Origin: Hexactinellida sp. DTS-2022 | Taxonomy: Eukaryota; Porifera; Hexactinellida | Direction: 5' to 3' | DNA length: 64,000 bases | Assembly (NCBI GenBank): GCA_028753945.1 | Contig: JAPNXP010000006.1 | Span: forward strand, 682,001-746,000 | Shown here: piece by piece, positions 1-64,000 of the stretch | Layout of the letters: each line of letters begins with the position of its first letter | Position numbering within the stretch: the first letter of the stretch is position 1 | Program-made: the position numbers and the translations under genes | Notes under the pieces: generated by a model | The model's database searches: none | Told to the model about the DNA's origin: nothing | Seen by the model: only the letters and a program-made list of their open reading frames with translations

Positions 1-10
1 AACAATACAG

Positions 11-211
11 TTACAAGCTACGCTTACTATCGAAGGTTTCTCTCCGTCCCAATCTCCCCTCTAGCCTCCGCTCCCGTCCGGTCGGTCTGCCCCTCTTGAA
101 TTCCTCCAGGTACCCTGGGCCCTCTCTCCGGTCCCGCCCCAGACCCAGCCGGTCCGAGGGCGGCCGTCTGCCGTCGTAGTAGCGCGAGCGGATCCTATCT
201 CGGTAGTCCAT
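11..211 (-). CDS. Arg-rich ORF or exon fragment, doubtful
   Basis: A 66-codon open frame beginning MDYRDRIRSRYYDG is very rich in Arg, Asp and Gly, like low-complexity RNA-binding tails, and is far more GC-rich than its surroundings. The frame can be opened upstream to 259, but those codons lie in a transposon end, so I start at the internal Met. A GTAAGC near position 26 could be a splice donor, which would make this an internal exon of a gene running off the left edge. No family is recognised. It may instead be chance coding in GC-rich repeat DNA. Confidence 0.2.
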   Translation of the reverse strand: MDYRDRIRSRYYDGRRPPSDRLGLGRDRREGPGYLEEFKRGRPTGRERRLEGRLGRRETFDSKRSL

Positions 212-218
212 ATAACCA

Positions 219-240
219 CAGTGCAACCTCGCTAGTACAA
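219..240. repeat. Solo terminal repeat of TA-flanked MITE family A
   Basis: CAGTGCAACCTCGCTAGTAC matches the ends of the family A elements at 4895-5051 and elsewhere. No matching second end lies nearby, so this is a remnant. Confidence 0.5.
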
Positions 241-260
241 CACGGGATATGTGAACCAAG

Positions 261-427
261 GAATTATCCAGGAGCGCGAAACGCTCCTTTTAATTAAGGT
301 ATGATTTTTGGTAAATTTGAATTTAGGAGCGCAAAAATTTGGAATCCTCTCCTATACCGTAACATTATTTGTGATTTAGGCGCATAAAATTGGATCAGAC
401 AAGGATTAGGAGCGTATTTACAAATGG
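261..427. repeat. Dispersed repeat R1, copy 1
   Basis: About 165 bp, from GAATTATCCAGGAGCGCG to TAGGAGCGTATTTACAAATGG. It is largely matched by 1226-1389 in the same orientation. It starts with a short hairpin (GGAGCG..CGCTCC), and the word AGGAGCGC recurs three times inside. No open frame of interest. Confidence 0.75.
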
Positions 428-467
428 CTGAATAAGTTATTACATTGATATAAAAATATTTTTAGTC

Positions 468-660
468 CCCTCAAAACGCTAGGGCTTTAGGGACGTGGTC
501 CCTAAAACGCTGGGCATCCCCAAAGCGCGCTTACACCGGTCCAGAAAATCCATGATAAACCCCTGTTAAGATAAGTTTGAAGAAAGCATCAATTATTTCA
601 CATTAATCATTGAAAGGCTTTGAGGACCCCGTCCCTATATCGCTAGTGTTTTAAAGCCCA
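468..660. repeat. Fold-back element, interrupted copy
   Basis: The left arm (about 468-543: AAAACGCTAGGG, TTTAGGGACG, CCCTAAAACGCTGGG, TACACCGGT) is followed by unrelated AT-rich DNA and then a partial right arm (about 614-660, ..CGCTAGTGTTTT). It belongs to the same family as the intact fold-back at 667-797. Confidence 0.55.
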
Positions 661-666
661 GGGGGC

Positions 667-797
667 CCAAAACGCTAGCGATTTAGGGACGGGGTCCGTA
701 AAACGCTGGGGTCCCCAAAACGCGTTTACACCGGTGTAAGCGAGTTATGGGAACCCAGCGTTTTAGGGCTCCTATCCCTCAATCGCTAGTGTTTTGG
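667..797. repeat. Fold-back (long inverted repeat) element
   Basis: A nearly continuous imperfect palindrome with two arms of about 60 bp. The outer ends are CCAAAACGCTAGCGATT and its complement, and the centre is the perfect palindrome ACACCGGTGT. There is almost no loop, so either RNA or single-stranded DNA from it would form one long hairpin. Confidence 0.7.
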
Positions 798-1074
798 TCC
801 GGCCGGGCCAAATGGATCCCGGACCCAATATTTCTGACATTTTTGGTCCGGGTATATATTATTGTGTTCAATAGCCAATAGGGTATATATTCTAAATGAT
901 GAGACATCATGAGAGCATATTTCAATATTGAGTAATCTAGAATGTATTCGTATAGTTAGGATATTGGGATATTTCGATCTTGCCAGCTCCGCAGGCGTCA
1001 ATTTGATTTAATGGAAAATCCAAAGATATAAAGATTTGTAAAAGATGCAACAAAGTTGCATCGTGTATGCTGAG

Positions 1075-1190
1075 CAGGCTTGGGCCTGATTACAATTACA
1101 ACATTTCCTGTAATCATAATCGTAATCATAATCAAGCTTGTTATGAAGGAACTAATCGTAATCGTAATCACTTACTAGTAATCATCCCCA
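1075..1190. repeat. Dispersed repeat R2, copy 1 (GATTAC-rich)
   Basis: About 110 bp starting GCTTGGGCCTGATTACAATT, with short GTAATC/CATAATC reiterations, ending near ACTAGTA. It is matched in the same orientation by 5105-5215. The two copies bracket the NHL gene. Confidence 0.65.
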
Positions 1191-1225
1191 GGACACAAGC
1201 AATAATACATGTAGGCACAAGCAGG

Positions 1226-1389
1226 GAATTATCCAGGAGCGCGAGACGCTCCTTTTGGAGCATGATTTTGGGAAAATTGAATTTAGGAGCGCGAAAATTT
1301 GGAATCTTCTCCTATACCGTAACATTAATTTGTGATTTAGGCGTATGAAAATTGGATCAGACCAGGATTAGGAGCGTATTTACAAATGG
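1226..1389. repeat. Dispersed repeat R1, copy 2
   Basis: Second copy of the 165-bp repeat at 261-427, differing by scattered substitutions and a short deletion after the opening hairpin. It has the same start (GAATTATCCAGGAGCGCG) and a near-identical end. Confidence 0.75.
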
Positions 1390-1451
1390 ATGTATAATAC
1401 ACTGGGCACAAGGTACAATAATTGGTTGGAGTGGATTCATAAGTAAGCTAA

Positions 1452-1511
1452 TCTTCTAAATGATGAAGCATTTGATTAAACTTTTCTAAATGATGAAGAA
1501 TTTGATTAAAC
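1452..1511. repeat. Two tandem 30-bp units
   Basis: TTCTAAATGATGAAG followed by (C/A)ATTTGATTAAAC occurs twice head to tail with essentially one substitution. The rest of 1390-2026 holds no gene I can support. Confidence 0.7.
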
Positions 1512-1959
1512 TCTTCTTAAGATATTGGCCCGTGAATATGCTCTGAGAGCTTAGCAAGTTCAAGTTGAAAATGAAAATAAACAAAGCGTACAGAGTAATG
1601 CATCAAATTTTGTGTTGAAATTGAAGTCTCCAGAATTTCGATCATTCGAGTACACACAATTTACAAGTTACACAATTTAGTTGTATTTTGAGTTTGAATA
1701 GTGAAAGCTATAAATAGTTTCAGAGCAATTATTCATTATTTTGAAAGAAGGAACATTTTGGTGACTGCCACGTGGTATCCAATAAAAGCAAATCAATGAT
1801 TTCCAATAACTCAACTAATAACATTACATTACAAGTTAGCATACACAACCACAACACATAAGGATGGTATAATTCCCCACAAACAACCACGCTACACAAC
1901 TGAGATAGCTAATACAGTATGTCTGTGGTCACTGTAGACTCTAGGCACAGAACTAACAG

Positions 1960-1966
1960 TATATAA
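1960..1966 (+). promoter_or_regulatory. Possible TATA box of the NHL gene
   Basis: TATATAA lies 61 bp upstream of the ATG at 2027, a reasonable distance for a short 5' leader. Such words are common in AT-rich DNA, so this is only suggestive. Confidence 0.3.
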
Positions 1967-2026
1967 TTAATGCTAGTGTACAATCTGAATTTATTGCACA
2001 CATAACTCTATACACACTAATTCAAC

Positions 2027-3313
2027 ATGGCAACCGTATCAGGCAATGGGAATGCGGCCCCGGGGCCTGCTAACTTGGTTCCAGTTAGCAACAAGTTGCA
2101 GGACAGAATGAATGCTCTGAGAGAGGTCATTGATAGGCATAAGAGGGAGGTGTTGAGGGTGAGTGGGGAAATGAAACAGCTGATCGAAGCCAGGGCACAG
2201 CTGGTACTCCGGGAGCTGGAGGGCATATGGGACCAGGCGAATACCAGAATGAACTGCAAGAGGGAAGAAGTGAACAGAACGATCGAAGAAATAAACAAAC
2301 GAAAGAAAGAAATGGAAGATTTATTCAAAGGCTTGAGTCCGACGGAAATCCCTATCATCGAAATAGATAAAGCCATCAACTCCGTGCGAAGAGAGATGGA
2401 CACATATATTCCTTATGTTAAGCTCAGCTGGAGAGCTAGCGAGCTGCGGGAGAGCATACAGAGACTGTGTGCTTGTGAACAGCTCAATGTAGCGTTCAGG
2501 GAAGACACCAATGTTAGACTCAAGTGGGGTACATGTGGTAGAGGGACGGGAGATAAGGAACTGAGGAATCCATGTGGTATAGCTATAGATTCTATGAATA
2601 GTAGAATATTTGTAGCTGATGCGGGTAATAACAGAATACAGATATTCTCTTTTAATGGAGACTGGGTTCAAACTCTGGAAGATGAGCAAATGAAAGATCA
2701 AAGAAACATCAATTTTGTACACAATTCAGTGTTTGTTCAGTGCAGCAAAACAATTGTGAAATTCAATAGAACTAGTTTGGCCAGAGAATCTCACAAATCC
2801 TATGATTATCCCCTATCAGGAATCTGCACAGATGATACTAGTGTATATATGTGTGCTTTCAACAGAATGGAGCTAATAGTGCTAACTCATGAATTGATTG
2901 AAGAGAGACGCATGCCTCTAACCACTCAGTACAAACAAGAAGATACTCATATCATCGATATCTCACTAGCCAAAGAAGAGTTCTATGTTCTGCTATCTGG
3001 ATCAGAGTATCCAATTCAATCCTTCTCCAAACAAGGCACTCTAAACAGATGCATTATTCACAGAGAGTTGTTGTCGGATAATGTTTATTGTTTCTGTTTA
3101 GATCAACAACTGAATATACTGGTAGCAGATAGAGGTAGCGAACAAGTCAAGATATTCTCAAAAGAAGGAAAACTAATAACTCAATTTGGCAAAGAAGGAT
3201 CTGAGAAAGGAGAGTTCAGTGATCTGACAGGAATAGCAGTTGATGACTCAAATAATATTATAACAACAGATTGGAAGGTCAATTACATGCTACAGGCATT
3301 CTCTCCGAAGTGA
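2027..3313 (+). CDS. Coiled-coil NHL-repeat protein (TRIM-like, no RING or B-box)
   Basis: Intronless, 428 aa. Residues about 20-110 are rich in Glu, Arg, Lys and Leu and look like a coiled coil (RHKREVLRVSGEMKQLIEA...), the position a TRIM coiled coil would occupy. From about residue 170 the chain consists of NHL-type beta-propeller blades. The first is clear (NPCGIAID, IFVADAGNNRIQIFSFNG) and the last two are clear (ILVADRGSEQVKIFSKEGK; GEFSDLTGIAVDDSNNI). The blades between are degenerate. Known NHL propellers of TRIM2/3, TRIM71 and Brat bind RNA or protein. There is no RING, so ubiquitin-ligase activity is not expected from this chain alone. The ATG at 2027 is the first in frame, and its context (ACATGGC) is reasonable. 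An AATAAA at 3340 follows the stop. Such B-box-less proteins are often large lineage-specific families in invertebrates; the exact role is unknown. Confidence 0.85.
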   Translation: MATVSGNGNAAPGPANLVPVSNKLQDRMNALREVIDRHKREVLRVSGEMKQLIEARAQLVLRELEGIWDQANTRMNCKREEVNRTIEEINKRKKEMEDLFKGLSPTEIPIIEIDKAINSVRREMDTYIPYVKLSWRASELRESIQRLCACEQLNVAFREDTNVRLKWGTCGRGTGDKELRNPCGIAIDSMNSRIFVADAGNNRIQIFSFNGDWVQTLEDEQMKDQRNINFVHNSVFVQCSKTIVKFNRTSLARESHKSYDYPLSGICTDDTSVYMCAFNRMELIVLTHELIEERRMPLTTQYKQEDTHIIDISLAKEEFYVLLSGSEYPIQSFSKQGTLNRCIIHRELLSDNVYCFCLDQQLNILVADRGSEQVKIFSKEGKLITQFGKEGSEKGEFSDLTGIAVDDSNNIITTDWKVNYMLQAFSPK

Positions 3314-3339
3314 GATGAGACAGATATCCCATAGAACTG

Positions 3340-3345
3340 AATAAA
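3340..3345 (+). terminator. Polyadenylation signal AATAAA of the NHL gene
   Basis: AATAAA lies 27 bp after the stop codon, followed by T-rich DNA. Confidence 0.5.
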
Positions 3346-4894
3346 TACTAACAATGTATTTATTATTAACTTCGTTTATGAACTTTTTATATTTTTTGTA
3401 TTTCTAACTTGTTACTTATGGCATGCAATACTATTGGTTAAACTTCAAAACGAACCAAAGTCTCATGTTTGTCGTTCTTTAGTTGAATATTTGAAATAAC
3501 TTATAATTATTAATAACAAATATGTTAATGAATTAATCGAAACTGCTGTGGTTAATGTAATCCGTCAAGAAGCGACTGAGACCGAAAAGGCTATTACATT
3601 ACACTCTCGCTAATACAAACAGGAGATCCCAAACTATTTTTCGTATAAATTTGGGGGAAAATCTTAAATATTTGCATATTACAATGGTATTATTTAAAAA
3701 ATCGTCTCAGACAAGTATTTAGGTAGTATACTGTATGTTAATTAGTTTGGATTCAAAGGTTTGGACAAGTTTGGCTCGGGTTATTGGGGTCTTATTTTAT
3801 AGAGGCCTATAGGACATGTCATATTTCACTAATCCGAGCGATTAAAAAAAATCGGAACACCTCTGTTCGAATTGGCCAGGATATTTCTTTATATAAATTA
3901 TGCATAAATTCCTACATAAATGAAAATTGCCATATACGATACGTGAAATATGCAAATAAACACAACAACACACATCATTTAAACAACAACAAGTCAACAA
4001 CAACAAGACAGTAAGCTACTCTGCTAACATAAAACAAATATGATTAAACCGTTCCACATAATTACCCGGGAACAGTCCCCTGTACACATTTAAGAGATTA
4101 TAATACAAACACACAATATCTAACTTATGGAACAAAAATCTAACTAGGGCTTTATGTATTTCGATCCAGTATCTAACCGGACCGTATATTCTATCGAAAC
4201 TATGATCGTGATGGGAATCTGATTGAAAAATCTAACAATCGATCCCGATCCTTTTTTCTGATTCAGAATATATAAATAAATAGCCAGATAAATTTAGCAA
4301 TTACAATTCTTAACTTTAATAACAGCAGCTCAAACTATTACAGGGACACGCTTAACGGTCACGGGTCACCCCGGAATAGCGGCCACTCCGATATTTCGGG
4401 TACTTTAAAAATCCCGTTTGACTTCATATACTGGATATTAATAATAATATATTTAACTAATACCTCCATTTTTATCGGCCCCGGGGGTGACCGTAATTCT
4501 GGGGTTCCACTGTGTTAGTATATTGTATTATTATTTCCGTTGCCATACATATTTATTGTCAATCATATTACAATCGAAACCGGTTTATCTACCCAATTCT
4601 TTGCATGGAAACAAAGTATGAAACATCTGATAGTTAGAGTAAACCGATTGAAAATAAAATACAATTCGAATTTCTTACATATTTTGAATAAATAGTTAGT
4701 AAGAAAAACCCGGTGTTAGTAAAAAAGGGTTTTGACAGCACGTTATTTAGACATGGGACGAAAACTTTGGCTCAAAACATTAGAACTTACTTACAAGTTA
4801 CAACATAATGTCAACCAGTGAATTGATAAATTACAGAATTTATAAAAGAAAGGGTATAAAGATCGTTATGGATAGTAAATCCTTTTAGAAACTA
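3346..4894. other. Intergenic, no gene seen
   Basis: AT-rich DNA with frequent stops in all frames. The 76-codon ORF at 3784 is low-complexity Asn/His/Thr and not credible. It contains the inverted-repeat copy listed at 3605-3775. Around 4330-4510 there is a relatively GC-rich patch with CCCGG-containing words but no recognisable gene. Confidence 0.6.
3605..3775. repeat. Inverted repeat R3, left copy
   Basis: The stretch CCCAAACTATTTTTCGTATA ... TATTTAGGTAGTATACT ... GGTTTGGACAA is found again on the opposite strand at 11430-11570 with good similarity over about 140-170 bp. The two copies lie downstream of methyltransferase copies 1 and 2, which are themselves inverted. Confidence 0.7.
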
Positions 4895-5051
4895 CAGTAG
4901 AACCCCGTTAGTACATGGGTAATACGAACACTATTCCAGTCATCTTCAAAGCCTTTTCAATATTATAATATTGGTCAACACGGCTCCAAATAAGGCGAAC
5001 ACATTTTGACAGCGACAGTCCACTAATATTCGTACTAACGAGGTTCAACTG
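4895..5051. mobile_element. MITE, family A (pogo/Tigger-like), copy A1
   Basis: Ends CAGTAGAACCCCGTTAGTAC and GTACTAACGAGGTTCAACTG form inverted repeats, and TA flanks both sides. The internal words CTTCAAAGCCTTTTCAAT and AAATAAGGCGAACACATTTT recur in the other family A copies. It is non-coding. Confidence 0.8.
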
Positions 5052-5104
5052 TAGATTCGGAATTGGATCCTTCTTTCTAGGATCGTCTGATGTCCTGGAG
5101 TCCC

Positions 5105-5215
5105 AGACAAAAGCAGGCTTGGGGCTGATTACGATTACAGCATTTCCTGTAATCATAATCAAGCTTTTTTGACGGATCTAATCGTTATCGTTATCGTAAT
5201 CACTCACTAGTAGGC
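5105..5215. repeat. Dispersed repeat R2, copy 2
   Basis: Copy of 1075-1190: GCTTGGGGCTGATTACGATT, then TTTCCTGTAATCATAATCAA, then an ATCGTTATCG/GTAATC run. It lies just beyond MITE A1. Confidence 0.65.
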
Positions 5216-5468
5216 TTGAATATATGACAGACATGCACATGATGGGTGAAAGAATAGAATAGAATAGTTTAGGGAAATAGAATTGTAAAAGAACTAGCTC
5301 ATGAATAATAATATGCATTACCATCACAAAGTTTGAGAATATAGTTGGAAGTTTGCTAAAAACTAAGTCTAAGTTATGGAACTAAACCATAAATGAAAAT
5401 AAATAAAGTAAATTCAACTACTGCAAGGTTTCCACCTCAACCGAACTGATCAACATATTGTGTACAAA

Positions 5469-6176
5469 TTAACACACTTTGTAAACAATGTAGCAACCAA
5501 TGACAGGTAAATCGCCATAATCCATATGAGAATAATCATCTAAAATGCGACTGATCTCATTCCACACACCATCCGCTTGCATTTCTTCCAATTTTTGTTT
5601 ATATCCGAGTTTTTCATTTTCCAGATTCTTCTCTCTGAAGGAAATACACACCAATCCGCCTGGCTTTACAAAGCTTGCCATTTTATCCAAGGTTTCTGAT
5701 ACCAGGTCTCCAAGCACAAAGCAACCGATACTAACAGCATGGTCAAATTGCTTATAGTATTTCTCCATATCATCATTATTCAGGTCACAAAGAATGAATT
5801 CATTGTAAACATCCTTCTTCTTCGCCTCCTCCAACATACCAGGACTAATATCCATAGCAACTATATTGGTGTACCCGCTCTGTTCCTTCAGCATCTGTCC
5901 CACGGCTCCTGTCCCAGCTCCCACATCCAGTATCCTCGTGTCTTTAGGGCAATTCATCTCATTCAGGTATTTGGACAATTCGCGAGCCCCAATGGATTGT
6001 AAGACGCACTTTCCTTTGTCCGAAACCTCATCATAGTAATAGGCATTCCGGTCATATAATTCCTGGACCTCTTTGGACCCTAGCTCTTTGGTGTCATCTG
6101 AATGTCTCGATAATATGTATTTGTACAACTCAGTTTTCTTGTCTTCTTCTGTAAAATTTGTACCGTCTGATGCCAT
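5469..6176 (-). CDS. METTL27-like SAM-dependent methyltransferase, copy 1
   Basis: Intronless, 235 aa, class I methyltransferase of the METTL27 (WBSCR27) type. Motif I is RILDVGAGTGAVG (about residues 87-99). The acidic post-I strand VAMDISPGMLEEAKKKDVY, ILCDL and VKPGGLVCISFR follow in the order seen in METTL27. The substrate of this family is not established. The N-terminal 65 residues and last 30 residues differ from copies 2 and 3, while the middle of about 135 residues is almost identical down to synonymous sites. The tail combines VWNEISRILDDYSHMD, as in copy 2, with a DLPV.G..IV.KVC end, as in copy 3. The N-terminal FTEEDK..ELYKY matches the siblings, so the start is secure. It is divergent from copy 2. 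Confidence 0.9.
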   Translation of the reverse strand: MASDGTNFTEEDKKTELYKYILSRHSDDTKELGSKEVQELYDRNAYYYDEVSDKGKCVLQSIGARELSKYLNEMNCPKDTRILDVGAGTGAVGQMLKEQSGYTNIVAMDISPGMLEEAKKKDVYNEFILCDLNNDDMEKYYKQFDHAVSIGCFVLGDLVSETLDKMASFVKPGGLVCISFREKNLENEKLGYKQKLEEMQADGVWNEISRILDDYSHMDYGDLPVIGCYIVYKVC

Positions 6177-8755
6177 TGACGAAATAATTGTTATTTAAAT
6201 AATAATAATTAAAAATAAATAAATATAAAATGAATTATGAAACTCCAAGGTATTTATGTAAATTTAATTACAAAGTGTTATCGCAATCTTAAAATGTGAA
6301 TCATCCAGCCACGAGTTAATGCTACTAGTCACCAGCAGTTTCAGATGAGCTCATTGATATTAATTAAGGGTGCTCTGTACTCATAGGCGCCGAAAGGGGG
6401 GGGGTCAGGGAGGGTGTCACCCCCCCTGGCCGAGGAGAATTCAGGGGAAAAAAATGGAAAATTCTTGATTCCATAACGAGTTTGTATAAATATCAGTGGA
6501 TGATGTATATATCTTTACAATTATGCCCATCAAACATTGATTTTATCCCCATAAGCATTGTTTTTTGAACTTTCACATTTGAATATTACGTCACACCCCC
6601 CCTAGCGTTTGAGAGTTTCGGCGCCCATGTCTGTACTGATATTTTGACACCCGACGACCTAATGTTTTTATTGCGTTTTTGGATAGTACTAATATATCTA
6701 AGATATCCCTGAAAATATTAGAGTTCTACTATGTATATATCCTTAGTTATGAACTAGACAATGTCAATATAGGCCTAATCCATACTAGCCAAATATTTAA
6801 AAAAAATTTTTATGTTAGTTTTTAGCGCGAAACATGTCAATTATAAAATATACCTGAGTCAATACTCAATGTTTTAAATCGAACCGAAATATGCTTTTTC
6901 TTTAATCTACTCTATGTTATTGTCATTTTTGTGAAATTGGTCAAAAAAAAACCACTATTTTTCATTAAAAGTATACTAATTCAATTTTTTTGTATAATAT
7001 TGCCAAAACTGCCCGCTTTTAAAACATGCGCCTACATATACTGAGCATTTTAAAAAAAAGTTTGACTTTCTAGAATAAAAATTCACTTTTTTACATCCAT
7101 ATGCCCAAATGGTCTTTTTTTACACCTTCATAATTAGCATTTAATTAATTTGTGTCGAAGTGGCTGAGTCCAGAATATGAAAGTGCGAAGAAAAGGAGTT
7201 CCAAACTGCATAAAATAGCTAATGTCATTTGAAATTGAATTAGACTATTTTTAGCAATTTAGAGCTAAGCTCTATCTCATTTGGATCAGAAGTTGGATTT
7301 TTGTCACCCTTTTAACATATTGCCACTTTGACACCACCATATTTGGGCATTTGAAATCAGAACACATCATTCGAATTATAATATAATCCCAAAAGTTTAT
7401 CCAATGAGTAAGAAATAGTATCATGATGTGACTAGAATTTTAGAGCTAGTCTCTGCTGTCCAGAGATCAAGAGTTACAAAATTTGATTCGTCATCAAAAT
7501 TGGGCACATCAAATTACCATATATGGTCATGTTAAAAAGTGTGACACCTAGAGTCCTAAAATGTATTATAAACGTATAGAAAGTCAGGTATTTACAGTAT
7601 TTTCTAATGCCTATGATCATTTTATCTCAAAGCGTTTCTGAAATATCAACAGGTGTGAAATGTCAGATTTTTTGCCCCCTTCTGTGGCCCAAAAGTCCAT
7701 AACTTATCGAATAATGATTGGATCGTGTTGTGTAACGTCTCATTTTGTGCGCAAATGCTATTTCCATATTTGTATTACCAAATTGGTGTTTTATATAATA
7801 CATTATTGTATATTTGAGGGCCTTGAGGTGTGAAAATATGACAGAACAGACAAAACCATAGTCATAAATTGGTCATAACTCATGATATAATATTGTAAAA
7901 GTGTTGAAAACAAATGCTACGCATAGATAAGAAGCTGGCGCATTTTTATGAAGAATAACAGAATTATTCTGATGTCCAATTTCCCACAGTAATATATGAT
8001 CACCGGGTACTTGCATACCCTTCATATTCTTTTATGCCCCTAATTTCCTAATTTTTGACATATTCCTGAACTTTTTGACGTGAACCTGTATATTTTGACC
8101 TGTAGATTCCGAAATTTTTAATTTTGGGAACAATATATGGCAGTGTAGAATTTTATCACCTCTTTTGATGTTGAAATTCGGAAAAATTCGTGGGCCGCAG
8201 CCTTAGAATGCTTATAAAACCAAAAATAACAATCAGAAAGTCAAAAAATTTCTCTGGGGTAACACATGATACATCCTCAGACCCTTGAACTAGAATTGAA
8301 AAATTTTTCTTCTAACATTTTATAACGATAGTTTAGTGCACGACTGCGTTTTATGATTATTTTGAAAAAATGCCCTTTAGCATCGTTTCTTCTGCAAAAA
8401 TAAATAAAATAAAAATTATTATTGAGAGGAAATAGTCTCATAATAATATGTTCAAAAATTCGAAAAGATTCAACAATTTTTGAAAAAATGTCATGCCCAT
8501 ATAAGGAAGTCGACGTCTTATTTTATTAAAAAACACCATCTTGATTGAAAATTAAGAAAAAAAAATCTTAGAAGTCAATCTCTATCTCATCTAGAGTATT
8601 CCTAGTAGTAAATTATGCAATTCTGAGATTCACCGTGAACGCCCGAATATCAATACAGAATACCCTTAAGTCTCTACTTTAGCAACAACACTTTATTGAG
8701 AATTCATGGTAACGGAGCGACCTAGGTATTCATTACTATTTATAATTACGTAATA
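6177..8755. other. Intergenic, old repeat DNA, no gene seen
   Basis: Apart from the MITE at 6386-6625, about 6640-8650 is AT-rich with no credible open frame. Parts of it resemble the element at 11813-13222: AATTTAGAGCTAAGCTCTA at about 7256 and 12644, GTCATCAAAATTGG at about 7490 and 12697, and ACAAAATGTATTAT-like words. I read it as a decayed relative of that element. Confidence 0.5.
6386..6625. mobile_element. 240-bp MITE with GGCGCCGAAA ends
   Basis: GGCGCCGAAA followed by a run of G at the left end is mirrored by CCCCCCC..TTTCGGCGCC at the right end. The inside is AT-rich and non-coding. The family is not identified. Confidence 0.6.
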
Positions 8756-8936
8756 CAGTAGAATCTCGTTAGTAAATTGATACGAATTCCAGGTAATAGG
8801 ATTACGTACACTATTTCAGTCCCCTTCAAAACCCTTTTCAATACAAATGTTATTGGTAAATACGAATTCTGGATAAGGCGAACGCATTTTGATGGTCCCG
8901 GTGTTCGTACTAATGAGGTTCAATTATATATTATAT
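8756..8936. mobile_element. MITE, family A, copy A2
   Basis: Left end CAGTAGAATCTCGTTAGTA; internal TTTCAGTCCCCTTCAAAACC and GGATAAGGCGAACGCATTTT; right end TTCGTACTAATGAGGTTCAA. The 81-codon ORF crossing it is a by-product. Confidence 0.75.
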
Positions 8937-9589
8937 TAATATATTTACTAGTTTATCGATGTACCAAATGCTATTCTGATAAATACAAAAGGGTACACAA
9001 AAGGAGCGCGCTCCAAAAGTGAGGACCGCTGTTAGTTTAAATTTAGTTTCTATAATGAACAACATAAAATATAGATATTATCCTTTAGTGTAATTTATGT
9101 CAATTACACTGATAAACTCAATTTAAAATTGTTAAACTTGTTTCTTTGTTTCTTTGCCCGGGAATTTGGGGTTTTCACTTGGCTAGTGGCTGTTTAGTAA
9201 ACCATTTAAAAATGCAACTACAATTTCTTTAGATATCTTCTGTTTCCCATGGTTCATAATCTCTAAATGGACGTCCAACCATATACTTGCAGGGGTGGAA
9301 ATAGCTAGCTGTTAATAGAAAATTTGAGTTGTTAACAGCTTTTGTTTATTTAAATAAGTTGCTCCGCGCAAATTGTATCTGCAAAAAAATGGCTGTCCCA
9401 CCCCAGAAAATAGTGCATATTAGAACAACCCTAACACGGGTATATAAAATAAAATAAAATATCCGATCTACTATTAGGTCAACCGATTATAATAACTGCT
9501 AAATGCGTTGTTAACAGCATGTCAAGGGACTAATAATTATTTCAATGTATCTCCTTTGATATCTTATAGGAGACTTTTACTAATGTTAT

Positions 9590-9907
9590 GAGATGAGGCC
9601 ACGTACTAGTATGAAGACTAGACGCTCTAGCTGACCCCATCCCATAGGGATGTTAAGTGTGTGGTTTCGTCCCATTCCAGGGACTCATCAGGAGGGTAAC
9701 CCTCGACCACCATGCGTACTGCCGCACCTCTCGCTCCAGCCCGTGGCTCCTGCGAGTGCCGTACTTCCCATGTATCCATAGTCCTATACTATGGTTACCA
9801 GTCGTACTGCCGGACTATCTACAGACTACTCATGTAGTGTCCCGTACTTCCACCTAGTGCCTTTCCCAAGGACACTACTCCTGAAGGCTCTAGGTGATAC
9901 TCGTCAC
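9590..9907 (-). mobile_element. Hammerhead-ribozyme element (retrozyme-like), approximate limits
   Basis: A GC-rich island of about 300 bp in AT-rich DNA. Read on the minus strand it is almost a continuous series of hairpins: CACCTAG/CTAGGTG (9851-9857 with 9890-9896), a 7-bp perfect stem at 9776-9794 (CCATAGT/ACTATGG), GCAC-CGC paired with GCG-GTGC enclosing AGCC/GGCT, a hammerhead at 9661-9710, CATCCC/GGGATG (9638-9652), and two alternative CTAG stems at 9606-9630. The words GTACGG and GGCAGTACG recur. Possible degenerate target duplication: ACTAATGTTAT (9579-9589) versus ACTAATATAAT (9908-9918), 9 of 11 matching. The 66-codon plus-strand ORF inside is not credible. Retrozymes and hammerhead SINE-like elements have this size and structure; the exact class is undecided. 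Confidence 0.6.
9661..9710 (-). ncRNA. Hammerhead ribozyme, type III topology
   Basis: The minus strand contains every conserved part in order. Stem III strand GTGG is followed by the GUC cleavage triplet (9705-9710). Stem I is GAGGG-TTA-CCCTC (9692-9704). The core CTGATGA spans 9685-9691. Stem II is GTCCC-TGGAAT-GGGAC (9669-9684). Then come the core GAAA (9665-9668) and CCAC (9661-9664), which closes stem III by 4 bp plus the A-U pair. Predicted self-cleavage lies after the C complementary to position 9705. All 14 stem pairs plus the A15.1-U16.1 pair are canonical, and no catalytic base is missing. Stem III is open to the flanking RNA, so a 4-bp stem may need help from neighbouring structure or a dimer. 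Confidence 0.85.
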
Positions 9908-10153
9908 ACTAATATAATTTGAATTGAAATTGCATTGACAGTGAAATAACGATTTGCTTTTAACTGCCCCTCTTAAAATCGAAAAAGTCACATAATTTTA
10001 CATATTAATAATTAATTAATTAAGAAAGCTGCAAGATACTAACTTGCTTGGCATAAATACTCATAATGGTCAAGTGCGCTTTTGTGTAAATCGCTCATAT
10101 ATCCTATACAAATGAATACTGAGTAAATATGCTCATCAATTATTCATGAGGAC

Positions 10154-10161
10154 TATATAAG
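10154..10161 (+). promoter_or_regulatory. TATA box of methyltransferase copy 2
   Basis: TATATAAG lies 39 bp before the ATG at 10201, which implies a very short leader. Confidence 0.45.
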
Positions 10162-10200
10162 CATCGTAACTTCACAGTTGTAATATTTTCAATATCAAGT

Positions 10201-10905
10201 ATGGCAGAAGTAGATTACCAATTCACAGACGAAGACAAAGAGAGTGAGTTATACAAATACTCACTGACCAGACATGTCGATGAGGACAAATTTGGAAGCA
10301 AAGATGTGCAGGAATTCTATAACCGAAATGCCTCTTATTATGAAGAGTTTATGAAGAAGGCAAGCTGCGTTTCCCAAATTCACGGAGCTCGCGAATTGTC
10401 CAAATACCTGAATGAGATGAATTGCCCTAAAGACACGAGGATACTGGATGTGGGAGCTGGGACAGGAGCCGTGGGACAGATGCTGAAGGAACAGAGCGGA
10501 TACACCAATATAGTTGCTATGGATATTAGTCCTGGTATGTTGGAGGAGGCGAAGAAGAAGGATGTCTACAACGAATTCATTCTTTGTGACCTGAATAATG
10601 ATGATATGGAGAAATACTATAAGCAATTTGACCATGCTGTTAGTATCGGTTGCTTTGTGCTTGGAGACCTGGTATCAGAAACCTTGGATAAAATGGCAAG
10701 CTTTGTAAAGCCAGGCGGATTGGTGTGTATTTCCTTCAGAGAGAAGAATCTGGAAAATGAAAAACTCGGATACAAACAAAAATTGGAAGAAATGCAAGCG
10801 AAAGGTGTGTGGAATGAGATCAGTCGCATTTTAGATGATTATTCTCATATGGATAAGGACGAAAACAAGGTTAGGGCATTCTACATGGTATTCAAAGTAT
10901 GCTAG
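10201..10905 (+). CDS. METTL27-like SAM-dependent methyltransferase, copy 2
   Basis: Intronless, 234 aa, the same family as the genes at 5469 and 13264. The SAM-binding motif ILDVGAGTGAVG and MDISPGMLEEA are intact, as are LCDL and the KPGGLVCISFR strand. The region 10392-10797 (about 406 bp) differs from copy 3 at only two sites that I can count, both synonymous, while the preceding 190 bp encode a clearly divergent N-terminus (MAEVDYQFTDEDKESELYKY). The C-terminus ends MVFKVC, as in the siblings. Head-to-head with copy 1 (4 kb apart) and in tandem with copy 3 (2.4 kb apart). Confidence 0.9.
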   Translation: MAEVDYQFTDEDKESELYKYSLTRHVDEDKFGSKDVQEFYNRNASYYEEFMKKASCVSQIHGARELSKYLNEMNCPKDTRILDVGAGTGAVGQMLKEQSGYTNIVAMDISPGMLEEAKKKDVYNEFILCDLNNDDMEKYYKQFDHAVSIGCFVLGDLVSETLDKMASFVKPGGLVCISFREKNLENEKLGYKQKLEEMQAKGVWNEISRILDDYSHMDKDENKVRAFYMVFKVC

Positions 10906-11812
10906 ATTATTTTTCCCATTGTAGTAGAATGTTGTTACATTCCATTTTATTTGTCTTGCTTTACTACAAAGCATTATTTATTCCTATTATATTACTATCC
11001 TATTTAGTATAATATGGTGCTAATTATTGTATACGATATTTATTAATCATTAATTTTAAGAAATTACTTCTATAGAGCTCAGCTGACAGCTCTATAGTAG
11101 AGTTCAGTTTTTCACTATGTGTATTCAGACACTGAGAAAGGTCAGTTTTTTTCCAGAGTTTGAAATTGACCTTTAGAAAGTAAGCCTGGGCTTTTAGTAT
11201 GGGAAAAAATCTGAACTCTATGAAGCTCAGCTCTATATAAGGATTCCCTAATTTTAAATAGCTTTTTGACTAAAGGATGTAATAGTTCTATAGTATCAGT
11301 ATTCTATAGAGTAATTACAATATGGATAAGATGGCTTATTTACGTAAACCGTTAATTAATGAAACGTAGATCGTAGAATTGGTTAACGATTCATTTTATA
11401 AAAATAAATAGTATTACCCCTTAGCACATTGTCCAAACCTCTTGAATCCAATATAAACATTTAGTATACTACCTAAATACTCATTTTTTAATAATCCCAT
11501 TGTAATATACAAATATTTCCTCCCAAATTTATACGAAAAATAGTTTTGGAACCCCTGTTCGACTAGGATCTCATTCAATAATTAGGATCATGTTCTACTA
11601 AATAATAATATACTTACCTACGTAGTTGAATTGGTAAATGTCAATACAGAACTATTGGTTATTGTTTCACTCATTATTTCTGTTATGAAATGTACACCAT
11701 AGTCGTGACCACCCACCCTGAAGATTAGCTAATCCATTATTCAGTTTAGCGAACTATATGTGCTAGTTCAACATACAAATTGGTTAATCTTGAGTGATTT
11801 GCTTTATGATTC
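10906..11812. other. Intergenic, no gene seen
   Basis: AT-rich. A diffuse inverted structure (AGAGCTCAGCTGACAGCTCTATAG and AAGCTCAGCTCTATA words) lies at about 11070-11250, and the inverted-repeat copy lies at 11430-11570. No open frame is supported. Confidence 0.5.
11430..11570. repeat. Inverted repeat R3, right copy
   Basis: Reverse-complement copy of 3605-3775 (TTGTCCAAACC, AGTATACTACCTAAATA, TATACGAAAAATAGTTTTGG). It lies about 525 bp downstream of methyltransferase copy 2, whereas the other lies about 1.7 kb downstream of copy 1. Confidence 0.7.
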
Positions 11813-13222
11813 TTAACGCTGGTTCCGCCTTGGTCAAATTAGTGAGTCTATACAACACAGTACTCGTTGATCCTAGTAAGTCAATACTTCCAAGTACATA
11901 GGGGCTCATATGTATAGGCTATTTTAAGACTTCTAGTACTCTAATATAGGGCTTATAAGCACTGATTTTTTTTGAAATTCTGGATTTAAGCTCCCATATA
12001 GAATAATAAAGTACTAAAAGCTTAGTCTTGAAAAATGAAAAAGGGCACAGATCTAATTTTTGATCTAAACCATTATTGCATGTCCCCTTGAGACTTCCTA
12101 GGAGCTTCTTAAGAGAAAAAATTCAAATTTCTCTTGGAATGGCTCGATTAAAAAAAAAACGGACGGTTTTCCCACATTTGAGCCACATTTTTGCTCCCAA
12201 AGGGCCCCAGTTTGTATTTTAAGGACGAATTCGGACAATCGGAACTGAAACAGGTCTTAGTTTACTTATTAGAGTGCTATGTTCCAAATCTCAGCGATAT
12301 AACTTCATAAAGTTCCCCAGAACTAAGCTTTAAAGATTGTGGCAGTCTATATTTAGATTTGGTGGTTTTCAGGTGGCAGAGACGATTTTCGACACGTCTA
12401 CAGCGAAGAATATTGTTCCGGGAAGGAATTGAAATCGGCCATCAAGCTGGAATTCATTCACTGATAGTGTCTGAAAGTTAGATCTAAGCTCCAGTTCACT
12501 TTCGAATTTGGATTTCTCTCTTTCGATGGTCACATGACACCTCCATATATGGGCATTCGGGATTATTAGGAAGGTAACCATTTGGTTTTGAGTGATTTTA
12601 GACATTGCAATGATTTCGAGATGATATATCAATGTGATTAGTAATTTAGAGCTAAGCTCTAGAGTCTCTCGTTTAGAAGTTTCAAATTTGCATGTGTCAT
12701 CAAAATTGGTCACATTCACACTACCATATAGGGCATTTTTGAAAACGGGGCGTCCTAGGCTCACAAAATGTATTATTTGCATATGGGAAACCATGTATGC
12801 TGATCATTTTTCACTAGTGCTATTTTAATTTATCTCCTTTCCTCTCCGAGTTACAATTTAGTTAAGAATCCGTACCCTGAAGATCGCCGAAGGGCTATAA
12901 CTTTTGCAATTTCCACTTTTTCCTAAAAAATTTTGTTGAGATGTGCAAAAATTTCCTCAAACTATCATATGTCTGAATATTGAAACGTTGTAAATACAAT
13001 AAATAGTTATTTTAACGTGGGCAACACCTTCGGAGTTATAAAACCGAGTTTTAATATTAAATGCCGATCTTCTAAAACGGTCATAACTCTGGAAATAATG
13101 ATCGGATCGATGAAAACCCAAGTCCCATCGAAAGATACCCTCCCTCCGCAGTATCTATGAAAATATTGTAAAAATTTGGACATTTCTAATAATGGGTGAT
13201 TACAATGCGGAACCAGCGTTAA
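11813..13222. mobile_element. 1.4-kb element with TTAA-ending inverted repeats
   Basis: TTAACGCTGGTTCCGC at 11813-11828 is perfectly inverted at 13207-13222. If TTAA is the target duplication, the element inserted as piggyBac-type transposons do. No transposase frame is present; the longest ORF inside (141 codons, minus strand) has no recognisable domain. It ends 41 bp before the ATG of methyltransferase copy 3, so it probably supplies or displaces that gene's promoter. It resembles DNA at 6640-8650. Confidence 0.6.
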
Positions 13223-13263
13223 ATTATTAAATTATTCAACCCAACAATTGTTTTCTTTTTTTA

Positions 13264-13977
13264 ATGGCGTCAATGAGTACCAAATTCACAAACGAAGATA
13301 AAGAAACTGAATTATACAAATACACACTAACGAGACAAGATGATGCTAGCAAACAGAAACAGCCAGGGAGCAAAGAAGTGCAGGAATTCTATGACCGAAA
13401 CGCCTCTTATTATGATGAATTTGTGGAGAAAGGAAACTGCATGTTCCACTTCAATGGAGCTCGTGAATTGTCCAAATACCTGAATGAGATGAATTGCCCT
13501 AAAGACACGAGGATACTGGATGTGGGAGCTGGGACAGGAGCCGTGGGACAGATGCTGAAGGAACAGAGCGGGTACACCAATATAGTTGCTATGGATATTA
13601 GTCCTGGTATGTTGGAGGAGGCGAAGAAGAAGGATGTCTACAACGAATTCATTCTTTGTGACCTGAATAATGATGATATGGAGAAATACTATAAGCAATT
13701 TGACCATGCTGTTAGTATCGGTTGCTTTGTGCTTGGAGACCTGGTATCAGAAACCTTGGATAAAATGGCAAGCTTTGTAAAGCCAGGCGGATTGGTGTGT
13801 ATTTCCTTCAGAGAGAAGAATCTGGAAAATGAAAAACTCGGATACAAACAGAAATTGGAAGAAATGCAAACGAAAGGTGTCTGGAAAGAGATCAGTAGCA
13901 TTGTTGATGATTATACTTTTGAAGCTAAGGATGGTTTACCTGTCAATGGTTCCTTCATCGTTTGGAAAGTGTGTTAA
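13264..13977 (+). CDS. METTL27-like SAM-dependent methyltransferase, copy 3
   Basis: Intronless, 237 aa, third member of the local family. N-terminus MASMSTKFTNEDKETELYKY; SAM motif ILDVGAGTGAVG, MDISPGMLEEA and KPGGLVCISFR all intact. It has a three-residue insertion relative to copy 2 near residue 35 (KQKQPGS) and its own tail (SIVDDYTFEAKDGLPVNGSFIVWKVC region), while the core is practically identical to copies 1 and 2. The start ATG lies directly after a T-rich tract next to the TTAA element, and no TATA box is seen. Function as for the siblings: a methyltransferase of unknown substrate. Confidence 0.88.
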   Translation: MASMSTKFTNEDKETELYKYTLTRQDDASKQKQPGSKEVQEFYDRNASYYDEFVEKGNCMFHFNGARELSKYLNEMNCPKDTRILDVGAGTGAVGQMLKEQSGYTNIVAMDISPGMLEEAKKKDVYNEFILCDLNNDDMEKYYKQFDHAVSIGCFVLGDLVSETLDKMASFVKPGGLVCISFREKNLENEKLGYKQKLEEMQTKGVWKEISSIVDDYTFEAKDGLPVNGSFIVWKVC

Positions 13978-14314
13978 TTTGTACACAAATTAATCCCATC
14001 GGTTTAATTTGGAAACTTCTAAATTTACCTTTTTCTTTTATTTATTTATTCTTTAGTTTCATTTTCAATACATTTATTTCAGCAAACTTACATTAGGTCT
14101 CAATTTTAAAATTTTGTTATGATGACAATTAATATTTCTTCATCTTAAAAAGTTTAGCTCATTAAAACATAAAAACGCTTTAAATTCGACATTTTTCCTA
14201 CCCTGACAAGTTAGAAATAATATACAGGTTCTACTATAGACAATTTGTTGCATATTTCTATTTTATTAATCAAAATCTAAAACACTAATTAACCTAATCA
14301 CCAAATACAAACTA
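13978..14314. other. 3' intergenic between convergent genes
   Basis: Methyltransferase copy 3 and midasin converge here. On the minus strand AATAAA (complement of 14262-14267) lies 48 bp past the midasin stop and is its likely polyadenylation signal. No gene in between. Confidence 0.5.
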
Positions 14315-17300
14315 CTATAGCTCAGTAGAGCACACAAATTCGAACCATTGTCTCAGTGCATTGCTAACTGTCTCAGACAAGGACTGTATATCTCTCAGTA
14401 CGATATAGAACGGGAATGGAAACATTTCGAGATACGATTTGAACTCTGGTAGTGTATCTGTCTGTTGACTGAATATCGGTACTTTGATATCTATTATAGA
14501 ATCTCTGTTATCAGGATTATCCAGTATAATGAAGATCACAAAAATTCCATTCTCCATAGTTTGTCGAACAGATTTTTCAACTAGATCCTTTCCTTCCAGA
14601 AATATTCCCCTTCCATCTGAGATTATCACCAGCAGTTGATTAATGCTACCTGAAAACGGACTTTGTATGTGTGTACGGTTTTGGATCATCAAAGGTGTTA
14701 TTTTTCTCAACATTTGTGCAATTTTCGTTTTCTTTTGTTCCATGTTCAGTTGTTGTAAGGCTTGAAAAGCTGTTTCCTGAGTGAACGGAGTCCCTAAAGG
14801 TATCAACACATCGGTAGTTTCACCGAATTTGCAAACACCCAACTGCCCAACATCCAACCAAGTAAGTGCATTTCCTAGCAATGCTAATGTTTGGTATGCA
14901 ATTGTTTTAGATTTATAGTTGGCCATGCTCTTTGAATCGTCCATAGCGAGCATGATTTGGTATTGACGTTTGTTTGGCTGTGTTCTACGTAACCAAATTT
15001 TATCATTACGGTATTGACTCGCAATGTAAGGTATTATCTTTCGCATGTTTAGTCGTTTCCCAGTTCTGTAGTCACCTTTCAGTTTGGAAGCTTGCTGTGG
15101 CTGTAATATCAGTCTCAATTGTTCGCAGAGATCTCGTGATAGGTGTGAGACATTTGATTCTGTTTCACTCCATAACCTTTGTGTTTCAGCTTCGATCTGT
15201 ATTTGCTGAGGATTTTCTATGTCACACATTGGGAAATCAGTTTGTAGCGTTTGTGTGTCTGTGTGGAGATATTCTTGGTTTGTAGCAAAGAATGTTTGCA
15301 ATTCTTGATTGTTTGGTGATCCATCTAAAGTTTCTAATGGAATATTTTCATCGATGATATCTTCATGTTCTTGTGTTGTAATCTTATCTTCGCTAGTTAT
15401 ACGTGTATCCATATGCAGTTCAGCATCTGGATCTAGTTCTACTCTCATTGACTCCAAATTGTCAGTATCTTCCATGGAATCCAATTCTATGTCATCTTTT
15501 TCAGAGTTATCGATTGAATGCTTCATTTTAGCTTGTTCACTCGTTGCACTATCAAGTACAGTGGAATCATAGTGGGTGGGATCAGAGTCATTTATTTTGT
15601 GTTGATAAAGTTCAGAATCCTTTTTTGTGTCTTTATTATTGTTGTGTTTGATATTTTGTTCATTTATTACTCTCTGCTTTTTTAACTGTGGTTTTTCGCC
15701 TTCGTCAGCTAATTGTCTGTTTTCGTTAGATCGAGATAGCTTTGATTTGATTTTATTTTCATTTTGTGTGCTCGAATCCTTCTCAGTAACATTTCCAGTT
15801 ATACCCTCTTCAGTTTCTGTAACTTCTTTGTCATGAAGGTTACCAACTTTATCTAATATATCTTCGTTTTGTATGTTTTTATCCATATCTCCGTTTGTAC
15901 CAGTACCATACTTACTGCTAGATTGTACAGCTGTTTGCGGATCCCCTGTATGATCAGTTGTGTCAAAAGGTTGGATTTCAGATGGATTTGTTTCTTGTTC
16001 ACTTTCGCTATTTGATTCATTCCCTTCTAATTTATCCATTGTTTTAAAATCGGAATCTTTATCAGTCTCATTATCCATAGTGTCCAGAGGCTCTTGAATA
16101 GCAATATCGTCTGTATCCATATCACTTTGTGATTCATGTTCGGATCCCTCGAATGATTGCTCGATAGAATCCTCTCTCTCTATGCCATCCAGATTTATAT
16201 CATCAGGAAGGTCGAGTGGATCTGGTTGTTGTTGTGTTTGCTCGTTGTCAACACATTCAGTTGGGATTTGATTTTCCAAATCCAAATTGTCATCCAACTC
16301 GTCTTGTAATTGATCGATTTCTGAATTCTTGTTGTCTTCTCGATCATTTTGTTGACGTTTGTTGCTTTTCATACTTTCTCCTTTGGCTGCTAACCTCTCT
16401 TCTTTACTTTTAATTCCTCCTTCTTCATTCTCTTTCAGTTCTCCTTCGTCTTCACTCGATTCCCCCCACAGTTCCTCATCCATTTGTCCTTGTTCCTGAT
16501 CAACTTCCCCCATCCGTTTATCCAAATCATCGCTTATAGAACTATTGTTGTCTCCGTCACCTTCGCCATTAGCTTTATCACCCATTCCCCCATCAAATTC
16601 CTCGTTCATTTCTATCCCTTTCTCTTCTGGGATTTCCTCTTTGTTATCATTGGTCGATTCATCATTCTGCAAACCCTCAACTTGATCTTGATTCTCGATT
16701 TGTTCGCTAACATTTGTAGTTCCTTCTCCATCTCCGAAACCACCACCCTCAAATTCCTGCAATATACTATCTCCCTCTTTCGCCATTTCTTCTAGGACGG
16801 CTTCTGGTGTGCAAAACCCTTTGGCAGATATAAGATTAAATATGGAGAGAAGTGTTTGCAATAATTCATTTGTGTTGTATTGGATTTCAACATTTTTTAG
16901 GAAAATCGATTCACACATGGAAACATAGCTATTCAATAGAGACTGTAATTGAAGGAAAGCTAGCGTTTGCATTTGAAAGCTAGAAATTCTGCAAGGATCT
17001 GTCCATTGTTCGTCTGAATTTAAATTTAGATTTGTGATCGTGTTTGTAATTAGATGCAATAGTTTTTCCAGTTTACACAAATTAATTTCTTCATTATTCA
17101 ACAGTATATTCTTCAGATAGTGATCTGTATTTCGTGATGAATCCATTAATTCTAAATCTACAGAAGAGGTGTCTTCATTTGATTTGTTATTACTGATTAA
17201 AGTTTGAACAGATGTCAACATAATTTGGAAAATATTGGAAGTATAATAAACATTTTTAGTTGTACTTTCAGCGAAAGACTGATTAGCAGAAACATTCTGC

Positions 17301-20300
17301 ACTTGTTGTAAGAAATTTTCAAATTGTTGGAAAGATTGCTCAAAATTAGTTTGGATCCTAAAAAGTGAACGAAAGAATCCATATTCAATTTCCTGAGTAG
17401 AATCGGTGGTTAATGCATTTGTAAGTTCGTGTGACAAGTATTGAAATAATCTTACCAGATTATTGTACAGGTTTTTAAGGTTATCAACATCACTCCATTG
17501 AAACAAAAAGCAACTTTGTAACTTTAGAAACTCATTGAACAAACCTTTCGCATCAATATAAGTGTTTTTCAGAAGGTCTTTGACATTTTCCAAAACAACT
17601 GCATCTGATATTATTTTCGGTAAAAGAGTTTTGTCGAGAGGAAAACTATTGCTTGCCTCTATTGAAATTCCTGCTAGAATTGTGGAACATTCCTTCAATT
17701 GTTCCAATAATGAATTCAAAATATCGCTTAGTTGTGATAGGAAGTTCTTAACCTGGGTATTTGGTGGGAGAGCTAATAATGGTTCATTAGCTGAATTAAT
17801 GTGGGCTTCAGAATGCACTAAGTAATCACTGATACTTGTTATAGATTGCGCAAAGTGTAAAGTTTGTTGTCTATGCGAGATAATAGCATGCACCATCTGT
17901 ATTGAGTAGGCACGAAGAGATTCCACAAGGTATGGTGTAAGTTGTGCATGTGGCTTACGTAATAACATGTCTAGTGATGCGACTAATTTGAGATTTTCAA
18001 ATAATGTAGTATCAATATACTGAAGAGCTACACTAGAAGATGTAAGCTGTTTTGGAAATGGTAGGAGAGAGTGGATTGATGAAAAATCAATCGAATCAAG
18101 TAGTGTTTTTCCTCCAGTTGAGGTGAATCTATTTGAGAAACCGAATGTTCTGAGAATTTTAAATAATTCAGATAATTGTCGTTGCTTCTTGATACATAGA
18201 AATTTTTGATTTTTCATTTCGGCTTTGTTGTCTGGAGTCAAACTTTCTTTCGTTTCAGAAATGATTTCATTCATATTCTCTCGAATTTGTGAAGTTAAGT
18301 TTCGCAATTCCTGAATGTGGTCGAGTTGTTTGTCACTTTCCATAATTCGTAGTATGTACTTCATAAACTTTGTACTTATTTTATCTGTTTTTAAGGGCAA
18401 TGGCATGCAATTGGATTCACATTCTCTTACAATGTACGAAATATCGCCTGATGATTTCTCACGTAAATTTGTTAATAATTTCAGCTTCATTTCTTTCAGC
18501 CAGTCAACTTCAGGTAAATCTGAAAATTTCTGAAGACTAAATGTATTTATCATCAATAAATCGTAAATAGGTTGATTCAGCACTTCTTCATACTTTCTAA
18601 TATGTTTGTGTATTATTTTATGTGATTTCTCAACTGAATCTTTCAAGCGCCAATAATTAATATCATTCCATTTAGAAATCGAAACAAACTCTTTTAATTC
18701 TTTAACAAATGGCGAACAGAGTGCTTCAAAACGCTTCTCTATGTCGGGAAGAAATTGGCAATAGAATGAGTGTAGGCCTGCTAAAGTACGGAATGCGGTA
18801 TTAGAGAATTTAAAAGAAAATTTGAAGTTACCCAACATCTTAAGTTTTGTAGCGAAATCCCCTAATACGCTTGATTCAATGAATTGTTTCAAAAGATTTG
18901 ATATATTATCGATGTCTCCAGGGCTTTCTACTTTTTCCATTATAAAATATGGGCAAATATTCTGGTATATGTGCATGAAATATTTGGTTGATTTCATTTT
19001 AAAACGTCTGTGAGATGCTTCAAGAAGTTTAGGCCATCCTTCTAATTCCATTTTCCTATACCTGATTATTAGGCGAGATATATGTCCCAATTCTTCCTGT
19101 ATGGACACGTGCTTAGCTGCATACGCCTCCCAATCCTGCGCTCTTGTATTCAGGATCTGTAAACCGGTTAGAATCTGCATTACAGGGCTCGTGATTGGGA
19201 AAGATAATATCCTATCTGCTATTATAATTAGTTGGTTTAGTACAGAGTGTTCTGGCCATTCTTCTAACAGAATGGATATCCTATTCTTGAAGATGGTCAA
19301 TACTTCCTTTACTTGGTGTAATTCTCTTGGATTTGGATCTCGATAGAAATCATATATTTCTGTATTAGAATTCTGTGTTATGGATTTGAGACAAATATCT
19401 GATACTACAATATGAAGACTGGATAATTCCAATAGATCTTCATTGTATTCTGTCGATAATGAATGAGCCAAGTGATATTGATGCAAAATACGGTGGTTAA
19501 GAAAGTTGTTTCGAGATTGGTGGTTAAATAATTGAGTTTGTATTAGGAAATTACCTGAATGGAAATATGAATGAATGTTTGCTAGAAATGTATATGTATC
19601 CTCATTAAAATCCCAAGTATTTTCCTCAGATTTAACTTGAGTTTTCGTAGATTTGATTTCAAAATCTTTTCTTTCGATTATGATTGAATCTGTGTCTGAA
19701 ATATCTTGGAAGTTGTCATAATAATCCGGAAATTTCGCCTGAAAATCTTTTTCAATTAATTCTTCAGATGACTCCATACAATGTTGTTCCTCCTTGTATT
19801 TGTATAGAGAGTCCTTTTCTATTTGTTTCTGTTTTTCTCGCTCCAAATATTTATCCCATTCTTTACAATACAAATTAAATATTTTATATAACAACACATC
19901 TAAATGTTCGTGGGAATTTGGATTATAATTTACTGCCTCTAAAATCCATAATAGCATAAGTTTGCATATTTTTTCACGAAATTTCTGTGATAAATTTGGA
20001 AAAAGTTCTGAATCAATTATACTCGATATTTTATCTGTATTTGTTAGGTTATCACCTGAAAAAGTGGTTAATTTCTCCTGAATATATTGAATCGGCTCTT
20101 TATGATTAATTTGGTGAAGTTTCATTTTATTGTAGAGTCCGTATAATAGAATTGATAGCGAAAATGTGAATGGCATTATCACATCTGGATAAGCCAAGAA
20201 TCTCCTTTGCAAATTATAGATTGTATTGGAAATAGATTTAGTCAGAGTAAATAGAGAATTCATGTCTCTTCCTGAACTTTGAGTTTGGGAGTCAAGTCTT

Positions 20301-23300
20301 TCAATTATTCCACGTATATTTTCTGCATTACATATCGTTTCAAATGCTTTCCTACACATATAGTATATCTCAGAGTATTGGCTAATTGATGGCCGGACTG
20401 CTAATCTCTTCCTCAACTTATCAATTTCATTTATAATGCATGAAATTCTTCTTTCTAATCTCTCTATAGGGTATGGAGTTTGTTCTCGCAACCCAACTTC
20501 AGTTATGCCAAAACAAACTCGGTAATAAATCCTATGAACACTCAGGTTAGATTCAAGATTTTTCAATTCTTTTTCAAGACATTGTAATTCCTTTTGATTA
20601 ATAACTACAGGGTCTATAGGGCTGTTGGGAGATAGAATATACACCATTGTAATCCCAAGAAATACAATATAATTGTATTGATATATTTCGCTATTAGTTT
20701 GGATCCATTTTTCGAAATTAGTTATACATTCTTTGAAATTAGAAATTATTGCTTGACAAGTCTCTCTATTTATTTGTTCGTCAATTAAACTGTTTGAAAC
20801 GTGAATCATTATTTTATTTGCTGCTGATAACAACATTCCTCTGTTGCTAATGAGAGATGAATTAATCCTATCTTTTTGCTGGAGAATAGCATTGAATGCC
20901 TTGAGGGTATCAAATAGGGCCAAATAGAATATATTTTCAGAGTTATTAGGGTTCCTAATAAACTGTGTGAAAGAAATACAAGCAAAATGATTAATCACAT
21001 CGCGTAACTCCTCATTTTTCTCCTCAAAGTTTTGAAGTTTTATTGCAATCTTATTTTCTTGTTGTTCAGTTACAGATTTTGAATTATTTCCAAGGTTATC
21101 AACTAATTGAGAGAGAAATGAGAATATTCCACTATTTGGAGTATCTTGTGACAGCAAAAGTTGAATATTAAGAGTTACAGATTGAATAAATAATTCTTGA
21201 AAATACAGCTGATTTTCTCTCAAATTAAGTGCTTCCGTACAAATGATAGGTGACAATAGTGACATAATATGGATATTTGTAACAGTATGGAAACTAATGA
21301 CATGTTTACGTAGCTCAAATAGAGAGTTACTAATTATTTTATCCTCGAATTTAGAATCATGTCGAATATAAGAAATGAATAGAACTGTATTGTAGAAGAA
21401 TGCTAGCTTAGCTCTATGCAAAGGGTTCTCTGATAATTGTTTTTCAAAAGGCAATCGAATTCTCTTATTCAACTCTAAAATAGATTGTGGCAAATTCCGT
21501 GGTTCAGATGGGGTAGATATTGAAATATCGAGAGAACAAGAGTATAACATTGATCTCAACTGTGATATTTCGTGAATAATGTCACATGGAACACTGGGCA
21601 TATGCTCTAATACTTCCAACAGAGTTTGCAGACCAGTTGCACAATCTAGAATTTGTTTGCTATTCAATGGCAAATGCTTTGGATAGGAATCTAATATCTG
21701 TGCTAAAGGGGAATCTAGTATCGAGGTATTCAAATCATATTCTATTTCAATGATTCGAGAAAATATATCTTTCTGTTGTTCCCAATTTATTCCTGTTTTC
21801 CCTAGAAATTTTATGAAGTTCTTTCTAAACAAATACCAAACAATTGTTAGATTTTCTTTACTTTCTTCATCTGACATAAGAATATATTCAATAAAATTTT
21901 GTAGCCAAATAACTGATTGGTTTACTGCATCCCAATTTGAGTGATGGTGAGTACTCCAAAATGATTCATCTGAGAGTATTTTCAAAAGATCTGTAACAAG
22001 TGGGTAAAAATAAATGCTACTTTGTAATACTATATTTTCTGATGTCATTGGTGTTACCATTTTCGGATGTTTTGATTGTGTGTATAAGGAGTTGACTGTT
22101 CCATAAAAATTGTCAATAAACAATTCAATACTGTGTATATTGACTCTCAAATTAATTTTCTCGATTTCATTCATAACTCTTATACGCTTGTTTTGGTTGA
22201 GAGTTTGAAAAAGGTTTTCGCGATAGGATAAATCTAATGGAAGATCGTGAGTGTCTAGATGAGTAATTCGGAATTTTTCTGTAGAAATTTCATGGAGATT
22301 GTTGGTCCAAATAAAGTCAATAATTTGTTTATAATACGAGTGTGCATATTGGTTTAATATAGTTCTTCTATATTCGAGATCACATTGTGTGGATAAAAAT
22401 ATGAAAAGATGGACAATGTGCTTTTGACTGATTTCACCACTTACTATTGGGAGATGTAATAGTATTTCACTTTCACTGAGAACATTAGAAAGAACTGGAT
22501 TTTTGGTTAAAAAATTCGCGCTTCGCCAATGATTACCATTAATTTCAATATGTTTATTATTTTTATAATCTTGCAATATTTCGGTCTGTTGATTATCACC
22601 TAAATGGTTAATTCCAAATAGTTTGGCAAGTTGACGCCTCTTTTCTTCAAATTTCAATTCTAATAATCCATATTTCAAGTCAATTTCGGAAGTAGTACTA
22701 CTATCTTGAAATGTAGATACTTTTGAAATACAAATTTCTATTCCTCTGTTCCTCATTGCACGTGATAACTCTCCCAATTTCTGATCCATACAGAAGAACA
22801 GTCTGAACTCTTTATGTGGAGTTATTTCCTCACAAATATCATCCACTATACCTTTTTCATGAAGAGTTAGAGTCCCGTTTGGTTCTAATAACGCATTCAA
22901 TCTATCCAATACTGAAGGAGAACATAAGTTTACATTATCTATCAGCAACCAATGACCGTTTTTAGCCGCTAATACTAATGGACTGTCTATCCAAACAAAC
23001 TTGTTTGTATGTTTGGTGTCAGATTTAATTTCGTTCAAAATAGATTGTAATTCGAAAAGAATAGATTCGATTGAAGATATTTTCAAGAAATGAAGAGGAG
23101 AGCTTGAGAATTTCGACAAAACTCCTGTTTTCCTGAGTATTTCTTCTATCAAATTCGGCAAATCATTATCGGTCTTACAAACATAGCTTGTAATTAAATG
23201 GTATAGTCTGTATATCTTTTTCATAAACCTATGATTATCATCGGACACTAACACAGTTTTAATGGAAGTACCAAGTGAATTTTGTAAATTTTCGAGGCAA

Positions 23301-26300
23301 ATTTTGATTCTTCTGGAGTTCCCAACTTGGTGAAACCCTCCCACTAATTCATAGGAATCCATTGCACTATTAACGGAAAACTCGTGTAAAGTATTACCGG
23401 TCAATTTAGCAAGCAATCTAACCAAACTACTCTTGCCCACTCCCACACTGCCTATTATAATCGGGAGCCACGAATTCTTCACACAATGCATGATACTCTC
23501 CAGATAAGGCAATTGATAAGGTAGAATACAAATATCGTTATTATTACCAGCCATAAAGTTATCAGGATTTCTTTGTAAAATTACTTGACCAATTTGGATG
23601 GAGTTCTGAGTAGAAATAACATCATAAATGTATTTGTTAGTTTGAGAAATTTCCGGAATTTCATGAAAAAATTCGGTAAAAAGAGTAAAAATATTATCTT
23701 TGTCAGGAATAGTCCGCATCCTATCTGAGTATATAAGTCGTATAAACCTACCTGGATCTTTCAAAAATGGAAAATTTCCATCTATTTCTGTAACCATCAA
23801 ATGACACCATCTGAAAACGTCTCTAAGGTTAAATTCAAACGGTGACCCAAAGTGACCAAATATTTTCTCCTGATTTACAAGACGATCTATCAACTGATTG
23901 AATCCCACCATAAGATCTAAAGTCTGACAATCAATTTCTGAGAAAGCATGACTACAAATATGAATGAGATCTGACGCTTCCAAAGTATGCATATAAACTT
24001 TAGTAAATCGATTAAGGAACGATTTTGGCAATCCCTTTCTCCCTCCACCCTGTCTCATGGGATTCTGTGTAGCGAATATTCGCGTTGAGTCCACTCGGAT
24101 TTGAAATGTTTTATCCAATTCAGAAATGTAAATCTCCCGTCTATGGTCAAAACATGAATTTAAACCTTCCAATACTGACTGTGAGGCCAAGTTTAGTTCA
24201 TCTAATAGAATCCATGAACCTTTTTTCAACGCGCGTAATAAAGGTCCATCTCTCCAAACGAATTCCCCAGCATTCCCACTGTCACTAGGGAGGTCTGATC
24301 CAAAGAGATCACTTATATCCGTCTGTTCTGAGAGGTTAATTCGTACCAGTTCATGACCGGAGTAAAGTGCTAAGGCTATCACTATGCTGGATTTTCCAAC
24401 GCCGGGAATTCCTTCTAAAAGGATAGGTTTTGGTATCTGTAGTGCTCGTAAAATCCGATACACATTCTTACTAACAGTTGGTGTTGTTAGGGAGTATGCA
24501 GTGTCTTCAATAGACATATTTGGCCCAACTTCAATTTTGAAAGGCGAACTCCAAATCCATTCATTATCATTATAACAGTCATTTCCTTGTCCACCTGGCT
24601 TATAGTTTATGTGTGTTGGAAGCAGTGATTGCAAGTATTCAATCGATTCATTTTCACTACTAACATCTAATGCTGTGCTTAGACCAACTCCGAGACCATC
24701 TAGCAACACCAAATGAGCACCCTCAATGAAAGAATCCCACGGACTAATAGCGGGGTCCCTATTGTCGTTTTGATTGAATCTATTAATAAATTCTACCCAA
24801 CATAATAAGTCTCGTTTGCTGAGTGGAAAGTTACTGGAATTGGGTTGGCTTTGAAACCATTCTACAAAGGTCACTATTTTTGAACTTATTTCTTGACCCA
24901 AAACGTCCAATTTTAAGTTGTGGGTAAGCAACGAAATTGTATCTTCTTTTGAATCAGTCTCGGGACACCAAATTTCAGTAAAACGATTCCGAAGAGCTGG
25001 AGATAATTCCTTCTTACCAAAGTCGCCTCCAGGATTCATTGTTCCGAAAAACTTAAAGCCCTTATCAGCTGTTATTTCCACAGTTTCCCCAAACTCCATT
25101 CCTCCCTTTTCCGCGATAACCAAACTTCTTTCCGGCTCCAAAAGAGAATTAAGTCTCTCTAACACAGCATCGTCAGCCAATGATATTTCATCTAACAGCA
25201 TGTACTGGCCATTCTTAACCGCTTGTACTAATGGTCCGTCCATCCATTCAAATAGTCTACCTTCATTCAATGCATCCTGCGTTCTAACTGGTCTCAGACT
25301 TCCAATGAAATCTGCGGTTTCTGTATGCATATGACAGTTAATGTATTGTAATCTCTTTCTATGTAGTATAGAGATTAATTGGCATACAGTGGTTTTACCT
25401 GATCCAGTAGGACCGATTAATAAAATAGGTTCATCAAATTGGACAGCTCTGGTCACGTGTATTAGAAGCCTTCTGAATGATTTAGTGAGGTATATATGTT
25501 CCATTCCAGGTATTTCACCGCTTAGTAAAGGTGCAGAGAATTCAGTTAGATTATTAATTGTGTTAGGCAAATCTATTCTGAAGAGCTTTTCTTGATCAAT
25601 TTGACGTTTAAAGTGTTTTTCTAAAACGTGTGCCACAATTGATATTTCTTCACAATGCCTCAATCGCCCAGCCAGCAATAAATATCCATCTTCTATCAAC
25701 AGCTGATCCCAATCGTGAAATCCAGAGGGGGCTTCTGTTCGTCTGTATCTCTCTGCCCATTTAAAAAGATCTCTCAAGGTTATATAACCGTGTTTCCCAG
25801 CAAAAACACCTGTTAATTTTCTCTGTGATTGTAGCTCTCTCATAACACCAACCATTTTCCTGCAATAAGACTTTGGAATAGAACACTTTTGGTGCAAAAT
25901 GTGAATAAGTTCATCAGTTGGAATCTCGATAAAGTGCAATTCAATAAATCTGTTACGAAAAGCTCTTGACAGCAACTTTCTACCACCATATAAACCAGGC
26001 GGATTTTGTGTTGCAAATAGAATAAAATTTGGATGCGCTTTTATTGTTGTTTGTGTTTCAGTAATAAATAACTCTCGATTATCATCTAGAACTCTGTTTA
26101 GAGCTTCAAGCACATCTGAAGGTGCTAGGTTAAGTTCATCTAGAATTACCCAATCCCCATTACGCATTGCTCGGGGTAATAATCCTTCTTTAAAAGCTAA
26201 CTTCCCATTTTCATCCGGAATATAGGATCCAATGTATTCCTGTAAGTCTGTATGTTCGTGGTTATTAATGCGGTATACTTTATTGCCAGTATTAGTTGCA

Positions 26301-29300
26301 AGCCATTGTATTAGGCTAGTTTTTCCTGAAGAAGTTGGTCCTTGTAATAAAATTGGGTATTGTCTAGCGGAAGCAATTCTCGCAATATCTTTTAAGTTTT
26401 TAGAAATTGCAGGTGTGATTACATAGCCTTTACAAGTCTCAACTTCTAAATTTCCTTTTTGTATCCAATAACCTAGGATATTGGTGTATGTGTGACCATT
26501 TTTCGGAATCGGTATCTTTTGTTTAAGTATTGAAGCGGCGTTTTTTAGTATTAACCTCTGTGCTAGTCTTTCTACAATATTATAAGATTCTTGGTTTAGT
26601 TGTGTTAAGAAACTCATGCAAATGCCTTCATAGATTGAATGTGTAATATTGCAGCAAGGATTTGTAGCTGTGTATCGAAGCGCACGACATAGAGACCGTA
26701 AACTAAAATGTGGTTTATGTCCAGACCCATCTACTAGTTTTTCAGTTGCCAAATTGAGAACTTTAATATAAAACTCAACTATGTTATTAACAGTCTCTAC
26801 ATTTGGGCTCATAGCTTGTAGATAATCACTAACTAGTATCTTCAAATCTTGAGTCTGTGTTAATTCGTGTACAAATATTTCAGTAAACCTGTTTTCTATG
26901 CCCTGTGGCAAACGCTTCTTTCCAATATCCAATGCAGGATTCATGCAAGCGAAAATATGGAAATTTTTATTCTTTTTGATTGGTACATTTGTATACGTGT
27001 CAGTGAGGAGGATTGAATCAGTGGATTGATCTAGGATTCCATTCAAACACTCGAGAACTTCGGGACAAGCTAAATTAATCTCATCCAGCAGTACCCACCA
27101 CCCATTCCTGATAGCTTTAATCAGCGCTCCTTCTACGAAGCGAAACGCAAATGCATTCTTCAGTTCGTGTAAGTTTATTCGCGCTTTCGCCAATTCTTGC
27201 GTGAATTTCCTCCAATTTTCAGTGTTTTCTTTAGACAAAGTATCTTTTTTATTCGCTGCCTCTCGAACAACTTCCATCATAGTCATTAATGTTTCCCAAT
27301 CCTTCTTCTTAAATGTTGTCTCAATGTGCCCTATAAATACTACATTTTTAGATTTTGAGAAAGTTTTCTCAAAACATTTCAAAAACAAACATTTCAATGG
27401 TAACATGATGTAGTCAAGATCAACTGGTTTGTATCCACCTAGGAGATCAATTGTGTCACTGTGTCGACTCATATTTATGACAACTAGTTTGTTATTTGTT
27501 TGCATTGCAAGGTGTTGAATTGCTGAGGTTTTCCCTGTTCCAGTTTCACCGACTAATAGCACTGGTTCTCTGTATTGTACGCATACTGCGAGGCGTTCCA
27601 ATAGCACTGAGGTTTGTTGTGTGTATGCAAATGGCGTAGTTTTAATTGGAGCATCAATTAGAATTGATGATTGTTGTAACGGTATTATTGCTCTGCCAAT
27701 ACAACAGTTCGCTACTGAAAATGAGATCCTAGGTTTGTAATTCTTGAGGTAATAATCTATTTTTGCTTGATTCAATACAAGTAAGTTGCCAAGTTGATTA
27801 GCTAGGGAATTCTGTATCGATTTGGATAGAAAAGTTACAACAAAACAGTCTAAAGCTTCTAAGAAAATTCCTTCTATATTTATTGTTTCAAGTCCATTAA
27901 CGAAGTTCTCAATGCGCTTACACCATTTCATTAAATCACGCAAAGTTACCTTTCTTTTCAGTATTTCGGTTTGAAATTTCTGTTGAGTATTTTCTACAGA
28001 AATACTCTTGAAAACTTGAATTAATTGTGATGCTGTACTAGATAAGTTTGGGTACTTTTGGCTTATAATAACTTCTAATTCTTCAAAGCTAGGACAGTTT
28101 ACATTTAGTATACTCCAGTATTTTTCAAGCAAAATTGCCTCAGAGGAAAATAATGGTTGAAAGTTAGCATTAGTTCTTTGTGTAGCAAAAATCTGAAACC
28201 CAATACTTGCGGTTACATTTTCACTCATCCCTGGTATCGGTAGTACATTGTTTTCTAAGATTGGTAACAAAGTAGATATTACGTCTTTCCCAGCATAGTC
28301 GATATCTTCCAATAGAAGCCATTTTCCAGTTTGCATTGCATGCACTAGAGCGCCAGGTTTCCACACAAATTCTCCTGGCCTATCGGTTGATGTATAACTA
28401 CCAATCAGGGATTTGCTGTCTGTTTGGTCACTCAATTGGATCGTAACTAAATCTTGACTTTTCCCCAACATATTAGCGAGATGAGATACAAGCATTGTTT
28501 TTCCGACTCCAATTTCACCTCTCATTAACACAGGCCTTCGCTGTGCTACTGAAAATGCAATTGATTGAATAGCGGCTTCAGTTGTTGGTACTTTTATCAA
28601 ACTCATTGGATAGTACGAATGATTTGTAGGTGTTTTTGCTAATAATATTCCATTTATATTAGCCCAATGCGGAAATGTTGCGACTAGTTCTTTTAGGAAG
28701 TTAATATGCGCTTGGCACATCTCAATTTGTTTACTTTCGTTGTTGCTTTCATAGATTTCAGATAGAATCATTTTGATGTTGTCATTGAAATGAAATTTAG
28801 CGATGAACTCAAGATCAATTTGAAACAACATTGAGAACAGTTTGTATGCTCGCCAGGATATTTTCTTGTCTTTGTGATAAATAAATTGTAGGAAAGATGC
28901 TAGATTTATGGTACTGAACATGTTTGGTTCTTCTGTAAGCAGTTGTATTAGGATGTCTAATATTTGTATTATCGTAGAATTGTTAGTCGTACGAATTAGT
29001 TTTATTGTGTATTGCGACAAATATTGCAAAACAACTGTGCATACTATTGGACATATCTGTGCCGATGATAGAATGGCTAGAAGGAATCCACCGTCACATA
29101 CTTTATCCTGTTCTTGTGTGTTATTAGAATCGATTAGAAATGAAACAATTGCTGGGCAAAGTAATGGGTATTTTCTTAGTATACAAAGGTCTTTTGTTGA
29201 GAGAATATACTCTGAAAACTTGGCGACCCAAGAATGAAAATTTGATTCAGTTTGAGAATCAACTTTGCAGTCTGAAGTGCTGAGTTCTAGCAAGGAAATT

Positions 29301-29329
29301 AGTTCTTGTTCAAGTATTGAAATATCCAT
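14315..29329 (-). CDS. MDN1: Midasin, dynein-like AAA+ ATPase of 60S ribosome assembly
   Basis: One uninterrupted frame of 5004 aa. Midasin (yeast Rea1) uses a ring of six AAA+ modules and a long tail with a MIDAS domain to pull assembly factors (Ytm1/WDR12, Rsa4/NLE1) off nucleolar and nucleoplasmic pre-60S particles. Six Walker A loops are visible at about residues 268 (GEIGVGKT), 591 (GETGTGKT), 995 (GPTSSGKT), 1303 (GPTGSGKT), 1638 (GIPGVGKS) and 1956 (GSVGVGKS), with Walker B strands such as VILDELNLAP and MLLDEISLADD. AAA6 has the divergent WLLIDNVNL. Residues about 2100-4170 are the helical linker. Residues about 4180-4660 are the Asp/Glu-rich flexible region. The C-terminus carries the MIDAS/VWA fold with DDSKS (about 4796) and ISDGRG. 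Length is slightly below that of human midasin. Start chosen as the first Met (MDISILEQELISLLEL). Confidence 0.97.
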   Translation of the reverse strand: MDISILEQELISLLELSTSDCKVDSQTESNFHSWVAKFSEYILSTKDLCILRKYPLLCPAIVSFLIDSNNTQEQDKVCDGGFLLAILSSAQICPIVCTVVLQYLSQYTIKLIRTTNNSTIIQILDILIQLLTEEPNMFSTINLASFLQFIYHKDKKISWRAYKLFSMLFQIDLEFIAKFHFNDNIKMILSEIYESNNESKQIEMCQAHINFLKELVATFPHWANINGILLAKTPTNHSYYPMSLIKVPTTEAAIQSIAFSVAQRRPVLMRGEIGVGKTMLVSHLANMLGKSQDLVTIQLSDQTDSKSLIGSYTSTDRPGEFVWKPGALVHAMQTGKWLLLEDIDYAGKDVISTLLPILENNVLPIPGMSENVTASIGFQIFATQRTNANFQPLFSSEAILLEKYWSILNVNCPSFEELEVIISQKYPNLSSTASQLIQVFKSISVENTQQKFQTEILKRKVTLRDLMKWCKRIENFVNGLETINIEGIFLEALDCFVVTFLSKSIQNSLANQLGNLLVLNQAKIDYYLKNYKPRISFSVANCCIGRAIIPLQQSSILIDAPIKTTPFAYTQQTSVLLERLAVCVQYREPVLLVGETGTGKTSAIQHLAMQTNNKLVVINMSRHSDTIDLLGGYKPVDLDYIMLPLKCLFLKCFEKTFSKSKNVVFIGHIETTFKKKDWETLMTMMEVVREAANKKDTLSKENTENWRKFTQELAKARINLHELKNAFAFRFVEGALIKAIRNGWWVLLDEINLACPEVLECLNGILDQSTDSILLTDTYTNVPIKKNKNFHIFACMNPALDIGKKRLPQGIENRFTEIFVHELTQTQDLKILVSDYLQAMSPNVETVNNIVEFYIKVLNLATEKLVDGSGHKPHFSLRSLCRALRYTATNPCCNITHSIYEGICMSFLTQLNQESYNIVERLAQRLILKNAASILKQKIPIPKNGHTYTNILGYWIQKGNLEVETCKGYVITPAISKNLKDIARIASARQYPILLQGPTSSGKTSLIQWLATNTGNKVYRINNHEHTDLQEYIGSYIPDENGKLAFKEGLLPRAMRNGDWVILDELNLAPSDVLEALNRVLDDNRELFITETQTTIKAHPNFILFATQNPPGLYGGRKLLSRAFRNRFIELHFIEIPTDELIHILHQKCSIPKSYCRKMVGVMRELQSQRKLTGVFAGKHGYITLRDLFKWAERYRRTEAPSGFHDWDQLLIEDGYLLLAGRLRHCEEISIVAHVLEKHFKRQIDQEKLFRIDLPNTINNLTEFSAPLLSGEIPGMEHIYLTKSFRRLLIHVTRAVQFDEPILLIGPTGSGKTTVCQLISILHRKRLQYINCHMHTETADFIGSLRPVRTQDALNEGRLFEWMDGPLVQAVKNGQYMLLDEISLADDAVLERLNSLLEPERSLVIAEKGGMEFGETVEITADKGFKFFGTMNPGGDFGKKELSPALRNRFTEIWCPETDSKEDTISLLTHNLKLDVLGQEISSKIVTFVEWFQSQPNSSNFPLSKRDLLCWVEFINRFNQNDNRDPAISPWDSFIEGAHLVLLDGLGVGLSTALDVSSENESIEYLQSLLPTHINYKPGGQGNDCYNDNEWIWSSPFKIEVGPNMSIEDTAYSLTTPTVSKNVYRILRALQIPKPILLEGIPGVGKSSIVIALALYSGHELVRINLSEQTDISDLFGSDLPSDSGNAGEFVWRDGPLLRALKKGSWILLDELNLASQSVLEGLNSCFDHRREIYISELDKTFQIRVDSTRIFATQNPMRQGGGRKGLPKSFLNRFTKVYMHTLEASDLIHICSHAFSEIDCQTLDLMVGFNQLIDRLVNQEKIFGHFGSPFEFNLRDVFRWCHLMVTEIDGNFPFLKDPGRFIRLIYSDRMRTIPDKDNIFTLFTEFFHEIPEISQTNKYIYDVISTQNSIQIGQVILQRNPDNFMAGNNNDICILPYQLPYLESIMHCVKNSWLPIIIGSVGVGKSSLVRLLAKLTGNTLHEFSVNSAMDSYELVGGFHQVGNSRRIKICLENLQNSLGTSIKTVLVSDDNHRFMKKIYRLYHLITSYVCKTDNDLPNLIEEILRKTGVLSKFSSSPLHFLKISSIESILFELQSILNEIKSDTKHTNKFVWIDSPLVLAAKNGHWLLIDNVNLCSPSVLDRLNALLEPNGTLTLHEKGIVDDICEEITPHKEFRLFFCMDQKLGELSRAMRNRGIEICISKVSTFQDSSTTSEIDLKYGLLELKFEEKRRQLAKLFGINHLGDNQQTEILQDYKNNKHIEINGNHWRSANFLTKNPVLSNVLSESEILLHLPIVSGEISQKHIVHLFIFLSTQCDLEYRRTILNQYAHSYYKQIIDFIWTNNLHEISTEKFRITHLDTHDLPLDLSYRENLFQTLNQNKRIRVMNEIEKINLRVNIHSIELFIDNFYGTVNSLYTQSKHPKMVTPMTSENIVLQSSIYFYPLVTDLLKILSDESFWSTHHHSNWDAVNQSVIWLQNFIEYILMSDEESKENLTIVWYLFRKNFIKFLGKTGINWEQQKDIFSRIIEIEYDLNTSILDSPLAQILDSYPKHLPLNSKQILDCATGLQTLLEVLEHMPSVPCDIIHEISQLRSMLYSCSLDISISTPSEPRNLPQSILELNKRIRLPFEKQLSENPLHRAKLAFFYNTVLFISYIRHDSKFEDKIISNSLFELRKHVISFHTVTNIHIMSLLSPIICTEALNLRENQLYFQELFIQSVTLNIQLLLSQDTPNSGIFSFLSQLVDNLGNNSKSVTEQQENKIAIKLQNFEEKNEELRDVINHFACISFTQFIRNPNNSENIFYLALFDTLKAFNAILQQKDRINSSLISNRGMLLSAANKIMIHVSNSLIDEQINRETCQAIISNFKECITNFEKWIQTNSEIYQYNYIVFLGITMVYILSPNSPIDPVVINQKELQCLEKELKNLESNLSVHRIYYRVCFGITEVGLREQTPYPIERLERRISCIINEIDKLRKRLAVRPSISQYSEIYYMCRKAFETICNAENIRGIIERLDSQTQSSGRDMNSLFTLTKSISNTIYNLQRRFLAYPDVIMPFTFSLSILLYGLYNKMKLHQINHKEPIQYIQEKLTTFSGDNLTNTDKISSIIDSELFPNLSQKFREKICKLMLLWILEAVNYNPNSHEHLDVLLYKIFNLYCKEWDKYLEREKQKQIEKDSLYKYKEEQHCMESSEELIEKDFQAKFPDYYDNFQDISDTDSIIIERKDFEIKSTKTQVKSEENTWDFNEDTYTFLANIHSYFHSGNFLIQTQLFNHQSRNNFLNHRILHQYHLAHSLSTEYNEDLLELSSLHIVVSDICLKSITQNSNTEIYDFYRDPNPRELHQVKEVLTIFKNRISILLEEWPEHSVLNQLIIIADRILSFPITSPVMQILTGLQILNTRAQDWEAYAAKHVSIQEELGHISRLIIRYRKMELEGWPKLLEASHRRFKMKSTKYFMHIYQNICPYFIMEKVESPGDIDNISNLLKQFIESSVLGDFATKLKMLGNFKFSFKFSNTAFRTLAGLHSFYCQFLPDIEKRFEALCSPFVKELKEFVSISKWNDINYWRLKDSVEKSHKIIHKHIRKYEEVLNQPIYDLLMINTFSLQKFSDLPEVDWLKEMKLKLLTNLREKSSGDISYIVRECESNCMPLPLKTDKISTKFMKYILRIMESDKQLDHIQELRNLTSQIRENMNEIISETKESLTPDNKAEMKNQKFLCIKKQRQLSELFKILRTFGFSNRFTSTGGKTLLDSIDFSSIHSLLPFPKQLTSSSVALQYIDTTLFENLKLVASLDMLLRKPHAQLTPYLVESLRAYSIQMVHAIISHRQQTLHFAQSITSISDYLVHSEAHINSANEPLLALPPNTQVKNFLSQLSDILNSLLEQLKECSTILAGISIEASNSFPLDKTLLPKIISDAVVLENVKDLLKNTYIDAKGLFNEFLKLQSCFLFQWSDVDNLKNLYNNLVRLFQYLSHELTNALTTDSTQEIEYGFFRSLFRIQTNFEQSFQQFENFLQQVQNVSANQSFAESTTKNVYYTSNIFQIMLTSVQTLISNNKSNEDTSSVDLELMDSSRNTDHYLKNILLNNEEINLCKLEKLLHLITNTITNLNLNSDEQWTDPCRISSFQMQTLAFLQLQSLLNSYVSMCESIFLKNVEIQYNTNELLQTLLSIFNLISAKGFCTPEAVLEEMAKEGDSILQEFEGGGFGDGEGTTNVSEQIENQDQVEGLQNDESTNDNKEEIPEEKGIEMNEEFDGGMGDKANGEGDGDNNSSISDDLDKRMGEVDQEQGQMDEELWGESSEDEGELKENEEGGIKSKEERLAAKGESMKSNKRQQNDREDNKNSEIDQLQDELDDNLDLENQIPTECVDNEQTQQQPDPLDLPDDINLDGIEREDSIEQSFEGSEHESQSDMDTDDIAIQEPLDTMDNETDKDSDFKTMDKLEGNESNSESEQETNPSEIQPFDTTDHTGDPQTAVQSSSKYGTGTNGDMDKNIQNEDILDKVGNLHDKEVTETEEGITGNVTEKDSSTQNENKIKSKLSRSNENRQLADEGEKPQLKKQRVINEQNIKHNNNKDTKKDSELYQHKINDSDPTHYDSTVLDSATSEQAKMKHSIDNSEKDDIELDSMEDTDNLESMRVELDPDAELHMDTRITSEDKITTQEHEDIIDENIPLETLDGSPNNQELQTFFATNQEYLHTDTQTLQTDFPMCDIENPQQIQIEAETQRLWSETESNVSHLSRDLCEQLRLILQPQQASKLKGDYRTGKRLNMRKIIPYIASQYRNDKIWLRRTQPNKRQYQIMLAMDDSKSMANYKSKTIAYQTLALLGNALTWLDVGQLGVCKFGETTDVLIPLGTPFTQETAFQALQQLNMEQKKTKIAQMLRKITPLMIQNRTHIQSPFSGSINQLLVIISDGRGIFLEGKDLVEKSVRQTMENGIFVIFIILDNPDNRDSIIDIKVPIFSQQTDTLPEFKSYLEMFPFPFYIVLRDIQSLSETVSNALRQWFEFVCSTEL

Positions 29330-29815
29330 AGGTCAGGATTATGAACTAGTAGAGTATAGGTTTTCTCATAGTAGCAAATGCAATTGAATTATTCTATACA
29401 ATGAATATGGTTTACTAGTAGATTGGAACTTATTGTGCAACCTTTAGTTAGTTTCTGTCTTACACAAATTACACAGTACTAATACTTTTGATATCAATTT
29501 AGAATTTCTCTCACAGAGTAACCTAAGTTAAATTACTTTAGACAATTGCATATATTTATATATCCTCTTCTCTTTACATCGAATTATGTCACTCATCAAT
29601 TATTTTAATTAATTAATGTCTACTTTTTAATTCATTATCAGCAATTTTATATGTCTCTTCATGACATTTCTTTTGTGGGTAATTTCCTAATTAATTTTCA
29701 AGTAACTTATCCTAAACATTAATATAGTTTGAACAATGCACTTGTTATGAAAGTATAAGCACAACCATAGAGCGAACTAAGTATAGCATTGATAGTCTGG
29801 CGAACAAGTTGAAAT
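29330..29815. promoter_or_regulatory. Divergent promoter region of MDN1 and the TRIQK-like gene
   Basis: 486 bp of AT-rich DNA between two divergent start codons. It contains several TAATTAATTA-type words but no element I can name. The genes may share a bidirectional promoter; this is inferred from spacing alone. Confidence 0.35.
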
Positions 29816-30139
29816 ATGGCCAAAAGGGAGAAGGCAAATCGAACTTCGATTCCTGTCACCAAACATAGGAAAGCGATCGGTCAGTTCAGTGAGCGTATTT
29901 GGAGCAATCGGGGAGCGAATTCAAAACAGAAGGATAATCGAAACCCCGAAATCATAACTAAAGATTCAAAGGTTACCATCTCTATAATTAAAATAATCAT
30001 TGCTACTGTATTTGCTGCTTTTATTGTTTTTATAGCCTGTGCATACTTCAATGGGGTGTTCCTACATCTGAGTGCTTTGGGGGAATACACAGTGTTAATT
30101 TGTAATTCACTTTTTTTGCATTTTTTCGAACTTTCATAA
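29816..30139 (+). CDS. Small single-pass membrane protein, TRIQK-like
   Basis: 107 aa. A basic, polar N-terminus (residues 1-50) with IPVTKHRKAIGQ resembles the PV..YRKQIGKQ signature of TRIQK (triple QxxK/R motif protein, an ER membrane protein). One hydrophobic segment follows at about 54-77 (ISIIKIIIATVFAAFIVFIA). The order and spacing (basic stretch, then a single C-terminal membrane segment) fit TRIQK, but the full set of QxxK/R repeats is not evident, so the name is tentative. The chain after GEY is hydrophobic and unlike TRIQK, so the true 3' end could be altered by splicing. It lies 112 bp before URI1 on the same strand and is divergent from midasin. Confidence 0.5.
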   Translation: MAKREKANRTSIPVTKHRKAIGQFSERIWSNRGANSKQKDNRNPEIITKDSKVTISIIKIIIATVFAAFIVFIACAYFNGVFLHLSALGEYTVLICNSLFLHFFELS

Positions 30140-30251
30140 CTTTACACATATTTTTTTATTTTTTCTCCTTTTTTATTAAAATATTTTGCTTATTACCATC
30201 TAAAGTAAATAATATATTTAGAAAAATTATGATATAGTTTGTCTTATTAGA

Positions 30252-31857
30252 ATGTTACCCAAAGAACAATTACTTCGTTTGAGCCAAGAACAGGAAAAAA
30301 CACTCCTCAAAACTAAGACTCAACTAGAACAACTCAAAAAGTTCAAATCTGATTATGAAATTCTCGCTAAACAACTGATAACTCTCCCTGACAGGCTCGA
30401 ATACCCAATGATGATACCATTTGGTAAGAAAGCATTCATCCCAGGGAAATTAGTTCGTACAAACGAGTTGCTAGTCCTGTTGGGAGAGAATTGGTTTGTT
30501 GAGTGTTCAACTAAATACGCGTGTGAGATTGTGAAGCGTAGGATTGAGCAAGTGGACAAACAGATTATAGATGCAAGCAGTGAGCATGATAATGTTAGCA
30601 GTCATCTCAAATATACCAAAGAGTTCAGTGGAACAACTAATAGCAGTGATGATATTCAGGAAATTGTTGAGTTTGAGAATGAATACGGAGAAATCACCAC
30701 AATTAGAGGTCCTAATTTGAACCACGAGAGTAATACACTCAGTAAGGAAGAGCAAAGGAAAGCTATTGCAAAGGTTGAAGCCGAATTTGATGAATTGGAG
30801 AGAATCGAACAATCTCTTGGTAAGATAAAGTTAGATACAATGGTAACTCTTTTTGTATACCAATTTTTATCGATTGCATTCAGTTTTGAACTATTATCAA
30901 AAACTTTAATACTTTGCCTAGGCAATGAAGACATTTTTGCCGAGTAAGAGACTTATGCCGAATACACCATTGAAGTGTCTTAAAAGCTCCACGTTCTAAG
31001 AACACTGTTTTCACAACAGTGAACTCTCGTTATATCGAACTCGAATTTAACGAAATACTCACTTAAAACGAAGTTATATACTCCTAGATTGATAAAGTAA
31101 TTGATTTTACACCGCTTAACACGACGTTTACCACCGATGGGTCACGGAAATGGAACTAAACCACTTTATGCCCATATATGGGCATGTGGGTCACAAGTGG
31201 TTATCAGCGGGTTAAAACAAACTCCGCTTACATCGGAGTAAATGAAAGGTCCCATGGATTTTGTTACAACTAGAGTTCACTGAATTATTATACTCAACTT
31301 TTGGACTAAAATAAATCATCAGTAACTAGTTTGTAGTATACTCTCTTATATTTCATTTCTACTACATACTTTGGAATTCTTATACAATTATTTTAGGTAT
31401 ACTTATTTTAACAAATATTTTGTTACTATTGTATTCTATAGAGGATGATAATCCAATCAAAACAGAACCACAACACAGTACAGCTTTACACACTCCAACG
31501 ATCTTATTCCATCATTCTACCACAGAAGTTAATACGCCTGTATCTTCTACAGATAGTGCTCTGTACACATCTCCTGCTGATGTGTATGATAAAAGCCCGG
31601 ATATTATAAGAAAAAGTCAGAAAATAAAACAAACAATTGAAGAATTGCCAGCAAAGAAGGTAACATGGGGAGGGAATACGGTTGAAACTTTCGAGAAAAC
31701 TCCGGGAAAATTAGGCATAGCTTCTAATACACAATCTATGGAGAAGGCATTCACAAATATCGTGAAAGAGAGAAATAATCCGATTGTATCGGTAACCACT
31801 GAATTACCTGAAAAAAATAGAATTGTTTCAAAGTTCAAATCATCTCGTGTTAAATAA
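30252..31857 (+). CDS. URI1: Unconventional prefoldin RPB5 interactor (URI1), two exons
   Basis: Exons 30252-30819 and 31442-31857 join in phase (CTTG/GTAAGA donor, CTATAG acceptor) into 327 aa. URI1 is the alpha-prefoldin subunit of the R2TP/prefoldin-like complex and helps assemble RNA polymerases and PIKK kinases. The prefoldin part is clear at residues about 1-105: a coiled coil, then MMIPFGKKAFIPGKLVRTNE, LLVLLGENWFVECS and a second helix. It is followed by an acidic/polar linker. The second exon ends with LPEKNRIVSKFKSSR, the short conserved URI box at the C-terminus of this family. An intron of 622 bp contains MITE B1. AATAAA at 31900 follows the stop. The exon-1 frame would otherwise run into the intron and stop after 231 residues. 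Confidence 0.88.
31017..31282. mobile_element. MITE, family B (CAGTGAACTCTCGTTAT), copy B1, in the URI1 intron
   Basis: Left end CAGTGAACTCTCGTTATA, right end TAGAGTTCACTG. The interior contains CCGCTT..AACACGACG and TCCGCTTACATCGGAGTAAA. Near the middle is a perfect 18-bp palindrome ATGCCCATATATGGGCAT (31168-31185). Confidence 0.7.
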
Positions 31858-31899
31858 ATTATTATTTGATAATTTAAATTATCCTCCACGCACTAACCA

Positions 31900-31905
31900 A
31901 ATAAA
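31900..31905 (+). terminator. Polyadenylation signal of URI1
   Basis: AATAAA lies 43 bp after the stop codon. Confidence 0.45.
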
Positions 31906-33752
31906 AAAAACACGCATTTGTCATTAGCACGGGTTTACACCAAAGCTTAGGTCGTCAAATTCCTCTACTCCGAACTTCCTAGCACAAAGATTGCTCCAAA
32001 TAACAGTAAATTATTATAGACTTACATTAAATCTGTTGCAGGTGCTTTAGTCTTTTTCTTATTCCATCATTATTAATAGTGTTTTTGCATAGAATCTAGT
32101 ATATTATTAAAGCAATATTCATAATAGCGTAGTCTTACCACTAAATTATAGGGGACTTATCTAACAAAAAAACACGAGTAATTTTACACCCACATGTTGT
32201 TTGAATAATTATTATTAACATTACATCTATTGTGCAATAAGAAGGTAATTTTTGGTAATTAGAAGTTGTAATATTATACTTCATATTTTTGATGCTAGGA
32301 AATATCATTGATGGCGTGAGTGTATATATGAACTTCAAGCGAATCAATTTTTGGTTGCGCGAAAGGAAGTTTGTAAACATTGCCGCAAAGATGATAACAA
32401 ATATTTTAAGAAAGAGATTTTATGAAATTTTTTACGATTCCGTTATTTAGTTAATAAAAAGGATCAATATTTTGCAATTAGACAGTTTTAGAAGGAATTG
32501 TCTAAATGCAGTTTTCTTGTTCTTATAAAAATATATAAATGATCCACTTTCAACTCATTGGTTTGTATAAAAACAATTAGTTCAATTTCTGAGCAGTGAA
32601 ATAATTGATGTTTCATTTTTGAGAAGAAAATTACATTTGGTAGTGAATAATCAACTTAATTCTTGTAATTAATTTGTACTACTATTGATTAGTTTGGTAA
32701 AAAGAGTAATAATTCATCAGATAAATCAATCAAATAATAAGCATAAGTTGCTATGAAGATAATTTTAGTACCGTACAAACGTTATTTGACGCAAATTTCC
32801 GAAAACTATACACCCCACTCCCTATGTTACACTATATAACAAAATATATCAGTAAAGTTACTTGGTTTTAGCTGAAACAAACAAGTAAAAGAGCTAATTT
32901 TCTATAGCAACTAATCCAAATAAAATTATCCAAACTCGTTGGGACCAGTAATGCATGTTCGGATAAACTAGAGTTCGGTAATTTAAAGCTGAACTAATTT
33001 ATGGAATAACATTGGGACCAACAGTCGTGTTCGGGTTAAAAAAGATTCCTGGAAATCGAGGTTGCACTGCATTGAGAATTAGTTATTAATAAACAAAGAA
33101 AGTTGCTGTAATGAAGATTAAAATGTTCAAAACCATCAAAGAACGAAAATCAACGATACACGAATTATAGAATTAGGGCTCGAATCAGACAATGACAAAA
33201 CAATACAACAAAATATATTTGAAGGTGTTTATTTAACTGAAGGAAACTTAAAGAAGAGATTTATCTTTAATAAATTATTATGTTTCACAAATTTTCCAAT
33301 TCTTATCATTCAATTGTCTTTATAAAGTTGTTATTCGTTTCAATGTATTAAAGATCTTGATTAGCTTTTTAATTTTCATAATAATAAAGTTGTTAGAACG
33401 TTTGCAGATAATGAAATATCAGTTTTTTTTAAATCAAAAATGATACCTTTTGATAATGTTTTTCCAAGGTATCCGATATTCTATGTAACTAAGTTAAAAC
33501 ATTGGGTTATAGAATATAATGAAATGTATGTTACTTATTTAGAAATATATAGAGTACTCCTATCTGAAACTAAGCTTACTAAACATTAGACTGTTAGTTC
33601 TATTATTTTGTATATTCACGGTTTATTCAAAGTTACTTTAATACAATTAATGTATGAGCTTTTAATGTTTACACTTAATCCAATGCATTAATAATATAGT
33701 ATAATATAACTGATTTGAGTAAGGTTGGTAACTAAGAGTAATAATAAGAATG
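31906..33752. other. Intergenic, no gene seen
   Basis: 1.8 kb of strongly AT-rich DNA with stops in all frames. Around 32930-33060 there are traces of the TA-flanked element theme (GGGACCAGTAATGC, TTCGGGTTAAAAAAG). Nothing coding is supported. Confidence 0.5.
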
Positions 33753-35642
33753 TTAATCACTTGAAAATTCATTATACTCCTGGTTGATGATGGGGCCAAT
33801 TTCATGTTCTGAGGTTTCACTTTCCGCAAGGAATCCACTGTTATCTTTCGAATTATTTATCAAAACTTCACTCATTTCATTATCTCTATATTTAGTTTTT
33901 CCTGTCACCTTATCCCATATATCAAATACCGCACCCTTCCCATCTCTATCTTCATCTTTAATGTCTTCAGATTGCCTCAACCAAATTCTTAGTTTCCAAG
34001 TCACAAACACCATAATTACCAACATTGTGATCAACATGCCAAGCGCTATAAGTGATACAGACACTAATCCTATTTTCTTTATATTACTACCCATACCAGT
34101 CACCTTACTATCTGCATACGAGAACTTTATACACATATTGCTAGTACTAAATGGATATGTGTTGTTTGTTTCGAATGGGACAGCTGCTAATACGAAATAG
34201 TAACATTCATTATGTTTGTATGCATTTTTGTTGACAACGAAATCGAACATATATTCGATAGGCAGTAGGTCAGGTGAGAGGATTTCCTGTGTAAATGGAA
34301 CCGGGATTTCTGCATTAGAAGCTTCATCTAGCGTGCTAGCACTACTGCTATCGAAGTGAGTGGGGAGAGTTGTGTATTGTGGCCATGCTACGAGTAAATA
34401 GCTACTTATCTCAACTTGAGGCTCTGTTGGTTCTAATTGTATGCTGAACGGATGTATTACTGATTCCCCTTCCAATGAATACTGACTCCCTGATATAATA
34501 GGAACAGATGGATTCTCAATTTTTATTGATTTGGTACGGAATTTGAAGTCTTGCTTTGCATATATAGTATAAGCCATTGAATCTGATAGCGGCTTTGCTT
34601 GTATACTACATTTGTATTGAGTAGCCGGGTTCAGGCCTTCGAGATTCAGGATGCTACCTCGCATGTTAGACGTTCTCCACTCCAAAACACGCGCACTTGT
34701 ACCGCTAATCCTTTCAGTTTCATGATCTGCCACACACATAACACTCAATTCTGAAGTTTTTCGATTCTCCAGTTCCTCTCCTAGTATAACATTTGCTGAA
34801 TGGATATGAGACCTTATTCCTATTATTTCCACTGCCATATCTTCCTCAAGATCTTCTTCTATCTCAGATAAGGGAATCACGAGTTGCTCACTACAGTTCT
34901 TACGCTCTCTGTGGTTAACTCTTTCAATCGAGCAAACTTTAACAAATGCAAACTTTTCAGCCTCAATTTGACTCCCATCCAAACGTATATTTGCCCTCGA
35001 ATCCAATCTCTGTACAACTTCAGTCGTGTGCAGCATTTTATCAATGCTCTGATAGCTCCTGTCACTACCATAGTTAATATCGATGAGAAAAAAATTATCC
35101 TTCAAACCTGGAAATGGAAAGTCCCATGAAATTTTGAGTGTATTAAACTCTCTTTTTGCCTTCACCATAATAGGTGCAATATTAGGATGCATTAATCGCA
35201 TTGATCCGGTGGGTATAGAATACTTTGTATTGAAACAAGCGAATTTATTGCTACAAGACACTAAGCGCTCTCTAAGGATTGCACATACAATAACACATGG
35301 TCTGTTTGTCTCGGGCATGTTCTTAATGACAGATTCAAATTGCGTATTTGGTACTTCGGCTAGAAGCTCTGTGTTTGGAAGTGAATGACTTTCTTCATAA
35401 GTTTTATTATGAATGCAATTGTAGAGTTCAAATCTATCATAGGCAAGGGGGGATCGATCAAAAGACCAATAAATCCAGGCCAAATGGCTATTCTGTATAT
35501 CAGGCCTTAAGTGTGAAATTATCGGATAATTTCCACCTTTGTATTTATATCTGTCACTCTTACCAGTCGCAATATGTAGAAAAACAAAGAAAAATGCGAG
35601 AAATAATGTCAAATACAACTTTTTCAAAACAATTAGGAACAT
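33753..35642 (-). CDS. Type I membrane receptor with FN3-like domains, paralog 1
   Basis: Intronless, 629 aa. Signal peptide at about 1-27 (FLIVLKKLYLTLFLAFFFVF). A Cys-containing N-terminal domain spans about 28-165. Two or three fibronectin-III-like domains follow (ISWDFPFPG at about 190; LEGLNPATQYKCSI at about 340; EISSYLLVAWPQ, then CYYFVLAAVPF at about 480), and a transmembrane segment lies at about 522-552. The tail of about 75 aa is acidic, with YRDN and YNEF tyrosines but no kinase or phosphatase domain. The membrane-proximal part recalls the juxtamembrane FN3 of receptor tyrosine phosphatases, but no named family is recognised. The gene at 38410 is its paralog, sharing the SW.FPFP, C-x(8)-NC, EWRT, GL.P.T.Y.C and NxCYYFxL motifs. 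It is likely a cell-surface adhesion or ligand-binding protein (inference). Confidence 0.8.
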   Translation of the reverse strand: MFLIVLKKLYLTLFLAFFFVFLHIATGKSDRYKYKGGNYPIISHLRPDIQNSHLAWIYWSFDRSPLAYDRFELYNCIHNKTYEESHSLPNTELLAEVPNTQFESVIKNMPETNRPCVIVCAILRERLVSCSNKFACFNTKYSIPTGSMRLMHPNIAPIMVKAKREFNTLKISWDFPFPGLKDNFFLIDINYGSDRSYQSIDKMLHTTEVVQRLDSRANIRLDGSQIEAEKFAFVKVCSIERVNHRERKNCSEQLVIPLSEIEEDLEEDMAVEIIGIRSHIHSANVILGEELENRKTSELSVMCVADHETERISGTSARVLEWRTSNMRGSILNLEGLNPATQYKCSIQAKPLSDSMAYTIYAKQDFKFRTKSIKIENPSVPIISGSQYSLEGESVIHPFSIQLEPTEPQVEISSYLLVAWPQYTTLPTHFDSSSASTLDEASNAEIPVPFTQEILSPDLLPIEYMFDFVVNKNAYKHNECYYFVLAAVPFETNNTYPFSTSNMCIKFSYADSKVTGMGSNIKKIGLVSVSLIALGMLITMLVIMVFVTWKLRIWLRQSEDIKDEDRDGKGAVFDIWDKVTGKTKYRDNEMSEVLINNSKDNSGFLAESETSEHEIGPIINQEYNEFSSD

Positions 35643-36339
35643 TTTTAAGCTATTTTCCGGTAGAATTTACAAAATATAACATTTCGAAAAAAGCTAAGGC
35701 ATATTCATTTGAAAGAATGACTCTAGTTATTTTCAACCAATAAATTTGTAGTATTTTAATCAATGCTAGTAATCTCTCTCTCTCATTTCACAAAATCTGA
35801 GTCATCTAAGAAAGCACATTTTGCTTGATAAAAGTGCACAATAGTATGTGTCACATTTATTTTATTATAATTATTCCTTAATTCTAGCTTAACTCAACAT
35901 AAACAAACTTAGAGAATATTACACATAAATAATGTTTAAGGCTTACATTAGATTAGAGTTATTACTTAGTTTATAAACAGATATTTTTGTAAGAGGATAT
36001 AGGTATGTTGGTGTTATCATAATTAGCATTTATTAGATAGATAATAGATACAACCTACTCAACTTAGTTGGGTCCCTTTGGTACAAGAGAATTTGTCTTG
36101 GTAATCAAAACTATTAGTATACAATCAGGTTCTTTTATTATTAATATTCAAGGGAGCAAAAATTGTCTTCATAATAGAGAGATTTCATAATAAGTGAACT
36201 CAACATAACACAAACCTATGTAAATTGTTAATTTGGGACCATAGGGCTTGTTTCATAATGAAAAATTATTCACAATAAGCAGACATGACTGTATGCATAT
36301 TGAGATATACATTAATTCCTCGCTATTTGATAATTCACA

Positions 36340-36453
36340 GTTTTTATGGAACGGAACTACAGTTTGACTTGTAGTATTTTCAGTTAATTGGCTTTCTGCT
36401 TAGTTGAGAAAACTACCCTGGACCAAAGTGATGCAAATCATCAAGGTAGACTG
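36340..36453. mobile_element. MITE remnant, family C, copy C3
   Basis: GGAACTACAGTTTGACTTGT, TTTTCAGTTAATTGGCTTTC and the end GGTAGACTG before TA match the interior and end of C1 at 50251-50423. Confidence 0.5.
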
Positions 36454-36911
36454 TAATTCAATTATTATACAATACGTAAATATTGATTTTTCATTGTCAG
36501 TTATACTCAGCAGTTAAGTTCAGCATAACTTATTATGTCATTAATACTTAGCACAATAAATAGAGCAAATAAAGAGCATCATAGACATATAAACGGTCAT
36601 TATTACATTTGCAAACGTATCGTTATTCAGACTCAGAAATTAGTCACTAAATAATTCCATCTGAGATGCATCGACTATATAAATAACGATTAGTGAGAAA
36701 TACAGGTTTACATGAATAGTTTATAAGAAAACTGCGTTTATTTTTGTCTTTAAAGATGATCAACTAACCAAGCAATTAATTGGAATATTTGCAACTTACA
36801 TTCGAATTCATAAACACGGTAGGTATGAATGCATTCTTCTCTGCAACTTGAATAAACTGAAAATTCCATAACTGTGATTCTCTCATTTAATACGGAATTA
36901 AATTCATACTA

Positions 36912-37384
36912 CAGCAAAAGCCGCTTAATCTGGATACATTGATGGGAATAGATTTTTGCATTATAAAATCTCGGGTTAATCGGGACAACACAGGAGGTAA
37001 TCGAGAGATAAAATCTAAATTAACAGTGGAAACTTTCGAATCATTGATTTTTGGGCGATTATATCTCAATAAATTGTACAAGTGTCCAATATTCATAAGT
37101 TTAAATGAATTATTCCAATTAGGCGATGAGAAGATTCAATTGTTTGGGATTATATAACCAGAATGACTGATGTGATGTGAATAAAATATTTTTGAAAGTA
37201 TTAAGAATTATTAATTTTTATTCTAGTTCCATGACAGTCCTTATGCTTTATTATTATAAACATTATATAAACATGTTTTTCAGGGTGATGAAAACAGTAT
37301 ATTATGTACAATTCGTAAATCGGTTAATCGGGATAAAACAGTGATTCCCATAGCCCTCACGATTAAGCGGCTTCCACTCTACTA
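36912..37384. mobile_element. MITE, family C, about 470 bp, copy C2
   Basis: CAGCAAAAGCCGCTTAATC at the left is mirrored by GATTAAGCGGCTTCCACT at the right. Secondary inverted words GGTTAATCGGGAC and CGGTTAATCGGGAT extend the match inward by tens of bases. The 72-codon ORF inside has no recognisable domain. Confidence 0.6.
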
Positions 37385-38409
37385 TTACTGTATTCAAATA
37401 CTGACTCATGTGGTATAATAGCATTGGCCCAGGACTTGTATAGTATATATATATACTCGGACATATATTGCATTAACGTAAATATGAGTATTGTTGGAGC
37501 TATTAGTGCCGATATCCCAGTGTTTATTTTCTAATTAATTCTATTTAATTGATTGAGAGAAGGAATTGAACAAGAAGAGCACATTTGTGTGGACACTACA
37601 AAAACAGGTAATTCTAAATTATATATTTATTGTTTCTGTGAACTGTAATTAAATTTCAAAGTGGTTAAATTCAATAATATTGATGAAAACATTAATTAAT
37701 TTTAATTATTCTTTTTTAATGTTCTGATTTAATCAAATAAAAAATAGCTTAATTTATTAGTAATAAATTTATAGAAAATTGTCGATAATTTAATATATTA
37801 TTAATTATTTTATTACAAAGATGGGATAAAGTTACTTAAATAGAACTTATATAGAATGCCACAAGTATATAAGAATCTTCGACTCACTTATTTCATTTTT
37901 CTATGAATTGTAATTGGAGACTAAAACTCATTAGATTATTCTCAATATTGTTCACAAAAATAAGGAATGTTTATTACACTAGAATTATATTTTAAATGAT
38001 ATGATTCCTGAAATTTATATATTAATTATATACAAAAAGGAGGAATTAATTTATTACAAATTGGATGAAATAAGAAAAAATATTTTACAATTTATATCGT
38101 ATCATATTTCTGATAAAATACATCTTTGACCACCTTATCGTTTCTAAGGTAGATTCTTCTAAATTTAATTTAAATAATGTACTGTAAGGAATTTTATTTA
38201 ACTTCTAAATCAATTTATGAAACATTCAATTTAAAATGTCGTTTCAATCAATTTATTTTACATGTATAAAATAAATAACAGTATGTTTTCCAAATTCTTC
38301 TTCAAAAATATCTTGCAATTCATTGGTCAGTTCCTTCAGTTTTTCATTAGCTGCGAGTATACGTATAAACGAAGTATTATTTCCAATTATATTTTATGAT
38401 TATTCTATC

Positions 38410-39822
38410 ATGAAAATTACATTTTTCATATTGTATATTGTATCAGCAATAAATTTGATTACAAGCCAATTCCTATCTCCGTTCCCTGCTAGCATCGAGC
38501 CTGTACTTATCAATTGCGATTTGCGAAATTTAGATTTAACAGTCAGTTGGCAGTTTCCGTTCCCAGTTTACCATGACGGTTTCTATTTGGAAGCCAAATT
38601 CGCCGAAGACAAACTTTCAAGAAAACTGAACCCACATCTCCAACTCTCTTTCAATACCGATAACGATGAGCTATCGAAGATATTTTACCTACGTACAATT
38701 CATTTGCAAAAGAGTAACTTTGCTTTCATAAGGGTTTGTTCAGTTAATGAGCTTAAAATTGAAGTTCAACGAAACTGCACTAAATCAATTCGTTTTCCGA
38801 TCTCAAAAGAGGCCATTCGGGATTCCATTAGCGGTTACCGTTTATTGCGTACAATTACTCATCCTGAAGATGTTTCTCTCACTATATACTCGTCGCAAGG
38901 AAATAGAGAAATTGACGCTACTATAATATGCATTGGGGAAGGAAAATATAACGGAAAACTAGGAAAACGTGAAATGGAGGGCATGGAATGGCGTACTGTG
39001 GTGGGTAGCGAAGATAGGCTTAGTTTGAGCGGTTTGAGACCGAATACTGCGTATAATTGCGAAATTCTAGGGCGCGAAAGTGAGTCGTTACAAATCGCAG
39101 ATGTAATACTAACTGATATCGGGTTTAAAACCGGAAAAATCGATGTACCTATGCCGCCTACGCCTAGGTTAAATATGTATGTTACGTCACTCTCATCGCT
39201 AAGTGAAAAACTTTCCATTTTCTTAAGGCCCGTTGAAAAGCAGGAAGAAATAGCTAAATATATTCTCATTGCATTTCCCGTAGAACCAATTGAAAATGTC
39301 GATGCGAACCCAATAACAGAGGTAACGAGCGAAGATTTGAATTCACAAATTGAAGCTATAACAAGTAAAGAAGCGATCCCATTTATAGTACGCACTTTCC
39401 TACCGCCAGAACTTCCCATAATGCATTCATTCGCTGGGACTAACACTGCAGGTTTTAAGCTAAATAACTGCTATTACTTTATATTGGTAGCCGTATCGAT
39501 AAAGCAGATGGATGCATTGGGTTGGAATTCTACTGTTGAGTGTATTATGCTCGGGGGACAGTCTAGGACTAAATTCCAGAAATTCTTACGTTATGGGGCG
39601 TTCGCAGGTGCATCTTCTGTTGTTTGTTTCATGTGTTTGTTTACAGTTGTTTGTCTCAAATCGATTGCGACTATAAAGAAGAAGATTGGTACGGTTGGTG
39701 GTAAAAAGAAATATTCGAAAGTTCGAACTGTTATTCCTCCTAATACCCCGTCAAGAGGCGAACCCGTTTACGACTACATTCCAGCTCCTCCCCCAGATGA
39801 TGATGATGATGATGATTATTAG
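38410..39822 (+). CDS. Type I membrane receptor with FN3-like domains, paralog 2
   Basis: Intronless. I start at 38410 rather than the earlier in-frame Met at 38323, because MKITFFILYIVSAINLITSQ is a proper signal peptide and the extra 29 residues are not. That gives 470 aa. It is paralogous to the gene at 33753 from SWQFPFP onward (RNC; MEWRTVVG, SLSGLRPNTAYNC, YILIAFP, NNCYYFILVAVS) but lacks the N-terminal domain of about 140 residues. One transmembrane helix lies at about 393-416. The cytoplasmic tail is basic, then Pro-rich with PVYDYIPAPPP, a plausible phosphotyrosine/SH3-type site, and ends in seven Asp and a Tyr coded by GAT repeats. AATAAA lies at 39990. Probable cell-surface signalling or adhesion protein; family not named. 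Confidence 0.8.
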   Translation: MKITFFILYIVSAINLITSQFLSPFPASIEPVLINCDLRNLDLTVSWQFPFPVYHDGFYLEAKFAEDKLSRKLNPHLQLSFNTDNDELSKIFYLRTIHLQKSNFAFIRVCSVNELKIEVQRNCTKSIRFPISKEAIRDSISGYRLLRTITHPEDVSLTIYSSQGNREIDATIICIGEGKYNGKLGKREMEGMEWRTVVGSEDRLSLSGLRPNTAYNCEILGRESESLQIADVILTDIGFKTGKIDVPMPPTPRLNMYVTSLSSLSEKLSIFLRPVEKQEEIAKYILIAFPVEPIENVDANPITEVTSEDLNSQIEAITSKEAIPFIVRTFLPPELPIMHSFAGTNTAGFKLNNCYYFILVAVSIKQMDALGWNSTVECIMLGGQSRTKFQKFLRYGAFAGASSVVCFMCLFTVVCLKSIATIKKKIGTVGGKKKYSKVRTVIPPNTPSRGEPVYDYIPAPPPDDDDDDDY

Positions 39823-40188
39823 AAACGTATCGATTTATCAAAGGGAGATTAAGCGATTAATGTTACTTGTACGCTAGTATGATTTCACTGTTAAATGATC
39901 AATTATATTTGGCATCATCTCTTTAACATAATTAATTCTAAAAGCAAATTAACTTAAAATAAGCAGTTTGTTTTACAGTAGGGTAATTCAATAAATTTGT
40001 ATACTCATTAGAAAACACAAAAATTTATAATTATTAGCTCAAATGTGTAGAATTCTGTCTTAATTAAAATAAATAACCTTCATATTAAAAGAAGGAAAAT
40101 TGATTCAATTCATGAACAATCTGCAAAGCATATTCTAAAATCTCAAAATTTTTAGCCATGCTTGTATTTTAAATAACTTAATTTGCAT

Positions 40189-40287
40189 TTGAAGCAAAAT
40201 AAAGCTGTTGGCGAATATATTCAAAATTGTAATAAATTATTTACAATTAAGAGACAGAAATATAGAGACGTATATTATAAGAGGTAA
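40189..40287 (+). pseudogene. Relic of the bZIP-like small gene
   Basis: Closely matches the gene at 43274 over about 100 bp, encoding GEYIQNC, then a broken middle and KRQKYRDVYYKR, then an in-frame TAA where the intact gene has AAA. There is no start codon upstream (TAA at 40174) and no recognisable downstream coil. Changing AAA to TAA created a GTAAGA, which could also be a donor site, so an exon of a longer gene is the alternative. Confidence 0.6.
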
Positions 40288-40493
40288 GAGAAGTTTTTAT
40301 ATCGAAAAGCTGTTGGCCGATATATCTATAAGCCTTTCCTAGTATACGTATAACCTAGCATAATTAGACATTCGCCTGCTAGGGCCTTAAAAACCTAACA
40401 TTTTCTACCGTGAATGTCGATTTCAGTAAGATTAATTAATATAAATAAATTAGAGTCATTATTAGACAATAGATTTACTTTAATGCAAACACC

Positions 40494-40640
40494 AGTGGCA
40501 GTGGGCGTTCGATATTTGTTCAGATTATCCGAAAATTCGTATTAACAGGAGTTACTTGCATTCCCTTGAATACTTTAGGGGAATTAAACATTGTATGATA
40601 TTTCGCCATATCCGTGTTCGTATTTAACGAGGTTTTAATG
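40494..40640. mobile_element. Degenerate MITE, family A, copy A8
   Basis: ATTATCCGAAAATTCGTATTAACAGG, TATCCGTGTTCGTATTTAACGAGG and TAATGTA at the end follow the family A pattern; the left end is eroded. Confidence 0.45.
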
Positions 40641-42451
40641 TATAATTAATTGCACTTTATGATGCCATAATTGTGTCAACCGTTTTCGCAGATATTGAAT
40701 TAAACAATGTTATAATATTCTGAAAATTCAGGCCACTCTTTTATTTTTGATTATTTTAATTAACAGCCAAATATTCAGTTTAAAACAGGCTATTTTATGT
40801 CAGAATTAAACTGTTGGAAATATAATATACCAAGTAAATTAACTACTTTATAAACGCAGTGTAATATTGTGAATGTGTATGTCTGTTTGTGATCAAATGT
40901 ACAATGTACACTGGCTTTTCTTTGTTCCGATTCTCATTCAATTTAAGTCCTATAAATTCAAATTTTAGTTATAATCCATGTTCCATGAGGCAATCAATGA
41001 ATCTTTAGCTAATGGCTAGACTGTAGTGATATATTCTTGGTGTGTATTACGTTATATTACCATTATAATTGAATGGGATTGTATCTTCATTAAATTACAA
41101 AAGTTAGTCTTTCCCAGAAAATTCTCTCAAATTTAAACATCTTAATATAACTCAGCAATAATTTAAAAGTGCTGTCTCTCATTGTAAAATATATTTTTCC
41201 CCTACCATAATTTTATACATGTATTCGACCTTGATTAATTTGGAGGCTAATTAGCTTACTCTTATGTGAAATGGAATTCTAATTTCTCAAATTGAATCAG
41301 CATAATTAGTTTTTGATACTATAAAAATGAATTTTACTTTTATATGTATTGGAATTCAATCTCTATTCTCCCTTCATAAGGATATCAGCCACTGGCTGAT
41401 CTATTTCAATGAAAGCTAGCTAGTACAACAATATAGTCTATATTTGTTAGTTTCTAACCGAATTGAAGATTTCTGAAGATTTGTTAGTTTTAAATTGTTT
41501 GTTTCAACTTTGAAATTATTTCTCACTACAACATCTTGGAATATTAATGCTGTTTATATTATTGGAAATGAAAGTTTTTATAAATAATTTCACTTGAAGC
41601 AAGTATTGTGCGTTTCAACTTGGTTAAAAAGAGATCATTATTCACAGGTTAGTCAATGTTTATTTTGATTCAAGTTTTGATATTCATGCATAAATCCATT
41701 GTGGATTTACATTCTAATAACGTTTGCGTATCATACCGATTGTATTAGGTGCACAAAAACTGGATTAGTTCACTAGTTATAATGGAATTTCTTCTTACTG
41801 CTACACAAATATTATAATATTTTAAGAATTCTAACTTTTTAGCAACAACTACCTAGTACCTGATCTAAAGCAGTTTCCTATACGTACACGTCATTAGTTT
41901 TAACTCCTTTATAGAAATATATATTCTAAGTCATGATTTTCCTAGTAAGCTCTATAATCATCGAACACGTTATTATGAAATGTCAGTATTACTATGACTA
42001 TGGAAAAATAGTTCCAACTATAACATTGCTTAATAAGGAATCATATTAAATATATAACAACTCAATTACAAATTTGTTATATATCCACAAAATTTAAGAT
42101 ACCAAATGCGTATACACGTATATATGATTGTAATATACATGGGCAATAAACCAAGTATTGCTGATCGAATTGTGATTCCAATCTAAAATCTATTTAATCT
42201 ACACCTTTGATAACTCCAATATGCGTATTTCTTTTCTGTATAGACTGTTTAATATATTTATTGTCAACCAATTGGGAATCTTTTCAAGGCCATATATAAT
42301 ACGGATGATTTCAATTACTCGATTGCTAATTAATTTCCAGATTAATACATTTGTCGAATTTAGGCACTAACTGTAGATTTAAATTATAGTTTATATTGGC
42401 CCTGGTTCAGACATTAACTAAGTGATTTTATTGAATGTATAGCACACATTA

Positions 42452-42628
42452 CAGTAGACTCTCGTTAGCACGAATACTGTTAATATATGAAATTTAGGTT
42501 AATACGAAGCACTATTTCAGTCCCCTTCAAAGCCTTTTCAATACAAATGACATCGGTTAATATGGATTCCGGATAAGGCGAACGCATTTTGACGGCCCCA
42601 TGGTATTCGTACTCACGAGATTATACTG
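42452..42628. mobile_element. MITE, family A, copy A3
   Basis: CAGTAGACTCTCGTTAGCAC ... TTTCAGTCCCCTTCAAAGCC ... GGATAAGGCGAACGCATTTT ... TATTCGTACTCACGAGATTA..ACTG, flanked by TA. Confidence 0.8.
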
Positions 42629-43233
42629 TATTTGCTAATAGCCCTAGTTTATAAGTCAGAAAAAAATGCTTTTACTGGTTGATAAATGATAAACATCTAA
42701 AATTAGATTTTATATGTATTTATTGTGACTAATATGAACTAATCTCTTTCTTTGCTCAATTATTTTAAAGTAATCTCGAATTTACGTTATGTATGTCACG
42801 GTTAATTTTAAGAATATTTTTAGATTTAATGCATATATTCGTTTGGAATTATATGAGCCTAATTTATTCCCACCTGCTTGTTTGGTTTAATTTTACATTT
42901 TCTAACTTGAATGAAAAAATTCTCAATAAAGCATTCAATTCAATTATATATCTCAATGCGTGATATCTAATTACTTTCAAAATCCCATATAATAACATGG
43001 AATTAATTATCCCATTCACTGAGGGTAACCAGATACATGTAGTTTAGGGAATATGAATTAAAATGCTTAGTATATTGAAATGAAACTTGGAATTAATGTG
43101 TTTTTGATACTTGGTTGAAAAAAAGGTTAAGTTGGAATACAGTATAATATTTATACGTACATAAGATGACTCAATGAATCTATATTTAGTATTACAAAGT
43201 ATACACATTGCTTTACATTTACTATTAAAAAAG

Positions 43234-43244
43234 TATATAAATAA
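43234..43244 (+). promoter_or_regulatory. TATA box of the first bZIP-like gene
   Basis: TATATAAATAA ends 29 bp before the ATG at 43274. A normal TATA-to-start distance puts transcription start almost at the ATG, so the leader would be only a few bases. Confidence 0.5.
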
Positions 43245-43273
43245 GGAAAAATAATTAGTCGAATACTTATAAA

Positions 43274-43591
43274 ATGCAAACGGAACTATCAAAGCCTTCG
43301 AGTATAATTCCGCTTGCCCGATTGGACAAGTTGCTGAACCAAAAGCAAATAAGTAAAGAGGAGTATATTCAGCACTGTAATACATTCTTTACAATGAAGA
43401 GACAGAAATATAGAGCTGTTTATTATAAGAGGAAAGAGAAGTTTTCACTTGAAGATAAGGCAAACCTGGAAGAGATCGACACATTGGAACGGACAAGACG
43501 TAAATTGGTTGAAGAAAAACGCCTTTTACTCGTTGAGATTAATACATACCACTACATGATAAGGAATAATTGTTTTACATTAACACCATAG
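43274..43591 (+). CDS. Small basic coiled-coil protein, bZIP-like, paralog 1
   Basis: Intronless, 105 aa. Residues 12-33 form a short amphipathic motif (LDKLLNQKQISKEEYIQHC), followed by a strongly basic segment (KRQKYRAVYYKRKEKF) and a coil with leucines every seven residues (L-E-R-T-R-R-K-L-V-E-E-K-R-L-L). The order basic region then leucine heptads is that of bZIP DNA-binding proteins, but the canonical N-x7-R of the basic region is absent, so DNA binding is inference. The paralog at 46140 keeps the same plan (LDK.L, IS..EYI..C, KR.KYR..Y.KRK). AATAAA lies at 43693. No family name is recognised. Confidence 0.7.
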   Translation: MQTELSKPSSIIPLARLDKLLNQKQISKEEYIQHCNTFFTMKRQKYRAVYYKRKEKFSLEDKANLEEIDTLERTRRKLVEEKRLLLVEINTYHYMIRNNCFTLTP

Positions 43592-44094
43592 TTCAACAGA
43601 AAAGTTTGTTTGCATTGTCAATTACAGTTTGTTTTATATCTCATTTTATCAACAGTTTTTATCTGATTTTAGAATGGTAATGTCTGAGAAATAATAAAAT
43701 TCCATTAAATATCATTATCCATTTAACCCTTAAAATTACAGTTTTATCATTTCATCTATTATAATAGCCACCAAAAACATTACATTAGTTTGTAAATATA
43801 CAATCAATGAAATTATGAACACTAAAGAAAAATTGAATATATTTCTTGTTATACAAAGTAAATTAAAAAATCATTTACTATTGATTGAGATAATAACTTA
43901 AAACTAACATTTAATCTAAATTAATTGCATTAATTGGTATTCATTGATACAAACGTTGATTTTCTAACATCAATAATACAATTGTCGCAGCTCAATAAAA
44001 CCACGGATGTATTTTTGTGGACTCTGTTGATGAAAACTCTATTTTTGCAATAATAAAGATGTATTAACGTAGAATTCAAATAACAGAAAATATT

Positions 44095-44179
44095 TCAAAA
44101 CAAATTGTAACTCTGTTCTGTAAATTATGTGAAAAGTTGGGTCAATTAACCTGTGTCTCTATTAAGCAGAGTCGACTGT
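44095..44179. mobile_element. MITE remnant, family C, copy C4
   Basis: GGGTCAATTAACCTGTGTCT, CTATTAAGCAGAGTCGACTG then TA; matches the right half of C1. Confidence 0.5.
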
Positions 44180-44759
44180 ATATTGTTATTTGTGCAATGC
44201 ACAAGTGTGCTATATTGAATATTATTATTTTGGTAATAAGTTAATAAGGTATCTGTATTGTTACACCATGTAACAGTAAATAGATTTGTTGTTAAAACTT
44301 GTTATATAAATTATTGCTAACTTAACTGTTTCAACAATTTACACTTTCTTTTGCTAATTTTCCTATATACAAATACCCAGTATTTGAGTAATCAGTTAAA
44401 AAATGACTACAATCGTATACTTAGTTTCTGAAATAAAACTAATTCCAAATATTGGTAATTTGGGTTAGAACAAAAAATCAGAAGTATAATCAAGTTACAA
44501 TGAATCCACAAAAATATGCCACTTGATTTTTCATCATTAATAATAATATCGATATAGACAAAATATTTGTAGCTACCAACTATTTTGAATACGGTCCATA
44601 GCAAAGGCTACAAAAATCAGAATATTCTTCTTGTCCATTCTACATATAAACTGACTTGCTTGGAAAATTACAGCTAATGAACCACGATTTATACAAAAGA
44701 GTAAATGTATACATTTGACTACTAGACAAGTACTTACGAAGTTATTACAAATTGCAAGT

Positions 44760-45085
44760 TGCAACCGAATAGTTCAGTATTCGGTTTGACCAAATATTTT
44801 TTGTCAAATTGTTGATATTTAGCTTAGTATATCAATATTTGGTATTTGGTTGGAATAAGAATACATATTGGGTTGACCAATTTTAATACTATTCGGTTTT
44901 TAGTTCGTATTACTTGGTATAGAGCTAAATAACCAATGTTTATACAAACATATATCTACTTGTTCAGAAAACTATGATTACTAATCTATATGATTATTTA
45001 GTTATTTACTATTTGGTCAGCCACATATTATTATTCGGTTGGCCAATTCGGTTAAATTGGTATTTGGTTTAAGCGGTTTTAAATT
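44760..45085. repeat. Diffuse repeat built on ATTCGGTTGRCCAA words
   Basis: TATTCGGTTTGACCAA, TATTGGGTTGACCAA, TATTCGGTTGGCCAA and TATTTGGTTTAAGCGG occur in direct order, with the complement CAACCGAATAG at the left edge. It looks like a decayed inverted-repeat element; the family is unknown. Confidence 0.45.
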
Positions 45086-45172
45086 TTCAACCTTGAAAAT
45101 TTGCCATATTCAATAGACAGTCCTTGCTAAGAATGAAATATTCAATTACTATATTTGGTTAATAGGAATTAT

Positions 45173-45331
45173 AGTAGACTCTCGTTAATACAAACACGGA
45201 TAAGGCGAAATATAGGCTAATTTTATCTACCTATATAAATGCATACAAGTAATTTTGGTTAATACGAATTTCCGGATAATATGAACAAATTTCGACGGTC
45301 CCCTGGTATTCGTATTAACGAGAGTCTACTT
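45173..45331. mobile_element. MITE, family A, copy A4
   Basis: AGTAGACTCTCGTTAATAC at the left is matched by GTATTAACGAGAGTCTACT at the right, nearly perfectly inverted. The interior has GGATAAGGCGAAATATAGG and CGACGGTCCCCTGG. Confidence 0.8.
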
Positions 45332-45373
45332 TACTCAGTTAATTCATTGATATCTAAAATCATAAACCAATTA

Positions 45374-45552
45374 CAGTCACTCTCGTTATAACAAAGTGCT
45401 GGGACCTGTAAATTACTTCGTTATATATATCCGGATATTCGTTAATATAAGCGGATAATAATTAATACAGTTAGTGCTCTAGGGGAAAATTTCCATTTAG
45501 TTGTAAGCGGGTATTTCGTTATATCCGACTTGGTTATAACGGGAGTTCACTG
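45374..45552. mobile_element. MITE, family B, copy B2
   Basis: CAGTCACTCTCGTTATAACA at the left and TTATAACGGGAGTTCACTG at the right, with TA flanks. TTCGTTATATCCG words are internal. Confidence 0.75.
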
Positions 45553-46089
45553 TACGTATATACTACAGGAATAATTGTATCAAGAAAGCAAGTACATAAA
45601 TATTCTATTAGATTGGTTTATATTACATCTTAGTTTAATGCTACTACGTAGCATAACTAAAAGCTATGTAAAATAAACACTATCTATAACTCAATTTAGA
45701 TAATGAGTGTTTATTTTTGAGGTATATTATCAGTATAAGGATAATTAGTGGTTGTACTGTCGCAATATGTAGGCTGATATGTTGTTTATGTTTTGCTACA
45801 ATGCCCTTATAATGAATTACATCCTAATTATTTCCTTATCTTAATTTTGCACCTTGTCTCAAATTAAATTAACACTTTGAAGATAATTCAAAGTAATTTA
45901 AATTCAAGATTATATTTTGCATTTGTAGGTGAAATTGGAAAGATGAAACTGGTTTATAATGGCACAGACATTTCACTTGATGTTGAAATTTTTCTTGAAA
46001 CACATAAATAGTTCTTCTTCCATTTGAAAATATTAAATTATACTAACTGTCCTACATAAATAGATTTGATTTTGTAGCAAATTTTATTG

Positions 46090-46097
46090 TATAAATA
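46090..46097 (+). promoter_or_regulatory. TATA box of the second bZIP-like gene
   Basis: TATAAATA lies 42 bp before the ATG at 46140. Confidence 0.45.
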
Positions 46098-46139
46098 CAA
46101 GTATTTGTTCGCATAAATTGCTTGAGAAAGTGAAGGAAA

Positions 46140-46454
46140 ATGTCCGCTATTTCACTCTCCAAGCTCGATAAGGATCTTGCAGACCAGAGAATTTCCAGGG
46201 ATGAATACATTGACAAATGTAAATATTTTTTTGATCTAAAAAGAAAGAAGTACAGAGATACGTATCACAAGCGCAAACAGAAAGATATTGATGAAGAAAA
46301 TCGTGGAGAAAGAGAGCTTAACCATTTAAAGTCAATACGGAATAGCCTTAACTCAGAACGTTTTGATTTGAATATGGAAATTGATCAGTATAAGCTCGTA
46401 ATTTCAAATGAGCTACACAGTATCAGAATACAACTCAACACACAAAAAGCATGA
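46140..46454 (+). CDS. Small basic coiled-coil protein, bZIP-like, paralog 2
   Basis: Intronless, 104 aa, same-strand paralog of the gene at 43274, 2.5 kb away. Shared features in order: LSKLDKDLADQRISRDEYID, then C, F..KRKKYRDTYHKRKQK, then a coiled coil with NSLNSERFDLNMEIDQY, and a terminal ISNEL segment. The basic residues of the central block are conserved although the DNA has diverged widely, which argues for selection on the protein. Nuclear DNA binding is plausible but unproven. AATAAA lies at 46559. Confidence 0.7.
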   Translation: MSAISLSKLDKDLADQRISRDEYIDKCKYFFDLKRKKYRDTYHKRKQKDIDEENRGERELNHLKSIRNSLNSERFDLNMEIDQYKLVISNELHSIRIQLNTQKA

Positions 46455-47503
46455 TTAATCACATAATAGTTCAATAATTTTTTGTTTTCTTGCCTCTAAC
46501 TGCATTTCATGGCTCACCTCCAACAGATTATTAATCAACTGTGCAACTTGCTTTTATTAATAAATGCCTGTTCTCTCTTTCAGCTAGCTTGTTTTATGTA
46601 TTCGCTTTCATTTCTGTTAAATTTATCCTTCTCAACAGTCTTTATTTCATTGTATTAAATACGCCCTGCAAAATTTTACAAACTCTTAGGAATTCTAAAT
46701 ACCATTTACATTACTCCCATTTCTACTTACTTCCTATTAGTTAATTTTAATTAGGTAATAACATTAAATAATTCACATTCAAGATTAAGATGGCCCTAAA
46801 AAAGGAGTTTTGTAAAATATGCCAACAATTTCATATCTTGAATATAAAGAGCTATTGTGGACATTATAAGGATTTATTTAACTTACTATACAGTATTTAA
46901 ATATTTGCTATTTTCATTGCATAAATCTAAAAGTTATCCATAATAAGTCAGTTGGCTACACATAATAAAAAATATAAAATGATATTGCGAAAGACACTGT
47001 AACAGACATTATATAATTGTGACAAATTATATTCGAATTACTACGTACTTCACGATCAATCTATCATGTTACATCAATTTATTGTTGAAAAAAACTGTTT
47101 ATTATAATTTCATCAGTTTTTGTAGCTAATTACACAGTTAAACATAGTTATATTATCGTAATTCAGGGCCTTATTAGAATACACACATTTATTATACTTA
47201 TTACAGCCATAACTACTTAAGTTAGCTATAAATTATTGGCCCTTCCTACAATGTTGTGTTAAACGAAACACAGTTGTTATAAATTACTATTAAAGTTATT
47301 ATTGATGGCCTATAGAGAAATATGAATATATATTTATTGTTTCCAAAATAAAATACAAAAAAATTTACAAAAGACTATCAATAGTTCTATAGAATACATA
47401 TACTGCCTAATATACAAATGGGTTACCAACACAGTTTGGTTAGGTTGTGTAGAAAGAAAATAGAATATAAATTCGATATAAAAATATGACATAACTGTCA
47501 TTT
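46455..47503. other. Intergenic, no gene seen
   Basis: About 1 kb of AT-rich DNA that must include the 3' UTR of the G-alpha gene. The ORF at 46541-46744 is hydrophobic low-complexity sequence without support. Confidence 0.5.
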
Positions 47504-50500
47504 TCATATCACTTGATTTAGATTAACACGGATTATTATGTCTGTCACACAATCGAATACAAATTGAATATTATTTGTATCTGTAGCGCAAGTGAAATGT
47601 GTGTAGATTTCTTTCATTCCTCCGCTCTTTTCCTTTGTCTTGTTGAGAATCTCAAATCTCCCGCGGACAAATGCCGAGCTACTTTCAAAAGAATTGTCGC
47701 CTAAATTTTAACAATATATGAATATATCAACTTTAAATAACGAAAATTCCTGAAAATTAGACACCCCTCCCTCCTATGTTTCGCTTTTTCGTAACTGCAC
47801 GGTCCATACACCATTATGGTACACATAGTTTTGTTAAAGTAGTTCATCGTGAATCTTAAATAAGCTCAATAACAATACTAAACGGTGAAAACTAGCTAGA
47901 ATATTGTCCAAGATATTAGAATAGTGTTTTACATTAAATTATTGAAAATAAAAATTTGGAATGCTTTTCCTTACTTTAATGGATTCGAAATTTCTTATTT
48001 TCAAACTAAACAACTTATATCAGTGATATGCAAAGGCATTGTGTAGGAATCAGTTTGATGCAAGAATAGAACTGATTTGGGAAAGATTTGTAATTATAGG
48101 ATTTTAAACTTAACATTTATAAACTAATTATTAGCAACATTGATATTTGCGGAAAATAAAATAAATTATTATGGCGAAATATTTTAGTACACAACATACT
48201 ATTTATATATTTAATATGCTGTGCAACATTTATTATTTAATATTTTACCGGCCTGAGTCTATCTAAAAAATGCTTAATAATATTTAAATTTGTTTCAAAC
48301 AATTCAGATAGTTAATATCATGTGTACGTACTGACTAGACATGTCACAATTACATTATATCATTAATATTAACAAATACAAATATGAAGCATAATGATCA
48401 AGTATGCCCTTTTGTATTAACACGAACACAGTCGGTTATTGTTAGTATAAGCACGATGCTCGTTAAAATATGTTCCATTTATCCCAATATAACATAAAAC
48501 TTGTTTATGGACTCACAAATAATACATATTAATAAATATCAAGTAAGTAATAAGTTTACATTAGATTTATACTAATTATGAATTAAAATGTCGCGAGATT
48601 GTAATACACTAACCTTGATATTCGGGAAAACAGTTCTTGAGTTTTGAGTATTGCAGTTTGCGCATAAAGAGATCCTTCTTGTTTAGAAATAAAATAATAG
48701 AAGTATTTCTAAAGTATTGATTATTGCAGATACTATCGAACAGATCTAAACTATCCAGCATTCGATTCTAAAAATACAAAATAATAATATATTTTCTAAG
48801 AATAATAATTTAATTAATAAATAGGAAATTAGTTTAAGTAGATTAGTAGTTGTGGTTTGTTCATATGGAGACACAGTACAACCATATTCATATATTCATT
48901 AAAAATGTGTATAATAGTCAACTCTTTTCTTATTACTTTCAATCAATTTGTTTTACAAGCAAATCATTAATTAATAAACAACTGCTAATTAATACTCTAC
49001 AAAATTTGCATAATTTGTTGACAATTACCAACGAAATAACAACAGACACAACAAAACACTTTTTAAATTATTATTTTTATTACATCTTGATTCTAATTAA
49101 AACCTAGGTATCATTAATATTAAATTTAGTGGAATCATTGATTAATATTTGTGGTTAATGATTTTTCTATATTCGAACTTCAATTCCTACGTTATACTAC
49201 TTACTACACGGTAACAACGACCTATATCAATTGGAATGTTAGCTGATAGCTGACATGTTGGAGATGTATGCTTCAATCATTATTGCACTTAGTTGTATGA
49301 ATCATAATTTTTTTAAAATAATAGATAATTGTAATTACGTACATCTAATTTGTATTACGAAATGTACGTTCTGCAATTTATAAAATGTAAGTGTAAATCC
49401 AATTTGTTTACACCTCTGAAAAAATAATATACTACTTTTCAAAATGGATATTTTTAGGCTTTAAAAAGTGGCTTTTGTTAAATACTGCTTACAGTCGACT
49501 CTCATTAGTACGAATACCAGGGGACCATCTAAATTGTGCACGAAATTCGTAATAACAGGAACTAATCAATTATTAATAGATATTCACACAAAAATTTCCA
49601 TCTACGTAATACCAATAAATGTTCCAAAGTACTTAAGTTCTAAACTTTGTTAGGTGCAAATAATGTCTGTTAGAACATAGCCATATGCAATTTCGTCAAA
49701 CAAGTGCATAAGATTCCATACATTCTTAGCAACACTCATGCTAGCTATAATCTCCTTATAAATGTGAACTAATTATACTTACAAATTGATGCTTATAAGT
49801 TCTTTTTTAGGAAAAATTAAATAAATATGAGCATGCCTGGTAATGAGAAAAATTATCTAAATTTCATAACCATTATTCCCATTCCTAATAAGGTCCCACA
49901 ATAAGTTAAGTGAAATCATCTTCCAATTACTTTATCCGTTTTGATTACGTAAATTGTGCGTACCTAAAGTGATTACCAATTAATAACCATCATTGCTAAC
50001 AGAAATGTTGTACGAATTAAATTTAACTGAATAAGTTCTTCAGAATGGGTTAATATACACGGCCAACACCTTTTCAATATAAAATCCGGAAATATGACCT
50101 TACCAGTGACTAAAATACATATAAAAAGGTGTCAGATAAATAAGTAATTCCTTTCAGTTATGTATGAATAATTTCAATTTAATGTATCATGAAAATATAT
50201 ACGTAGATATTTTTTAGAAACATTAAATTTCTTACTATAAGTACGTATTACAGTCGATTCCGCTTAATAGAACCACTTCTCCGCTTAATCGGGTCAGAAA
50301 TTCACAGGATTTATAGGACGGAATGACAGTTTGGCTTAAAATATTTTCGGTTAATAGATTTCTCCGCTTAATCTGGTCAAAGTAACCTAGTCCCGAGGTG
50401 ACTATATTAAGCTGAGTCGACTGTATTAACAATCCACAATTATAACTTACTGTCTCATCATCTTCTCTCAAAGTTAAATCATAATCTGAAAGCGCTACAA

Positions 50501-53500
50501 TAAACATAACAGCTTTTACGTCTTCAAAGCAATGAATCCATTTCTTCCTCTCAGTTTTCTGTCCCCCCACATCCACCATTCTACAAGAAATACAGATCAA
50601 TGTTAATTGACTTATTAGTTCGGCACATTTCTCATTAATTTTGTTACTTTGGATCCCAATAGACCTTTTAAGTTTCTCATATAGGAAGCATCGATAAGCA
50701 TATTTTGTGTTTAACTCAATTTTCAATTAAGCGAACCACACTGTGATCAGCAAATATAATTTATTTTACACTGTTTATAATTGATAAATGCATCTCTTAA
50801 TTGAGCAATAATTAATTAATTAATTAATTAATTGATTTAAAAGAATTCTAGATATTTAATTAAACGATATTTAACTTAGTGTAAATTGCCATTTTGTTAA
50901 GAAACAGCATTTACCTATAAGTAATACATATTGTTCATGTTCTATAAGTTCATCATTTAACTTATCATAATTTATCAGTTAATGAATAATTGTAAATTGT
51001 TTTCATTTGAATTGAGACTTATCATATAGAATTACACATTATAATTTTCAATTATTATGTGGAATAAAATGAATTACTGCAAAACATATATAATTTCAAT
51101 CCACTCTGTTGAATTAGGATCCTGTTTATACGGGAATGTGTCCCAAATTCAATATATTTTTCTGTTAATTAGAACGACTATTGGTCTCTAGATGACTGAA
51201 TAAACAGTAAAATTACGTGATCTAATGATAGTATAATTATAGGTATGAAGTGATTCTCTTAAATTTAATGTAATAAACCTCCTCTGTCTGTGGTACTTTT
51301 AACAGATATTTGTATGCAAATGTACTAATAGAGATAACTTATTAGTATCAAAATATCTACCAAATCAAAATTAACATTCATCCCACGTTGGTAATTATAA
51401 ATCAAGTTTACACTTTATACAGTTCAGCGTCCGATTAGTATACATATTTGTAAATTAATCTATTTTTATTTAAGTTTGTAACGTATTCCCCAACAGTTCC
51501 CTACACTATACACAACAACATACCACATTATACTAGATTGTATTTACTGGAGGAATAAATTAAAATACTTGACTTAACATCTTTATGAGTGAAATCTAAT
51601 ATTATTAAATTTCTAATTAGAGCTTATCTGATAAATGAGTAAACGAGGGTTACGTATTGATATTAGTATAGCCCAGTTCTTTGAAGAATTATGAGCCAAT
51701 TAAAAGTTCAAAGATTAAAATGATACTCTAAGAAATTAAGAATCATTTGCACCGCCTAAGATTTTCAATTTTGTGGAGAAATTATCAGGAATTCAAATTA
51801 AAGTTTACTTCATTTATTTGGGCCACTTTGGGACGAGGCTAGTTTGACTCAATTAATATAAACTGTTACAAGTCAAACTTTAATTCTTTTCCTAAATAAC
51901 TACTTTGGAATGTGGAATCAATTAAGCAGAGAATCAAATAAACCGGTGGTTCTATTAAGCGGGCTATTTTATCTGTAAAACTGGGGTTGATAAATTACGA
52001 ATATAGATATGTAAACATGTTAAATCATAGCTTATATAATTTAGATTTAAATCTATTTCGAATGTTAAGATTCACAAAATTTGTTCGGCCACAATATTAT
52101 TTTCTAGTAGATAGTGTGTTCTATTGTAAATCAACATTAATTAAAGAAATGATGCCATTTCTACGTCAATAGAACACGATGTAAGTTATGGTGATTGTCA
52201 TTTAGCAAAATATGATACAGATCACTGCAATTGCAATTACCAGTCATGAGACACAAAATTGTCTATGCTTACAAGCTTACTGCTTAAAGATTTCAATTTA
52301 GCGTAGTTAACCATTGGGCGATCTGTTCTTTTTAAATTAGGTGACCTTGTTCATTTGGCAAAAGTTGAATTTTGAATATTTCTTACAGAAATAACTTGTC
52401 CCATCATTCTAGAAATATTGTGCAAGTTAGTACGTCAATCCAGGTATATTCCAGTCATTTGCATTGATAACTACGATTATGCAGCCATATATTTCAGATT
52501 TAATAATATTTCCACAATAACAATTATAAATGTCATAAACTACATGACTATTTGTATTGTGATATGGAATGTTAAGTGTAACCAATTGGTAGAAATACAA
52601 TTCTATAAAGATTTATGTACATTGTTTCAGTATTTTAGATACCTTTTTTAATTAATACTCAAGTGTCAATTTGAAATTCAGACATTACAAATATATTTCA
52701 ACGTCAATCACGATATGACATCATTGATCATTTTGATCTATAATTGGATAAAAGCAACTATTTTGGTATCAAATTATTCAAATGTTTCTCACCGATTAAA
52801 CATGGAAGTAAGGGGAAATTAATATCACTCATGTCCTGTTAATTAAATGCATAGAATATCCATAAAACATTTCTTTTGATACGTAAACCAGGTAGGAATT
52901 TTGCTACCTCCAAACACACCTTTTTTGCAAACTTCCATTTTTAAAGTCATACAGGAAGAAATCTGAAACAGCAACTGGTATTCATGGAAGTGATGTAAAA
53001 TAGTAATACCTTTATGGGGGGGTTTCCAATAGTCAGCATACGAGTCATACGTAATTAAAAATAATGCCACACATCACTGATTTGTACTTAATTTACTACA
53101 AATTACATACTGGCCTCATTACATATGTGCCAATAATACCATAGCATTCGTATTGTAGTATATTTCATATTCTACTATATAAGTTATCGGGATATTGAAT
53201 ATGTGATTTGATAAAAGAACATTGAATAAATGCGGAAAAATATTTGATTACAATTTCAGAAGTAAATCATTGGTTTTAAGTATTGAATATATTGACTGCT
53301 TCATTATAAAAGTATTAACTTATCAAATTACTATTTGTTGTAATAAGATATAGATCTATTTTTAACCTTCAACAAATTAACTAAAAATATATAATTACTA
53401 CTGAAAATTTGGGTTGCAAATAACTACGATTGGTTTGTCATAAATTCTACGCATAGCAAAATATGTGTAAACAAACTTACAGAAAATTTAATCCTTTGTA

Positions 53501-56500
53501 ATTGAAGTTGAACTCCACAACTCCTAACGTTTGTACTCTAGTTCTGAGAACATCTGCCACACTTGGGATATAACCTTTCTCTGATACTCTGTCTAGTGCG
53601 TTCAGGAAACTGAAAACAATGGAAAACAAATAGTATTAAAGGTTGGTTTTCTAAAGATGAAAGTGCTTCCATATTATTCTGTAAGTTTGAAGTTACGTAG
53701 TAGATTTCTGTAAATTTGTAGGTAGTAGAATTTCTTCCTTTCCAATTACACTATTCCGTTGGCATAATTACACTTCTACTAATTAAATAGAGTAGATTTA
53801 CTTTAATGGAAAACATAATATTATGTGCTAAGTTTGGTTAAAGTGGAACGCCCACAAAATCTACTCGATGATTGAATGATTTGTAATTAAAGTTAGGTAA
53901 TATATTATAATCAATTGCGTCGATACTCTTAGTGGAATATGGTTAATACTAAGTTCCTATTAATATGACTATTGTTTATGTCCCTTTCAAAGCCTAATTT
54001 TCAAAGTCTAATTTAGCATCGGTAAGGCCAATAAACAATTTGTGTTCGGAAATAGAAAAATAGAATGTAATCAAAAGCAATACAGTATAACCTTATTAGT
54101 ACGAACACGTTAATACGAACACTATTTCGGTCCCCTAAAAAGCCTTTTCAATACAATTCACACTGGTTAATACGAATTACGGATAAGGCGAACGTATTTT
54201 GACGGTCCCCTGGTGATCGTACAAACGAGGTTCTACTGTATATTCAAATTTAAAGTAAAGTTGTTGTGTTGTTGTTGTTGTTGTTGTTGTTATCAATATT
54301 ACAGAAAATCATTCTGACTAAGTTTGTGATCAATCTGCTAACACTTTATCATATTGCTTAAGTAATCAAAATATTTTGTAAGTTGATGAGACTTACAGAG
54401 TTCAAACAAATAAATACAGCAATTTGTATATCCAATAAGTACAATTTGTTTTGCCATAATTGTATTATGTAATATGTTTTTATATTTTTGCTGAATAGAG
54501 TTAATCAATTCTTAGTTGTATATACTTTGTCTTTCTCAGCAAATTTGAGCCTCTTTCGATATCATAGAAATTCTAAAAGTCTTTCAATATTAAATTTATG
54601 GAAGAGATACAATAACAACCAAACAAACCCATTGAAATTGATAACATATATCTTCGCTTTCAATCGCAAACACTCTAATCTGAAATTATATTGGCACAAA
54701 CTTGATATAATCCAACCCATTTTAGTAAAAGCATGCCTTCGCAGAGGTTTTTAAAAATGTTGTAAATTACCTTTCCAGTGCTTAAAATTACATTAGAAAA
54801 GGTGTTGTTCGATGTAAAGTAATTCCTTTGTATTATTAGTTGGAAATTTATTCCAGTGAACTCTCATTATAATGAAGTGCTTGGTTCTTGTAAATTCTTT
54901 TGTTATATCCGACTTCGTTATAACGGGAGTTCACTGTAATTATAAATTAGCAGTATCTTACAGGTCATAAACTTGCATACATTACAATATATTTCTATTG
55001 TGTACTTTGGTAGGCCAATAACCAGAACAAGTAAAAACTAACGTTTCCAAAATATAGTGAGTAGACAATATTCATGTAAGAAGGTTAGAACACAAAATTA
55101 TGTGACATGGAAAAATAGTATTACTTTTTGCTATTACGAAGATCGATATTGAATTTATCAAAATTGCCCCATAGATCTATTAGGTGTTGTCTACTCATAA
55201 ACGCTAATGGACAAAATTCCTCAACAATTAACTCTTGCATCAAATGTTAATCTTGCATAAATTTTAAGATATAATACTCACAAATTTAATTTGCAAAATT
55301 AGCAATACTTAAATAATCCTTGACGTTATATCTAGCAAATAACTAATTTAATTAATGTATGTAAAGTGTGGTAGACATTCTGGTCGATGACTTTGTATTC
55401 CAATTGAATAAACTTTGGATGATATAAGCAATTGGTCTTATGGATAAATCAACTAAATATTTAACCACGAACCATGATCAAATCATGTTAATTTCAATAA
55501 TACTGTGTTTTTAGTCATTAGATCACCAAATATACTTAGTTTTGAGTGCAACTAACTATTTCCTTAATAACATTGATCTTAAACCCTCATTTTTCCAATA
55601 TATTTAATTACAAAATGAGAAAATCATTTAAAAGGAGCTAACTACATTAAAATGAATGTGTTTATTTGTCTAATTAGATACATTTCCAAAGAAAATGCTA
55701 ATAATTTAAACTTGCAAACATTTAATTCTTAAGAGAAAATTTCACTGATTTTTATTTTCCAACAATAAATCCAGGATAAAATGATTATCTGTATTTGTAT
55801 ACGTATGCTATTCAATTGGGGCAAATTTTAGTCTTGCAACAGTTTAAATGTAATAATTGTTGCAAAGTTAATTCTCTAATTATTGCACTATCTGCATGCA
55901 GGTGTGGAATAGGAATTCAAAATAAATACCTAACATAATTATACGAAGCTAAAGTTCAAACGAATGGTATGTCTAATAATACGTACGTATATATTTAGAT
56001 TGATTTGGAAGGTTAATTTTGTATCATGTTATTTCCCTGGAAATATATCATATCAACAGTTGTACATAGTATATGATGCATTAATCAGTGGAAAATCAAC
56101 CTTATTTCCTCTTTGTATTTACATAAGGATTTTTCCGATTTTGTCATTATGGATAGGATGAGGTTGTCCATCGTGATTACAAAGTTATATTTGAGAGACC
56201 TCTCCAATTGTATAATATTGATTAACTACATTATATTAGTTCTAAGAAAGTAGAATTTAAATTAGAGACGTAAAGAAATTGTGTCAAATAGGTAACTTTA
56301 AAGTTCCAGAATGCTTTCTGTTTTGTCTACAAAATAGAGTTCATAGAACCGTGGATATCGAAGCTAAAAAAATTTACATTCTACATTGAATCTACAACGT
56401 TTATAAATAGGAACATGGATTTATTGAAGACTTGACTAAATTTATTTTAAACAATAATTATACTTAAAGACTTCTACCATGGATGTGAGTTAATTTTATC

Positions 56501-59500
56501 GATGAATACATCAGAATTTTGTTACTCACTGGGAAGAAATAATAAGTACATGTTATCTAATTGTAACAGAATTACCTTCAACATAAATCATTAATATGTA
56601 ATGTGGATGCCGGTTATAAGCACATCGTCGGGAACTGCACTTAATGTGCTTATAACCGACATGTTCTTATAACCGACATAAATTATACAGGGTAGATGGC
56701 AAACGTTTTCCAACACAGTGTGCTTATATCCGATATGTTCTTATAACCGGTGTGCTTATATCCGACATCTACTGTACTAACCTTCTACATTAAAGCTTTT
56801 GTTTATGTTATATATATTTTACTAAGGCCAACTCTTATATTAAAATACAAATAGAGTAGACCTTCCTTATTCCGAACACCAGGGACTATCAAATTATGTG
56901 GTATTATCCGAAAATTCGTAATTTGCACTTATATAAGCTGAGGGATTAAACTTTGTACTCCTTAACTGTGTCGTATTAACGATAGTTTATTGTATATTTC
57001 CAGTTATTTTACTTGTGTAATTATTTGCAAATTATTTCTGTTATTAGACAGAGATGCTTACTATTCAGCTGAGTCATTGAGTTGGTATTTGTTGGAATTC
57101 TTGAATGCTTCCTGCACTCCGGAATCTGCCCATAAGTTCTTCATAGCAGTGGCCAGGTTGGGATCTATCATCCTACTCACTCCAATGTCCATAAGAGCGT
57201 AGAACGTATCTACATCTTTCTACAAAATATTTTATTTTGATTATAAGTTTCAATTAATTCACAAATTTGTAATTGTTTATTTGTTTATATTGATATGTTT
57301 ATTAAAATTATTAATCAGTTTTATAATTATTGAAACTTTATCTAATTCACACAAAGCATGCATAAACAAACATTTCCATTAAATAAGTAACAATTAATGC
57401 AACAAGTTTTCTAAATGCAATATTATCAAAAATCAATGTATTAATTGCATGCGAAAATCTAATGAATTTCTATGATAATAATTAAGGCAAAAAAGTTTGA
57501 TTTTAAAACTAACAGCTAATGCAATTTGCAACAATTTTTCTAAATGCAACAATTTTCAAAAAAATCAATTGTATTAATTGCATGCTAAATTTCATTAACT
57601 TTCTATGACAAAAGTTAATGCAAAAATCTTTGCTCTTAAACCTAACATAAAACTATAATTATTGGCACTATAGCTTACAATTCCTTGCACTTCATTCTCA
57701 AAAGGGATCTGCAGTACATCTCTCCCTCTGAGAATGGCCCTGAGAGACGTAACACAGTTTGAGAACACAACATCTCTGTAGTTCTCTCGCTCTTCCTCTC
57801 CATAGCCATTGTCGTGTATTATCCTATTTGCAATAATATGCAATCAATTCTCGTTATAACGAAGTCGGATATAACGAAATACCTGCTTATAATGAAGTTT
57901 TATATGCTACAAGTAGATAAATATATTCTACAGAAATATAAAGTAATTTATTTAACTCCGCTTTTAGCGAAGTAAATGAAAGGTCCATTGGACTTCGTTA
58001 TAACGGGATTTCACTGTATGCAAATATTTCATACTAAAAAAAAATGGATACTAATAATTTTTAATCATTGTAGTAGGTGAAAAAGTCAATTAGCAGAATG
58101 TTATAATTTATAATTATTATGACCATAAGACAATATAAATAAATACAAATAAACAGACCAAGTGAATGAAGTGGCATTATTAAATTATTAAAATTAAAGA
58201 TCAAAACAAATTTTTACATACCAACATAAAATAGTATGCCCGTCCAAATATATTATTATACTACTATTTATATCAATCACATATTTATTGTTTTCTCTCC
58301 AATTGTAAGTACTATACTAGGGATTTAATTGCAAACTAATAAATTAACTAATAAGTATATTAATCTAAATATTATTTTAAGAAACTAATACAATTTATTA
58401 ATATTATATTCCATGGTCCTAAATACTTACTTCATTTGTTTTAGAACAGTACTCTTCCCAGATTCTCCAGGTCCTAAAAGATTGAATAATTTTGAATTAT
58501 TTGTCTACAAATCATTTCCACTTAACAAGATCAAGTAAGCAATATATCCAATAAACCTCGTACTAATATTTTCTGTTAATCGGACAAATTATCTGCAACA
58601 ACTTATAGCAAAATCTACTGTATCACAAACAGTAGTGTACGTTCCACTTAATTACGTCACAGTGTGGTCTACCCAATTAACTGAAAACAATAGAAGCCAA
58701 ACTGTAATACGTACTTCTCTTTCCGTTCCGAAATGTTGACCCAATTAAGAGGTGACCCAATTAAGCGGAGTATGTATATTGTAATACAAATATTTTAAGC
58801 AAAACCAAATACAGTAGAAGCACTTTAATACGAACACCAAAGAACCAAATGCGTTCGCCTTATCTGGAATTCGTATTAACCGATATCATTTGTATCGAAA
58901 AGGCTTTGGAAGGGACTGAAATAGTATTCGTATGACAAGAATTTCGTACTAACCGTGTTCGTACTAACGAGGTTCAACTGTACCAAACTCCAAAAGTACA
59001 TACACACTTGCGAGATATCGTATAACAAAATTGAATATTTTATCATTATCTAATGAGAATGGTTACAATTGAATTGTTATAAGCTATCGTAAATACTCGG
59101 TTTATCTATCATCTGTACCAAACCTGTTAAAAACTAAGGGAATACTTATTACATTCGTTATTGCAAGATATAATGGGTAACACGATGTGTTATGTTGCAC
59201 AGAAACCAATTAATTAATTCAGCATTGATCAACGCCAATATGACATAATCCTAATACTTTTCCAGGCGCATAATTTATCAGCTGTTTAGAACAATATTTA
59301 GGCGCCATCTCTTCAGATGTAAGAACTCTAATTATAATAAATAATAGAATTACTGAGAAATACTATATTCCTATGGTATAATCGATTTTAACATTTCTGG
59401 ATCAAAATAACACCTTACAATTACTATTATGAGATTTCCTATCATTGTACAATATTTAGTTACCGTAAGTTAATAACTGAGCGTCTAAGAACTTAGTGTA

Positions 59501-60671
59501 TATTTAATTTTGATATCAGTGTCTTGAAAGGAAGCTAGAAACATGCTTTATATACTTTGAGGTTTCAAACTTGAGTTGACTAGATAGACTTTACTTAAAT
59601 ATAATTATTTTCTTTGAATCTAGAAAATAAGTTAATTGAAATATAGATTCATTGCAGCTGTGTACTTTAAAATGTAAGTTTTTTATTAATTTTCGTTATT
59701 ATTTACTATGTATTGAATAATGAGGTGTTAGGGACATACTGAAAATGTATTACATTTCTTTGTACAGATTAGTAACCAGGGATTTTATCTAGTTTACTTT
59801 CACGAACCTAAAATGCTTATATTAGGCTCTCTCGCGAAATTTAATTACTCTTCATTAAATTATATGTAACCATTATTAATACACACAATTTAGGATATAT
59901 TGATGCTAGTTGTTCAGTTCAAATTAACTAATTAGCCTGAAAATACATTGTTTGTAAGTACACTAACCAGCCATAAGAATTTAAACAACAGGAAATTTAA
60001 TGCAGACACAATATTCGTCTGATAATTTATTAACGGCTGTTTAAACACTCTGAATGACTATAAATATATTACCATAGTTATAAATTAAAAATATTATGAT
60101 TTCATGCCATTATTATGCTGCTAGAAGCTTGAATGTATGAATACTATTGTTGTTGTTCAAATACTTTTGGCCGGGTAGTGTATATTCAGTAAGTCTATAA
60201 TTAACCAGTTTGTCAGATTAGTAATTTGAGCTGTATACCGTATTTCTAATGTTTGTAAATGTAAGTGTATGACAAAATGGCTGTCATTTGTTAATGAAAA
60301 TAAACTGTTCTTATGAATTTATTTTCATTTGTGAATTGAGATAATTCCTTAAAGATTCCATAGTTAACATTGTATGAATAGGAATTTATCAATAATAGTA
60401 ACGAATTCATAAAGAATCAAAATTGTTTTGATTCCGTACTAATTAATTATCAAACAAGTGTTTGATTATTTAAAATTTGAATTATCAGATCATAATTATA
60501 TGGTAATTAATTCGAGATTTTACGTATCTTTTGAAACCATTAAAACTAACCTAACAGAAGTAACTTGCATTCCTTTTCGAAGAGTCTTTTATCTTTTTTC
60601 AAGATTGAATCAATGCCTTTGCTTTTCTGCTTCGCCACTTTATCTTCCACAGTACTCTGTTGACAACCCAT
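47504..60671 (-). CDS. Heterotrimeric G-protein alpha subunit, Gi-like, eight exons
   Basis: Exons, 5' to 3' on the minus strand: 60551-60671, 58431-58473, 57679-57823, 57062-57219, 53481-53609, 50451-50580, 48614-48767, 47504-47700. All joins are GT..AG and in phase, giving 1077 nt and 358 aa. N-terminus MGCQQS fits N-myristoylation at Gly2 and palmitoylation at Cys3. P-loop GPGESGKST (41-49; the usual second residue Ala is Pro). Switch I LRTRVQT with the catalytic Arg180 and Mg-binding Thr183. Switch [14 protein letters not shown] with Gln206. NKKD 271-274, TCAT 330-333. It couples seven-helix receptors to effectors at the plasma membrane. Overall closest in style to Gi/o. The C-terminus ends NLNQVI, about two residues shorter than Gi and without the pertussis-toxin Cys. 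Introns are long and carry many MITEs. Confidence 0.93.
49492..49561. mobile_element. Truncated MITE, family A, copy A7, in a G-alpha intron
   Basis: CAGTCGACTCTCATTAGTAC then CCAGGGGACCATCTAAATTG and CGTAATAACAGGAAC; the other half is missing. Confidence 0.55.
50097..50160. repeat. Intronic repeat R4, copy 1
   Basis: ACCTTACCAGTGACTAAAAT ... AAAAAGGTGTCAGATAAA ... AGTAATTCCTTTC is repeated in the same orientation at 54771-54830, inside another intron of the same gene. Confidence 0.6.
50251..50423. mobile_element. MITE, family C, reference copy C1, in a G-alpha intron
   Basis: CAGTCGATTCCGCTTAATAG at the left and TATTAAGCTGAGTCGACTG at the right are inverted, with TA on both sides. The CCGCTTAAT theme is close to the published ends of pogo-type elements. 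It ends 27 bp from the exon at 50451, so it sits just beyond the splice donor. Confidence 0.8.
50809..50833. repeat. ATTA tetranucleotide microsatellite
   Basis: Six to seven uninterrupted AATT/ATTA units within the intron. Confidence 0.8.
50834..53480. other. Long G-alpha intron, no nested gene seen
   Basis: AT-rich intronic DNA. A family C remnant lies at about 51830-51975 (CAATTAAGCAGAGAATC, GTGGTTCTATTAAGCGGGC). The 75-codon minus-strand ORF near 52843 has no recognisable domain. Confidence 0.5.
54083..54238. mobile_element. MITE, family A, copy A5, in a G-alpha intron
   Basis: CAGTATAACCTTATTAGTAC ... CGGTCCCCTAAAAAGCCTTT ... GGATAAGGCGAACGTATTTT ... GTACAAACGAGGTTCTACTG, flanked by TA. 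Confidence 0.8.
54260..54291. repeat. GTT trinucleotide microsatellite
   Basis: About ten GTT units with one GTG interruption, immediately after MITE A5. Confidence 0.85.
54771..54830. repeat. Intronic repeat R4, copy 2
   Basis: ACCTTTCCAGTGCTTAAAAT ... GAAAAGGTGTTGTTCGATG ... AAAGTAATTCCTTTG; partner of 50097-50160. Confidence 0.6.
54854..54936. mobile_element. Short MITE, family B, copy B3
   Basis: Only 83 bp: CAGTGAACTCTCATTATAAT at the left, TTATAACGGGAGTTCACTG at the right. It is close to the minimum of two terminal repeats joined directly. Confidence 0.75.
56601..56774. mobile_element. MITE, family D (GGTTATAAGCACA), in a G-alpha intron
   Basis: The left part has CCGGTTATAAGCACA and the right part TGTGCTTATATCCGACATCT then ACTG/TA. 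CTTATAACCGACAT words recur inside on both strands. Confidence 0.7.
56853..56993. mobile_element. MITE, family A-related, copy A9
   Basis: AGAGTAGACCTTCCTTATTC ... TATCCGAAAATTCGTAATTT ... GTGTCGTATTAACGATAGTT; degenerate ends. It lies about 70 bp from the exon at 57062. Confidence 0.5.
57399..57648. repeat. Tandem duplication of about 120 bp in a G-alpha intron
   Basis: 57399-57512 and 57528-57648 both read GCAACAA(G/T)TTTTCTAAATG, then TATTAATTGCATGC, a TTTCTATGA word and finally AAAC(C)TAACA, with about 80 percent agreement by eye. Confidence 0.7.
57841..58016. mobile_element. MITE, family B, copy B4
   Basis: CAATTCTCGTTATAACGAAG and TATAACGGGATTTCACTG ends; the interior AAATGAAAGGTCCATTGGAC matches B1. 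It lies 18 bp from the exon at 57679-57823, next to the splice acceptor. Confidence 0.75.
58630..58790. mobile_element. MITE remnant, family C, copy C6
   Basis: CCACTTAATTACGTCACAG, GCCAAACTGTAATACG, then GACCCAATTAAGCGGAG near the end; parallels C7 and C1. Confidence 0.5.
58812..58980. mobile_element. MITE, family A, copy A6 (opposite orientation)
   Basis: CAGTAGAAGCACTTTAATAC ... AAATGCGTTCGCCTTATCTG ... AAAAGGCTTTGGAAGGGACT ... GTACTAACGAGGTTCAACTG, flanked by TA. The interior is reverse-complemented relative to A3 and A5. Confidence 0.8.
58981..60550. other. First G-alpha intron, remainder
   Basis: About 1.6 kb of AT-rich intronic DNA without supported genes or clear repeats. Confidence 0.5.
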
Positions 60672-61385
60672 TTCACTTCAAATACAGATATTTCCCTTCT
60701 ATTGCCTATTTATATGCACTATCCAAAATCGATTTCCTTCGATAATTGTGTTATTCCTTTGTGTTTGGGTTGACGTAAGCTAATTGCTTATATAAGGATA
60801 GCTATGAGGTAATTGAATCATATTATATAATTGAATTTATACATTTAATATGGCACACTATATGTCTATACTTCAGTTTAAGCCTAACTTACATGTAAAG
60901 GATAGTATTTCTCTAAAATGAAGCCAAAATAGATTATATCTTTTGTGATAAACTTTATTAGCCGTTGAACCTAAATATGCTTTCAAAATATAATACCATT
61001 TACGTGGTTGAATAATTTGTAGATTTAAAATGGGATTGCGTTTAACAGTGAATAGAGAGAAATTATGCTAAATAGGATAAATTAGTAGGTCAATCAATAT
61101 CACTTGCAACTAATATATTGTAATACATATTCATTAGGAATGTTAAATATTACTTTCACCTGAATTAATACAGTCATGTAGTACAAATGTTAACTAATAG
61201 ACAAATAAGATCATTTGATAAACTAACAAATGCTATTAAGTTTGGGTTACTTACAGGGGGAAAAACTATAATTATATACAATAAAAACAAACATATATTA
61301 TTTACTATGGATATACTTACAGGGGGAACTAGAGTATCTCTGTTAAAATACAATAAAAGAAATAATTCGAAAATTCAAAACTACT
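60672..61385. other. Intergenic between the G-alpha and MPR-like genes
   Basis: Both genes are on the minus strand, so this is the promoter and 5' leader of G-alpha and the 3' UTR of the receptor. The word ACTTACAGGGGGAA occurs twice (about 61249 and 61315). No gene. Confidence 0.5.
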
Positions 61386-62883
61386 TTACGGGCCAAATGG
61401 GTACTTGGAGTTGTCTATCGTTTGATATCCTTTCTGCATAATTGGTTTTTCATCACCTTTGACTGCTTTCTTACAGGAAAATAAACTGAATATGAATAAA
61501 AACCCTCCAACAAAAAGCCGGCATAAATCTTTCCAGAATCTATGGTGTGGAATAAGTTCCTCTCCTTTCTTCCCCGATGAAATATTAAACACAAAACCAA
61601 TCAACCAGTACGTACTGAATAGGAACAGCAGAAGAAATACAATTATGAATAGAATCGGAACATCAAAACCGCCTGGTATTACAATAACTGGCATAATCGG
61701 TGTAATTACGCAAGAACCATTATAATGGAAGTTAAATACAGCTGTGCATTCATTTTTATCATATACTACACTGTATGGGAGTTCACCATGATGCTCAGTT
61801 TGATCGTTCTTCCAAATAGCTGAAGTATTACATATAAAATTGAGTGTTGTAGTTAGTTTCTTTTCATTAGTGCAGCCTAAAAACTCACTGTCTCCATCTT
61901 TGTACACGGTCATGAACCCAAGTTTATCCGACCTTTCTATTAATGGGTCAGCCGAACTATTGTAATTACCGAGGTTGTAAAATGTACCTTCGTTATTGAT
62001 ACAAATGCCAGAAGATTGCCCGCAATTTGCAGATACTTCTTGAGGTAATTGATTGCAGAGACGGAAATATATGTTGCAAGAATTTGTAGAAATACAAACG
62101 TTGAAATTTGCAAACTCATCAACCTTCCAATAAGTGTTTTCTACTAGCTGTTGGTACTTATACCTTGCTAAAAGATACAAGGAAATACGACGATAATTAA
62201 GAATATTTAAATTGGTAGCAAGTCTATCGAATGTATTTCACCACGTTAGTTCTTTGAAATGTTCCAACGGCCAGGTTTCTCGAAAAATTTCCAATCAACT
62301 ATACGTGTATATTTACTGAGTAAGATAGGTGCAAATTTATATCGGATAAATTTTATATATAAAATCAACTTGCGGGTATATGCTGGGCAGTCTACAGGTC
62401 TATATAAATCGCAAAATCTTTTGTATAGACTTCTTATAAGTTTACTTACATATCGACAAACACCTTTTCAATTAACAAGCCAAGTGAAATTTTGATGTTA
62501 AAAATGACCAGTGCCTTAAAAGAAATTCCTAAATTTACAAATTGCCTAAAGAGAACGATTTTGACAATGCTCGCGAAAAATTATATATGTTTATGTTGTT
62601 CTTAATAATGCTGTTATAACTTACCGATATAGCATGTTGAGGGGAAAATAGTAGGAGCTGTGTAACAAGCTCCGCTGTAATTGAAGTTGAACTGATATTT
62701 GCAAATTTTATCCACATGATCGTACAGGAACGAGTACGTATCAACTCCATTAGGTACCACTCCTCCGAGCTCTGTTGGTGTCCAGGTAGCCTCTTTGTTG
62801 CAATGGAATTGTAGAGTTACTGTTACGTTATTGCAAATGGAAGTGACAGCTGCTTCTGCAGTGTAAAACACCTCAAATCCAAT
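61386..62883 (-). CDS. Mannose-6-phosphate-receptor-like membrane protein, 5' part missing
   Basis: Two exons, 62625-62883 and 61386-62167, join in phase (ATCG/GTAAGT donor, TTTTAG acceptor) into 346 residues. The first exon encodes the C-terminal half of one MRH (mannose-6-phosphate receptor homology) domain (VTVTLQFHCNK.ATW ... CKYQFNFNYSGACY). The second encodes a complete MRH domain (CNIYFRLCNQ ... LNFICNTSAIW ... CTAVFNFHYNGSC), a transmembrane helix (PILFIIVFLLLFLFSTYWLIG), and a tail with IPHHRFWKDLCRLFVGG, which resembles the PH..FW.DL..LV.DG box of CD-MPR. A GYQTI sorting signal (YxxPhi) follows, typical of cargo moved to endosomes by clathrin adaptors. The acceptor TTCTAAG at 62884 shows that an upstream exon must exist, but the 290 bp before epsilon-tubulin do not contain it. 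Confidence 0.8.
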
Positions 62884-62944
62884 CTTAGAATTAAAAATCA
62901 ATTAAATATCATTAAAAAGTGAATTTAAAGTAAAGTATAATATA

Positions 62945-63068
62945 CCCACTTAATTGGGTCACTTTGCAATTTACCAAATATGCCAAACTCTATAATTCCG
63001 TAACACAAATCTTATGAAATGTTGGCCCAATTAACCTGAGGCTCTATTAAGCGGAATCTAATGTATGT
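62945..63068. mobile_element. MITE, family C, copy C7
   Basis: CACTTAATTGGGTCACTTTG, ATGCCAAACTCTATAATTCC, AATGTTGGCCCAATTAACCT, CTATTAAGCGGAATCTAATG. It occupies most of the gap between the MPR-like and epsilon-tubulin genes. Confidence 0.6.
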
Positions 63069-63172
63069 ATATTTTAGCAGTTTTTTTCAGTAGCAAAGTT
63101 CTTTAAGGTCCATATTAATAAACACCTTAATTATCTAACATGTGTAAATAATAAACAGTTACTAAGTACGTA

Positions 63173-64000
63173 CTATACGATTTTAACTCTTGGCAGATCT
63201 TTAGGTGCAGTTTGTCCTTGCATTTCTACTTTCCTATATTCCTCTATCAATCCTAGTAGCGATTCTATGCTCTCTTCAAAACAACTAATTTCCATTCCAG
63301 CTACCCCCAGGTAATGGTGTATATGTGCTCTCCTTCTGTACAACTTTACGAATTTGTCCTTAATTCGCTCGAAATACACTAGAATAGATGTGTTGTTTGC
63401 GAGTGTTAAGAGTGAATAGGGTTTGTCTACAGGGGGAGTAGCACAATGACCGATTTTCCAACCCTTATCGTTCCAGTGAGCAAACGAGATAGAAGCACTT
63501 ATTCTTTCGATATTCCTACGAATATCAGATAAGGATACTCGTCCCCTCACCAACAAAGCGCAGGCTAAATACAAATGCTGTTTTGGTTGTACTTTAAGAA
63601 GCTGAAATTCTTTCGAAAATGTTTCAGCAAACATTTGATCTATTTTTCTAATCGCCATCCCGAGATCTTTCGGCATATAAAGAGGCGCCATTGAGGAAAG
63701 CAGATATTGCATGCGTGGAAATGGAACCATATTCATTGCTATTTCATTCAAATCAACATTAAGAGTGCCTTCAAATCTAGCAGAGCTCGTTAAGTTAAGC
63801 AAGAGACTTGCTACAATATCGTTCATCTTGTCAAATGGTTTTTCCTTCTGAAGCGGATCTTTTTTCTTACTAACATTAATTAGTTTTGTGATATCGATTA
63901 AAGCTTCGTTATCGAATGGAAGAACGCAGTCGGATATATCTGTCAGCGTTCTCAAAGCGAGTACACTGTTGTATGGAGAAGTTATTACGTCATCCTCTAC
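63173..64000 (-). CDS. TUBE1: Epsilon-tubulin, C-terminal part
   Basis: Open from the right edge to the stop at 63173: 275 residues with no intron, the C-terminal half or more of an approximately 475-aa protein. SPYNSVLALRTLTDISDCVL at the start, then NVDLNEIAMNMVPFPRMQYL (the conserved tubulin PFPR), SSMAPLY, HLYLACALLVRGRVSLSDI and HYLGVAGMEISCFEESIESL. The terminal PKDLPRVKIV matches the DLPR tail peculiar to epsilon-tubulin rather than alpha, beta or gamma. It is needed for triplet microtubules and stable centrioles, so the organism is expected to have centrioles or cilia. The 5' part lies outside the window. Confidence 0.95.
   Translation of the reverse strand, partial: VEDDVITSPYNSVLALRTLTDISDCVLPFDNEALIDITKLINVSKKKDPLQKEKPFDKMNDIVASLLLNLTSSARFEGTLNVDLNEIAMNMVPFPRMQYLLSSMAPLYMPKDLGMAIRKIDQMFAETFSKEFQLLKVQPKQHLYLACALLVRGRVSLSDIRRNIERISASISFAHWNDKGWKIGHCATPPVDKPYSLLTLANNTSILVYFERIKDKFVKLYRRRAHIHHYLGVAGMEISCFEESIESLLGLIEEYRKVEMQGQTAPKDLPRVKIV

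Follow-up and report, generated by a model that had tools for sequence, protein, structure and literature searches.

A type III hammerhead ribozyme in a solo LTR of a glass sponge: a probable LTR retrozyme with a candidate hairpin primer

The hammerhead ribozyme on the minus strand of the window (the whole 64-kb stretch of DNA that was analysed) very likely serves to process the RNA of a non-autonomous LTR retroelement (an LTR retrozyme), of which the window holds a solo LTR and for which we infer a hairpin-primed cycle. Judged by its sequence anatomy, the family is an animal LTR retrozyme variant. Since animal retrozymes are described as non-LTR elements with type I hammerheads in the part of PMC7229834 considered here, the sponge LTR form is a new variant relative to that literature. 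Because the window's family has no tRNA primer site, it was classified as a retrozyme-like variant and not as the plant form.

Hammerhead Ribozyme and Solo LTR of the Window

The window was searched with cmscan, and a match to the Rfam model RF00008 (Hammerhead_3) was obtained at 9712-9659(-), complete over model positions 1-54, with a score of 58.2 bits and an E-value of 2.5e-10. It was the single Rfam match at the gathering threshold, which is 48.5 bits for RF00008, across the 64 kb. The original prediction had described a complete type III hammerhead on this strand and had proposed such a covariance search. The significant match bears out the description, and the core bases CUGAUGA, GAAA and GUC, with stems of 5, 5 and 4 bp plus A-U, were all located in 9710-9661(-) (Table 1). 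The conserved core, the loop-closed stems I and II and the open stem III are those of a type III ribozyme. The minimum-energy fold of 9712-9659 was the hammerhead structure (-19.4 kcal/mol). This fold energy was unexceptional (z of -1.11, with 31 of 200 shuffles equally good), and the significance of the hammerhead was therefore taken from the covariance score and the family, not from the fold energy. The ribozyme is very probably functional as the predicted self-cleaver.

The 3-nt loop of stem I had been considered unusual, but the Rfam type III consensus has the same UUA loop on this stem. The rarity of type III hammerheads in animals, which had also been pointed out, agrees with the relevant parts of PMC7761336, PMC7229834 and PMC6155905, and the exceptions named there are an atypical one in mammalian Clec2 genes and the HDV-like RNAs of toad and termite.

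The repeat containing the ribozyme was delimited at 9908-9584 by BLAST against 60 fetched loci. With its flanking TTAG, this repeat has the anatomy of, and on that ground is, a solo LTR with a 4-bp target-site duplication. The site had been placed in an intergenic region, but it proved to be part of a multicopy mobile element and not plain intergenic DNA. The GC content of the solo LTR was 0.526, compared with 0.325 for the window. The internal half of the junction hairpin described below was absent from the window copy; as this copy has no internal part, its family membership rests on the sister copies. In addition, the motif GGMAGTACG occurred about four times within the LTR (minus strand) and also in L040, L060, L069, L075 and other families. 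It presumably resembles the bulged-G (loop E) RNA motif.

Table 1. Features of the window and of related copies in the same genome
Feature	Position	Strand	Basis or description
Type III hammerhead ribozyme	9661..9710	-	Rfam match 9659-9712, fold, covariation
Cleavage triplet GUC	9707-9705	-	Read from sequence; cleavage expected after C 9705
Stem I, GAGGG / CCCUC	9704-9700 / 9696-9692	-	Loop UUA
Core CUGAUGA	9691-9685	-	
Stem II, GUCCC / GGGAC	9684-9680 / 9673-9669	-	Loop UGGAAU
Core GAAA	9668-9665	-	
Stem III	9710-9706 / 9665-9661	-	4 bp + A-U
Solo LTR, 325 bp	9584..9908	-	TGTGACGA...CATAACA; BLAST vs sister loci, end alignment
Target-site duplication TTAG, 5' side of LTR	9909..9912	-	Exact copy
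Target-site duplication TTAG, 3' side of LTR	9580..9583	-	Exact copy
LTR 3' end CATAACA	9584..9590	-	Part of junction hairpin in L040, L069, L012, L046
Methyltransferase-like paralogue	5469-6176	-	
Methyltransferase-like paralogue	10201-10905	+	
Methyltransferase-like paralogue	13264-13977	+	
Single open frame, 5004 aa	14315-29329	-	Intronless; midasin-like by eye
L069			LTR 330 bp, internal 174 bp, LTR; LTRs 99.7% alike; PPT AAAAAGGGAAGGTGA; duplication TACT
L081			LTR 302 bp, internal 73 bp, LTR; LTRs 99.3% alike; PPT TAGGGAAGAGTGA; duplication CTAT
L060			Two LTRs; duplication CTAC
L073			Two LTRs separated by GA only (two-LTR junction without internal part); duplication CTCC
Exact 4-bp duplications			Window TTAG, L034 GCAT, L045 GTAC, L035 TTAT, L037 CTAT, L033 AGTA, L052 TTAC, L023 GTGT

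The solo LTR starts 293 bp upstream of the ATG (10201) of a methyltransferase-like frame on the opposite strand, the second of three paralogues in the window, which it adjoins. The ends of these paralogues differ and their middle, well over 100 residues long, is near-identical, which might reflect homogenisation through gene conversion. The 5004-aa intronless frame fits the single-exon trend of glass sponges, in which many single-exon genes are reported in the part of PMC10282587 seen. Furthermore, the window protein at 33753-35642 was 57% identical to its one named relative, a protein of the glass sponge Oopsacas minuta, with six other relatives up to 91%. For the protein at 2027-3313, the named matches at 48% identity or more were those of Oopsacas minuta (among 120 of 325 matches listed), and the best two named ones, LOD99_2935 and LOD99_2970, carry close numbers. 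On these grounds the host appears to be a hexactinellid.

Distribution and Covariation of the Ribozyme Family

In the sponge genome (112.4 Mb, 18 contigs), RF00008 was scored at 68 places, 64 of them above the cut-off, and in 0 of 14 control genomes. The core pattern CTGATGAGN{12,18}CGAAACC matched 331 places (170 + 161), a raw count of pattern matches, and the reversed pattern matched none. Relatives of the window LTR were found at 15 places at least 97% alike over at least 316 bp, plus a diverged tail (50 matches listed), from which it follows that the family was active recently. Accordingly, a chance fold was rejected on the Rfam score and the excess of core matches over the reversed pattern, and an isolated ribozyme was ruled out by the RF00008 places, the cores and the near-identical LTRs, at least 15 in number.

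The covariation was assessed with 28 distinct ribozyme copies hand-picked from 62. The three stems were 95.2% paired, and 5 of 15 pairs had changed on both sides. This count was reached by 24 of 500 shuffles and the covariation score by none of the 500. Stem II was 100% paired with compensatory changes in 3 of its 5 pairs, and stem I showed none. Some copies had broken stems, with at least 4 of the 28 rows unpaired at the outer pairs of stem III.

In the end alignment, 20 rows covered both LTR ends; the 8 rows from the multi-LTR loci L012, L040 and L069 were excluded from the duplication count, which left 12. Exact 4-bp duplications, each different, were present in 8 of these 12 (Table 1), and the remaining four, L038 (3 of 4 bases matching), L027, L047 and L017, had no exact duplication. 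Moreover, an automatic scan found TG..CA ends with an exact 4-bp duplication at 20 of 89 ribozymes, two of which, L030 and L070, are doubtful owing to ill-fitting inferred LTR starts, against 7 of 267 displaced-flank controls. Open frames of at least 130 aa near ribozymes numbered 83 in the 60 loci. Among the hammerhead places listed, no integrase within a hammerhead element was recognised by eye in the family search, in which 150 of 706 candidates were scored.

Structure of the Complete Copies

The type III hammerhead was found in TG..CA LTRs, namely in the window solo LTR and in the two-LTR copies L069, L081 and L040, and complete copies carried it in both LTRs. A polypurine tract (PPT) preceded the 3' LTR in L040, L060, L069, L072 and L081 and was absent from the window solo LTR. 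A search with the PPT pattern gave five places, four of them in L040 and L069 and the fifth at C1:14184175 (L082), with 2 mismatches and without a recognised element. The internal parts of L069 and L081 lacked protein-coding capacity. The predicted unit RNA of L069 has 504 nt, a GC content of 0.54 and 67% of its bases paired.

A second hammerhead class was observed in L081, L078 and L074, with stem II GGCC.., the triplet GUA and a 6-base stem I loop. Its members were not among the RF00008 matches; the type III fold was obtained for L078 and L081 and not for L074, and L078 and L081 carry the tRNA-Gly primer site. In addition, the rearranged copies L072, L051 and L047 break near the CTGATGA core, perhaps because the ribozyme arrests the reverse transcriptase or makes it jump.

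Primer Sites and the Junction Hairpin

Two kinds of primer region were found beside the hammerhead-bearing LTRs. Families B and E have TGGTGCATTGGCC(G)GGAA at the start of the internal part, a sequence complementary to the tRNA-Gly(GCC) 3' end, and a tRNA-Gly(GCC) gene is present in the same genome (ARAGORN). This primer site occurred at eight places (seven exact, one with one mismatch), all of them in hammerhead-bearing elements: L072, L077, L078, L079 (two), L080 (two) and L081. The hammerhead is damaged at one of the two L079 places.

In the window's family a tRNA primer-binding site was absent, the internal parts of L069 and L040 starting with a hairpin and not with TGG. The sequence beside the LTR does not start with TGG in L012 and L046 either, which leaves all four without a match for a tRNA 3' end at that position. 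In this hairpin, the last 7 LTR bases and the first 7-8 internal bases form one arm, whose complement follows 11-20 bases later. Across the clean set of four junctions not created by an inverted LTR (L040, L069, L012 and L046), the arms were 98.3% paired, a percentage biased by the location of the arms by complementarity. Compensatory changes affected 5 of 15 pairs, including positions within the LTR end, and 0 of 500 shuffles reached this count. An eight-row set gave 9 of 15 compensatory pairs; it is weaker evidence than it appears, as four rows are palindromic and complementary for that reason alone. In a wider scan, a strong downstream hairpin was found at 21 of 86 ribozymes, at least three of them not at the junction (L034, L049 and L069-889), compared with 9 of 220 control stretches. 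The hairpin arms thus provide the window's family with what characterises a self-primed element, namely RNA of its own that is complementary to the site next to the LTR. Hairpin self-priming is plausible in this family.

Palindromic Copies

An LTR followed closely downstream by an inverted LTR, or part of one, was found in L012, L021, L025, L040, L047 and L048 (6 of 60 loci chosen by hammerhead score). Further inverted-LTR copies were L070, L071, L075, L077 and L078, of which L070 and L071 had been selected as convergent pairs. The centre of the palindrome is the junction hairpin in L025, L040, L048 and L071. Exact 4-bp duplications lay outside both LTR starts in L025 (CGTA), L040 (CTAT) and L071 (ATAT), so the integration machinery apparently accepts palindromic DNA; no duplication was found for the palindrome L077. 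These LTR>hairpin<LTR copies look like fossils of self-primed cDNA.

The inverted LTR of L012 belongs to another family (72% vs 97% to the window LTR in BLAST), a sign that a second RNA may have served as template. It begins beyond the hairpin arm, as does the inverted LTR of L070, and several primer positions or template jumps must therefore be allowed. In L077 and L078, both from families with the tRNA-Gly site, the junction to the inverted LTR follows ..ACCAA, which corresponds to the start of the primer site; it looks as though an RNA end or the CCA end of a tRNA had primed synthesis at this point.

Candidate Autonomous Partner

The Gypsy element L083 has an intact 1431-aa frame with protease, reverse transcriptase, RNase H and integrase, and a 4-bp duplication (ATAC). 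Its PPT/LTR-start box, GTAGAGGGGAGTGA/TGTCATGA, is similar to that of L081, GTAGGGAAGAGTGA/TGTCATGTAG. The internal part has no TGG after the LTR, and over bases 3-16 it is the complement of 14 nt in the element's LTR, a length that 0 of 5000 shuffles attained (best 13). A self-complementary primer site of this kind is a feature of Tf1-type self-priming. No local hairpin was found after the L083 LTR, and its LTRs gave no BLAST match to the retrozyme loci at E up to 1. Since L083 is one element, chosen for its long integrase frame, with neither an LTR match nor a local hairpin, that it mobilises the retrozyme elements is a guess.

Proposed Life Cycle and Alternative Explanations

By analogy with plant retrozymes, a two-LTR transcript would cut itself at both hammerheads and release the unit RNA. 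Once closed into a circle by ligation, this RNA would undergo reverse transcription and integration through Gypsy-type machinery. Solo LTRs such as that of the window might arise by copying of the LTR alone or by later LTR-LTR recombination. In the window's family, reverse transcription would start at the hairpin of the LTR/internal junction and not at a tRNA. The 3' arm would pair with the LTR-adjacent bases and, after a nick, prime the copying of the LTR; the hairpin would thus act as a local primer in cut or circular RNA. If the hairpin were retained, palindromic LTR>hairpin<LTR cDNA would result, which might also be able to integrate. It is tentatively suggested, at slightly below an even chance, that glass sponges carry self-primed LTR retrozymes, in which the hammerhead removes the RNA-end primer of a Tf1-like Gypsy partner, the LTR-side hairpin substitutes for it, and the palindromes with a single 4-bp duplication are the fossils.

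The same LTR retrozyme might use its hairpin as an RNA dimerisation or packaging signal, with an unrecognised tRNA or tRNA fragment as primer and palindromes formed by template jumps or self-integration of cDNA. The hairpin loops contain palindromes as in dimer initiation sites (GTATAC in L025/L071, GTTAAC in L070, ATTAAT in L012/L048 and CATATG in L069), families B and E use a tRNA-Gly site in the same genome and have inverted copies too (L077 and L078), and the role of such hairpins is left open in the available part of PMC5445492. However, the lack of TGG leaves no tRNA 3' end that fits beside the LTR in L040, L069, L012 and L046, and the hairpin itself is the palindrome centre in four copies. 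This explanation was considered rather unlikely. Less probable is a hammerhead that persists as a relic with no present activity. The activity is a prediction from sequence and some copies have the broken outer stem III pairs, but the compensatory changes in stem II, the LTR pairs 99.3-99.7% alike and the 15 copies at 97% or more are at odds with a relic.

Explanations other than an LTR retrozyme have very little probability. If the motif came from a metazoan non-LTR retrozyme or from a hammerhead satellite, with Penelope-like elements moving it, its setting would be the one described for most animal hammerheads (PMC7229834, in part), but this origin is contradicted by the type III topology, the TG..CA ends, the 4-bp duplications, the PPT and the tRNA-Gly sites. 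The type I non-LTR form was rejected on the Rfam type III match and the LTR anatomy. Equally hard to credit is a DNA transposon or foldback element with an incidental hammerhead and with palindromes as its normal form. Palindromes with 4-bp duplications do exist (L025, L040 and L071), but in the longest copies, both solo and full, the ends are direct and not inverted, and the direct LTR-internal-LTR order with PPT and tRNA-Gly site (L081), like the solo LTRs, fits reverse transcription.

Comparison with Known Systems and Significance

LTR retrozymes with type III hammerheads have been described from plants, as far as the sources seen go, and proposed as the origin of plant viroid-like RNAs. 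According to the parts of PMC4918200 and PMC7761336 considered, the sponge elements resemble them in the type III hammerhead within LTRs of about 300-400 bp, the non-coding internal part, the PPT, the 4-bp duplications, the solo LTRs and the Gypsy-like PPT/LTR-start box, and the GC-rich, self-paired unit RNA predicted for L069 is a further likeness. The window's family and the plant retrozymes have in common all the defining features tested except the tRNA site. On the other hand, the sponge internal parts are of 73 and 174 bp, whereas those of plants, in the descriptions seen, are of about 300-600; the sponge elements have a tRNA-Gly site, or a hairpin without tRNA site, in place of the plant tRNA-Met site; and the host is an animal, with palindromic copies. 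The metazoan non-LTR retrozymes are likewise small non-coding hammerhead elements in animals, but those treated in the consulted part of PMC7229834 are of type I, in tandem repeats, and without LTR, primer-binding site or PPT. No report of LTR retrozymes in animals was found in the open-licence literature searched, which is weak evidence of novelty.

Tf1-type LTR retrotransposons self-prime with element RNA, using the mRNA 5' end. The sponge elements would be similar in that the element's own RNA is the candidate primer. However, the hammerhead would remove a Tf1-style 5' end, and the sponge candidate lies just 3' of the primer site. Such self-priming elements are cited in PMC5445492 and PMC6934838, as far as these were seen. 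The same excerpts describe the fungal GalEa Copia elements with the Conserved Hairpin Site (PMC5445492), in which a hairpin directly after the 5' LTR replaces the tRNA site, and biv-TRIM of bivalves (PMC6934838), small animal LTR elements with a hairpin instead of a tRNA primer site. Their arms are of 9-10 bp, compared with about 15 bp, including the last 7 LTR bases, in the sponge. Palindromic insertions are not mentioned in the parts of the two descriptions seen, and the word 'hammerhead' does not occur in PMC6934838. Helenus and other animal TRIM elements (PMC10886601, in part) are also miniature LTR elements with 4-bp duplications, but have a tRNA-like sequence and not a hammerhead in the LTR, and tRNA primer sites.

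A plant-type anatomy in an early-branching animal would mean that the partnership of ribozyme and LTR is much older, was repeatedly invented or was transferred. The junction hairpin together with the palindromic insertions makes it possible to test what purpose is served by the hairpins that several LTR elements have in place of a tRNA site, and the same material bears on the reverse transcription of hammerhead-cut RNA without repeated ends. If true, hairpin self-priming would suggest a role for the unexplained hairpin sites of the GalEa and TRIM elements.
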